Part shown: one piece after another, positions 1 to 38,356 of the stretch
Numbering within the stretch: position 1 is the first letter of the stretch
Layout of the letters: each line of letters opens with the position of its first letter
Source of the DNA: a virus
Length of the DNA: 38,356 bases
Strand: one strand, 5' to 3'
IMG/VR virus record: IMGVR_UViG_3300032284_000365
Coordinates: 1 to 38,356 of that record
Made by a program: the position numbers and the translations under genes
The notes under the pieces: generated by a model
The model's input: only the letters and a program-made list of their open reading frames with translations
Databases searched by the model: none
What the model was told of the DNA's origin: nothing

Positions 1-38
1 ATCAGCTTCGCTAACAGATCATTCCGTTCATCAAGCAT
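1..38 (-). CDS. 5' end of a minus-strand early gene (partial)
   Basis: Only the first 12 codons lie in the window: M L D E R N D L L A K L. The ATG follows the TATAAT box of the minus promoter at 45-73 by 6 nt, so its mRNA would be essentially leaderless, the same arrangement as the AAA+ gene at 26531. The start of the peptide resembles the first residues of that gene (MNETKAKLIAEL), so it may be another member of the small early family. This is inference from very little sequence. Confidence 0.4.
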   Translation of the reverse strand, partial: MLDERNDLLAKL

Positions 39-44
39 ACAACC

Positions 45-73
45 ATTATAGCGTACAGGTACAAGGAAGGCAA
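45..73 (-). promoter_or_regulatory. Early sigma70-type promoter, leftward
   Basis: On the minus strand the -35 is TTGCCT (68-73) and the -10 is TATAAT (45-50), with a 17-nt spacer. The flanks AAAACTTGCCTTCC and TACGCTATAATGGTTGT are shared with the other strong early promoters here. It fires away from the promoter at 159-187; the two flank the palindrome at 110-122. Confidence 0.85.
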
Positions 74-94
74 GTTTTTGAGGTATCTATTTTC

Positions 95-213
95 CTTTTG
101 TTTTCAACCACTTACGGTAAGTCGTTGATTCTAAAGCGATTAAAGTTTCACTGAAAACTTGCCTTCGTGCGATCTGTACGCTATAATGGTTGTGTAAGGT
201 TGATCGAAAAAAC
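95..213. repeat. Divergent promoter module, inverted copy at 26152-26272
   Basis: This stretch reappears almost perfectly as its reverse complement at about 26152-26272. It contains a 13-bp palindrome (ACTTACGGTAAGT, 110-122) inside a wider inverted repeat (TTTTCAAC...GTTGATTC), followed by the rightward promoter. A third, partial copy of the palindrome with its TTGAAAACAAAGGAAATA flank is at 26444-26475. The repeat is probably a duplicated regulatory cassette. The palindrome could be an operator, or the copies could simply reflect recombination between promoter regions. Confidence 0.8.
159..187 (+). promoter_or_regulatory. Early sigma70-type promoter
   Basis: TTGCCT (159-164), 17-nt spacer, TATAAT (182-187). 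It precedes the CobS-like gene with a leader of about 30 nt. The leader begins TTGTGTAAGGTTGATCGA, a sequence also found after the promoters at 7644 (+) and 26174 (-). Confidence 0.88.
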
Positions 214-222
214 AAATAAATT

Positions 223-1410
223 ATGAACTCCTCTTTACAAGAATTTATTGACGCAGTTAAAACTGCATATGGCGAGGGAACGTATACTCGTTTGGGATTA
301 GAAGAAATTCGGAAACAGACTGGCAACAATAAGGGATTCTCCTTGTTTTGTACCAATCCTGCGTTCAAAGTTTCTCGCGGGACGTATCACATTCCTTCAG
401 ATTCAGTAACAGAATCTATTGCCGCTATGCCTGCTCCTGCTGCCAGTTCCGCTAGTGCCGACATGGTGCTGGCGATGCGCGCTCCAGCTTCGTCTGGTGC
501 TCCTTCACGCGACCTCGTGCCCGTGGCAGATTCGAAATTCGTTCCGTTCGGAGACTTCAAACTGGTTCTAAGTTTCTTGAAGTCTAAGATGTTCTACCCA
601 ATCTTTATCTCTGGCGAATCTGGTAACGGCAAGACCAAAATGGTCTACGAGGCATGCGCAAAAGCACGCCGCGAATTGATCCGTGCCAATATCACTGAGA
701 CGACCGACGAGGACGATCTCGTTGGTGGTTTCCGGCTTGTCAACGGCGAAACGGTTTGGCAGGATGGACCTGCGGTCGAAGCCATGAAACGTGGCGCTGT
801 TCTTCTTCTCGACGAAGTCAATCTCGGGTCTCCGAAGATGATGTGTCTTCAGCCCATCCTCGAAGGCAATTCGATCTTCATCAAGAAGACCAATCAACTT
901 GTACACCCTGCTCCTGGGTTCACTGTGATCGCGACTGCGAATACTAAGGGCAAAGGTTCCGACGATGGTCGTTATATCGGTTCAAATATTTTGAACGAGG
1001 CATTCCTGGATCGCTTTGCGATCACCATTGAGCACGAGTATCCCAGCAAGGCGGAAGAAGAAAAGATCCTTCTGAACCTTCTTGTCAAGAACAACGTGGC
1101 GGACGATGGCACCAAACAGTTCGCTAACAAGCTGGTTGAGTGGGCGAATATTATCCGCGCCACCTTTAAGGAAGGTGCCATCGACGAGATCGTCACTACT
1201 CGCCGTCTGATTCACATTCTGAACTTCTACATCTTTGGTCGCAATAACAAGTTGGCTGCGATTGATTATTGCATTGCTCGTTTTGATGATGAGACCAAGG
1301 CTTCTATTCGCTCTCTGTATCAGAAAGTTGACGGGACGGTGTCGGTTCCTGGAACCACTGAACCGACTCCGGCGACCACGGATTCTGAAGAAAACGAGGC
1401 TCCGTTCTAG
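223..1410 (+). CDS. CobS/MoxR-like AAA+ ATPase
   Basis: The 395-residue protein has a MoxR/CobS-type AAA+ core: Walker A GESGNGKT (about residues 127-134), Walker B AVLLLDEVN, sensor region VIATANTKGKG and a DRF segment after it. T4-like cyanophages often carry a cobS-like gene of similar size; its true substrate in phages is unknown. Residues 1-55 form a separate N-terminal domain ending SRGTYHIP, related to those at 25320-25619 and 26531-27505. An Ala/Pro/Ser-rich linker of about 40 residues joins the two, and the C-terminus is a disordered Pro/Thr/Glu tail. No good Shine-Dalgarno site precedes the ATG. MoxR ATPases usually act with a VWA-domain partner; none is visible here. The fold call is solid and the cellular role is open. 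Confidence 0.8.
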   Translation: MNSSLQEFIDAVKTAYGEGTYTRLGLEEIRKQTGNNKGFSLFCTNPAFKVSRGTYHIPSDSVTESIAAMPAPAASSASADMVLAMRAPASSGAPSRDLVPVADSKFVPFGDFKLVLSFLKSKMFYPIFISGESGNGKTKMVYEACAKARRELIRANITETTDEDDLVGGFRLVNGETVWQDGPAVEAMKRGAVLLLDEVNLGSPKMMCLQPILEGNSIFIKKTNQLVHPAPGFTVIATANTKGKGSDDGRYIGSNILNEAFLDRFAITIEHEYPSKAEEEKILLNLLVKNNVADDGTKQFANKLVEWANIIRATFKEGAIDEIVTTRRLIHILNFYIFGRNNKLAAIDYCIARFDDETKASIRSLYQKVDGTVSVPGTTEPTPATTDSEENEAPF

Positions 1411-1443
1411 AACTTTCCTTTCATTGATTGCCGTTTGCTTATT

Positions 1444-1473
1444 GGGATCGGGGGTAACCCTGATCCCATTTTT
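1444..1473 (+). terminator. Rho-independent terminator
   Basis: The stem GGGATC...GATCCC with an inner GGG/CCC closing GTAA is followed by ATTTTTATT. It ends the CobS-like transcription unit just before a late promoter. Confidence 0.85.
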
Positions 1474-1475
1474 AT

Positions 1476-1483
1476 TATAAATA
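1476..1483 (+). promoter_or_regulatory. T4-type late promoter TATAAATA
   Basis: An exact TATAAATA lies between the terminator at 1444-1473 and the zinc-ribbon gene starting at 1500. It gives that gene and those after it a gp55-dependent start with a very short leader. Confidence 0.65.
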
Positions 1484-1499
1484 CGTTTGAGGTTTGACT

Positions 1500-1781
1500 A
1501 TGCCATTTTATGACTACTATTGTTCCAACGAAGAATGCGGCAACACTTTCGAGTTGTTCCTTCCTATGTCCCGTGTGGACGAACCAATCACAAAACCGTG
1601 TCCAGAGTGTAAGAAAAACACTATTGTACACGAACCCGCAGCTCCTTTGATTGGAGACCCGGTCCGACTGGGTGTGACAAGGGCACCATCAGACTTTCAG
1701 AAATACGTTTTGGGAAAGATTCAAGCCAAGCATCCAAAGCATAACATGGATCGGCGACATTCAATAACAAAGGAAGTGTAA
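1500..1781 (+). CDS. FmdB-type zinc-ribbon protein
   Basis: This 93-residue protein opens with MPFYDYYC, followed by a CX4C pair (C8/C13) and a CPEC pair near residue 34. That is the pattern of the FmdB family of putative regulatory zinc ribbons, which is common in T4-like phages. The C-terminal half is basic and lacks a recognisable motif. The ATG at 1500 was chosen over an upstream TTG at 1494 because GAGG at 1489-1492 is correctly spaced for it. The gene is followed after one base by phoH. The function of phage FmdB-like proteins is not established; nucleic-acid binding is a guess from the zinc ribbon. Confidence 0.75.
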   Translation: MPFYDYYCSNEECGNTFELFLPMSRVDEPITKPCPECKKNTIVHEPAAPLIGDPVRLGVTRAPSDFQKYVLGKIQAKHPKHNMDRRHSITKEV

Positions 1782-1782
1782 C

Positions 1783-2529
1783 GTGTCAGCTAAACCACCA
1801 AAAGCAAGAAAAACATTAGAGCCGAAAATAGATAGTTCCTTCTTGTTAAAACAAATTCGTCCTATGACGGACAGTCAAATGGACGTAATGAAAGCGTTTG
1901 GTGAAGATTTAAATTTGGTATTGATGGGTACAGCCGGAACGGGGAAAACTTTCCTGTCGTTGTATCTAGCGTTAGATGATATTATGAAAGGTAAAACTAA
2001 AGGAGGACCATCTAAGATTATGATAGTCCGTTCTATCGTTTCTTCAAGAGACGTTGGTTTCTTACCAGGGACTCTTAAAGAAAAGATGGCGGTCTACGAG
2101 GAACCATATCGTGGCATCTTCAACGAACTATTTGGTCGCGGGGATGCGTATGAAGTTCTCAAGACCAAGGGGATTGTAGAATTCTGTTCTACTTCTTACC
2201 TAAGAGGAACCACCATCAACAGTGCGTTTGTGATTCTGGACGAATTCCAGAATTGTAATTTCGGAGAACTCGATACAGTAATTTCTCGTATCGGTAAGAA
2301 CTCCCGTGTTATAATCTGCGGCGACATTATGCAGACAGATTTGAACAAATCAAAGTGGGACGTAACAGGACTACCTGCCTTTGTTAAGATCGTCGAGGGC
2401 ATGGAAGAATTCGATATCGTCGATTTCGGAGTAGAAGATATCGTTCGCTCTGGTATTGTCAAGTCTTATATTCTAGCAAAAACAAAATACTTCGAAGAAA
2501 ACGAAGATAGAAGTAGCGTTGAACATTAA
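1783..2529 (+). CDS. phoH: PhoH-like P-loop ATPase
   Basis: The 248-residue protein is a compact PhoH-family NTPase. It has Walker A GTAGTGKT (residues 49-56) and Walker B FVILDEFQN (about 146-154), followed by a conserved sensor segment around IICGDIMQTDL. PhoH proteins are common in marine and T4-like phages. They are related to the N-terminal helicase half of superfamily 1 enzymes, and an RNA-related role has been proposed. The start is GTG at 1783. The gene sits just downstream of the zinc-ribbon gene and upstream of a nuclease and the recombination genes. Length and motifs are normal for a phage PhoH. Confidence 0.9.
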   Translation: MSAKPPKARKTLEPKIDSSFLLKQIRPMTDSQMDVMKAFGEDLNLVLMGTAGTGKTFLSLYLALDDIMKGKTKGGPSKIMIVRSIVSSRDVGFLPGTLKEKMAVYEEPYRGIFNELFGRGDAYEVLKTKGIVEFCSTSYLRGTTINSAFVILDEFQNCNFGELDTVISRIGKNSRVIICGDIMQTDLNKSKWDVTGLPAFVKIVEGMEEFDIVDFGVEDIVRSGIVKSYILAKTKYFEENEDRSSVEH

Positions 2530-2549
2530 AGTATAGTATAATATAATTA

Positions 2550-3221
2550 GTGCCTAAAACATTCACACATAAAGGATTAGAGATTCCGGTCCTTGACACC
2601 ATATATAAGGATGGAAAGAGATATTATATAACTCCTTCCGGGAATCTCTATCCCTCAGTTTCTACAGTTATGGGGTCTTTGTCTAAGGACTCCATATCAG
2701 CTTGGCGAGCAAGAGTCGGAGAAGAAGAAGCAAACAAGATCTCCAACTATGCGACGACGTTTGGTACAGCCATACACAAAATCATTGAGGACTATATTAA
2801 CAATGAACCAACATATCTCGAGTCAGCAATGCCACAACAGAAGTGGGTGGTCGCAGCTGCTACGCAAACTCTGGATCGTATTGATAATGTTTATTGCCAA
2901 GAAGCATGTCTATATTCGGATGTTCTCTGCCTAGCAGGAAGAACAGATTGTATAGCGGAATTCGATGGCGTCCCTTCTGTGATAGACTTCAAGACTGCTA
3001 GGAAGATGAAGACAGAAAGTATGATAGAGTCCTACTTCCTACAAGCAACTTGTTACTCTCTAATGTTCGAAGAGATCACAGGCATTAAGATTCCACAGCT
3101 TGTTATTCTCATGATGACATACGAAGGTCAGGTTGCGGTGTTCAAGAAACAACGCAAAGATTATTATAGCCGTTTGAAAGAGGTTCTACTTGACGTTAGA
3201 AGAAATCAAATCAGTAATTGA
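2550..3221 (+). CDS. PD-(D/E)XK (RecB/Cas4-like) exonuclease
   Basis: The 223-residue protein has the motif order of RecB-type nucleases. A conserved His sits in FGTAIHKIIEDY (about residues 71-82). Then come AGRTDCIAEFDG (catalytic Asp), VIDFKTARK (D-x-K catalytic pair, about 145-153) and a downstream QATCYSLMFE helix (the QxxxY motif). Proteins of this type lie next to uvsY in several T4-like phages and are annotated as exonucleases. The start is GTG at 2550. The last 32 nt overlap uvsY, suggesting translational coupling and a role in recombination or replication-fork processing. The precise substrate is unknown. Confidence 0.8.
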   Translation: MPKTFTHKGLEIPVLDTIYKDGKRYYITPSGNLYPSVSTVMGSLSKDSISAWRARVGEEEANKISNYATTFGTAIHKIIEDYINNEPTYLESAMPQQKWVVAAATQTLDRIDNVYCQEACLYSDVLCLAGRTDCIAEFDGVPSVIDFKTARKMKTESMIESYFLQATCYSLMFEEITGIKIPQLVILMMTYEGQVAVFKKQRKDYYSRLKEVLLDVRRNQISN

Positions 3222-3615
3222 AAACGACCTTAGGATAGATCGGTTTAATCTAGTAGACGAATCTGCTCGTACTCCTAATCTATTCAGCAAGTATCTTAAT
3301 ATCTATATTGAAGAAAAGCTGAAGCTGCGTACATATAAACGCAAGTATTACACATTATACAAGCAGCGTCGAGAGTATTATATGGGCACAGCAGAAGATG
3401 ATAAATATATCAGCGAGCCATTTGATAGAAAGGTTCTACGTCAAGACGTAGACATATTCCTAGATGCTGACGGTAAATTGCAAGATTTACAAGATCGTTT
3501 GGTGTTCCAAGAAGCTGTAGTAGAGATCCTAGAAAGAACACTTAAAGAAATAAATCAGCGGACCTATACTATTAGGAATATGCAAGATATGCTGAAACTT
3601 GAAGCCGGAATGTGA
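3190..3615 (+). CDS. uvsY: UvsY recombination mediator
   Basis: The 141-residue protein matches T4 UvsY (137 aa) in length, in its helical charged character and in recognisable segments. These are the opening LEEIKSVIENDLRID, a central YYMGTAEDD where T4 has YYSGRGDGD, and the closing IRNMQDMLKLEAGM where T4 has IKHIQDMRAFEAGK. UvsY loads the UvsX recombinase onto gp32-coated single-stranded DNA. The start is TTG at 3190, inside the nuclease gene, with GAGG six bases upstream. It overlaps uvsW by 17 nt. Gene order uvsY-uvsW is as in T4. Confidence 0.88.
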   Translation: MTLEEIKSVIENDLRIDRFNLVDESARTPNLFSKYLNIYIEEKLKLRTYKRKYYTLYKQRREYYMGTAEDDKYISEPFDRKVLRQDVDIFLDADGKLQDLQDRLVFQEAVVEILERTLKEINQRTYTIRNMQDMLKLEAGM

Positions 3616-5092
3616 TATCTATCTCCGTAGAATAAACTCTGCTTGGTCCAGGGTCGAAGCAGATCCTGGCATAATTCGCGAGCTATCAGAGAAATATACA
3701 TTCGAAGTCCCTGGCGCCAAATTCATGCCTGCTTTTAGGAAGAGGCACTGGGACGGCAAGATCCGTCTGATCAAAGCTGGAACTAACAAGATCTATTCTG
3801 GTCTCTGTCATTCAATCGAAGACTACGCCAAAGAGAACGGTTACTCGTTCGATACTGACCTAGACTTCACTCAAAAGATTACAGCTCTTCCGTTCAATAA
3901 ATGGTATTCTGGCGACAAAGAAATAACACCAAAAGATCACCAGATCAAAGCCATCTACAATTCTGTAAAGTACAAACGCGCTATCTTCCTCTCTCCAACA
4001 GCTTCTGGTAAGTCTCTAATCATCTACACAATCGCTCGTAATATTCTCTCTAAAACAAAAGGCAAGATCCTAGTTCTGGTCCCAACAACTTCTCTTGTAG
4101 AACAATTGTACTCCGACTTCCAAGACTATGCCGGAAAAGATTGGGACGCGGTCAAGCATACAACAAGAATATATTCCGGTATGCCAAGAGAAAATAAACG
4201 AATTGTTATCTCTACTTGGCAGTCATTATATGACTTACCATCTCAAGCATTCGACGACTTTGACGCTGTAATCGGAGATGAATGTCATTTGTACAAGTCT
4301 AAAGAAATCTCTGGATTGCTGGAGAAGATGAGCAAAGCAGAGTATCGATACGGATTCACCGGAACTCTAGACGGAACAGAAACCAACAAGCTGATCCTCG
4401 AAGGGCTATTCGGAAAAGTGATTCAGGTCGCAACAACATCCCAATTAGTCAAAGAAAAACATCTTGCTGAATTCAAGATCAAGTGTCTAATCATCGATCA
4501 CACACAAGAAGATAGATTGAAGAACAAAGACAATAAGTTCGAAGACGAAATACAGTTCATCATATCCAATAAGAACCGCAATCAGTTTATAGCAGATCTA
4601 GCAAAGGGAACTCGAGGAAACACTCTAGTGTTATTCTCTAGAGTAGAAACCCATGGCCAAATCATATTCGATAAATTGAAAGCATCGACCGACAGAGAAG
4701 TATACTTCATTTATGGTGGGACAGAAACTGTAATTAGAGAGGATGTCCGTAAGAGAGTAGAAGAAGCAGAAAACGCTATCATCGTGGCATCTTCTCAGAT
4801 CTTTTCAACGGGTATAAATATCAAGTCTCTTGCGAACATAATATTCGCATATCCTTCTAAGTCTAGAGTAAGAACTCTGCAGTCTATAGGTCGTGTATTA
4901 AGACTTTCCGAAAAGAAACAGTCGGCGAACATATATGATATATCAGACGACCTAACATACAAGGAAAAACCGAATTACACGTTCAATCATTTCGTAGAAC
5001 GATTGAAGATCTACACGTCAGAAGATTTCGATTATACGATTAAGAAGATAAAATTGGAGAATATATATGGTGGAAATTCCCTCGAACTATGA
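3599..5092 (+). CDS. uvsW: UvsW RNA-DNA and branched-DNA helicase
   Basis: The 497-residue SF2 helicase has an N-terminal DNA-recognition domain of about 100 residues, then Walker A SPTASGKS (132-139), motif II GDECH (about 223-227), motif III FTGTL and motif VI QSIGRVLRLS near residue 440. This is the T4 UvsW layout. UvsW unwinds R-loops and branched recombination intermediates and turns off origin-dependent replication. Initiation is probably at the TTG at 3599 within the end of uvsY. Its 3' end overlaps the next small gene by 26 nt. Confidence 0.92.
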   Translation: MKPECDIYLRRINSAWSRVEADPGIIRELSEKYTFEVPGAKFMPAFRKRHWDGKIRLIKAGTNKIYSGLCHSIEDYAKENGYSFDTDLDFTQKITALPFNKWYSGDKEITPKDHQIKAIYNSVKYKRAIFLSPTASGKSLIIYTIARNILSKTKGKILVLVPTTSLVEQLYSDFQDYAGKDWDAVKHTTRIYSGMPRENKRIVISTWQSLYDLPSQAFDDFDAVIGDECHLYKSKEISGLLEKMSKAEYRYGFTGTLDGTETNKLILEGLFGKVIQVATTSQLVKEKHLAEFKIKCLIIDHTQEDRLKNKDNKFEDEIQFIISNKNRNQFIADLAKGTRGNTLVLFSRVETHGQIIFDKLKASTDREVYFIYGGTETVIREDVRKRVEEAENAIIVASSQIFSTGINIKSLANIIFAYPSKSRVRTLQSIGRVLRLSEKKQSANIYDISDDLTYKEKPNYTFNHFVERLKIYTSEDFDYTIKKIKLENIYGGNSLEL

Positions 5093-5264
5093 ACGCAACA
5101 TTCCTTCTAACGTAGACGAAGCAATGGCAGAATTAGATAGAAGAATTATGATTACAGGTCAGCTGAACTTTGGTAAGGTGAACGCGAGGCTTTTGTTTAG
5201 AGAGTTACTGGAAGATTACACTAAAGGAATGGAAAAGAGAAGCGGTTCTATAATTACTCTATAG
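5067..5264 (+). CDS. Small protein after UvsW
   Basis: A 65-residue protein whose ATG lies inside the last codons of uvsW, so translation is probably coupled. It is mostly helical and charged (AMAELDRRIMITGQLNFG, then a LLFRELLEDYTKGM helix). I do not recognise the family. T4 has a small uvsW.1 gene in the same place, but I see no sequence similarity strong enough to equate them. It is real by position, overlap and coding character; function unknown. Confidence 0.6.
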   Translation: MVEIPSNYERNIPSNVDEAMAELDRRIMITGQLNFGKVNARLLFRELLEDYTKGMEKRSGSIITL

Positions 5265-5351
5265 TAACTAAGTATTATATTATTTCGTTGGTACATACTT
5301 ATTGTAACGTATTCGGAGATAAAAGTCAATTAACCCCAGGAAATAAACTGC

Positions 5352-5380
5352 TTTACTTTTCACGATCCATAAGGTATAAT
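5352..5380 (+). promoter_or_regulatory. Sigma70-like promoter at gene 33
   Basis: TTTACT (5352-5357), 17-nt spacer, TATAAT (5375-5380), similar to the promoter before gp55 (TTTACTTTT...GGTATAAT). The gp33 ATG at 5383 begins only two bases after the -10, so a transcript from here would start about 4 nt inside the reading frame. Either the promoter serves gp59 and gp32, or gp33 uses upstream transcripts or a later start. The preceding 5265-5351 holds no other feature I can see. Confidence 0.55.
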
Positions 5381-5382
5381 AA

Positions 5383-5646
5383 ATGAGTAGGATAAAAAAG
5401 AAGGATCTATACAAAATGATTGGTGTGACTCCGGATACTTTAATTCAAGAAATCGATGCCATCGTTTATCGTCATAATATGAATTACATAGACGCAACGG
5501 TATATTTCTGTGAACAGAACGACCTAGACGTAGAATCAGTTGGGAAATTAATTCCCTCTTCTCTTCGATCAAAGATAGAAGATTCGGCTAGAAAATCCCG
5601 ATTACTGAAGAAAGAATTCAACGACATCACTACTCTTCCCATTTAA
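5383..5646 (+). CDS. 33: gp33 late-transcription coactivator
   Basis: The 87-residue protein fits the phage late-transcription coactivator family (T4 gp33). It shows the conserved pattern TLIQEIDAIVYRHNMNYIDA followed by VYFCEQNDLDVE and a LIPSSLRSKIEDSA helix. gp33 bridges RNA polymerase carrying gp55 to the gp45 sliding clamp at late promoters. Its position immediately before gene 59 and gene 32 matches T4 order. AAGG at 5371-5374 is a possible ribosome-binding site for the ATG at 5383. See the promoter entry at 5352 for the odd promoter-start spacing. Confidence 0.75.
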   Translation: MSRIKKKDLYKMIGVTPDTLIQEIDAIVYRHNMNYIDATVYFCEQNDLDVESVGKLIPSSLRSKIEDSARKSRLLKKEFNDITTLPI

Positions 5647-5647
5647 T

Positions 5648-6283
5648 ATGTCAGAATTGAACGACCGAGCGTATACATATTATCGATACTTCTTGGCAAT
5701 GAAACTGCACTTCAAAGACAAGAAGTTCAACTTCTTCTCTCATGATGGCAAGACCAGAGTTTCTGTTCAGACGTATAATGGCCGCAGAGATCGGTATTTC
5801 TTTGAACGATCAGCCAGCATATACAACACCCAGAAGTTCCTGGATAAGTGCCTGACTGAGATCAAGAAGAATCCCAACTTCTTCATTAAGGATCTGCTTA
5901 CACCAGACAACGAGTCTCGTTATCTTAGACGCAAGGGGTTCTTAGAATCGTTCAAGAATTCATTTGACAAAGAGGTGTCAGAGATCACCAATCATTGTTT
6001 GAAGAACAGAATCAACAGACGCCAGCTTCTACAAGGCGACGAAGACACCAAACCTGTTCTATATTTGATGTTGAAGAAAGGTCTGGTTTCTGAAGAAACA
6101 TACCTCTGTATTGACAGAGTATGCGACGTAAGCGAACGATTAGCAGTATTTAATCTAGATCCTCTGGTACATCAGACCAATTTCTTTATGGAGAAATACT
6201 ATCCATTTGTAGTAAAGCATTTCCCGAAGAAGGATGAGACTCAAACAATCTTATCTAATTCGTTTGACTTATTGCCGCAATAG
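5648..6283 (+). CDS. 59: gp59 helicase-loading protein
   Basis: A 211-residue protein close to T4 gp59 (217 aa) in size, composition and placement between genes 33 and 32. It has an N-terminal segment typical of the family (YTYYRYFLAMKLHFKDKKFN). It is rich in Lys, Arg and aromatic residues, as expected of a protein that binds fork DNA and gp32. gp59 loads the gp41 helicase onto gp32-covered DNA and blocks premature polymerase extension. The start is one base after the gp33 stop. The assignment rests on synteny and general similarity; no catalytic motif is expected. Confidence 0.82.
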   Translation: MSELNDRAYTYYRYFLAMKLHFKDKKFNFFSHDGKTRVSVQTYNGRRDRYFFERSASIYNTQKFLDKCLTEIKKNPNFFIKDLLTPDNESRYLRRKGFLESFKNSFDKEVSEITNHCLKNRINRRQLLQGDEDTKPVLYLMLKKGLVSEETYLCIDRVCDVSERLAVFNLDPLVHQTNFFMEKYYPFVVKHFPKKDETQTILSNSFDLLPQ

Positions 6284-6289
6284 TAGTAT

Positions 6290-6297
6290 AATAAATA
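6290..6297 (+). promoter_or_regulatory. Possible late promoter AATAAATA
   Basis: TATAATAAATAG in the gap between gene 59 and the acidic gene at 6311 matches the AATAAATA variant seen before gp19 and gp20. Context is suggestive only. Confidence 0.35.
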
Positions 6298-6310
6298 GGT
6301 AGGAGTTATT

Positions 6311-6643
6311 ATGGTTGAACATAATGAAGACGAAGACGATGATCTAGAAGACGACCCGTCCGAAGAACAAGGCGAGGATCCTACTGGGAATAAACTTGCG
6401 TATGTTAAGTTTCATCCTGAAGACATAGATCAGATTTTCGATGCAGTGCATTCTGGTATTGATTTGTTGCATACTATTATGGCCAATCTGTACGAAGGCT
6501 ACCAGAACAAGGTGATTGATTATGATGTGTTGAAAACTGAGGTGGACACAAAGAATGCTGAGTTGAACAAATACAAAGATCAATTACTAACAATATACTC
6601 ACAATCAGCTGTTAAGCAAACAAAGAGAAAGAAGAAAGAATAA
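6311..6643 (+). CDS. Acidic coiled-coil protein between gp59 and gp32
   Basis: A 110-residue protein. Residues 4-26 are almost all Asp/Glu (EDEDDDLEDDPSEEQGEDP), the middle forms amphipathic helices (FDAVHSGIDLLHTIMANLY) and the C-terminus is a Lys/Arg-rich tail (KQTKRKKKE). I do not recognise a family. T4 has no gene between 59 and 32. One base separates it from gene 32. An acidic N-terminus next to a single-strand-binding protein could contact gp32 or gp59, but this is only inference. AGGAG at 6301-6305 is a good ribosome-binding site. Confidence 0.65.
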   Translation: MVEHNEDEDDDLEDDPSEEQGEDPTGNKLAYVKFHPEDIDQIFDAVHSGIDLLHTIMANLYEGYQNKVIDYDVLKTEVDTKNAELNKYKDQLLTIYSQSAVKQTKRKKKE

Positions 6644-6644
6644 T

Positions 6645-7559
6645 ATGAATTTCAAAGATCTAAAGAAGTCAAGTAGCAAGAACATTGATAACCTAATCAA
6701 TGAACTAGAGAAGACAAAGTCGGGTGGAGCTAAGTACATCGACGATCGTTATTGGTCGATTCCGATGGATGAAAAGACTGGTAACGGAACTGCTCTTATT
6801 CGTTTCCTACCTGTAAGCGCAGGAGATAAGATTCCGTGGGTTTCGTTGTACTCTCATGGATTCCAGGGTCCTGGTGGTTGGTACATCGAGAATTCTCTGA
6901 CGACTCTGGGCCAAGCGGATCCGGTATCAGAAACCAATACTGAACTGTGGAATACTGGTATTGATGCCAACAAGGAAATTGTTCGCAAGCGCAAGCGCAA
7001 GCAACACTTTGTTTCAAACATCTTAGTTCTTTCTGATCCTAAGAATCCCCAGAACGAAGGTAAGATTTTCTTGTTCAAGTATGGTAAGAAGTTGTTCTCT
7101 AAGATTCAAGAGAAGCTACAGCCTGAAGCTGAGTTTGGTGAAGCGCCTGTCGACGTGTTCGATTTCTGGAAGGGTGCTAATTTCCGTCTGAAGGTGAAGA
7201 AGGTAGAAGGGTATCCGAACTACGATTCTTCTTTGTTTGAAGCTCCTGGTCCTCTGTTCGACGGTGACGAAACCAAGCTAGAGAAATTGTGGAACACTCA
7301 GTATTCTCTAGAAGCCGAAGTCTCTCCTGAGAGATTCAAGTCTTATGATGAACTCAAGGCTCGGCTCAATAAGGTTCTTGGTAACAAGCCTGGGTCGGTC
7401 GCTGCTTCTGCCGCAATGCGAGAAGAAGCTCCTGCTGCTCGCCGCGAGGCTCCTGCTCCGAAATTGAGCGGCGAGAACGCGCCACCCTGGAAGGAAGAAA
7501 CAACCGATGAGTTGGAAGACGAGGCATTATCGTACTTCAAAAACCTAGCAGACGAGTAA
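6645..7559 (+). CDS. 32: gp32 single-stranded DNA-binding protein
   Basis: The 304-residue protein follows T4 gp32 (301 aa) through the basic N-terminal cooperativity region, the OB-fold core (NGTALIRFLPV, SHGFQGPGGWYIEN, FVSNILVLSDPKNPQNEGK) and an acidic C-terminal tail. The T4 zinc site is not kept: His71 aligns with T4 H64, but the three cysteine positions are Ser84, Val94 and Thr97. The insert before the tail is Ala/Pro/Arg-rich. gp32 coats single-stranded DNA and organises replication and recombination proteins, including UvsY, gp59 and UvsX. A hairpin after the gene (7583-7608) probably ends the unit. Confidence 0.93.
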   Translation: MNFKDLKKSSSKNIDNLINELEKTKSGGAKYIDDRYWSIPMDEKTGNGTALIRFLPVSAGDKIPWVSLYSHGFQGPGGWYIENSLTTLGQADPVSETNTELWNTGIDANKEIVRKRKRKQHFVSNILVLSDPKNPQNEGKIFLFKYGKKLFSKIQEKLQPEAEFGEAPVDVFDFWKGANFRLKVKKVEGYPNYDSSLFEAPGPLFDGDETKLEKLWNTQYSLEAEVSPERFKSYDELKARLNKVLGNKPGSVAASAAMREEAPAARREAPAPKLSGENAPPWKEETTDELEDEALSYFKNLADE

Positions 7560-7582
7560 ACTATATGTTGTTTGTTTTCAAT

Positions 7583-7608
7583 GGGTTACAGGCTTCGGCT
7601 TGTAACCC
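7583..7608 (+). terminator. Hairpin after gene 32
   Basis: An 11-bp stem, GGGTTACAGGC/GCTTGTAACCC, is capped by a TTCG tetraloop and followed by CCTTCATTTT. The U-tract is weak, so it may act as a terminator or as an mRNA 3'-end stabiliser. Confidence 0.7.
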
Positions 7609-7643
7609 CTTCATTTTAAAGGGGATATAGTCTCTCTGAAAAC

Positions 7644-7672
7644 TTGCCTTCCTTGAATCCATACGCTATAAT
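7644..7672 (+). promoter_or_regulatory. Early sigma70-type promoter
   Basis: TTGCCT (7644-7649), 17-nt spacer ending TACGC, TATAAT (7667-7672). The leader TTGTATAAGGTTGATTGA matches the leader of the CobS-like gene at 223. It drives the run of small genes from 7699. Confidence 0.88.
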
Positions 7673-7698
7673 AGTTGTATAAGGTTGATTGAGACAAA

Positions 7699-7998
7699 AT
7701 GAACAATTTTAAGTGGTTTGCGTATAGACAAAACAACTCTGGCGGTATATTTGTGGGTCCACGAAACGTGGTGGTCCAGGCAATTTCGAGCCATATGGCG
7801 GACGCAGCTGCGGTTGAGTTCGGCGGGGTTTATTTCGACGGGTGTGCTGATGAAGTAGACTGCCCATGCTGCGGAGATCGCTGGTCACGCTCATGGGAAG
7901 ACGGCAAGGATCGGCCTATGGTTTACGGGGAAGCAGTATCGGCGGGTCCGGGGGTTCTATTAGTTTATGCCGATGGCCGCACCGAGGGAGGCCGCTAA
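7699..7998 (+). CDS. Conserved phage protein with CPCCGDRW motif
   Basis: A 99-residue protein. It shows FAYRQNNSGGIFVGP near the N-terminus, a DAAAVEFGGVYFDGC helix-strand segment and a compact cysteine cluster DCPCCGDRWSR (about residues 54-64). Proteins of this pattern occur widely in tailed phages as uncharacterised small early proteins. The cysteines may bind a metal. The C-terminal GRTEGGR is disordered. First gene of the 7644 promoter unit. Function unknown. Confidence 0.8.
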   Translation: MNNFKWFAYRQNNSGGIFVGPRNVVVQAISSHMADAAAVEFGGVYFDGCADEVDCPCCGDRWSRSWEDGKDRPMVYGEAVSAGPGVLLVYADGRTEGGR

Positions 7999-7999
7999 T

Positions 8000-8182
8000 A
8001 TGAAGAGTATGGCTGTTGGACAAGAGTATCGGATTTCTGTCGGAGATCCAGCTGGTGTAAGCTGGGACGATCGTCCTGGAAAGATTCGGAATATTCGACA
8101 AGACACTTCTGGCGTGCCTATCTTTACTGTTGAATTAGAAGGCGGAGATCTGGTTCTTGCTAGAATCTTCGAATTGGTGTAA
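8000..8182 (+). CDS. Small beta-rich protein of unknown function
   Basis: A 60-residue protein. GGGAGG at 7986-7991 positions the ATG at 8000, one base after the preceding stop. The sequence alternates short strands (EYRISVGDPAG, PIFTVELEGGDLVLARIFEL) and looks like a small SH3-like barrel. No catalytic motif is visible and I do not recognise the family. Part of the early small-gene unit. Confidence 0.6.
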   Translation: MKSMAVGQEYRISVGDPAGVSWDDRPGKIRNIRQDTSGVPIFTVELEGGDLVLARIFELV

Positions 8183-8183
8183 T

Positions 8184-8369
8184 ATGTCGTTTTCATATCT
8201 GATCGGAAAGACTATTGAGGAAGCCGGAAAAGAACTCTCGAGTTCCGGAATTCCGTGGAGGGTTAGTGCTCAAGACAATCGTCCTATGCTTCTGACGTGC
8301 GACTACAATTCCAGTCGTGTTAATCTACAAGTACAGAATGGAATTGTGAAGAACGTAGAATTGGGGTAA
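8184..8369 (+). CDS. I78-type peptidase-inhibitor-like protein
   Basis: The 61-residue protein matches the pattern of peptidase inhibitor family I78. It has LIGKTIEEAGKELSSSGIPW at the start, an aspartate-containing loop SAQDNRPMLLTCDY and a closing DYNSSRVNLQVQNGIVKNVELG segment. Bacterial members have DYRPDRVNLEV-type endings. I78 proteins are small serine-protease inhibitors. The reactive-site loop would be QDNRPM. No signal peptide is visible, so a target would be cytoplasmic. Start ATG one base after the previous stop. The family call is from pattern recognition and would need a profile search. Confidence 0.6.
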   Translation: MSFSYLIGKTIEEAGKELSSSGIPWRVSAQDNRPMLLTCDYNSSRVNLQVQNGIVKNVELG

Positions 8370-8371
8370 CT

Positions 8372-8551
8372 ATGAACTATCAGTGTTTGAGTGGTAGCGT
8401 TTCTTGTGAGGCAATATGTGATACTTGTAAGAAGTCTTGTGAGGAAACTTACCAGAAAACGGTAGATACAGAAGTCACCAAAGCAGTACGGTTGTTACGA
8501 TCTCATGGATATTGTGTTATAGAACCAGGAAATTTCGTTAGAGTTAAGTAA
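8372..8551 (+). CDS. Cys-rich small protein
   Basis: A 59-residue protein, one codon's distance after the preceding gene. It has six cysteines, five in the first 25 residues (C5, C12, C16, C19, C23: SCEAICDTCKKSCEE), which could bind a metal. A KAVRLLRSHGYCVIEPGNFV segment follows, resembling a small helix-strand fold. It ends just before a promoter. I do not recognise the family. Confidence 0.6.
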   Translation: MNYQCLSGSVSCEAICDTCKKSCEETYQKTVDTEVTKAVRLLRSHGYCVIEPGNFVRVK

Positions 8552-8570
8552 AAAAAAGTTTCTGTAGTGC

Positions 8571-8599
8571 TTGACTTTAGGGCGCCAATGTAGTATAAT
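8571..8599 (+). promoter_or_regulatory. Early sigma70-type promoter
   Basis: TTGACT (8571-8576), 17-nt spacer, TATAAT (8594-8599), then AGTTGT. It gives the small HTH gene at 8649 its own transcription unit, closed by the terminator at 8944. Confidence 0.85.
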
Positions 8600-8648
8600 A
8601 GTTGTAAAGGTAGTTTGATTAGTAAATTAAATTAGGAGAAAATATAAT

Positions 8649-8855
8649 ATGACAAAGTCTCAAAATGAAAAGATTGCTGCTGCGTTGGGTCGTGGTATTT
8701 CGCTGACTGCAGCTCAGGCTCGTGCTCGTTTTGGTGTTCAGAATCTTCGTGCTCGTGTTTATGATCTGCGCGAGGAAGGTATGGATATCGTTACGACTAT
8801 GAAGCAGCCTCGCGGCGGGAGCCAGCCAGTAGCGTTCTATTCACTAGGTCGTTAG
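8649..8855 (+). CDS. Small winged-helix DNA-binding protein (HTH_39-like)
   Basis: The 68-residue protein has the layout of a small phage helix-turn-helix family: an N-terminal helix (NEKIAAALGRG), then SLTAAQARARFGVQNLRARV as the recognition unit. It closes with YDLREEGMDIVTT and a beta wing ending VAFYSLG. The pattern I recognise is LxxxxLxxxFGxxxLxARVxxLRxxG. TAGGAGAAAATATA before the ATG is a strong ribosome-binding site. It is transcribed alone from the promoter at 8571 to the terminator at 8944, as expected of a dedicated regulator. Its target is unknown. Confidence 0.75.
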   Translation: MTKSQNEKIAAALGRGISLTAAQARARFGVQNLRARVYDLREEGMDIVTTMKQPRGGSQPVAFYSLGR

Positions 8856-8943
8856 TCTCTTGAATCGATAGATCGAAGCGCAACGACAATAAGACGCCAG
8901 ATCGATCGAGACAAGAATATATGTTATAACTTATACTATAGAT

Positions 8944-8970
8944 CGGACCCAAGAGCTCTTGGGTCCGTTT
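8944..8970 (+). terminator. Rho-independent terminator
   Basis: A perfect 24-bp palindrome (8944-8967; CGGACCCAAGAG and its complement) is followed by TTTCAATTT. The 88 nt between the HTH gene and the hairpin contain several GATCGA-type repeats (ATCGATAGATCGAAG, GATCGATCGAG) but no reading frame. Confidence 0.8.
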
Positions 8971-8984
8971 CAATTTAAGGTGTT

Positions 8985-9257
8985 ATGTTCTCATACAACG
9001 AAGACAAGTCTCTAGAAAAGATTAAACAATACATCGAGTCCACCTATGGCGAACATTATGTGAACACTGATGGTGGAAAACATGTCCAGGTTCAGGATAT
9101 TCTGATTGCAGCAGGTCATGCTGAGTCGTTCTACATCGGCAATGCTTTGAAGTATATTGCTAGATATGGCAAGAAATCCGGACGCAACGAAAAGGACTTG
9201 ATGAAAGCTGTTCATTATATTACCCTGTTGATGGATTTAAGCAAGGAACAGAAATGA
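8985..9257 (+). CDS. DUF3310 protein
   Basis: The 90-residue protein carries the DUF3310 signature: QDILIAAGHAESFYIGNALK, then YIARYGKKSGRNEKDLMKAVHYI. DUF3310 is common in tailed phages and is part of the T7 gp1.7 nucleotide-metabolism protein, but its own biochemical role is not settled. It overlaps the next gene by 4 nt (ATGA). Confidence 0.78.
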   Translation: MFSYNEDKSLEKIKQYIESTYGEHYVNTDGGKHVQVQDILIAAGHAESFYIGNALKYIARYGKKSGRNEKDLMKAVHYITLLMDLSKEQK

Positions 9258-9583
9258 AACAATATTCCAACTCAGTAGATTTTCGTAATGATATGATGAT
9301 GAAGCTCATGAAGGGTCCTTGTTATCTGATCTTTGAAAAGAAAGACGGTAGCATTCGTCATATGATGTGCACTTTGCACAATCAATTGATTCCTCAAGAC
9401 ACAGAACTGGATCCCACGGCAAGTAAAACTCAACGAAAGAAGTCTGATTCTTCTGTCGCTGTGTTTGACATTACTCTGAAGCAATGGAGATCTTTTAAAT
9501 TAGATAACGTGAAGTTCTTCGAAGAACTAAATAAATTGGACAGCGGTATGAAACAATCTCTGAAGGAGAACGTCAATGCTTAA
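9254..9583 (+). CDS. DUF2693-like small phage protein
   Basis: The 109-residue protein contains the pattern CYLIFEKKDGSIRHMMCTLH, then IPQD, then a VAVFDITLKQWRSFKLDNV strand-turn-strand. It matches the DUF2693 (WYL/SH3-like small beta) family frequent in T4-like phages. Function unknown. It overlaps both neighbours by a few bases, so the four genes 8985-10147 are probably one operon. Confidence 0.7.
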   Translation: MKQYSNSVDFRNDMMMKLMKGPCYLIFEKKDGSIRHMMCTLHNQLIPQDTELDPTASKTQRKKSDSSVAVFDITLKQWRSFKLDNVKFFEELNKLDSGMKQSLKENVNA

Positions 9584-9896
9584 AACACTTGTTGTCTTTT
9601 TGGTCCTGAGTTCGGTTGCTTTTGCTCATGGCTCTTTATATCGTTATTATCCTCAATATAATTATTACAGAAATTATGGTTACTATCCTGGAGTATCGAA
9701 TGGAACTGCTACTGCTATCGGTATTGGGGCTGGTGTGGTTGGCTACATCATCGGCAATAAAACAGCATCGAAGAAAGAAAATTCTCAGAAGATTGAATGT
9801 GAGGATTTCCCAATAAAGGTTGTTGTTGATGGTAAGGAAACAATTGGTACAGTCAAGAAGTGTCGCGTGAACGGTGGTGCATGGCAAATTCCGTAA
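9576..9896 (+). CDS. Exported protein with glycine-zipper segment
   Basis: A 106-residue protein with a clear signal peptide (MLKTLVVFLVLSSVAFAHG; cleavage near residue 17). A Tyr-rich stretch follows (YRYYPQYNYYRNYGYYPG), then a Gly/Ala/Ile segment (AIGIGAGVVGYIIG) typical of glycine-zipper membrane inserts. A small domain with two cysteines (CEDF, KKCRV) ends it. It probably acts in the periplasm or outer envelope of the host, for example in superinfection exclusion or envelope disruption; that role is inference. Confidence 0.7.
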   Translation: MLKTLVVFLVLSSVAFAHGSLYRYYPQYNYYRNYGYYPGVSNGTATAIGIGAGVVGYIIGNKTASKKENSQKIECEDFPIKVVVDGKETIGTVKKCRVNGGAWQIP

Positions 9897-10147
9897 AATT
9901 GCATTTTAATAATTTCATCACAATGGCGTTTTCGCAGTTCCTTTCTTACTCCATTGTGGTGTATTCTTGGAGGCTAATAGCAGAACAGAACGTTCCCAGA
10001 TCAATGTTCATTGAATTTCTTTATTGTACAATCCAGTACTTTGTGATTCGTAGAATTGCCAACTCCAAGGATTCTGTTTCCACTTGGTTAGGAATGTGCG
10101 TTGGTGGATGCATCGGAACTTACGCGGGCATGTTGTTGAAGGTTTAG
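9881..10147 (+). CDS. Small integral membrane protein
   Basis: An 88-residue protein. The ATG at 9881 is preferred over the GTG at 9860 because of its position at the end of the previous gene. It has about three hydrophobic segments: FITMAFSQFLSYSIVVYSW, FIEFLYCTIQYFVI and LGMCVGGCIGTYAGMLL. I do not recognise the family. Co-transcribed with an exported protein, so an inner-membrane partner is possible. Confidence 0.65.
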   Translation: MANSVKLHFNNFITMAFSQFLSYSIVVYSWRLIAEQNVPRSMFIEFLYCTIQYFVIRRIANSKDSVSTWLGMCVGGCIGTYAGMLLKV

Positions 10148-10152
10148 TTGCT

Positions 10153-10965
10153 ATGAAAAAAATATTAGTAACAGGAAGTTCTGGTTATATTGGTAGTCAT
10201 CTATGTAACATGCTGACTGGAAAATATATTGTTCATGGTCTAGATCTTGTACCTTCTACTATTAGATTAGATAAGTTTTATCAAATGGATATCACAGATA
10301 CTTTGTGGATCGACGAAGAATATGACGCAGTAATACATCTAGCCGCTCTTGTTAATGTTGGTGTTAGTGAACGCATACCTATTAAATATTATGACACCAA
10401 TTTGAATGGCACCTTGAATGTGTTGAGTAACATACAGACAAACAATTTCATTTTTGCCAGCACAGGACAGGCTAACTTGTGTATCAATCCTTATAGTATC
10501 AGTAAACGCGCAGCCGAAGATTGTGTGCATAGTTGGTGTTCCACCTACACTATATTCAGGTTCTACAACGTCGTTGGTAGCGAAGGCATTCTACCAACCA
10601 ATCCGGATGGATTGCTGTCTTCTTTGATCAGAGCAACGAAGACCGGAAAGTTTACTATCTTCGGCGATGATTACGATACACCAGACGGAACGTGTGTTCG
10701 TGATTATGTACACGTCAACGAAATTTGTCGCGCACTTATGACTGCCATTGAAGAGCCAGCAAATGGATTAGAAAATCTAGGACATGGTCAAGGCAAAAGT
10801 GTACACGAGATGGTTGATATTTTCAAGAAGGTAAACGACGTGGAGTTTGTTGTTGATATTGGTCCTCGTAAAAAGGGAGATCCTCCTGTGAGCGTATTAG
10901 ATGTTCCTGGTAAATATATGAAACATCTATATGAGTTCGAAGACTTACTGAAAATTGCTCTTTGA
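10153..10965 (+). CDS. NAD-dependent sugar epimerase/dehydratase
   Basis: The 270-residue protein is an extended short-chain dehydrogenase. It has the Rossmann motif TGSSGYIGSHL (G8, G11, G14), DITD binding the adenine, a conserved H62LAA, the active-site YxxxK (Y114, K118) and a C-terminal VRDYVHVNEI segment typical of GalE-like epimerases. It would convert a nucleotide sugar, for example UDP-glucose to UDP-galactose; the substrate cannot be read from sequence. The ATG at 10153 gives the conventional N-terminus. It neighbours a glycosyltransferase, so the two may modify phage DNA, virion or host surface glycans. An in-frame open stretch follows its stop codon. Confidence 0.85.
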   Translation: MKKILVTGSSGYIGSHLCNMLTGKYIVHGLDLVPSTIRLDKFYQMDITDTLWIDEEYDAVIHLAALVNVGVSERIPIKYYDTNLNGTLNVLSNIQTNNFIFASTGQANLCINPYSISKRAAEDCVHSWCSTYTIFRFYNVVGSEGILPTNPDGLLSSLIRATKTGKFTIFGDDYDTPDGTCVRDYVHVNEICRALMTAIEEPANGLENLGHGQGKSVHEMVDIFKKVNDVEFVVDIGPRKKGDPPVSVLDVPGKYMKHLYEFEDLLKIAL

Positions 10966-11178
10966 ATTTGCCTAAATACTTGTGTAGGTGGCCATAAGTA
11001 TGCACAAGACAATTGTATTTTGGCTATTTGTTCTGGTATTGTTAGTCCCTCTACTTTTAATGTACAGAACACAGGTTCTTATACTGATAATTTGCCAGGA
11101 AAGGGTGGATCTGGTATAGGGTATCAAATCTGTCAACCAAATTCAACTGTATGTTCCAACGTAGTAATTCCTCAATAA
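10966..11178 (+). other. Open coding-like stretch after the epimerase stop
   Basis: Directly after the TGA of the epimerase the same frame stays open for 70 codons, to a TAA at 11176. Its translation looks protein-like: CVGGHKYAQDN, then GIVSPSTFNVQNTGSYTDN, then LPGKGGSGIGYQIC, with six Cys. No ATG opens the frame; a TTG at 11020 is the only start-like codon. It resembles the C-terminus of a secreted or virion surface protein and may be a gene remnant. An alternative frame holds a 39-residue hydrophobic ORF from an ATG at 11000. Confidence 0.35.
11074..11081 (+). other. Placeholder check: no promoter found within remnant
   Basis: No late-promoter octamer was seen inside the remnant itself; the nearest is at 11174-11181, listed separately. 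This entry records that nothing else is supported here. Confidence 0.05.
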
Positions 11179-11181
11179 ATA
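11174..11181 (+). promoter_or_regulatory. Possible late promoter AATAAATA
   Basis: CTCAATAAATAGTAGG lies 14 nt before the glycosyltransferase ATG and overlaps the stop of the upstream open stretch. It matches the late octamer variant used before gp19 and gp20. Confidence 0.4.
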
Positions 11182-11194
11182 GTAGGTAACTTCA

Positions 11195-12292
11195 ATGAAA
11201 CATAAACCAAAAATACTAATCGTACACAAAGACCCAAGAGCAAATAATCCTAATGCATGTCACGCCGGATTAGGAGTAACAGCAAACAACGAAGCCAAGG
11301 TATTAAAGAAACACGGTATAGACGCAGAAGCAACAGTAGTAGTCGATGGATACGATTTGAAACATGGATTACATATTGATAAGTGGGGCAAGGTGAGTCA
11401 CGTGGTGATGTGTGCTCCCTTTTTCGATACTCCATTTTTAACTAAGTTGTGTTTATGTTTTCCTGAAATCCAATTCTCTGTATGTTTCCATTCTAATGCA
11501 GGATTCCTTGGAGTGGATAAGTGGGCGATGGGAATTCTAGGAGAACAGATTGAACGACAAAGGGTTCTTAAGAACTTCAAAGTTACTACTAATAGTAAGA
11601 AGTTTTCCAAGGTAGTCGAACAATCGTTTGGTGTTTCCGTACAAACTCTTCCTAATTTATATTGGTTAGAGTCTGATGAATTATATATCAGACCAACCAA
11701 ACAAGAACGTAAGAAGGGAGAAGTGTTAAAGGTAGGAACGTTCTGCGCTATTCGTACTCTGAAGAACATTCCTACAGCTGCATTTGCCGCTGCTATTCTT
11801 TCTAGAAAGTTAGACGTTCCGGTTGAGTTTGTTATTATGAAGGGTAGAGAAGAAGACCCTGCCGCAGAAAAGATCATCGAAGGAATCAAGAGATTATATT
11901 GTCACCTTCCTAATGTCAAATTGGTAGAAGAGCCATGGAGAGAGTGGGAACAGTTCAAGATGGAAGTTGTCCACAAAATGGACATTCTACTACAACCTTC
12001 GTTTACTGAAAGTTTCAACAACGTAACCGCCGATGGAATATCGGTTGGTGTTGCTTCTGTGGTAGGAGAAGCAATTGACTGGGTTCCTATGGAATGGACC
12101 GCAAACGTAGACGACGCGAATGATATGGCAGAAGTTGCTATCAGACTGTTGGAAGATAAACAGGCTCCATTTAATGGATTCTTATCCCTAGTAGATCACA
12201 ATAAAGATGCAATTGATTGGTGGAAACTATGGATGCACAATAATTCTATCTTTGGTAAATTGATTAAAATGTGGGAAAAGGGTTGGAAATAA
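11195..12292 (+). CDS. Glycosyltransferase, GT-B fold (GT4-like)
   Basis: The 365-residue protein has two Rossmann-like halves. The N-terminal part begins KILIVHKDP. The C-terminal part starts KVGTFCAIRTLKN and contains a nucleotide-sugar region DILLQPSFTESFNNVTADGI followed by SVVGEAIDWVP, the equivalent of the GT4 E-x7-E loop. It transfers a sugar from a nucleotide donor to an unknown acceptor. Its neighbour is a sugar epimerase. A phage enzyme of this kind could glycosylate phage DNA, virion proteins or host surface glycans; the sequence does not decide. The permuted tmRNA begins within a few bases of its stop. Confidence 0.75.
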   Translation: MKHKPKILIVHKDPRANNPNACHAGLGVTANNEAKVLKKHGIDAEATVVVDGYDLKHGLHIDKWGKVSHVVMCAPFFDTPFLTKLCLCFPEIQFSVCFHSNAGFLGVDKWAMGILGEQIERQRVLKNFKVTTNSKKFSKVVEQSFGVSVQTLPNLYWLESDELYIRPTKQERKKGEVLKVGTFCAIRTLKNIPTAAFAAAILSRKLDVPVEFVIMKGREEDPAAEKIIEGIKRLYCHLPNVKLVEEPWREWEQFKMEVVHKMDILLQPSFTESFNNVTADGISVGVASVVGEAIDWVPMEWTANVDDANDMAEVAIRLLEDKQAPFNGFLSLVDHNKDAIDWWKLWMHNNSIFGKLIKMWEKGWK

Positions 12293-12295
12293 ATA
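12288..12295 (+). promoter_or_regulatory. Possible late promoter before the tmRNA
   Basis: AATAAATA overlaps the end of the glycosyltransferase gene. Its start point would fall near 12301-12306, just before the acceptor piece of the tmRNA. Confidence 0.4.
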
Positions 12296-12302
12296 GAGAC
12301 TG

Positions 12303-12544
12303 ATAGGTATTGATCTGGATTGAATGTATTTCGGACAGGGGTTCGACTCCCCTCACCTCCACCATAAACTTACGGGGGTGTCATGGTTTCGACGGGATAA
12401 GCTAGAGAAGGGGAATCTATCTGGTAGACGACTACCATAACAGCGTAAACAATAACTGTCACAGCAAAAGCTAAGACAATGTCCGCTGCTGCATAGCAGC
12501 GACTGGGTTGGCAACTGACCTCGAAACAGAATAGTTGAACTAGA
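12303..12544 (+). ncRNA. ssrA: Circularly permuted two-piece tmRNA
   Basis: The acceptor half comes first: a T-arm AGGGG-TTCGACT-CCCCT (12337-12353), acceptor strand CACCTCC (12354-12360) and ACCA (12361-12364). After a 9-nt spacer the coding half begins: GGGGGTG (12374-12380) pairs all seven bases with CACCTCC. It is followed by GGTTTCGACGGG, the tmRNA D-arm signature. GGGATA (12394-12399) and CTAGA (12402-12406) pair back to TATTTC (12327-12332) and TCTGG (12314-12318) as helix P2. The tag frame ends AKAKTMSAAA-stop (12464-12496). The resume codon is probably GCA 12464 or ACA 12461. The stop lies in a hairpin CGCTGCT/AGCAGCG, as expected for helix P5. tmRNA rescues stalled ribosomes with SmpB. 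Outer ends are approximate. Confidence 0.9.
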
Positions 12545-12579
12545 GCCTCCAATACCTAAATAGGGTTGGAGGCTTTTTT
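12545..12579 (+). terminator. Rho-independent terminator of the tmRNA
   Basis: An 8-bp stem GCCTCCAA/TTGGAGGC is followed by TTTTTT. It closes the tmRNA unit 4 nt before the ATG of the Clp-like gene. Confidence 0.9.
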
Positions 12580-12583
12580 ACTT

Positions 12584-13609
12584 ATGATCCTTGATCTCAC
12601 TGACTTGAACGGCGAAGCCAAACGACTATCCGAATACCTGAAATCTCGGATTATATCACAACACGAAGCAATAGACAGTGTTTGTGTTGGTGCACAAAAA
12701 TACTTTGTTGGTCTTAACGAAATTAAAAAACCTCTTGGGACGTTTCTTTTTGCTGGTCCCACAGGAACAGGTAAGACCAAAGTAGTACAGGATATCGGTA
12801 AGTTCTTTGACATAGAACCAGTCGTTATTAACTGTGGAGAAATGCAGCAACATCACGAACTGTCTAAGTTACTAGGTGCCCCTCCTGGATTTATTGGTCA
12901 CGGTGAAACAAAACCTCTTATCTCCAAAGAAAGAATTGAAAATACGAACGGTAGACCAAACGTCGTTCTCTTCGATGAGATTGAAAAGGCTTCTTCTGCA
13001 TTATTCAATTTGTTGCTGGGCATTTTGGATAACGGGTATGTAACAACCAACCACAATGTTAATGTGTATTTCAATAATTGTTTCATCTTCATGACCTGCA
13101 ACATTGGCATAGAGAAGCTAGAACAAGAGAACAAGAACATTGGGTTTTCTAAGAAAGAATTGAGTAAAGAGAATAAAGAGGAGATCACGTTCAAAGAGAT
13201 CAAGAAAGTGTTTCGGCCTGAGTTCATTAATCGCATTGAAAAGATTGTTGTATTCGAGGCTCTTACTAAACAGAACGTAGAGGATATTTTTGAGCTAGAG
13301 CTATCTGATATCCAGGATAGATTGAGCGATTGTGAGATGAAGAAAGTGTTCCTGTACATAGATCCATCAGCCAAACAGAAAATAGTTGATATGGGCTACT
13401 CTGCTGAATACGGAGCCAGAAACCTTAAACGCATTATGGAAAAGGAGATTGTGTGTCCTGTCTCTAATGCATTGTCTCTAGAACAGGTCGAAGATGGTGA
13501 TTCTATTTTGGTGGAATTTGTAGAAGATGCGTTCCTGTTCCGGAAACAGCAGTATACTAGGAAGAAAGGATCCTCGACCTTTGTTATGATGGATAAGTTA
13601 TTACGCTAA
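12584..13609 (+). CDS. Single-ring ClpA-like AAA+ unfoldase
   Basis: The 341-residue protein corresponds to the second AAA+ module (D2) of ClpA/ClpC, without the N-domain and D1. Motifs in order: Walker A GPTGTGKT (58-65), pore loop GAPPGFIGH (98-106), Walker B VVLFDE (127-132), sensor 1 N173 (MTCN), arginine finger R217 (FINRIE) and sensor 2 GAR (277-279). Residues 186-188 are IGF, placed where ClpA has its IGL ClpP-docking loop; ClpB disaggregases lack this. It is therefore predicted to unfold substrates and feed host ClpP. The ATG at 12584 was chosen because an upstream TTG lies inside the terminator. It lies directly after the tmRNA, whose tag ends in AAA, so it may degrade tagged proteins. 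That link is inference. Confidence 0.85.
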   Translation: MILDLTDLNGEAKRLSEYLKSRIISQHEAIDSVCVGAQKYFVGLNEIKKPLGTFLFAGPTGTGKTKVVQDIGKFFDIEPVVINCGEMQQHHELSKLLGAPPGFIGHGETKPLISKERIENTNGRPNVVLFDEIEKASSALFNLLLGILDNGYVTTNHNVNVYFNNCFIFMTCNIGIEKLEQENKNIGFSKKELSKENKEEITFKEIKKVFRPEFINRIEKIVVFEALTKQNVEDIFELELSDIQDRLSDCEMKKVFLYIDPSAKQKIVDMGYSAEYGARNLKRIMEKEIVCPVSNALSLEQVEDGDSILVEFVEDAFLFRKQQYTRKKGSSTFVMMDKLLR

Positions 13610-13625
13610 ATACAATAGAGGAATT

Positions 13626-13874
13626 ATGCTATCTTTCAATGATTACATCACAGAGCAAAGAGAATCGAAACAGTTAGACGATAAAATGTCTTCTTTAGGA
13701 TATGGACGACCCAAGGTAGGGACAGAAGGACATATCACGTTTACCAATAGAGAGGACCCAAACGATCAGTTTCTCGTAGATGTTCCTGGTAAAGAATGGC
13801 ATCATATGACAAAGGGAGTCGTTGATCAGAAAGGCTCAATGACCGACGACTCCCTAGACAAATACGTTAGTTAA
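13626..13874 (+). CDS. Small protein with capsid-targeting-like leader
   Basis: An 82-residue protein that begins MLSFNDYITE. This matches T4 capsid-targeting propeptides (type MKTYQEFIAE), with an I-T-E site for the gp21 prohead protease. The remaining 72 residues are charged and hydrophilic, like T4 internal proteins, and show no known motif. The AGAGGAATT before the ATG is a good ribosome-binding site. It ends convergently, overlapping the end of gene 46 by 8 bp. It may be packaged in the head and injected; this is inference from the leader. Confidence 0.6.
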   Translation: MLSFNDYITEQRESKQLDDKMSSLGYGRPKVGTEGHITFTNREDPNDQFLVDVPGKEWHHMTKGVVDQKGSMTDDSLDKYVS

Positions 13875-15582
13875 CAATCTTCGAAAATCCGTTGACCTTA
13901 TCGAACTTGATGATGTTCGAGAACTTGTCTTGCATCTGATCCTTGTGGCTGATGATGAAGATGTTTGTGTCTTCGGCCATAGACTGAATGATGTTCAAGA
14001 AATCGTCAGTTCCAGCTACGTCTAACGAAGAATCAAACACTTCGTCCATGATCAGTATATTGGTACTGATAGAGTTCTTTGCCTTCGCGATCTCTCTCCA
14101 AGTAAACAAAATGGCTAGATCGACTCTCAGCTTTTCTCCTTCAGAGAAGGAGTTATAACTAAATGTGTCTCTGGCAGGATGTTTAATCTTTTCCTCAAAG
14201 TTCTCGTCAAGAGTATAGTTGATATAGAAGTCCATCATATTCAAGAATCGATTGATGCATTTATTGATCATCGGCAGATAGTATTTGATGATCTTTGTCT
14301 TGATACCATCGTCCTTCAATAGAACAGCAGCAATAGAATTTAGATGTTGATCGGACAAGAGACTATCACGTTGGACAGATAATTGTTCGTTCTCTGTTAC
14401 CAAAGCATCATACTCGTCTTTGTTCTTCTGAATATTCTCTCTTTTCTCTTTTAACAGTCGTTTGTTTTCTTCCTGGATCCGTTCGATATCCTTCATCAAA
14501 TATCCAAGATCGACCTGAGTACGTTCAATAGAAGTCTTCTTACTCTTGATTTCTTCTAGGTTTTCTAGATAAGAATTAAGAGTTTCGTTAGCCTTAGTCA
14601 ATTCAGACTGTGCCGCTTTAATTGCGCCGTCGAACTTGTCTAGGCTTTCTTTCTTTTCCTTTAAGTTGGTTTCCTTGAAGTCGGGATCGATTACTTGTTT
14701 ACAGGTAGAGCAAGAGTCATTGCTTTCTAGAAATTGTATCTCCTTAGAAGCCGTCTTCTGTTTTGTTTTGAATGTAGTAAGATATTCATTCAGCTTAGAG
14801 ATCTTATCGCGCATCTTACCAGTTGCTTCTTGGTTGAATACGACCTGAGTTATCTCTTCGTTTAAGTCCTGGATCTGTTTGTTCTTAAACGAAATAGCAA
14901 CTTCTTTCTTATTGATTTCTTCTTCGTTTGCTTGGATCTTGGACTCAACAGATTCTACCGAGTTGGATAGAATCGTTTGTGCCATCTTGATCTTCTCTTT
15001 AGAGAGGTCATACTTATAAGATACATCGTTGATGGCTTCTTTAGTTTCCGTGATGCGCGTTTTCAAGATAGTATTCATCTTGGTGAAGATATCAATATCC
15101 AAGAACGTCTCTACTATATTACGTCTATCGTTTGGAGATAGTTTCATGAACGGTTGATACGTTGCATTACCGATCACAACAATCTGAGTGAACGCCTTGT
15201 AATTCATCTTAAGAATATGGGTCTCAAGATGTTCCTGACAGTCTTTGATAGCTGCGTTCTGTTGCAGCATTGTACCATTTTCCCAGATTTCGAAGATCTT
15301 AGGTTTAATTCCTCGTACAACCTTGTATTCGTTCGAGTTGATGGTGAATTCAATCTCCGCCAGACAGTCTCTATTATTGGTTGTATTGATCAATTGTGGC
15401 ATATTGATCTTACGGAACGGCTTATTGAACAAAACAAATGTAATGGCGTCTAGAATCGTAGACTTACCCTTACCATTTGATCCTAGAATGAGGTTCGATT
15501 TGTTTTGTGAGAGGTCAATTACATTAAAATTATTACCGGTGGAAAGGAAATTCTTCCACCGGAGTTCATAAAAAGTGATCAT
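13867..15582 (-). CDS. 46: gp46 recombination endonuclease subunit (SbcC/Rad50-like)
   Basis: A 571-residue SMC-like ATPase. It has Walker A GSNGKGKST (34-42) and long coiled coils of about 160 residues each side of a zinc hook CSTC (SNDSCSTCKQVI). The ABC signature FSEGEKLRVDLA and Walker B NILIMDEVFDS lie near the C-terminus. With gp47 it forms the T4 Mre11/Rad50-type complex that resects DNA ends for recombination-dependent replication and helps degrade host DNA. It follows gene 47 by 3 nt. Length is close to T4 gp46 (560). Confidence 0.95.
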   Translation of the reverse strand: MITFYELRWKNFLSTGNNFNVIDLSQNKSNLILGSNGKGKSTILDAITFVLFNKPFRKINMPQLINTTNNRDCLAEIEFTINSNEYKVVRGIKPKIFEIWENGTMLQQNAAIKDCQEHLETHILKMNYKAFTQIVVIGNATYQPFMKLSPNDRRNIVETFLDIDIFTKMNTILKTRITETKEAINDVSYKYDLSKEKIKMAQTILSNSVESVESKIQANEEEINKKEVAISFKNKQIQDLNEEITQVVFNQEATGKMRDKISKLNEYLTTFKTKQKTASKEIQFLESNDSCSTCKQVIDPDFKETNLKEKKESLDKFDGAIKAAQSELTKANETLNSYLENLEEIKSKKTSIERTQVDLGYLMKDIERIQEENKRLLKEKRENIQKNKDEYDALVTENEQLSVQRDSLLSDQHLNSIAAVLLKDDGIKTKIIKYYLPMINKCINRFLNMMDFYINYTLDENFEEKIKHPARDTFSYNSFSEGEKLRVDLAILFTWREIAKAKNSISTNILIMDEVFDSSLDVAGTDDFLNIIQSMAEDTNIFIISHKDQMQDKFSNIIKFDKVNGFSKIVN

Positions 15583-15585
15583 CTA

Positions 15586-16647
15586 TTACACCTTCAATGC
15601 TTCAACGTATAGGTCTGATAGTAAGTTCTGTACTTTGGCCTGTTTATCTTCTGACTGAATCATGTCTTTATAATCAGCAATAGAGTCGCGGAGAATAGAA
15701 AGAGTATCCTCTGTCAAAGAAATAGTTTCTTCTTCTGGTCCGTCCTGAGATACATAATCCTCTACGATAGTTAAGGAAGCAGGTTCGCATTCGTTGATTT
15801 TAGCGATGTATCTATCGAAGAATACAGGATTGTTCTTTCCCTTCACATACACTTTAATATATGTATTCTTTATTTTACTATATTCTTTCTTAGAAAGCAA
15901 TAGGTCATCGATAGATTCTGCTGTTGAATCGTCGTAGTATTTCTTCCAATACATCTTATATGGATTCTCTACGAATGTAAGTTCATCTGTATCCGTGTCG
16001 TATAGGTGAAACCCTTTTACGTCGTCAGCATCAGTAAAGATCAGATCCCACGGACACCCAAGATATGTTACGTTTGCCGAGGTGTTCTTGGTGTGAAAGT
16101 GTCCGGTATATACTGATTTAAACTTATAGAATACATCCGGACTCATGCCGCCGTGACAGACTGTACCTTTAAACATGGTATATCCAGTTAGTTCTAGGTG
16201 GCCCGTGACAACTTCGCAATCGGTCTTATTGATTAGATTTAATGTTTCTTGTTGATTCTCCGGATTGATCCATGGAACATACAGTATTCCATCTACTTCT
16301 GTTGGACCGGAGTATACTTTGATGTTGGGATAGCTCGCAAATAGCAACTCAGGAGAGTTTACTTTGTTAGTAGATTTAAAATAAGTATCGTGATTACCAG
16401 CAATAATGTCCACTTCATATTCTTTTGTCTTCTCTAAAAAGGATTCCCGTACCCAAGTAAGCGTTTGATAGTTGATGTATTTTCTACGATCAAACACATC
16501 CCCTAGATGAATGATCTTCTTTATCTTGTTCTTCTTTAGTGTGGGAAAGAATACATTGTCTAGAAATAGATCAAAGTATTCGTAGAATAGTGCGTTGTCG
16601 TTTCGAACACCAAAATGTGTATCAGTTATAAATGCAACAAGCGGCAT
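15586..16647 (-). CDS. 47: gp47 recombination endonuclease subunit (SbcD/Mre11-like)
   Basis: The 353-residue metallophosphoesterase carries all five phosphoesterase motifs: D8xH (FITDTHFG), GDVFDRR, GNHDT, GHLE and GHFHTK. This is the T4 gp47/Mre11 nuclease. It sits between gene 55 and gene 46 on the minus strand with 2-3 nt gaps, an operon order similar to T4. T4 gp47 is 339 aa. Confidence 0.95.
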   Translation of the reverse strand: MPLVAFITDTHFGVRNDNALFYEYFDLFLDNVFFPTLKKNKIKKIIHLGDVFDRRKYINYQTLTWVRESFLEKTKEYEVDIIAGNHDTYFKSTNKVNSPELLFASYPNIKVYSGPTEVDGILYVPWINPENQQETLNLINKTDCEVVTGHLELTGYTMFKGTVCHGGMSPDVFYKFKSVYTGHFHTKNTSANVTYLGCPWDLIFTDADDVKGFHLYDTDTDELTFVENPYKMYWKKYYDDSTAESIDDLLLSKKEYSKIKNTYIKVYVKGKNNPVFFDRYIAKINECEPASLTIVEDYVSQDGPEEETISLTEDTLSILRDSIADYKDMIQSEDKQAKVQNLLSDLYVEALKV

Positions 16648-16649
16648 AA

Positions 16650-17192
16650 TTACTCCATGAATGATTCAAGGTTTACGTCTTCTATTTCTAGAATTGGTTC
16701 TTTTACCGACTTAGCGGCCATGCGTTCTTCGAACTTAATGATAATGTCTTGTGTCTTCTCATTAACGATCGAGTTGATTAGGTTGACGTGTTTCTTTGTT
16801 TCGTGTTTATGGTTGGTATATAGTTCGTGGTTCTCGAACGCCTTGAATTTGACATATGTCTGTTTGGATTCAGATTGGATGCGTCGAAGAAAGGCGTAAT
16901 ATACGATCTGAGTGAAATAGGAAAATGGATTCTTAGATATCTTGGGATCGAAATTGTCTAGATACTGGAAGCAATTCTCTATACCATCAGAGATCATTTC
17001 CTCTTTAAAGGTATACGCAGAGAAGTTAGGTCTACGTGCCAGTCCTCTAGCAATATCAAGAATACAAATACCTATGTCGTCCGGAATCGGAGGAATGGGT
17101 TCGTTGTTCTTAATAGCCTTTTTCTTAGACTTCTGATATTTCGCGAGCTTCTCTAGAAACTCTGTGTTATTAATGTAGTTCTTGTTAGCCAA
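16650..17192 (-). CDS. 55: gp55 late-transcription sigma factor
   Basis: The 180-residue protein has the reduced sigma70-type region 2 of T4 gp55 (185 aa): FKEEMISDGIENCFQYLDNF, then FDPKISKNPFSYFTQIVYYAFLRRI, the core-binding and -10 recognition helices. It directs RNA polymerase to TATAAATA-type late promoters with gp33 and the gp45 clamp. Initiation is at TTG 17192, about 14 nt after the predicted transcription start, so the leader is short. It heads the operon 55-47-46. Confidence 0.92.
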   Translation of the reverse strand: MANKNYINNTEFLEKLAKYQKSKKKAIKNNEPIPPIPDDIGICILDIARGLARRPNFSAYTFKEEMISDGIENCFQYLDNFDPKISKNPFSYFTQIVYYAFLRRIQSESKQTYVKFKAFENHELYTNHKHETKKHVNLINSIVNEKTQDIIIKFEERMAAKSVKEPILEIEDVNLESFME

Positions 17193-17213
17193 TAGTAGAC
17201 CTCACCATATACT

Positions 17214-17242
17214 ATTATACCGTATTTCGGCATAAAAGTAAA
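17214..17242 (-). promoter_or_regulatory. Sigma70-like promoter for 55-47-46
   Basis: On the minus strand: TTTACT (17237-17242), 17-nt spacer, TATAAT (17214-17219). It resembles the promoter at 5352 before gene 33, so the two late-transcription factors may share a temporal class. Confidence 0.75.
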
Positions 17243-17243
17243 G

Positions 17244-17582
17244 TTACTTAGAGAAAAATGAAGTTATATTATTGAAGTTTAATAGGAACGTGAGAAATCC
17301 TACGATGCCCACGAACGCCCATTCGAATTTCTCCAATTGCTTCATCTTCTCTTCGACAACGTCTACTCTCTCCTGTAAGTCGGTTGTGTCTCTTTCAGTC
17401 ATCGTCAACCTCTTATCGTGAAGGTGTACTATTGTGTTGATATTATCAATAAGATCTTGTATCTTATCGTTAGTAGAGTCTAGTTTATCCATGACCTTTT
17501 CGAATTGAGTCATGTCTTTTTTCATTAATTGAATATCAAGTTTTAGATCGTGGACCTCTTTGACTAGGGATTCTGCGTCCAT
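17244..17582 (-). CDS. Coiled-coil protein with C-terminal membrane anchor
   Basis: A 112-residue protein: residues 1-85 form a heptad-patterned coiled coil (VMDKLDSTNDKIQDLIDNI and similar). Residues 87-105 are a membrane span (WAFVGIVGFLTFLLNF) followed by a short SFFSK tail. Such proteins are common in T4-like phages and resemble XhlA-type holin accessories or Rz-like spanins, but the function is unknown. Its start overlaps the end of the preceding Pro-rich gene by 19 nt. Confidence 0.75.
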   Translation of the reverse strand: MDAESLVKEVHDLKLDIQLMKKDMTQFEKVMDKLDSTNDKIQDLIDNINTIVHLHDKRLTMTERDTTDLQERVDVVEEKMKQLEKFEWAFVGIVGFLTFLLNFNNITSFFSK

Positions 17583-17767
17583 GTTAGATCAACCCTTCTT
17601 ATTAGAACTGTTTTTTTCTTCTTATCTTTGGTTGATTCGATGGGTCTTAGAGGCAGTGGAACGGACGGCAAAGATGCTGTAGTGGTAGGATGGGCTGTTC
17701 CTGCTCCGATTGCTCCTACTCCAACTTCTTCTTTTTTAACACGCCGTATTAAATACTTTGTTGCCAT
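17564..17767 (-). CDS. Small disordered Pro/Thr-rich protein
   Basis: A 67-residue protein: basic strands at both ends (KYLIRRVKKEE and KKTVLIRRVDL, an internal similarity) with an Ala/Pro/Thr-rich disordered middle. Its ATG overlaps the upstream stop (TAATG), so it is translationally coupled. I do not recognise it. Confidence 0.6.
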   Translation of the reverse strand: MATKYLIRRVKKEEVGVGAIGAGTAHPTTTASLPSVPLPLRPIESTKDKKKKTVLIRRVDLTWTQNP

Positions 17768-18153
17768 TATAGCTCCTGTAATGCTTGTAACACCCGCCCA
17801 TCTAATGTAAAACCAGATAACGATATTGGTGCGCCATTAATCTTTATGTCTTCTACTGGCAGTAGATTCAAATAATACAACAATGTTGCTAGTAAATCCC
17901 AATATTCAGGGTTCATTTCAGCAAATAATATTGTAGCAGTAGCACCGGGAAATACGTTAGAAATACATATAATATGGTTGAGTACAATTCTCAAATTCAC
18001 TTTTTTGTTATTTATATATTTAGAGAACAACACCTTCAATGACTTGATTCTTAGATAGTCTTCTTCGAACTCCTCGAATGAAACGCAGCCAGGATTGTCA
18101 TATACACTGGCTGCGTACACTTTCACATTATCGGAGGTGATGTGTTGAATCAA
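17767..18153 (-). CDS. Conserved T4-like phage protein (DUF7207-like)
   Basis: The 128-residue protein matches a family seen across T4-like phages. Recognisable elements are YAASVYDNPGCVSFEEFEED, a LRIVLNHIICISNVF helix, an ATILFAEM segment and LLATLLYYLNLLP near the end. The family has no assigned function and is usually in the late region near structural genes. It starts one base after the stop of the acidic protein upstream. Confidence 0.7.
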   Translation of the reverse strand: MIQHITSDNVKVYAASVYDNPGCVSFEEFEEDYLRIKSLKVLFSKYINNKKVNLRIVLNHIICISNVFPGATATILFAEMNPEYWDLLATLLYYLNLLPVEDIKINGAPISLSGFTLDGRVLQALQEL

Positions 18154-18154
18154 G

Positions 18155-19231
18155 TTAGTGCTTGGTTGCTGCGGGCATATCCTTGCCCTTTGATTGTTCA
18201 GTTTCTTCTTCGCTATCGATGGTTTTTTCGTCTTGGTCTGATTCGTTTCCTAAGACTTTCTTGGCTTCTGTTGCGTGTCTTGCTGCCAGCTTTTTCTTGG
18301 CATCAGACACCTTTTGCCGTTTCATTTTCTTTAATTCTGCCATACGCGCCTGAGTATCGTGTACATCTTTTGCTGTGATTTCGATGATCTCGCCGACTAC
18401 GTTTAGCCCTTGGTTGTATGCGTCTAGTTTATGATCGAAGATATCTGTCTTTATTTTATTATTCTTTAGATGAACAACAACATACTTAGTTCCGCCGCTG
18501 TATTCCTCGTACACTTCAACAGAACCCTTCTTCGTTACGTTAGAAGGATCAGAAGAAACTTCGGCTTCGTGTTCGCCTGCGCCTTCTTCTTCGTCTTCTT
18601 CTTTCTTCTTTTTCTTCTTGCCGCAAGTACAGTTTTCCTTGTCCTCGCAGTCGCATTCTTCTTCGTCTTCTTCGACTCCTAGAGTCGACTTGAGAGGTTT
18701 ATCTTCGTCCTTGACTGTATCTTCTTCTACTTCTTCATCAGCAGGATAGTCTTCTTGGTTGCCTTCTTCTGCCTTTTCCTTTTCCTTTTCTTCGTCCGAT
18801 TCTTCTTCGTCCGGGATCTGGAATTCTAGTTCGTCGAGGTATTCACATTCTTCGTCGTCGAAGTATGCACACATTCTAGCGGACATTTTATCGCCATCTT
18901 TTTGGAGGTGTAGGCACAGATCGCCAGGGATTTCTTCTCCGTCACCATCAACCGCGTTGACAGATAACGCTCCATCACCACCTGAATGAATATGTACTTC
19001 TACCTTTTCGTCTGAATCGAACGCCTTGGCAACTTCGTCTTTGTCCATTGTTAGACCAACAGATTCTAGTGCTGCTTGAATGGCGCCAATGGTTGCTTCT
19101 GGGGATTCAATTGGTTGTTCAGAAATAGCCTTGAGTGCTTCTACTACTTTGGAAATCTTAGCTACATCGTCAAGATCTAGTTCTTCTTCTTGCTTTTGAA
19201 TTTCTTCGAATAGACTTGAAAAGGTTTTCAT
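18155..19231 (-). CDS. Acidic prohead cargo/core-like protein with capsid-targeting leader
   Basis: A 358-residue protein. The N-terminus MKTFSSLFEE resembles T4 capsid-targeting propeptides, with an L-F-E site for gp21. A globular part follows to about residue 135, then a strongly acidic low-complexity tract with a C-x-C and KKKKKK block (DCEDKENCTCGKKKKKK). A folded segment (SVEVYEEYSGGTKYVVVHLK) and a Lys-rich helix (about residues 290-325) come after it. Its ATG overlaps the preceding stop (TAATG) after GAGGATC, which fixes the start over the longer frame. It may be a head internal or core protein. No enzyme motif is seen. Confidence 0.65.
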   Translation of the reverse strand: MKTFSSLFEEIQKQEEELDLDDVAKISKVVEALKAISEQPIESPEATIGAIQAALESVGLTMDKDEVAKAFDSDEKVEVHIHSGGDGALSVNAVDGDGEEIPGDLCLHLQKDGDKMSARMCAYFDDEECEYLDELEFQIPDEEESDEEKEKEKAEEGNQEDYPADEEVEEDTVKDEDKPLKSTLGVEEDEEECDCEDKENCTCGKKKKKKEEDEEEGAGEHEAEVSSDPSNVTKKGSVEVYEEYSGGTKYVVVHLKNNKIKTDIFDHKLDAYNQGLNVVGEIIEITAKDVHDTQARMAELKKMKRQKVSDAKKKLAARHATEAKKVLGNESDQDEKTIDSEEETEQSKGKDMPAATKH

Positions 19232-20787
19232 TATTGTTGATCCTCTATATCTGTATTTAGTTCTGGTTGATTCTTTTCGGCCTTCTTGGGATTGACAATA
19301 CGTTCTACCCAATCTCTACCAGGGTTGCCGCCATATAACATCCAGGCGATATATTCGTCTGATGGAATTGTTTTAGAAGAAGGACGGTGACCAGATTCGC
19401 CGTGTTGGACTTTAGTCTTATGTCTGAAGAAATATTGATTCATTGCCTTGACTTTGGGTAACGATAGTTCTTGGTTACTCAGGAGCATTTTGGCCATTTG
19501 AATTGCGGCTGGATTGCCTCCGCGTTTGAATTCTTTGATTAAATCAATGCCTTCTTGGGCAGCTTCTTTAACTTTGTTAGGGATCGGATGTCCTTCTGCT
19601 AGTTCTTCTACTAAGTCTGCGAATTTCTTGTGTTCGCCCATATGTTTGAAGTACTGTACTTGTCGTTCTCTTTTCACTGCTCCTTCTTTGGAAGGATACG
19701 GTCCGCCCAGCTTCTTTCGTTTGCCGTTGTGTTTGCGTAGCGAGTACAGTACATAACCTTTCTTGGTATGTACAATCATCTCAGACACTGTCATAGCTTT
19801 CCTAAAGATGTTCTTAACTTTCTTCAAGAACACAGAAGCATCGCCTTCTTCGATTCGTTTGATATGTTTTGGGAACCATTCAAACGTATACAGAGGACAA
19901 TTAGGATACTTCTCCACAACGGAAGTCATTGTTTTCACAATAGCCGACCAGGACGATTCTTGGATTTTACGGCTGTTGAAATACATCTCGTCGCTATCCG
20001 GATCGATCAACCAGCGGACCCACCCTAAGTCGCACGCTTTCATCTCTGTCATCTTTTCGTCTTTAGTTACACGAATAAGAATTGCTGTGTGCGTCTTATC
20101 AGTTTCGTTTGGAAGAACCAGCTTGCCCTTTGGATCGATCCATCCCCAATACTTGTAATGGAAAATATGAGCTTCTTGTAAAGGATGTTCATCAAAGAAC
20201 CAGCTCCAATCTGATTCCATTAATGCGTTGTCGAATATTGCCTTAATCTTCTTCGCGTTTCCTTTAGGATATAGTTCCTTGATAATCTCTAGTTGTTGTG
20301 TTTGATCTGCTTCCTTATACACCTTACGAATGACAGAGGCAGATATTACTTCTTTACCTAGAATTGTGAACGGTTTAACAGGGGCGATATAAACATAGGC
20401 ATGCTTAGCAAACGGTTGCATGTTTAAACCAGGTTTGTACGGCTGAAAATAACCAGGAGATCCGTCCTTCTTTTCATACGAAAGTCTATCTGCGTCTTTC
20501 TTTGACAGAGCAAAAATTAAAGTGTCTTTGTCTGCATCATAGTCTTTTGTGATCTCTTCAGACTTATATGGAGACTTTACTTCTATGAACTTATCAGATG
20601 GAACACCAGCCGCCGCAGCCAATTCCCGCTTCTGTTCAAACGGGAACGGTCTTTCTTTAGTGGAAGGAGAAGAAGCAACGTATACATCAGCTCCGGAGAA
20701 CTTGTTTGTTAGAGCATCATATACTGATTTGTGTCCTTTGTGGAAAGGATGAAACCCGCCAGGAAAGATTACTAGTGTTTTGGGCAT
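19231..20787 (-). CDS. HxGH nucleotidyltransferase fused to a phage-type C-terminal domain
   Basis: The 518-residue protein has at least three parts. Residues 1-190 form an adenylyl/cytidylyltransferase with GGFHPFHKGH (10-19) and a VISASVIRKVY motif equivalent to ISxTxxR. Residues about 200-380 have an aromatic-rich middle (FFDEHPLQEAHIFHYKYWGW). The C-terminus contains a phage domain with SDEYIAWMLYGGNPGRDWVERI, a pattern often seen in virion or prohead proteins. Related HxGH enzymes act in NAD or lipid-precursor synthesis; the substrate here is unknown. It lies next to a KxDG ligase-type enzyme. A late promoter variant precedes it. Confidence 0.75.
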   Translation of the reverse strand: MPKTLVIFPGGFHPFHKGHKSVYDALTNKFSGADVYVASSPSTKERPFPFEQKRELAAAAGVPSDKFIEVKSPYKSEEITKDYDADKDTLIFALSKKDADRLSYEKKDGSPGYFQPYKPGLNMQPFAKHAYVYIAPVKPFTILGKEVISASVIRKVYKEADQTQQLEIIKELYPKGNAKKIKAIFDNALMESDWSWFFDEHPLQEAHIFHYKYWGWIDPKGKLVLPNETDKTHTAILIRVTKDEKMTEMKACDLGWVRWLIDPDSDEMYFNSRKIQESSWSAIVKTMTSVVEKYPNCPLYTFEWFPKHIKRIEEGDASVFLKKVKNIFRKAMTVSEMIVHTKKGYVLYSLRKHNGKRKKLGGPYPSKEGAVKRERQVQYFKHMGEHKKFADLVEELAEGHPIPNKVKEAAQEGIDLIKEFKRGGNPAAIQMAKMLLSNQELSLPKVKAMNQYFFRHKTKVQHGESGHRPSSKTIPSDEYIAWMLYGGNPGRDWVERIVNPKKAEKNQPELNTDIEDQQ

Positions 20788-20791
20788 ATTG

Positions 20792-21784
20792 TTATTTATT
20801 GAAATCGCTTACCATACCTTTTACGATGAACGACCCTGTGATCTTGTATAGGGAGCCGTCTTTGCGTTTGATGACAATTCCTTCTTGGTCCGCCAGATCT
20901 CCTAGATCAGAAGTGGCATTCTTAAGAATCTCGTCGCCCAATACTATTGTTGCATAATATACAATATAGCTAGAAAGTTGTTTTTCGTCGAGGTTCTTCT
21001 TATCTCCCTTTGATATCTCAACATATTCTTTCTTGGTGATAAGAGGAGTATCGATTACCTTTACTGTCGCGAGCCATTGCGACAATGTCTTAGTCGATCC
21101 ATTGAGCGTTAACTTCTGAGAAAGAACAGACTGTAGATTTGGTTCCTTTTTGAACTCAACGTCTACGTTCCCGAGAACTTTAAACCCATACTTCCCTGCA
21201 ACCTTATCTAGCTTTGCGATATATGCATTCATTGCTGCCTGGTTGAATGGTATGTTAGTAGATACTCTGGAAGTGGCTTCGCCTGTTTTGGGGTTTATGT
21301 TCTTGGCCTTAATCTCTTTGAGACCATGTATTGCCAGGAAGTTCTTGGCTCCTTTATATTGAATGACGTTTGTCTTTCCTTCGACGTATTCAATATTCAA
21401 TAAGATGTTGGGGTTGTCTAATAGTCCTAATTGACCCAATTCCTTCTTAGTTGAAGCATAAGAAGCATCAAAGATTTGAATGATCTTTGTTCCTTTTTCT
21501 ATGAATCCATGACCAGGACCGAACCTTGCTTCTAGGTCTTCTGGTCTCACACCCTTCACGTCCAATGGCTTGGCCGATCCACGATCTAAGACAAACTTAC
21601 CGTCTACCAGTCTCAACGACGCATTGATTCCATCAATCTTAACAGAGGAAGACCCAGCTTTGATAAAATCGATAGCTTCCTGGAAACGATCAACCAATTC
21701 CTTTCCGTTGCTCGCGATATCAAAGGGGTGCGCCATGTGTCCGCCAACACCCCCCTCTGCTAAAAATTGTAGGAACGATAGCAT
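20792..21784 (-). CDS. KxDG nucleotidyltransferase (RNA/DNA ligase-like) with capsid-targeting-like leader
   Basis: The 330-residue protein shows covalent nucleotidyltransferase motifs: motif I VKIDGINAS (nucleotidyl Lys49), then VLDRGS, motif III LLNIEYVEGK (E132), motif IV EGIVIKR (about 305) and motif V YKITGSF. This resembles the adenylation domain of RNA ligases or small DNA ligases, without an obvious OB or C-terminal domain. The first ten residues MLSFLQFLAE match the capsid-targeting pattern, with an L-A-E gp21 site. The enzyme could therefore be a head-packaged ligase that repairs DNA or RNA at infection; this is inference. No good ribosome-binding site precedes the ATG. Confidence 0.7.
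   Translation of the reverse strand: MLSFLQFLAEGGVGGHMAHPFDIASNGKELVDRFQEAIDFIKAGSSSVKIDGINASLRLVDGKFVLDRGSAKPLDVKGVRPEDLEARFGPGHGFIEKGTKIIQIFDASYASTKKELGQLGLLDNPNILLNIEYVEGKTNVIQYKGAKNFLAIHGLKEIKAKNINPKTGEATSRVSTNIPFNQAAMNAYIAKLDKVAGKYGFKVLGNVDVEFKKEPNLQSVLSQKLTLNGSTKTLSQWLATVKVIDTPLITKKEYVEISKGDKKNLDEKQLSSYIVYYATIVLGDEILKNATSDLGDLADQEGIVIKRKDGSLYKITGSFIVKGMVSDFNK
20793..20800 (-). promoter_or_regulatory. Possible late promoter AATAAATA
   Basis: AATAAATA on the minus strand overlaps the 3' end of the ligase-like gene and lies 6 nt before the HxGH gene ATG. The close spacing means a leaderless mRNA or no role for this site. Confidence 0.3.
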
Positions 21785-21785
21785 T

Positions 21786-21827
21786 TTAGTGTACTTTTAC
21801 TGGCTTAATGTGGTTTACTGTATTCAT
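21786..21827 (-). CDS. Possible 13-residue micro-ORF
   Basis: MNTVNHIKPVKVH-stop, preceded by TAGGAAAATAAA and ending next to the ATG of the ligase-like gene. It could be a coupling leader. There is little to support it beyond position and ribosome-binding site. Confidence 0.25.
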   Translation of the reverse strand: MNTVNHIKPVKVH

Positions 21828-21837
21828 TTTTATTTTC

Positions 21838-22011
21838 CTATCGTACTTTGGGTTGAGTCTTTATTTGTTTTACTTCTACAACTAGTTTACACGTGGCATG
21901 TTGTTTATCTGACAGAACTTCTTCTAGACATTCCGTGATCTTCTGTTCGAGATCCTCTTTGATCTTACGTTTTTGATTGGGGTCAACAAGACCTCGAATG
22001 TCGATTTGCAT
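21838..22011 (-). CDS. Small charged protein after a late promoter
   Basis: A 57-residue protein: MQIDIRGLVDPNQKRKIKED, then a CLEEVLSDKQHATCKLVVEV helix-strand and a basic C-terminus. A TGAGGAG ribosome-binding site (about 22018-22024) and the TATAAATA at 22026-22033 stand directly upstream. Function unknown; too short for confident family assignment. Confidence 0.65.
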   Translation of the reverse strand: MQIDIRGLVDPNQKRKIKEDLEQKITECLEEVLSDKQHATCKLVVEVKQIKTQPKVR

Positions 22012-22020
22012 AGATTCTCC

Positions 22021-22425
22021 TCAACTATTTATATATCCAGACTTGTCACCGAATAGGCTTACTGCCTTCCAAATGATGTGTCTGGTGATAATATTAACTC
22101 CCAACACTCCCATTGCTTCTAGGAAGATACCATCTACTTGTTTTTTGGAATAGGATTTGCCGCCTGGAAGATGGCCTTTAATGGAAGTAAGATAGTCGTG
22201 AACAACAGCAGCTTTGGCATATTTGCCAGCAGGAGGGAAAATGGGCCAGAGGATTCTGGGGATGGTCGCAAAGTCTGTGACAAAGCCGACAGGAACTTTA
22301 ATGATTTCTGTTGAATCTATAGAACCTACGTGATATTCAAACGGTTCTGCGATCTGCCAATGTTTACCATCACCAAGATCGGTTACTATTAAAGGGACAT
22401 CAAAGGGGTTGGTGAATGAACTCAT
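22021..22425 (-). CDS. DUF1353 protein
   Basis: The 134-residue protein has the DUF1353 pattern: VPVGFVTDFATIPRILWPIF, then GKYAKAAVVHDYL and later DGIFLEAMGVLGV. The conserved D, H and D residues suggest a metal- or peptidoglycan-related role, but no biochemical function is established. DUF1353 proteins are common in phages near lysis or structural genes. It lies 14 nt after the DnaQ-like gene on the same strand. Confidence 0.85.
   Translation of the reverse strand: MSSFTNPFDVPLIVTDLGDGKHWQIAEPFEYHVGSIDSTEIIKVPVGFVTDFATIPRILWPIFPPAGKYAKAAVVHDYLTSIKGHLPGGKSYSKKQVDGIFLEAMGVLGVNIITRHIIWKAVSLFGDKSGYINS
22026..22033 (-). promoter_or_regulatory. T4-type late promoter TATAAATA
   Basis: Exact TATAAATAG on the minus strand within the last codons of the DUF1353 gene, 14 nt before the small ORF at 22011. 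It probably starts the unit running through the ligase-like, HxGH and acidic genes. Confidence 0.7.
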
Positions 22426-22439
22426 ACCCCATTATTTAG

Positions 22440-23000
22440 TTATTCGCCTGATAGTGATTTGTATAGATTTCTTGTGATCTTGCAGTCTGTCACAGCATTA
22501 TGTAGGTTGCCTTCGATTGCAATGTTGAAGTATTTGGCCAGGGTTTCTAACTTATAGTTGGGAAACTTGTGTCTCTGTTCTTTGGTTAAAATCGCAGCCA
22601 TAACAGCTACGTCTATAGATGGCCACCAAAACCAAGAGCCATAATATTCGTCGCCGTTCTTAGAAAAGAACGATCGTAAGAATTCGTCGTCGAACCTAGA
22701 GTTATATCCAATCAGAAAGAACTTATCTTGCTTGTTGAATTTGTCAACATATTTCGCCAACAGAGAACAGAATTCGTGGTATACAACGTCTGGTTTTGGA
22801 TATGTAATTAGATCGGCTACTGTAATATTACAGATCTCAAGAGAAGACTTAGAGACTGTTTCTCCTGGGAATGGTTGAATCTTATAATCGAATTCTTCCA
22901 CCACCTCGCCGTCAATTTCTATCAACCCGGAAAGTTGAATGATAGAATGTTTGGTAGGATTTAATCCGGAGGTTTCTACGTCTAAATAGATGTTCTTCAT
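22440..23000 (-). CDS. DnaQ-like DEDDh 3'-5' exonuclease
   Basis: The 186-residue protein has the DEDDh motifs: LDVETSG (D7, E9), NSRFDDEFL (Exo II, D about 107) and HNAVTDCKIT (Exo III, about 165-174). It is an RNase T/DnaQ-fold exonuclease. T4 DexA has a similar role in degrading DNA, but I cannot equate the two. The N-terminus overlaps the upstream gene by 4 nt. Confidence 0.88.
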   Translation of the reverse strand: MKNIYLDVETSGLNPTKHSIIQLSGLIEIDGEVVEEFDYKIQPFPGETVSKSSLEICNITVADLITYPKPDVVYHEFCSLLAKYVDKFNKQDKFFLIGYNSRFDDEFLRSFFSKNGDEYYGSWFWWPSIDVAVMAAILTKEQRHKFPNYKLETLAKYFNIAIEGNLHNAVTDCKITRNLYKSLSGE

Positions 23001-23452
23001 TTAATCCAATCAGGTACAATGCCATGCTTCCAAGAAGCAAATGCCATCTTCTCTCTACGATAGTATTCGCGATATGCTTCGATTGCGTTCTCTTGTTTGT
23101 ATTGGGGCGGCATTGCCTGAGCGAACGGAGTCAGGCCAAGAGGACGTAGATTAGGAATAGGAAAAGTTTTAATTAGCTCAATAGACTTGTGGTGTTTACC
23201 ATATCTACGAGTATATTCGTTACCAACAGCAAAGGCTAGTGTCTTGAGATAATTATAGTTCTCCATAGACTCTCGCGCCCACTTAGTACAAGGATGGTTC
23301 TTGTGTGTTGGTTTGTATCCAACATCCAACCCAGACAATCTACAAGTTGTAGACAACATCTGAGCATATTCTAACGGCATCTTAACAATATGCTTATCAA
23401 TCATATACTCAGCGCACTTCACAGGATCTTGATCTAAGATGAATATGTTCAT
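22997..23452 (-). CDS. Conserved phage protein, MNIFILDxDP family
   Basis: The 151-residue protein starts MNIFILDQDPVKCAEYMIDK, then HIVKMPLEYAQMLSTTCR, and later HPCTKWARES and REYYRREKMAFASW. This motif set is conserved in many T4-like and marine phages, where it is usually annotated as hypothetical. The conserved His, Cys and Lys suggest an enzyme, but no mechanism can be assigned. It follows the tRNA cluster in transcription order. Confidence 0.75.
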   Translation of the reverse strand: MNIFILDQDPVKCAEYMIDKHIVKMPLEYAQMLSTTCRLSGLDVGYKPTHKNHPCTKWARESMENYNYLKTLAFAVGNEYTRRYGKHHKSIELIKTFPIPNLRPLGLTPFAQAMPPQYKQENAIEAYREYYRREKMAFASWKHGIVPDWIK

Positions 23453-23458
23453 AATTTA

Positions 23459-23547
23459 TGGTGGGTGCCTCGTGATTCGAACACGAAACGTCTCAGGGAC
23501 GAACAGTTTTACAGACTGCCGCAGCTAACCGTAGCTGCCTGACACCC
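23459..23547 (-). tRNA. tRNA-Tyr(GTA)
   Basis: Acceptor GGGTGTC/GGCACCC, D-stem GCAG/CTGC, anticodon loop CTGTAAA (GTA), a long variable arm (CGTC/GACG) as in bacterial tRNA-Tyr, T-arm TCGTG/CACGA and encoded CCA. Confidence 0.95.
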
Positions 23548-23552
23548 AAACT

Positions 23553-23627
23553 TGGCACCGCCGTCAAGACTCGAACTTGAAATATCTGAGTCAAAGTCAG
23601 ATGTGTTGCCAATTACACCACAGCGGT
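23553..23627 (-). tRNA. tRNA-Gln(TTG)
   Basis: Acceptor ACCGCTG/CGGCGGT, anticodon stem TCTGA/TCAGA with loop CTTTGAC (TTG), T-arm TCAAG/CTTGA, discriminator G and encoded CCA. Confidence 0.92.
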
Positions 23628-23675
23628 ACATATATATTTATCAGGGGCAAGTGCCTAGCTGTCGCCGAATAGCCT

Positions 23676-23813
23676 TCGCTTGATTGTGGGATTCGAACCC
23701 ACTCCTCCCGGTCTCACCGGTAGCTCCTCCACGAGCTCATTTCTGCTACTGCTTCTATTCTATCAACCCACTTGCAATCTGCCCGTCGACTGGCAGTGTT
23801 TTTATCGGATTGC
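23676..23813 (-). other. Degenerate tRNA-like element and adjoining hairpin
   Basis: A canonical T-arm (GTGGG-TTCGAAT-CCCAC, 23686-23702) is followed by AATCAAG but no CCA. A long-variable-arm-like hairpin CCGGT/ACCGG and an anticodon-like hairpin (AGCT/AGCT) precede it, and only five of seven acceptor pairs can form. Next to it, 23774-23813 folds as GCAATC/GATTGC with an inner CTGCC/GGCAG. It looks like a decayed class II (Ser/Leu-type) tRNA. No reading frame occupies 23628-23834. Confidence 0.4.
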
Positions 23814-23834
23814 CTAAACTACCCTGTATACAAT

Positions 23835-23909
23835 TGGCTCTCCGAGGTCGATTCGAACGACCAACCATTGCTTTATCAGTGCAAGACTCTACCGTTGAGT
23901 TATCGGAGA
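23835..23909 (-). tRNA. tRNA with Ile anticodon (GAT), duplicate of tRNA-Asn
   Basis: Acceptor TCTCCGA/TCGGAGA, D-stem ACTC/GAGT, loop CTGATAA (GAT), T-arm GGTCG/CGACC, discriminator G and CCA. It differs from the neighbouring tRNA-Asn at only two positions: anticodon GTT to GAT, and one anticodon-stem base, which leaves an A-A mismatch. The G discriminator is Asn-like, not Ile-like (A). Charging identity is doubtful. Confidence 0.85.
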
Positions 23910-23918
23910 ATGAAACTT

Positions 23919-23993
23919 TGGCTCTCCGAGGTCGATTCGAACGACCAACCATTGCATTAACAGTGCAAGACTCTACCGTTGAGTTATCGGAGA
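23919..23993 (-). tRNA. tRNA-Asn(GTT)
   Basis: Acceptor TCTCCGA/TCGGAGA, anticodon stem TTGCA/TGCAA with loop CTGTTAA (GTT), discriminator G and encoded CCA. It is the intact member of an 84-nt tandem duplication with 23835-23909. Confidence 0.94.
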
Positions 23994-24001
23994 ATGAAAC
24001 T

Positions 24002-24044
24002 TGGTAAGGATGGCGGGGATCGAACCCGCGATGACCACATCCTC
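24002..24044 (-). pseudogene. tRNA minihelix: acceptor and T-arm only
   Basis: T-arm GCGGG-TTCGATC-CCCGC and acceptor CATCCTT plus ACCA are intact. The preceding seven bases GAGGATG can pair with the acceptor strand, and only 8 nt (TGGTCATC) separate them from the T-arm. The D and anticodon arms are missing and there is no room for them before tRNA-Lys at 24058. It may be a deletion remnant or a deliberately short tRNA-like RNA. Confidence 0.6.
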
Positions 24045-24057
24045 ACATTTAAACTTT

Positions 24058-24133
24058 TGGTGATCCCGATGGGAATCGAACCCATGACGTTCGCATTAAG
24101 AGTGCGATGCTCTGCCAACTGAGCTACGAGATC
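24058..24133 (-). tRNA. tRNA-Lys(CTT)
   Basis: Acceptor GATCTCG/CGGGATC, D-arm AGCTCAGTTGGCAGAGC, anticodon stem TCGCA/TGCGA with loop CTCTTAA (CTT), T-arm CATGG/CCATC-type and encoded CCA. Confidence 0.94.
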
Positions 24134-24136
24134 AAA

Positions 24137-24213
24137 TGGTGTCCCCGGCTGGGATCGAACCAGCGACAATTCGCTTAGAAGGCGAATCCTCTATCCAACT
24201 GAGGTACAGGGAC
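24137..24213 (-). tRNA. tRNA-Arg(TCT)
   Basis: Acceptor GTCCCTG/CGGGGAC, anticodon stem TTCGC/GCGAA with loop CTTCTAA (TCT, reads AGA), T-arm GCTGG/CCAGC and encoded CCA. Confidence 0.95.
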
Positions 24214-24221
24214 ATTAAATT

Positions 24222-24295
24222 TGGTGGAGACGGAGAGAATCGAACTCTCAAGTGTGCCGTGCAAAGGCACCAGTTTCCCGTTAGCTTACGTCCCC
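24222..24295 (-). tRNA. tRNA-Ala(TGC)
   Basis: Acceptor GGGGACG/CGTCTCC includes the G3:U70 pair that defines Ala identity. The anticodon stem is GTGCC/GGCAC with loop TTTGCAC (TGC), the T-arm GAGAG/CTCTC, and CCA is encoded. Its first 15 nt are also the last codons and stop of the gene at 24281-24661. Confidence 0.93.
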
Positions 24296-24661
24296 AGGAA
24301 TTACTTCTAGACCAATTTCGGCTAAACACTTGCCGATCTCATCGGTGATTCTTCCTTCACCAACGTATTTAGTTACTGGATCGACCGTCTTTCCCATGAT
24401 CTCGGATTCCGCTGTCAGCCCAGAACAGTACCAGTTGATGTAATCTTCAGAGAACCCTAGCTGGTTGCGAATATCAGCAACGAACCCACCAGAGCTACGC
24501 CAAGAAAGACTGAACTGTTTCGTTGAGTCGCCGTCGACTGAAAAGTCATTATTACAGAACGCCGCATACCAGTTCTGTGCGAAGTAGTCTTCTTTGAATC
24601 GTTCAAGAAAAGATGATTTCTGAACTCTTGAGATAATTTCTAAATCCGACACATATTTCAT
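24281..24661 (-). CDS. Unknown protein overlapping tRNA-Ala
   Basis: A 126-residue protein. The ATG at 24661 with ACGGAG upstream is preferred over a TTG at 24679. It has a Trp/Tyr-rich middle (YFAQNWYAAFCNNDFS, LSWRSSGGFVADIR), an Asp-rich loop and GRITDEIGKCLAEIG near the end. I do not recognise the family. Its final codons GDVS-stop lie inside tRNA-Ala, so tRNA processing would cut the mRNA near its stop codon. Confidence 0.65.
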   Translation of the reverse strand: MKYVSDLEIISRVQKSSFLERFKEDYFAQNWYAAFCNNDFSVDGDSTKQFSLSWRSSGGFVADIRNQLGFSEDYINWYCSGLTAESEIMGKTVDPVTKYVGEGRITDEIGKCLAEIGLEVIPGDVS

Positions 24662-24662
24662 A

Positions 24663-24926
24663 TTACCACTCCGTTTCAACTTCCACGTTCTTCCAACCCA
24701 GATCTTTCAATTCTGTTTCCATGCAATGACCTAATCCACAATCGCGGTCCGCTTCTTCAACAAACACAGTATAACCACATTCACCATATTCGTCTTCCCA
24801 CCATCGAACACCAACCACTTGCAGATCCGCCCAGTTGATAGCACCCACAACCGTTACCGTGGTCCGGTGGGATTCTTTGATCCTGGATAACACCTTCTGA
24901 GCATCTTGTTTCAATAATGCTATCAT
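24663..24926 (-). CDS. Unknown small protein
   Basis: An 87-residue protein, basic at the N-terminus (MIALLKQDAQKVLSRIKESH) with a beta-rich VVGVRWWEDEYGECGYTVFV segment and a C-terminal acidic CMETELKDLGWKNVEVETEW. The motif order suggests a small alpha/beta fold. I do not recognise it. It overlaps the deaminase upstream by 4 nt. Confidence 0.65.
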   Translation of the reverse strand: MIALLKQDAQKVLSRIKESHRTTVTVVGAINWADLQVVGVRWWEDEYGECGYTVFVEEADRDCGLGHCMETELKDLGWKNVEVETEW

Positions 24927-25318
24927 AATACTTCCAACCCTTCCTCGCTGGTGTATATTACTCGTTTGATACCAAACTCAGCAATAGCACGTTGACAACC
25001 AAGGCACGGTTTAGAGTTACCCCACCCGTCGTTCTTCACTCGACAAACGTAGAGAGAAGCGTGCTTCAACTCATCTACAGAAAGACACCTAAGAGCATTC
25101 TTAATTGCGGCAATCTCAGCATGTAGAAAGATCTTATGTTCATCAGCAGCATATTTCTTTTGGAAAGGAGAACTCTTATACGACGGGACTCCATGAGCGA
25201 CCACCTTATTCTTGTAAACTATGGCTGCAGCCAATCTATAGTTTGCTACTCTAGGAGTAGCTGCAGCCATATGTGTAAGGTTTCGAAAGGTTTTGTGGAC
25301 CCTCGAATGATACTCCAT
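24923..25318 (-). CDS. Zinc-dependent cytidine/dCMP deaminase-type enzyme
   Basis: The 131-residue protein has the cytidine-deaminase zinc motifs HAE (H66, E68) and PCLGC (C105, C108), in a fold opening YRLAAAIVYKNKVVAHG. T4 has a dCMP deaminase (cd), but this is shorter (T4 cd is 193 aa) and the allosteric zinc segment is not obvious. It most likely deaminates a deoxycytidine nucleotide, or a tRNA/free-base substrate, to feed phage nucleotide pools; the substrate cannot be decided. It overlaps the next small gene by 4 nt. Confidence 0.82.
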   Translation of the reverse strand: MEYHSRVHKTFRNLTHMAAATPRVANYRLAAAIVYKNKVVAHGVPSYKSSPFQKKYAADEHKIFLHAEIAAIKNALRCLSVDELKHASLYVCRVKNDGWGNSKPCLGCQRAIAEFGIKRVIYTSEEGLEVL

Positions 25319-25319
25319 A

Positions 25320-25619
25320 CTAAGCAGCCGAAGTGTTTTTCTTCGAAGTCTTAGGAGCCGGAGTAGAAGGTTTTGAACTTGTCATCCACGGAGCATTAGT
25401 CTCCCAATCAGCAGGGACAATATACATCCCGCGAGAGAGACGAGTCATCTTACCATAACCATTACTACCAGAAGCAAACGCAGTGAACCCAACAGGATTT
25501 GTTTCTCCCATACTCTCTACCGTCGTACGATCATACGACTTAGCAGTAGGATACTGCGACTGCAACGTTTCCACGAAATTCTTCAATGCTTCCATACGAT
25601 CAATCTTAACACGAGCCAT
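25320..25619 (-). CDS. Stand-alone RGxYxV domain protein
   Basis: A 99-residue protein: MEALKNFVETLQSQYPTAKSYDRTTVESMG, then GYGKMTRLSRGMYIVP and a disordered Thr/Pro/Ser/Lys tail. The SRGMYIVP ending matches SRGTYHIP of the CobS-like protein at 223 and GRGLYDIS of the AAA+ protein at 26531. The helical start and this strand suggest a winged-helix-like small domain without the ATPase. It has its own early promoter at 25656-25684 and a good ribosome-binding site (AAAGGAA). Function unknown. Confidence 0.7.
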   Translation of the reverse strand: MARVKIDRMEALKNFVETLQSQYPTAKSYDRTTVESMGETNPVGFTAFASGSNGYGKMTRLSRGMYIVPADWETNAPWMTSSKPSTPAPKTSKKNTSAA

Positions 25620-25655
25620 AATTCAATTTCCTTTTCTCAAAGAGGTTACATAACC

Positions 25656-25684
25656 ATTATACCGTACAAAGGGGAGAAAGTCAA
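25656..25684 (-). promoter_or_regulatory. Early sigma70-type promoter, leftward
   Basis: On the minus strand: TTGACT (25679-25684), 17-nt spacer ending TACGG, TATAAT (25656-25661). It drives 25320-25619 and probably the downstream deaminase unit. Confidence 0.85.
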
Positions 25685-25699
25685 GTCCCGTTCGCAAAA

Positions 25700-25855
25700 T
25701 TATTCTTCGACCCACTCAGGATCTTCGGGAGCGTCATCGTATCCATCGTACTCGTGACGATAGTCGTTAGCTTCGTTTTGATTGTACTGTTCGAAGTCGT
25801 CTTGATAATACTCTTCGCACTGCACTTGTGTGTCGTAATCGTCGAAATATTCCAT
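25700..25855 (-). CDS. Tyr/Asp/Glu-rich small protein
   Basis: A 51-residue protein, MEYFDDYDTQVQCEEYYQDD and similar to the end, with about half its residues Asp, Glu or Tyr. Its ATG overlaps the stop of the gene upstream (TAATG). Highly acidic small phage proteins can mimic DNA or bind nucleic-acid-binding host proteins. That role is only a suggestion. Confidence 0.6.
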   Translation of the reverse strand: MEYFDDYDTQVQCEEYYQDDFEQYNQNEANDYRHEYDGYDDAPEDPEWVEE

Positions 25856-26052
25856 TACCGATACTCCTTGTAATCTCCGTCTGCTTCGTTATCGTTATAC
25901 CCTGCTGAGTATGCAGAAAGTTCAGCAGGATCAGTCAGGTCAACGCGCTGCAGTCCCTTAGCGTCTAACCACTTGTGGGGACTAAGTCCTCGGCGATAAT
26001 AACTATCGGCGCGGCCTCGATCGTACGGACTACCATGATATTTTGGATACAT
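25855..26052 (-). CDS. Conserved phage GSPYDRGxADSYY protein
   Basis: A 65-residue protein with GSPYDRGRADSYYRRGLSPH near the start and AYSAGYNDNEADGDYKEY at the end. This pattern (DRGSADSYYGR, then a PHxY/GYxDxE ending) is seen in many tailed phages as an uncharacterised protein. The ATG at 26052 is preferred over a GTG at 26061. The early promoter at 26174-26202 and a 19-codon leader ORF precede it. Confidence 0.7.
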   Translation of the reverse strand: MYPKYHGSPYDRGRADSYYRRGLSPHKWLDAKGLQRVDLTDPAELSAYSAGYNDNEADGDYKEYR

Positions 26053-26088
26053 AATTCTCACTCGCGTACAATAGTATTGGAAGGTTTT

Positions 26089-26148
26089 TCAACAACCATG
26101 ACCCAGGTAGAGTACCCAGGACCAGCAGACTCGCTTGGCGGTTTTCAT
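26089..26148 (-). CDS. Leader micro-ORF, 19 residues
   Basis: MKTAKRVCWSWVLYLGHGC-stop, starting about 25 nt after the -10 box of the early promoter at 26174. It is rich in Trp and Cys and lies in the leader of the 26052 gene, so it could be a regulatory leader peptide. Evidence is position and composition only. Confidence 0.35.
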   Translation of the reverse strand: MKTAKRVCWSWVLYLGHGC

Positions 26149-26151
26149 ATT

Positions 26152-26272
26152 TCTCGATCAACCTTACATAACCATTATAGCGTACAGATCGCACGAAGGC
26201 AAGTTTTCAGTGAAACTTTAATCGCTTTAGAATCAACGACTTACCGTAAGTGATTGAAAACAAAGGGAATAC
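26152..26272. repeat. Inverted copy of the 95-213 module
   Basis: Near-identical reverse complement of 95-213: the leader, TATAAT, TTGCCT, the GATTAAAG segment and the palindrome ACTTACCGTAAGT (26239-26251), ending in TTGAAAACAAAGGGAATA. Confidence 0.85.
26174..26202 (-). promoter_or_regulatory. Early sigma70-type promoter, leftward
   Basis: On the minus strand: TTGCCT (26197-26202), 17-nt spacer, TATAAT (26174-26179). Its sequence is the same as the 159-187 promoter apart from the leader. It drives the 26052-25700 genes. Confidence 0.88.
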
Positions 26273-26440
26273 AGTTCCCTCATGCATGCATGCGATTCTA
26301 TCATTTATATGCACGCGGGAAGCCACCGAAAACTCTTGCAAACGTCACACAAGCGATCCGTGTAATTGTACGGGGGAAAGGTATTCTGCGACTGTGAGAA
26401 TCGCTTGTGAGTCGTGAAAAAAGTTTATCCTTTATTTTCA
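26273..26440. other. Gene-free stretch with structured core (26348-26409)
   Basis: No reading frame is supported. A CATGCATGCATGC tract lies at 26281-26293. A 10-bp inverted repeat CACAAGCGAT/ATCGCTTGTG (26348-26357 and 26400-26409) encloses a CCGTG/TACGG hairpin (26358-26373) and an ATTCT/AGAAT hairpin (26383-26401), which together resemble a three-way junction. No promoter or terminator for it is visible, so whether it acts as DNA or RNA is unclear. Confidence 0.5.
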
Positions 26441-26493
26441 GTCACTTGCACGTAAGTCGTTGAAAACAAAGGAAATACAAATCTAGCGAAAAC

Positions 26494-26522
26494 TTGCCTT
26501 CCTCGGGTCTATACGCTATACT
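26494..26522 (+). promoter_or_regulatory. Early sigma70-type promoter
   Basis: TTGCCT (26494-26499), 17-nt spacer ending TACGC, TATACT (26517-26522). The ATG of the AAA+ gene lies 8 nt after the -10, so the mRNA is probably leaderless. The palindrome repeat at 26444-26457 stands directly upstream. Confidence 0.85.
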
Positions 26523-26530
26523 AGTATTGT

Positions 26531-27505
26531 ATGAATGAGACGAAAGCAAAACTGATCGCTGAGCTGAGCCAGAACTTCGGGGATAAGGTTTCCCGCGCTG
26601 ACCTAATGGAAACTGCCGCTAAGTATGGCATCAATCCTGGGTTTCTGACTGTGAACAAAATCGGTCGTGGTCTGTATGATATTTCGCAGTTCACTTCTGG
26701 TTCGACTTCTACGGTTTCTGCTCCGGTTGTTTCGGATGAAGAAATCCTGAACTCTCAGCGTCGGCGCTTCCGTACCCTTACTCGCATGACCGATGGTGTC
26801 ATCGCCGGACAGGTTCGCTCGGTTATCGTTTCGGGTCCTGCTGGTATCGGTAAGACCTATACGATCGAAGGTATGCTTGAGTCGGCCGCCAGCGGAGAAT
26901 CCATTACTTATACTCCTGTTCGCGGCTTCATCAAAGCGACTGGCCTGTATAAGCTGATGTGGGAAAATCGTGAAGAAAATCAGGTGATTCTGCTCGACGA
27001 TTGCGACTCTGCTTTTCAGGACGAAGTTTCGTTGAACTTGCTGAAGGCTGCGCTCGATACTTCTAAGAAACGTGTTCTGTCTTGGCGATCGGAAAAGAAT
27101 TTCTCTGACGACGCTGGCGAAAACGTTCCTAATGAATTCGAGTACAAGGGTTCTATCGTCTTCATCACTAACTTGAACTTTGAGCAGATGATTGCTTCTG
27201 GCAATAAACTAGCTCCCCACATGTCTGCTTTGATCTCTCGCTCGTTCTACATTGATCTTAACATGAACGCTCGCGAGTGCATGTTGCGAATCAAGGACGT
27301 TCTTGCTTCGACTGATATGGCGTATACGCTTGGTCTTAACAAGAAGCAGTCGGAACAGTTGGTTAATTATGTCGAGAGCAACTTCTCTCGTATGCGCGAG
27401 TTGTCTCTTCGTATGGTGGTGAAGTTGGCCAAGGTTATGGCGTTCACTTCTGATGTTGAAGACTTCATGGATGTTGCTGAAGTCACCTGCTTGAAGACTC
27501 GGTAA
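26531..27505 (+). CDS. AAA+ ATPase with N-terminal RGxYxI domain
   Basis: The 324-residue protein has an N-terminal domain of about 52 residues (MNETKAKLIAELSQNFG to GRGLYDIS) related to the start of the CobS-like protein at 223. A short Ser/Thr-rich linker follows, then an AAA+ core: Walker A GPAGIGKTYT (about 99-108), Walker B VILLDDCDS and a sensor IVFITNLNF. It lacks the extended MoxR inserts and could be a regulator, remodeller or host-interaction ATPase. It is read from a leaderless early transcript. Small genes follow in the same unit. Confidence 0.75.
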   Translation: MNETKAKLIAELSQNFGDKVSRADLMETAAKYGINPGFLTVNKIGRGLYDISQFTSGSTSTVSAPVVSDEEILNSQRRRFRTLTRMTDGVIAGQVRSVIVSGPAGIGKTYTIEGMLESAASGESITYTPVRGFIKATGLYKLMWENREENQVILLDDCDSAFQDEVSLNLLKAALDTSKKRVLSWRSEKNFSDDAGENVPNEFEYKGSIVFITNLNFEQMIASGNKLAPHMSALISRSFYIDLNMNARECMLRIKDVLASTDMAYTLGLNKKQSEQLVNYVESNFSRMRELSLRMVVKLAKVMAFTSDVEDFMDVAEVTCLKTR

Positions 27506-27513
27506 GGAGAAAT

Positions 27514-27681
27514 ATGATTCCCAAGGAAACATGGATTAAGGAAATGAACGAGTTCGGAGGAACTCTTGAAGACTGGAAGATCATGATCGAATCTCTCATT
27601 GAACGATATGGCAAGGACGCCGCGTTGTATGGCGATGCTGGTCCTAATAACATTATGTATTGTGTGGTGGAAGGAGAATAG
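27514..27681 (+). CDS. Small protein after the AAA+ gene
   Basis: A 55-residue protein: MIPKETWIKEMNEFGGTLED, then WKIMIESLIERYGKDAALYG and a short hydrophobic end. TAAGGAGAAAT before the ATG is a strong ribosome-binding site. Mainly helical; unknown family. Confidence 0.65.
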   Translation: MIPKETWIKEMNEFGGTLEDWKIMIESLIERYGKDAALYGDAGPNNIMYCVVEGE

Positions 27682-27683
27682 TT

Positions 27684-27893
27684 GTGAGCGTCGTTGCTGG
27701 TTCAATTCTATCGTATTGTTTGATTCACTTTTTGTTTGTGATGAAAACCGGATACTCTTCTTTCTATTGGGTTTCTAGGATGTTCTTTCATCTAGAAGCC
27801 ATGCAAAATGGGATGATACGCTCTATTCCTCAGTGGTTAGAATGGTGGCGGTATATGGCACATGAAGAACGCAAGACTATGGGGGGACGATAA
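27684..27893 (+). CDS. Small membrane protein, GTG start
   Basis: A 69-residue protein. The GTG at 27684 sits 7 nt after AAGGAG (27671-27676) and so is preferred over the in-frame ATG at 27660. It has one hydrophobic segment (VVAGSILSYCLIHFLFVM), then a soluble tail with two aromatic clusters (FYWVSRMFFH, WLEWWRYM). It ends in a TAATG overlap with the next gene. Unknown function. Confidence 0.65.
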   Translation: MSVVAGSILSYCLIHFLFVMKTGYSSFYWVSRMFFHLEAMQNGMIRSIPQWLEWWRYMAHEERKTMGGR

Positions 27894-28012
27894 TGGTACG
27901 TTCATTAGTGAAGTTCGAGACTTGTTTGGCAGAGATCGCTTATCTGATTGAGTGTGGGTGGGAAGTGTTCGAATCTGAGGAAGATGGATATTGGTTGAGC
28001 AAGGAGATCTGA
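27893..28012 (+). CDS. Small protein, 39 residues
   Basis: MVRSLVKFETCLAEIAYLIE, then CGWEVFESEEDGYWLSKEI. The ATG is coupled to the previous stop (TAATG). Predicted helix followed by a beta turn. Unknown. Confidence 0.5.
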   Translation: MVRSLVKFETCLAEIAYLIECGWEVFESEEDGYWLSKEI

Positions 28013-28230
28013 TCACGAAACCAAAAAAGAATCGTCCGACTTGCAAAACTAAAGGGTGTAATCTTCTGTGTGCATCTAAGGGAAAACAATATTGGCGGTC
28101 ATATTGTTCGAGGTGTAACGAAGCGTCTAATAAACAAACTCTATGTGCCAATTGTCACAGATACAAGACGTTCTTTAATAACGATCATAAGTCAGCAGGA
28201 AGAACCACCTTAGGTTTGCGTGCGCGTTGA
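27991..28230 (+). CDS. Cys-rich zinc-binding-type protein
   Basis: A 79-residue protein with TTG start at 27991 after GAGGAAG (27977-27983). Three cysteine groups: TCKTKGCNLLC, SYCSRCNE and LCANCHRYK, arranged like a small zinc ribbon or treble-clef domain, with many Lys and Arg. It overlaps the previous small gene by 22 nt. It may bind DNA or RNA, but no nuclease active site can be seen and I do not name a family. Confidence 0.55.
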   Translation: MVEQGDLITKPKKNRPTCKTKGCNLLCASKGKQYWRSYCSRCNEASNKQTLCANCHRYKTFFNNDHKSAGRTTLGLRAR

Positions 28231-28241
28231 ACAATAGAAAC

Positions 28242-28268
28242 AAAAAAAGGGGAGCCGGTTGGCTCCCC
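28242..28268 (-). terminator. Terminator after gene 23 (works both ways)
   Basis: An 8-bp stem GGGGAGCC/GGCTCCCC with loop AACC is followed on the minus strand by TTTTTTT. The plus strand has AATTCTTTT after it, so it can also close the 27514-28230 unit. A second hairpin CCCTC/GAGGG lies at 28280-28293. Confidence 0.88.
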
Positions 28269-28299
28269 AATTCTTTTATCCCTCTATCGAGGGAGGTGA

Positions 28300-29586
28300 C
28301 TACATGAGGTTCTTGACTTGCACTTTTCTGTAGTACCCGTTTGATGTTGCGTTTAGAGCACCAGCAGAGCTTCCGAAGAACGGATTGCCAACTAGACCGT
28401 AACGGGTCTTGAAGCCAATCTTTGGCTGGAAGGTGTTGGGATCAACTGCACGGACCTGTAGTAGTGGTACATATGGGCAGAAGAACAGACCTGCGTCATA
28501 TGGGGACTTGCCCTTATAACCAACAACCATTAGATCGTTTGCGTTTGAAACGTAATACGGATCAACATAAACACGATAGCGGCCATTTAGAACACCGCAG
28601 AAGGTATCCTGGGCTTCGTCGACGTTTAGGTCGGTCGACATAGCAGGAGCATAATCGAGCTTACCCGCCATTGCTAGAGCAGAAGCAACGTCTGAAGAAA
28701 CAACTAGGAAGTTGCCCTTACCACGACGAGTATCCTTAGCAATGTAGTTTGCGTCGCGATCAGCAGCAAACATTAGACCCTTGAAGCGTTCTACTGACCA
28801 ACGTCCGTCGGAGTCGGTATCAAGATCGAAGATACCAGCATTGGTTGTGCCCTTTTGAGCACCGTTCTTTGCAACCGAGTAAATGGTACGGATGATTTCA
28901 CGGTTCATTTCGAACATGATTTCAGCAGAAAGAATATTGGAGAGTTCGCTTTCTGCGTCTAGACCGTGAACCGCCTTCAAGTCCTGCGCCATTTCGATGC
29001 TGTATTCAGACTTTAGAGCACGAGTCTTAGCTTCAACTGCAACCTTTTCGATTGTGAAGCCCATTTCAGCAGGTGTTAGAGTTTCACCAGTAGCAGTCGC
29101 TAGACCAGTACCAGTATTGAATCCAGTAGCACCAAAGATATCTGTACCGTAAGCATTACCAGTACCAGAATAAGCAGTATTCGCGTCGCCAGTGTTCAAC
29201 GATGGCGGAATGTATAGAGCTTCAGTTGAACTAAAGAGATCGTCGGTTGTAGCATAACGGCTCTTCATGGCGAAGATAAGACCGGTTGGCATGTTCATTG
29301 GTTGAACGCCGCAAACGTCATACGCCATTAGCTGAGGCATTGCACGACGAACTAGAGCAATTAGGATCGGATCGAAACCACCACCAGTTGCTGCAGTTCC
29401 CATACTTCCGTCAGCGTCGTTTGTCGAATACGGAGCGCTTTCGTTAAGTACTCTTGATTGACCAAGAACAGCCTGTTCCTGATTCTCTAGCAGCTGCGCG
29501 GTGACAGCTTTGCGATAGTTATCGGAAATAGCAGGAAGACCTTCGTGGTCTAGAACTGCCTTCCACTTGTTTAGTAATTGTGACAT
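28300..29586 (-). CDS. 23: gp23 major capsid protein
   Basis: The 428-residue protein is a T4 gp23-type capsid subunit. It has recognisable family segments: GGFDPILIALVRRAMPQLMA, then YDVCGVQPMNMPTGLIFAM, and later FVVSSDVASALAMAG. A candidate gp21 cleavage site lies in RVLNE/SAPY (after E49). A GATGFNTGTG segment sits in a glycine-rich region that contains the same GATGF motif as other virion proteins here. It forms the hexamers of the head after prohead maturation. T4 gp23 is longer (521 aa). A late promoter and AAGGAGAAAC precede it. Confidence 0.95.
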   Translation of the reverse strand: MSQLLNKWKAVLDHEGLPAISDNYRKAVTAQLLENQEQAVLGQSRVLNESAPYSTNDADGSMGTAATGGGFDPILIALVRRAMPQLMAYDVCGVQPMNMPTGLIFAMKSRYATTDDLFSSTEALYIPPSLNTGDANTAYSGTGNAYGTDIFGATGFNTGTGLATATGETLTPAEMGFTIEKVAVEAKTRALKSEYSIEMAQDLKAVHGLDAESELSNILSAEIMFEMNREIIRTIYSVAKNGAQKGTTNAGIFDLDTDSDGRWSVERFKGLMFAADRDANYIAKDTRRGKGNFLVVSSDVASALAMAGKLDYAPAMSTDLNVDEAQDTFCGVLNGRYRVYVDPYYVSNANDLMVVGYKGKSPYDAGLFFCPYVPLLQVRAVDPNTFQPKIGFKTRYGLVGNPFFGSSAGALNATSNGYYRKVQVKNLM

Positions 29587-29627
29587 TGTTACTTTGTTTC
29601 TCCTTAAAGAAAATTAATTCGTACTAT

Positions 29628-29635
29628 TATTTATA
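29628..29635 (-). promoter_or_regulatory. Late promoter of gene 23, TATAAATA
   Basis: Exact TATAAATA on the minus strand, 41 nt before the gp23 ATG. It is also just upstream of the strongest ribosome-binding site in the head cluster (AAGGAG). Confidence 0.8.
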
Positions 29636-29640
29636 AAAAA

Positions 29641-31032
29641 CTAAAACTTGAGATTCTTCGAAATAGCGTCAACATACTTGCTGATTCTATCGTTAGAAGG
29701 AACCCGTACTTCTTCTGATTCTTCTAACTTAGTATCGCCAGGTAGAACTTCCTTGGTAAAGGCTGTTTCCTTGATAGTTGTTAGCTTCTTCTCAAAAGAC
29801 TTTTCGTTTTCGAAAGTTACGCTCTCGACTAGCTTCTTGAACTTTTCTTGCTGGGTAGCAGTCAAGCCCTTTGCAGTTTCGTTGATTAGTGTTTCTTTCT
29901 TCTGCTTATTGAACTGTTCCAGTAGTGTTGCGTTCTTCTCGATCTGTTCGTTTAATGCGGTTTCAGCAGCAACGATCTTGTTTGTCATTTCGACAACCAT
30001 ATCAACTTCTGGTACATTCTTGAAGTTAAAACTGGTGTATAACGAATTCATCTTTGATAGGAAGTCTTCAGCAATCTGTACCTTGATGCCGTTTTCTAGA
30101 GCGAGCTTATTATCTTCTGCCCACTGTTCGGCAACATATGTTAGATACTTGTCTACACGTTCAGAGAACTGTTCTTCCATTTCAGCCTGGGCTTCCTTCT
30201 TCGCCATAGACTTCAGGTCAGCAGTTAGTCTGTTAGCTAGAGTAGGATCGTCTTGGACTGCCTTCATTGCATTGATGAAGAACTTTACGCCTTCAGATGC
30301 TGCTTTGTTACCAGTCAAATCGCGGAACACTTGCTTCATACTCATCGCAAGTTTAGATAGAGACTTAGAAGCAGCACGACCTACTTTAGCAGCATCAGGA
30401 TCAGCGAAATACTTTTGAATAGCATCTAGCTGCGCCGCCGCTTCGTCTTCGTTCACTTCTTCTTCTTCTTCTTGCATTGCTAGATTTGTTGCTGTAGCAT
30501 AAGCAACTTCCTTGGCACGATCGCCGTAACGCTTTTGAAGACCAGCCTTACCGCGCATGATTGCCTTGGCAATTTGATCGCGCTTCTTAATTTGTTCAGG
30601 AGATAGATGAGATTCCTCGTCTACTTCCTTCTCGCCGTCTTCTTCTTCAGCTTCTTCTACTTCCTTGTCGTCTTCGTCGGAGTCAGCAGATTCTTCTACT
30701 TCGTCTTCGGCAGAGTCTTCGTCTTCTTTATCTTCAGCTTCTTCTACCGGCTCTTCTTCGTCTTCTTCGTCTTCAGACTTTTCTTCTTCTACTTCGTCTT
30801 CAGCTTTGTCTTCAGCTTTGTCTTCGGCGGAGTCTTCGTCTTCGGCTTCTTCGACGTTCTTCTTTTCTTCTTCGTCGTCGTCCTCGTCGTCCTCTTCCTT
30901 TTCTTCTTCTAGACGCTCTTGAACCTTCTTGTTGACTACATCGTTGAGAATACCAGAGATCTTGTTCTTCATTTCTGGTTTGATGTCTGCGCCTTCAAAG
31001 ATAGATTCGAAAGCTAATTTATTTTTGGCCAT
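29641..31032 (-). CDS. 22: gp22 prohead scaffold core protein
   Basis: The 463-residue protein sits between genes 21 and 23 as in T4. Residues 1-35 (MAKNKLAFESIFE, with I-F-E as a cleavage site) start it. Residues about 43-145 are an almost continuous Asp/Glu tract (for example DEDSAEDKAEDKAEDEVEEE) and the rest is a long helical scaffold domain. T4 gp22 is 269 aa; the acidic tract accounts for most of the difference. It builds the prohead core and is degraded by gp21 during maturation. Confidence 0.88.
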   Translation of the reverse strand: MAKNKLAFESIFEGADIKPEMKNKISGILNDVVNKKVQERLEEEKEEDDEDDDEEEKKNVEEAEDEDSAEDKAEDKAEDEVEEEKSEDEEDEEEPVEEAEDKEDEDSAEDEVEESADSDEDDKEVEEAEEEDGEKEVDEESHLSPEQIKKRDQIAKAIMRGKAGLQKRYGDRAKEVAYATATNLAMQEEEEEVNEDEAAAQLDAIQKYFADPDAAKVGRAASKSLSKLAMSMKQVFRDLTGNKAASEGVKFFINAMKAVQDDPTLANRLTADLKSMAKKEAQAEMEEQFSERVDKYLTYVAEQWAEDNKLALENGIKVQIAEDFLSKMNSLYTSFNFKNVPEVDMVVEMTNKIVAAETALNEQIEKNATLLEQFNKQKKETLINETAKGLTATQQEKFKKLVESVTFENEKSFEKKLTTIKETAFTKEVLPGDTKLEESEEVRVPSNDRISKYVDAISKNLKF

Positions 31033-31061
31033 CTTGAGATATCTCCTGTGTTTCGTAAAAT

Positions 31062-31069
31062 TATTTATA
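31062..31069 (-). promoter_or_regulatory. Late promoter of gene 22, TATAAATA
   Basis: Exact TATAAATA on the minus strand, 29 nt before the gp22 ATG; AGGAGATATC supplies the ribosome-binding site. Confidence 0.78.
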
Positions 31070-31073
31070 TAAA

Positions 31074-31727
31074 TTAAAGTTTCGACAGAAAATCTTTGAA
31101 GGCACGAATACGCTCTTCATTAAGATCTTTCTTTGGTGTTCTTAGCAACTTCTTCTTACTCTCGGCTAATTGTTTTTCGATCAAAATGCCGTTGTTCCAA
31201 ACCCATTCTTTCTCTTCCATCATGGCTGATACGAATGCGTCTGGAGCAGAAGGATCAGCAACGATATCAGCAGCAGTCATTAGTCTGAAGTCATCTTGTA
31301 CAATATTGACCATACCTTCAGTCTTAAGAGAACCAACACCACGAGAAGAAACTCCTAGCTGCGCACCAGCATCAATCAACGATTTAACGATCTTACCGTT
31401 GGGGGTGCTAAGGATTTCTGCCTTACCAATATAGTTAGTACCATCTCTCTTCAGAGAACGGATCATATGAGAGACACGTTCTAATTGAATTGTTGGGCTA
31501 TCCGGGTGACCGAGTTCTCCGTATGCTCTATTCTTCTGAATGTGCTCTTGAGCATAACGCTCAATTTCGCTCTCTAGAACATGCATAGGATACTTACGGC
31601 CATTGCGATTTTCTTTATCGCCTTGAATGAAGATACCTTCGATGTAGTATTTCTTAGCCGAGGGGTCTGTGCCTTCAGCTAAGATTTGTACATTGACTGC
31701 TTCGTTGACTTCTTTTAAGAGTTTCAT
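31074..31727 (-). CDS. 21: gp21 prohead core protease
   Basis: The 217-residue protein has the gp21 serine-protease motifs: the catalytic His in RAYGELGHPDSP (about residues 69-80) and the Ser in LGVSSRGVGSL. Gp21 cleaves at (L/I)-x-E in gp23, gp22 and internal proteins. Its own N-terminus MKLLKEVNEAV contains a V-N-E site. T4 gp21 is 212 aa. Located between gene 22 and a small structural protein, as in T4-like phages. Confidence 0.92.
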   Translation of the reverse strand: MKLLKEVNEAVNVQILAEGTDPSAKKYYIEGIFIQGDKENRNGRKYPMHVLESEIERYAQEHIQKNRAYGELGHPDSPTIQLERVSHMIRSLKRDGTNYIGKAEILSTPNGKIVKSLIDAGAQLGVSSRGVGSLKTEGMVNIVQDDFRLMTAADIVADPSAPDAFVSAMMEEKEWVWNNGILIEKQLAESKKKLLRTPKKDLNEERIRAFKDFLSKL

Positions 31728-31735
31728 TTTTACCC

Positions 31736-32200
31736 TTAGTCTAAGCTATGTGTTTGAGTATAAGTTGATGGGCTCTTTACAATTGTCATCAGAATTGTCC
31801 AGGCGTTTGTTCCTGCATAGTTCATAATAACGTCTCCTGTACCAGCAACAAACCCTGTTGCGCCTGCTACAGTATATGTGCTACTATTATAGATTGTAGA
31901 AGATGCGTTTACTGGAGCGAAGAAGTCTCTCTTTAACATCATCTCGCCAGTACCGTTCAGAGCAATGAAGCCAGTAGCGCCCTGCCAATTAAGAATGGCG
32001 GGTTTATCTACATTGAAAGACCAATTAAGAGACTCGACTTGAACGGTATAACTGGACAAGAATCCAGTAGCACCGCCGACTGTATTCGCTCCTTTGAGTA
32101 GAGCACTGTTGACAATCTTAGTGTTTGATTCCGCGCCAGTACCAGTAATTAATAGCACCGATCTGTTTTGATCTTCTCTTAGTATTTGAATTGTTGCCAT
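31736..32200 (-). CDS. Virion-type protein with GATGF repeats
   Basis: A 154-residue protein, beta-rich, that contains GATGF three times (GGATGFLSS, QGATGFIAL, AGATGFVAG) at roughly even spacing. The sequence is Ser/Thr/Gly/Asn-rich like a head-decoration or fibre domain, with no hydrophobic segments. It lies between gene 21 and the gp20-side small core gene. Function not assigned; a head decoration or connector role is possible. Confidence 0.75.
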   Translation of the reverse strand: MATIQILREDQNRSVLLITGTGAESNTKIVNSALLKGANTVGGATGFLSSYTVQVESLNWSFNVDKPAILNWQGATGFIALNGTGEMMLKRDFFAPVNASSTIYNSSTYTVAGATGFVAGTGDVIMNYAGTNAWTILMTIVKSPSTYTQTHSLD

Positions 32201-32209
32201 TTTATTTCC

Positions 32210-32362
32210 TTAATACTGTTTTGAAATTTCCTTCTTCTTAAGATCGATAATCTCTTTGATCTTGGACGCCATTATCTTATTGACGGCGGGTCCTATCTCA
32301 GACGGTTTATTGTCAATCGTGTTAGTAATAATGTGGTTCAATAATTGGGTTTTATTATTCAT
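32210..32362 (-). CDS. Small prohead core-like protein
   Basis: A 50-residue protein from the ATG at 32362 (a longer frame lacks a good ribosome-binding site). TTGGAGTATACT fits. The C-terminus NKIMASKIKEIIDLKKKEIS recalls the small core proteins near gp20 in T4-like phages, which end with K-I-xx-L-xx-(R/K)-xEI. It is likely a scaffold component. Similarity is weak, so the function stays tentative. Confidence 0.55.
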   Translation of the reverse strand: MNNKTQLLNHIITNTIDNKPSEIGPAVNKIMASKIKEIIDLKKKEISKQY

Positions 32363-32378
32363 AGTATACTCCAATAAC

Positions 32379-33905
32379 CTATTTAGGTTCTTCAGGGGCA
32401 GGAGTCTCTTCAGGAGCAGGAGTTTCCACACTACCTTGTTCTCCTGTTTCAGTACTAGACTTTTCTTCTGCGTCCTCGATGCCTGTATCTACGTCGATCT
32501 TATCAATATCGTCTTCTGTTTGCTTTAGGATATTCTTCTTAATGTACTCAGCAGAATAGTAATCTTCTCCCAAAGCAATAGCAGCAGAAGCTACTTCCAT
32601 TCTTCTCAGTAGAATCTCAGAATCATTGAATTCAAGGAAGTGGGAATCCTTCTTGAAGTCATATACAATATTCATATCCATCTCATTATCCCACTCTTCA
32701 GGAGTAACAACTCTCTTTAGAATAAGTTGCTTTCTCAGTAGATCGTGGAATAGATAAGAGAAACGGTTTCTTAGTCTCTGAACAAACTTGAAGAACTTAA
32801 CTTCTTCACGATTGATTTCCGTTGCTCTACCTGACGCAAACGTAGAATTATCTTCTAGTCTGCCGACAGGAACATTTAAACATCTATAGAGCTTACGTTG
32901 GAAATACTTGATGTCGTCTAATTCTCCGAGGTTCTGTCCGCCGGGAAGTGTGGTGATTTCAGTTCCTTTGCCACCTTCCCTACGGGGAATCCAGAAGTCG
33001 TCCTGCATAGACAGGGTCTTCTTGTCGTCTCTGATTTCACCTGTCTCGGAATCGTATACAACCTTGTTACGATACTTACCAATGATTTCGTTTAGATACT
33101 GTTCGGCTTTAACTTTGGGGAGATTACCTACATCAACATAGAATATTCTACGTTCAGGTGCTCTTGCAATTCTATAGATAACAGTAGCATCCTCTAACAT
33201 TCTTAGCTGATTTAAAGGCTTAATTGCTTTGTGAAGATACGATAGCACTACGATATTGTTCTTATCGTCAACTAGACCAGACGTGATTGTAGCGATTGAA
33301 TCGTTGGGGATCTTTACTTGCTGGCGATCTGTATAGATATAGAACTCTTGTACATTGTCGATGACTTCAACACCGCGTTCATTCTTTTTGCGGTTTACTT
33401 CTTTGACCTTCTTTAGTTTTCGTGGATCCATATACGAAAGCTGTTGAATACCAGATTCAGGATGATTGGTATCGATAGTAATATAATAGTTTAGTCTTCC
33501 GTCTACATACCATCTTTTGAAGATTTCGAAAGCATTATTCTTGAAGTTCAACAAAGCAAGAACGTTGTCGAATTCTTCTCGAATCATCTCTTTGATTTCG
33601 TCTGAATACTTCAGTTGATCTAAGTTTACTTCGACTGGTACGTCGTTATCATCAATAGCAATAGCTTCGTTTATGATCTCGTCGATAGCAGATTCTACTT
33701 CCGGTTGCATTGATACTTCACGATACTTATTGATCATGAGGTTCTCGTTGGTGGAAGAGAACTCTAGATTATAATGTGTGCCAAAATAACCACCCGAAGA
33801 AATAATCGACCCCTCGGTATCTACAGGAGGGACAATGTTATTTAATTTGGGTTGTTCTTCTGGTTCTTTCTTCGTGATTTTAAAACCGAAAAAGTCGAAG
33901 GCCAT
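32379..33905 (-). CDS. 20: gp20 portal vertex protein
   Basis: The 508-residue protein is the portal subunit of T4-like heads (T4 gp20 524 aa). Signature segments include YREVSMQPEVESAIDEIINEA, a WYVDGRLNYYITID strand, YRIARAPERRIFYVDVGNLP and FASGRATEINREEVKFFKFV. The 12-fold portal is the DNA gate and neck attachment site. The C-terminal tail is Pro/Glu-rich (APEETPAPEEPK). An AATAAATA late-promoter variant precedes it. Confidence 0.93.
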   Translation of the reverse strand: MAFDFFGFKITKKEPEEQPKLNNIVPPVDTEGSIISSGGYFGTHYNLEFSSTNENLMINKYREVSMQPEVESAIDEIINEAIAIDDNDVPVEVNLDQLKYSDEIKEMIREEFDNVLALLNFKNNAFEIFKRWYVDGRLNYYITIDTNHPESGIQQLSYMDPRKLKKVKEVNRKKNERGVEVIDNVQEFYIYTDRQQVKIPNDSIATITSGLVDDKNNIVVLSYLHKAIKPLNQLRMLEDATVIYRIARAPERRIFYVDVGNLPKVKAEQYLNEIIGKYRNKVVYDSETGEIRDDKKTLSMQDDFWIPRREGGKGTEITTLPGGQNLGELDDIKYFQRKLYRCLNVPVGRLEDNSTFASGRATEINREEVKFFKFVQRLRNRFSYLFHDLLRKQLILKRVVTPEEWDNEMDMNIVYDFKKDSHFLEFNDSEILLRRMEVASAAIALGEDYYSAEYIKKNILKQTEDDIDKIDVDTGIEDAEEKSSTETGEQGSVETPAPEETPAPEEPK

Positions 33906-33956
33906 TTATTGATTACTCTCTTTCATCATATAGAAGGGGGAATTTCTTCCCCCTCT

Positions 33957-33964
33957 TATTTATT
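33957..33964 (-). promoter_or_regulatory. Late promoter variant of gene 20, AATAAATA
   Basis: AATAAATA on the minus strand overlaps the stop codon of gene 19, 52 nt before the gp20 ATG. Confidence 0.6.
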
Positions 33965-34487
33965 ACGCCAAGTCTGTTGTGTTAACTGATTCCCACCACT
34001 GATACTGTAGTGTTACTGTGTATTCTTCTAGAGTATCATTAGAGTCCCACGATACATCAATCGGCGCCAGATCGGAAGGAAACATCCCGATGAAGTTGTA
34101 TGTCTTTGCGACGCCGCCGTCTTTTGTATATTGCTTGACTACAGCATTAGCAGTATACGCAGGGTTGGTTCTGATGTTGCCGTTGTGTTCGTTGATGCCG
34201 CTCATCCATTTTTCGAATGCGTTTCTTGTAATAAACGATTCGTCGTTAATTACAGTTACGGTCCATTCGGCGAATGTCTGATCGCCGGCAATCTTTAGCT
34301 TACGACCGAAGTAAGGTACTTCGATTACACCAAAAGTTTTACCAGGCAATTGAGCAGCGCGGCAGGTAAACACGAAGTTTCTATCGCTTGCGCCGCCGTT
34401 AGGGAAGTTGATTTGAGCATCGAATAATGTAGGTCTTGCGCCTTCACCAGCTAGATTAGCTTTAAAATCGTTAATTCTAAATGCCAT
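33963..34487 (-). CDS. 19: gp19 tail tube protein
   Basis: The 174-residue protein matches the T4 tail tube subunit (163 aa): GGASDRNFVFTCRAAQLPGK, a VIEVPYFGRKLKIAGDQTFA strand and a closing LEEYTVTLQYQWWES. It stacks in hexamers to form the DNA channel of the tail. Placed between genes 18 and 20 as in T4. Confidence 0.93.
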   Translation of the reverse strand: MAFRINDFKANLAGEGARPTLFDAQINFPNGGASDRNFVFTCRAAQLPGKTFGVIEVPYFGRKLKIAGDQTFAEWTVTVINDESFITRNAFEKWMSGINEHNGNIRTNPAYTANAVVKQYTKDGGVAKTYNFIGMFPSDLAPIDVSWDSNDTLEEYTVTLQYQWWESVNTTDLA

Positions 34488-34515
34488 TTGAATTTTCCTC
34501 TTTATTCTCTTTTAT

Positions 34516-34523
34516 TATTTATT
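34516..34523 (-). promoter_or_regulatory. Late promoter variant of gene 19, AATAAATA
   Basis: AATAAATA on the minus strand, 28 nt before the gp19 ATG, within TATAATAAATAAT. Confidence 0.6.
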
Positions 34524-34551
34524 ATAGAGGGAAGGGGACTGGCCCCTTCCT

Positions 34552-36276
34552 TTAGAACTTGCCAACAATTTCAGAGAACTCAACACCAGTACGAACAGCG
34601 ACGAAGTTGAGTTGAATGTAATTGATTGATCTCGCTGGCTTAATGTAGATATCTCCAACGAAAGAGTTCGTATCAATAACCTGAGGTGTATTGTTTGTTT
34701 CGTCGCAAACAACCTTGAAGTCATAGATACCACGTCTACCCTTTACGTCACGGAGATAAGGTTCTACTAGACCAACGAATTGTGCACGAGTAAACTCGTC
34801 GTTCAGTTCGAATAGAGAATACTTAGCTGCGGTTGCAATTGCCTTCTCAAGAACAATGAATAGTCTGCGTACATTGATTCTATCGAAAGAAGATGGTTTT
34901 GCTAGAGCTGTCTTATCACCATACAGAAGCGTTCCAAGACCCGCTTGCGATACGATTGGATTCACGCCGGAGACGTAGATAGTATCGCGTTCAGCCCTTG
35001 ATGGATTCCACGCCAGCTTAACAACGTTCTTGATAATACCACGGTTATAACCAGCAGGCGAGAACCAAGGATCGTTTGTCTGATCAGTTCTTGCGCAGAG
35101 GCCAGCTACGTCGCCGTTACAAGGAATCCAACGATATGCGTCGTTGTACTTATCGTATTGATACTTCCAGTTAGAGTCGGCTACAGCATAAGAAGAATTG
35201 ACGTTTACTGTTGTACCAACATATGTTACAATCTTAGTGGCTTCTGTTCCGACAGAATCTACAACATCTGATTTCTGTGGTGAGAAGAACACCATACAAT
35301 CTTTCTTGATTTCAGCAATGTTAGAGACTAGGGACTTAACTACTGTTGAACTAGCAGCACCTGAGATTAGTAGATTCACATCTACTGTTTCTGGAAGGAA
35401 TGTGGTATATCCTCTACCCGAAGTTCCAATCAACAGACTGTCGGCTGGAACGTTGTCGCTTTGACCTAGAGCGAAAGATTCACCAATTGGGCCGGTTGCT
35501 CCCTTGAATCCTGTCGAACCAGGTAGAGCAGATCCCCACGCAGTACCAAGTGAAGTAACTCCAGTAGTATGATTACCCCACCAAATATAGTTGGATTTGT
35601 TGTTGATTACTGTCTTGTAATAGTTGCTTTCTCCTGTATCTGTCTTGGCATCTGACGCCTTTGATAGATAAGAATATTTTTCTAGAACGGTATTTGGTGT
35701 TCCAGTAAACAATCCATCTTCGTCATATACAACAACGTGAACTTCGTCGTTGGCGTAGGAATTTGTTTGCTTGGCCCAGGTCGATGTGCTAGGAGCAAAC
35801 CCAGTAGCTCCAATTACATTTCTGACCGATTCTGCGGTTTGATTCCAGTTGCCGCTATCGATGATATATGCCTTTATAGAATTTCCTAACGCACCAGGAT
35901 ATTTTGCAATCCAGGTTGTATTTGTTCCGTTGCTTCCGTTTTCTCTATTAGAAACATAATCTGTCTGATTCTTTACTAGGAACGCAGTTGCTCCCGTTGT
36001 TGCATTGAATCCAGACGCGCCAACAACACGTACTGCCTTTAGATTGTTGCTATACGATAGGAAGTTTGCAGCAGAAAAGAAGTTGTTTGCTGTGTCGTTA
36101 TCTGGTTTACCGAATGTGTTTACGAGTTCTACCTCGTTTGCTAAGATGCGAATTTCGTCTACGGGACCCCATGTAAATGCTCCAGCAATTCCGCCGATCG
36201 ATGTCGACACTGCTGGAACTACAGTAGTTAGGTCAATTTCGCTTACGTTTACTCCAGGACTAATTTGAAAAGCCAT
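34552..36276 (-). CDS. 18: gp18 contractile tail sheath protein
   Basis: The 574-residue protein has the sheath N-terminus SPGVNVSEIDLTTVVPAVST and GGIAGAFTWGPVDE, and a C-terminal domain with RINVRRLFIVLEKAIATA, WNPSRAERD-type segments and FVGLVEPYLRDVKGRRGI. This is the T4 gp18 layout (T4 659 aa). The central domain contains GSTGFKGATGPIGES, a short collagen-like Gly-X-Y run, and two other GATGF/GASGF motifs, unlike typical sheaths. It forms the contractile sheath around the tail tube. Confidence 0.93.
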   Translation of the reverse strand: MAFQISPGVNVSEIDLTTVVPAVSTSIGGIAGAFTWGPVDEIRILANEVELVNTFGKPDNDTANNFFSAANFLSYSNNLKAVRVVGASGFNATTGATAFLVKNQTDYVSNRENGSNGTNTTWIAKYPGALGNSIKAYIIDSGNWNQTAESVRNVIGATGFAPSTSTWAKQTNSYANDEVHVVVYDEDGLFTGTPNTVLEKYSYLSKASDAKTDTGESNYYKTVINNKSNYIWWGNHTTGVTSLGTAWGSALPGSTGFKGATGPIGESFALGQSDNVPADSLLIGTSGRGYTTFLPETVDVNLLISGAASSTVVKSLVSNIAEIKKDCMVFFSPQKSDVVDSVGTEATKIVTYVGTTVNVNSSYAVADSNWKYQYDKYNDAYRWIPCNGDVAGLCARTDQTNDPWFSPAGYNRGIIKNVVKLAWNPSRAERDTIYVSGVNPIVSQAGLGTLLYGDKTALAKPSSFDRINVRRLFIVLEKAIATAAKYSLFELNDEFTRAQFVGLVEPYLRDVKGRRGIYDFKVVCDETNNTPQVIDTNSFVGDIYIKPARSINYIQLNFVAVRTGVEFSEIVGKF

Positions 36277-36326
36277 GTGTTATCTCCTTGAAAATATAAT
36301 GATACAGAGGTTAATATATTCTTATC

Positions 36327-36334
36327 TATTTATA
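36327..36334 (-). promoter_or_regulatory. Late promoter of gene 18, TATAAATA
   Basis: Exact TATAAATA on the minus strand, 50 nt before the gp18 ATG, following the end of gene 17. Confidence 0.78.
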
Positions 36335-36347
36335 AAAAGCCAGTTTT

Positions 36348-37922
36348 CTAGAACAGCCAACTAGTATCCTCTGGGTCGTCTTCTTTACCGTTTAGGTTGA
36401 CGCCGAATGGAGTAAGGTCTGAATCGTCGTCGATTGACACTCCTACGCCACCGGATCCGACCAATTCTTTGAAATATGACTGAGTTGTCAGCCACGCAAA
36501 CATAACCAGGTTCATCGTTAGATCGTCTTTATTGCCGCTAGAGGCCATGAAAGTTCCGTTTTTAGCAACGAAATTTGACAGTTCAAAGATCTGATCTTCG
36601 GTGAAGCCGACTAATATATTCTCCTCTACCAACCCCTTTAAAACAGAACATCCGATTCTCTTGACAGATTTAGTCATATCGACACCATAGTCAGACGATC
36701 TTCCAAATCCACCGGAGATTGCCTGACTGTTCTTAGCCACAGTCGTCGAAGCCATGTTCTCGTATTCATGATCGAACCAACATGCCTCGCATACTCCTCT
36801 TCCCATTGCGTTCTTTTCGATGACAAGATATGCGTTGTTATACCGCTTACATATAGGAACAATTATGGAAGGAAGATTAATAGGTCGCGTCTCGTTGCAC
36901 TTCCAAGTATAACAAATCTTGTATGGAGATTCTGTAATATCAATAACTGTTATGGTAGAGTTGTCTCCTAGATTCCCGCCTGCAACGTCAACCATAGTCG
37001 CATAGGATCTACCAACAATCGGCGCATAATTCTGAATGTATTTCTTATCTTTAGATATAGGAGACGGAGAAGTCAATTCTCTTAACTTTGTACCAGCGAT
37101 GAGTGTATTAGAAGAACCAAGGAATTCGTTTCCATATTCTTGTCGAAACCCATGTTCTCCTAGAATTTCTTCTTGTTGTCGCTTCCATTCATCGTCTCTA
37201 CCAGGAACCTGATGCCATTCAATTTCGAAAGGATAGAACTCGTTCTTTCCTGCCTGAGCGTCTGTAAATAACTTGTAGAATAGATTAAGACCATTAGGCG
37301 TAGACGAAATGATTATCTTTGTTTCTTTACCAGAAGAGATAGTAGGAAAGGTCGACTTGAAGAATTCTTCAGCATTCTCTACGAATGCAAATTCGTCAAG
37401 ATAAAGAAGATTGACAGAGAATCCACGAATAGCAGTCGACGATGTGGCAGAAGCAATAATACGAGAAGAATTACCAAGTTCAATAGAGCCTTTGTTAAGA
37501 ACCTTGGCTCCTGGTTGTAGAAAGAACGGAATAGTTTCAAACGCCGCAACAATTCTAGCTAGAATTTCTCTGGCAACAGGAGCCTTGTTTGCTAGAATGG
37601 CTACAGTCTTATCAGGGTTAAAAAACACATACCAAAGAATAAAGGCTGCTGTACTTATCGTTTTACCTGACTGTCTAGGAGAAAGAAGAATTACTCGTCT
37701 TTCCTTATGAAACACGTGTATAAGATCGTCTTGATATCCTCTCAACTCAAATGGAATGAACCCATGATCCAATGAGTTGATCTTTACATACTTTTCAATA
37801 AAATATACAGGATCTTGAGAACACTTTAGATATTCTTCTACTTGTTCCTTTGTATAGTTTTCTTGGAGGTTTGTTTTTTTGATCTTCGGGTTTAAATAAA
37901 ACTGTTTAATCTGTTGTATCAA
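36348..37922 (-). CDS. 17: gp17 large terminase (ATPase-nuclease)
   Basis: The 524-residue protein has Walker A SPRQSGKT (81-88), Walker B LLYLDEFAF (about 171-179), the coupling motif SSTPNG and a C-terminal RNase H-type nuclease with MVDVAGG and LVIEKNAMG. It packages DNA into proheads and cuts concatemers. T4 gp17 is 610 aa. Its start overlaps the end of the small terminase gene by 17 nt. Confidence 0.95.
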   Translation of the reverse strand: MIQQIKQFYLNPKIKKTNLQENYTKEQVEEYLKCSQDPVYFIEKYVKINSLDHGFIPFELRGYQDDLIHVFHKERRVILLSPRQSGKTISTAAFILWYVFFNPDKTVAILANKAPVAREILARIVAAFETIPFFLQPGAKVLNKGSIELGNSSRIIASATSSTAIRGFSVNLLYLDEFAFVENAEEFFKSTFPTISSGKETKIIISSTPNGLNLFYKLFTDAQAGKNEFYPFEIEWHQVPGRDDEWKRQQEEILGEHGFRQEYGNEFLGSSNTLIAGTKLRELTSPSPISKDKKYIQNYAPIVGRSYATMVDVAGGNLGDNSTITVIDITESPYKICYTWKCNETRPINLPSIIVPICKRYNNAYLVIEKNAMGRGVCEACWFDHEYENMASTTVAKNSQAISGGFGRSSDYGVDMTKSVKRIGCSVLKGLVEENILVGFTEDQIFELSNFVAKNGTFMASSGNKDDLTMNLVMFAWLTTQSYFKELVGSGGVGVSIDDDSDLTPFGVNLNGKEDDPEDTSWLF

Positions 37923-38301
37923 GTTTTCCGTCTCTAATCAATTTCTGTAACTCAGCAGTAGATCCTAGGAAAATATTATTCTGAGTGTTGTTTTGAGCTG
38001 CTGGCTCTTCTTTCTTAGACTTATTTAGGTCTACTAGAGTTTTAGCAACATCGGATGTAGTCTTGATTAAATTAGCAACAACTTCATAGGCGCGTGGTGA
38101 CTCGGACTGCTTGGCGAAATTCAGAAGATTATCTAGCGCATCCTTAGAAGTAGATAACAGATCATGATGAACTTGTCTGGCTTTCTGTATATCCTTTTCA
38201 ATATCTTGTTCCAACACCACAGGCGTTGAAACGATTTCTGGAACTACAGGGGTGTCTATAGGAACAAGATTAAACGCATCGTTTAAGTTTTTGTTATTCA
38301 T
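37906..38301 (-). CDS. 16: gp16 small terminase
   Basis: The 131-residue protein precedes gene 17 with a 17-nt overlap, as in T4. It has a helical central region with RQVHHDLLSTSKDALDNLLN, then a PRAYEVVANLIKTTSDVAKT segment and a polar C-terminus. T4 gp16 (164 aa) forms rings that regulate the terminase motor. The call rests mainly on position and helical pattern. The 55 nt after it to the window edge hold no feature I can identify. Confidence 0.85.
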   Translation of the reverse strand: MNNKNLNDAFNLVPIDTPVVPEIVSTPVVLEQDIEKDIQKARQVHHDLLSTSKDALDNLLNFAKQSESPRAYEVVANLIKTTSDVAKTLVDLNKSKKEEPAAQNNTQNNIFLGSTAELQKLIRDGKLDTTD

Positions 38302-38356
38302 ATTATTTAAAATTGAGCGTTAGGGCGTGATACCACATTACAGGTTCGTTTCATCG

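Follow-up and report, generated by a model that had tools for sequence, protein, structure and literature searches.

A ClpX ring lacking the N domain suffices, together with ClpP, to degrade ssrA-tagged proteins. On GFP, the five residues YALAA are a sufficient degron and LAA is insufficient (PMC7652416), so that a bare ring encoded beside a tag gene would be a sensible minimal design. Several phage components of this kind are already known: permuted two-piece tmRNA in the marine phages Melnitz, Mosig and S-CAM1 (PMC9004378), tmRNA together with SmpB in huge phages (PMC7162821, in whose main text Clp is not mentioned) and double-ring phage ClpA. We found no report of a pairing of phage tmRNA with a one-ring Clp, or of a one-ring Clp family, in the open-licence literature. 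Here we describe such a pair in a fragment of 38,356 bases that makes up IMG/VR virus record IMGVR_UViG_3300032284_000365 (the window), in which both genes are intact (Table 1). Judged by its gene content, the source is a T4-like myophage, with a T4-type tail sheath, SbcC/SbcD, a single-strand-binding protein, a helicase and a portal ~50% identical to those of Synechococcus cyanophages. In gene form and type of carrier the tmRNA resembles those of Melnitz, Mosig and S-CAM1, which, unlike this one, have not been reported with a Clp gene. Elsewhere the window holds seven clustered tRNA genes (Tyr, Gln, Ile, Asn, Lys, Arg and Ala; 23459-24295, minus strand) and, amid minus-strand genes near the capsid gene, a single plus-strand ORF (26531-27505) with a weak AAA_16/nSTAND3 match, possibly an accessory or defence-type NTPase.

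Table 1. Features of the tmRNA-clp locus (positions in the window)
Feature	Position	Strand	Basis
AATAAATA, resembling a late promoter, directly before the tmRNA 5' end	12288..12295	+	T4 late consensus TATAAATA
tmRNA 3' half, encoded first (H2 strand, T arm, acceptor CACCUCC-ACCA)	12302..12364	+	RF04321, RF01850, ARAGORN
9-nt intervening segment, with the encoded CCA before it and the acceptor strand GGGGGUG after it	12365..12373	+	Position
tmRNA 5' half (acceptor GGGGGUG, D-like region, H2 strand, mRNA-like part)	12374..12543	+	Rfam
Tag frame VTAKAKTMSAAA-UAG	12458..12496	+	ARAGORN; alignment with relatives' tags
Intrinsic terminator (hairpin 12544-12574, 9-bp stem, then T6)	12544..12579	+	Sequence, fold
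One-ring Clp/Hsp100 unfoldase, 341 aa, equivalent to ClpA/ClpC D2	12584..13609	+	Pfam, PHROGs, AlphaFold2, Foldseek
Walker A, residues 57-66, AGPTGTGKTK	12752..12781	+	Motif alignment
Pore-1 loop, residues 99-107, APPGFIGHG (GFIG)	12878..12904	+	Motif alignment
Walker B, residues 126-135, NVVLFDEIEK	12959..12988	+	Motif alignment
IGF, residues 186-188, where the model is of low confidence (flexible); putative ClpP-docking loop	13139..13147	+	Alignment
Arginine-finger segment, residues 210-219, FRPEFINRIE	13211..13240	+	Motif alignment

The tmRNA gene (12302-12579, plus strand) is of the circularly permuted, two-piece kind. The first-pass annotation had placed a tmRNA beside the clp gene, correctly, and had missed the permutation, by which the CCA-bearing 3' half precedes the 5' half. 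The Rfam model tmRNA_permuted (RF04321) matched 12302-12496/12580 on the plus strand with 111.5 bits against a curated cut-off of 47 (E 3.8e-21), RF01850 matched the same gene with 95.3 bits, and ARAGORN called it a tmRNA* (permuted) with the tag VTAKAKTMSAAA. Its predicted fold is more stable than those of shuffled sequences (z -3.1; 1 of 200 shuffles as good), and we take the gene as real. The 9-nt segment between the halves would be expected to be cut out on processing into two pieces.

Comparison of five phage tmRNAs revealed covariation in acceptor pairs 4-6, T pairs 1, 2, 4 and 5, and H2 pairs 3 and 5, with both sides changing and pairing kept throughout. G3:U70 is invariant in all five, and the window tmRNA joins this Ala-type acceptor to an open tag frame. 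The full tag would read (A)VTAKAKTMSAAA, the leading alanine being tRNA-borne. Tags of the relatives are ANTNVLVMSAAA (L034), ANTNVLAMSAAA (L118) and ADTKVFAMAA (L117); the ending MSAAA is shared by three of the four paired lineages, the window and two relatives, and the fourth ends in AMAA. We considered that the tmRNA might have decayed, or serve as a decoy, and so disturb the working of the host tmRNA, with clp unrelated to it. Such interference has a precedent, as the phage tmRNA of DS6A, which has no CDS, inhibits the host tmRNA (as cited in PMC11915505), and the resume codon of the window is GUC (Val) where the relatives have GCA or GCC, L034 and L117 have unusual T-loops, and the L115 contig has a tmRNA 3'-half remnant beside a homing-endonuclease-like ORF. 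Against these stand the intact tag frame, the compensatory stem changes, G3:U70 and the CCA, and we regard a decoy as highly unlikely.

The T-loops in question, GGCGGAA (L034:4680-4708) and GG(G)CAGTT(C) (L117:5170-5195), depart from TTCGANT, and the T stem is intact in both. In contig IMGVR_UViG_3300042309_000358 (L196:4679-5464), a tmRNA 3'-half remnant that ends after the T arm is followed by an ORF of HNH-like homing-endonuclease type (HIVPKHMGGTNESSNLIKL), for which Pfam gave no match, and then by a second, complete permuted tmRNA, an arrangement that looks like replacement of a tmRNA in place. T4-type RNA ligase, another translation-repair gene, is encoded near the tmRNA of relatives at L203:1008-2144 (by Pfam), and at L202:9934-11043 and L204:7428-8525 (by similarity).

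Upstream of the gene, the motif TAAATA ends 5-6 nt before the first tmRNA helix in the window and in L034, L117, L118 and L197. Within the window it occurs in the 60 nt upstream of 13 of 42 ORFs, where ~1 would be expected. A scan for sigma-70 promoters did no better than on shuffled sequence. TAAATA and the late-like motifs are putative promoters. TAAATA also precedes the tmRNA, clp and the ORF at 13626, and the T4 late consensus TATAAATA itself occurs on the minus strand at 36334, 31069, 29635 and 22033, upstream of the tail sheath gene, capsid-region genes and others. Between tmRNA and clp, the loop of the terminator contains CCTAAATA at 12555-12562, and its 3' arm contains GGAGG at 12568-12572, which probably serves clp as its ribosome-binding site. 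The loop also places TAAATA 5 nt before GGAGG, with AATAAATA at the matching place in L034; a late transcript initiated in the loop would bypass the hairpin. A consensus terminator scan missed this element because its loop limit was 8. The T-run ends at 12579 and the clp ATG lies at 12584, leaving 4 nt between them and not the 5 nt first counted.

The clp product was first described as a single ring resembling ClpA D2, and the profile searches bear this out. Pfam recognizes AAA_2 (117.8 bits) and ClpB_D2-small (62.4 bits), and the match to phrog_4871, 'ATP-dependent protease', is confined to positions 457-758 of the 764 in the profile, which correspond to D2 only. Walker A and B, sensors 1 and 2, the arginine finger and the D2-small domain of the ClpA/ClpC module are all present. 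The AlphaFold2 monomer model has a mean pLDDT of 85.6 and a pTM of 0.82, with low confidence near the IGF loop, in one other loop and in the tail. Its best Foldseek matches are ClpC chains from ClpC-ClpP complexes (E 6.5e-31), and a profile built from the one-ring proteins ranks ClpC first in the PDB (E 2.4e-96). The first ring and the N domain of ClpA/ClpC are absent from the 341 residues and there is no D1 upstream; with no middle domain either, and a clade of its own, the protein differs from ClpC and ClpA, including the ClpA-like proteins of jumbo phages (phrog_4871), which it resembles in D2 sequence, fold and docking loop. The NCBIfam ClpA model gives 219 bits against a cut-off of 993. 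With ClpX it shares the single AAA+ ring, the IGF loop and an expected use with ClpP and tmRNA tags, but it is a D2 of ClpA/ClpC type (ClpX models give 31-45 bits; TIGR00382, 31 bits against a cut-off of 371) and has no N-terminal zinc-binding domain. The mitochondrial CLPB/Skd3 is similarly a one-ring protein derived from a ClpB/Hsp100 D2, and it carries an ankyrin domain and is not known to act with ClpP.

The window's Clp protein alone as query retrieved no relative in a scan of viral contigs, and the one-ring homologues were found by alignment-driven scans of IMG/VR. These viral relatives have ~310-450 aa. A maximum-likelihood tree built from 111 D2 domains joins at least 15 one-ring viral rows and one short bacterial MAG contig in a single clade (support 100/99), separate from double-ring phage ClpA/C and from most sampled bacterial Clps, in which L034 is sister to the window. 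Almost every one-ring viral Clp in the tree belongs to it; three other shorter viral proteins fall elsewhere. The ATPase motifs are intact throughout the clade, and pore-1, GFIG in the window, is mostly GY(L/I)G in relatives. In structure libraries, members appear only as single, unnamed 'AAA domain containing protein' entries. The tree bears on whether the ORF is what is left of a double-ring gene into which the tmRNA cut, as might be thought from the annotated phage homologues fetched, all 13 of which are double rings of 722-778 aa. No first-ring remnant lies upstream, and a clade of one-ring relatives with intact motifs largely refutes a truncated gene, leaving this explanation a very slight probability.

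The first-pass annotation placed IGF where ClpA and ClpX have their docking loops, and in alignment it does coincide with the IGF/IGL of phage ClpA homologues and the GF of solved ClpC. It fits the (I/L/V)G(F/L) pattern of unfoldases that partner ClpP. Loss of the loop in close relatives would have spoken against the proposal; the four paired lineages have IGF, LGF or LGY, and among the matches listed, xGF is found in 112 of 123 viral D2s, whereas the position is empty, as in ClpB, in 38 of 79 bacterial homologues. These figures weigh against the protein being an unfoldase or disaggregase that serves phage assembly or heat protection without ClpP. ClpB and ClpA models score it equally high, and many phage Clp genes adjoin structural genes. 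On the other hand, the clade keeps the xGF loop that ClpB-type D2s lack, both family profile and fold rank ClpC first, and ClpB has two rings and a coiled-coil middle domain where this protein has one ring. A ClpP-independent role therefore appears unlikely to us.

Neither ClpP nor SmpB was found in the 38-kb window fragment. The contig L116, of the one-ring group, codes for a ClpP-like protein of 196 aa in which the serine, histidine and aspartate motifs are all present, distinct from the T4-type prohead protease of the same contig. Its role is uncertain because phage prohead proteases include ClpP-like proteins (PMC5964084). The earlier proposal of rescue and degradation through host ClpP accordingly stands in part: the loop is kept and the genes are linked elsewhere, but many double-ring phages, and one relative with a one-ring Clp, have a ClpP gene of their own.

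Conservation of the gene pair was looked for in related phages. At least three further IMG/VR phage lineages, represented by L034, L117 and L118, combine a permuted tmRNA with a one-ring clp whose product is 38-45% identical to that of the window, and in these the tmRNA lies upstream of clp on the same strand at 83 to ~635 nt. The shortest gap, 83 nt, is that of L034, L115 and L116 (the same gene on three contigs); in L117 (~635 nt) and L118 (~602 nt) one cell-wall-hydrolase ORF intervenes. With the tmRNA DNA pattern alone as query, two more contigs of the L118 type with clp downstream, L198 and L199, were retrieved; as their clp and neighbours are identical to those of L118 at the protein level, they were rejected as independent cases. 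L197 has a related tmRNA but ends soon after it and is uninformative on linkage. The four-lineage arrangement may stem from one ancestor. Counting two tree branches as two events and placing gene pairs at random in contigs, the chance of same-strand upstream spacing below 700 nt is ~1% or less per event, a rough estimate and not a test. Flanking genes mostly differ between the window, which has a glycosyltransferase gene upstream, and its relatives: PhoH and exonuclease genes lie directly downstream in L117 and L118 and ~10 kb off in the window. SbcC is shared, downstream of clp on the other strand, by the window and L034; contigs gathered through SbcC neighbours had no clp.

The linkage is not general, since clp was not found in eight contigs with permuted tmRNA (by sequence-pattern scan), nor in S-CAM1. 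No tmRNA was detected with the one-ring clp of L120, L124, L129 and L136 (contigs of 38-111 kb), and L035 and L038 have both genes 309 and 19 kb apart. This scatter, and the hydrolase gene between the two in L117 and L118, would suit an arrangement in which Clp and ClpP act on other substrates, such as host or phage proteins marked by different signals, or recycle host protein, the tmRNA only rescues and leaves its products to host ClpXP, and the genes are neighbours by descent; the pairing may indeed be inherited gene order in one T4-like group. Yet the pair persists while most flanking genes differ, and the absence of an N-terminal adaptor-binding domain favours direct recognition of a tail. 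We hold separate functions to be possible but doubtful.

Conservation of the pair in related phages suggests a phage-borne tag-and-destroy pathway. We place just short of an even chance the reading that the locus is a unit for phage trans-translation and proteolysis, comprising a tmRNA tag, its own one-ring motor and ClpP. The two-piece tmRNA would probably be transcribed from the phage late-type promoter and, with host SmpB, EF-Tu and alanyl-tRNA synthetase, would free ribosomes stalled on broken messages, adding (A)VTAKAKTMSAAA to the unfinished proteins. From linkage and motif we infer that the Clp acts on the tag of its own tmRNA. Once expressed, it would form a one-ring hexamer, ClpX-like without an N domain and built as the second ring of ClpC/ClpA type, whose aromatic pore loop would seize the Ala-rich C-terminus; IGF would dock the ring on ClpP, supplied here by the host and in some relatives by the phage, and the tagged protein would be unfolded and fed in. 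An unfoldase encoded beside the tmRNA would turn existing guesses, ribosome rescue and host protein recycling, into a testable pathway in which an incomplete protein is tagged and then destroyed by the phage's own motor. A one-ring ClpC-type ring with a docking loop would also be a natural minimal ClpP partner for dissecting tag recognition.

Huge phages also carry ribosome-rescue genes, tmRNA and SmpB (PMC7162821), and, beyond what that main text mentions, such contigs here encode a ClpC-like unfoldase and ClpP as well. Among the matches listed, 80 huge-phage contigs carry a double-ring ClpC-like protein, and in 31 of them a standard tmRNA scored above the Rfam cut-off. Together with three permuted cases, 27 of 34 tmRNAs lie within 5.3 kb of clp, all 27 on the same strand. 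We rejected a huge-phage tmRNA-clp operon because opposite-strand genes intervene in the contigs examined and most cases belong to one clade. ClpP is encoded in eight tmRNA-bearing huge-phage contigs and in each of six jumbo/huge phages tested (isolates or assembled genomes), and SmpB in four tmRNA-bearing contigs and in LR756502. More tentatively, and with real doubt, we envisage that T4-like phages have evolved a private tmRNA (MSAAA tag) and a private one-ring Clp, of a previously unnamed viral family, that reads the tag and delivers to ClpP of host or phage, and that double-ring Clp, standard tmRNA, ClpP and SmpB are the huge-phage analogue. In two contigs (L208:6916-7845 and L207), SmpB lies ~100 to 900 nt from the phage tmRNA, with a ClpC-like gene in the same contig. 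In another (L205:3777-4181, minus strand), a 134-aa protein with UvrB/UvrC (UVR) motifs is encoded divergently from a double-ring clp; reminiscent of McsA, a ClpC partner, it could be a phage Clp adaptor.
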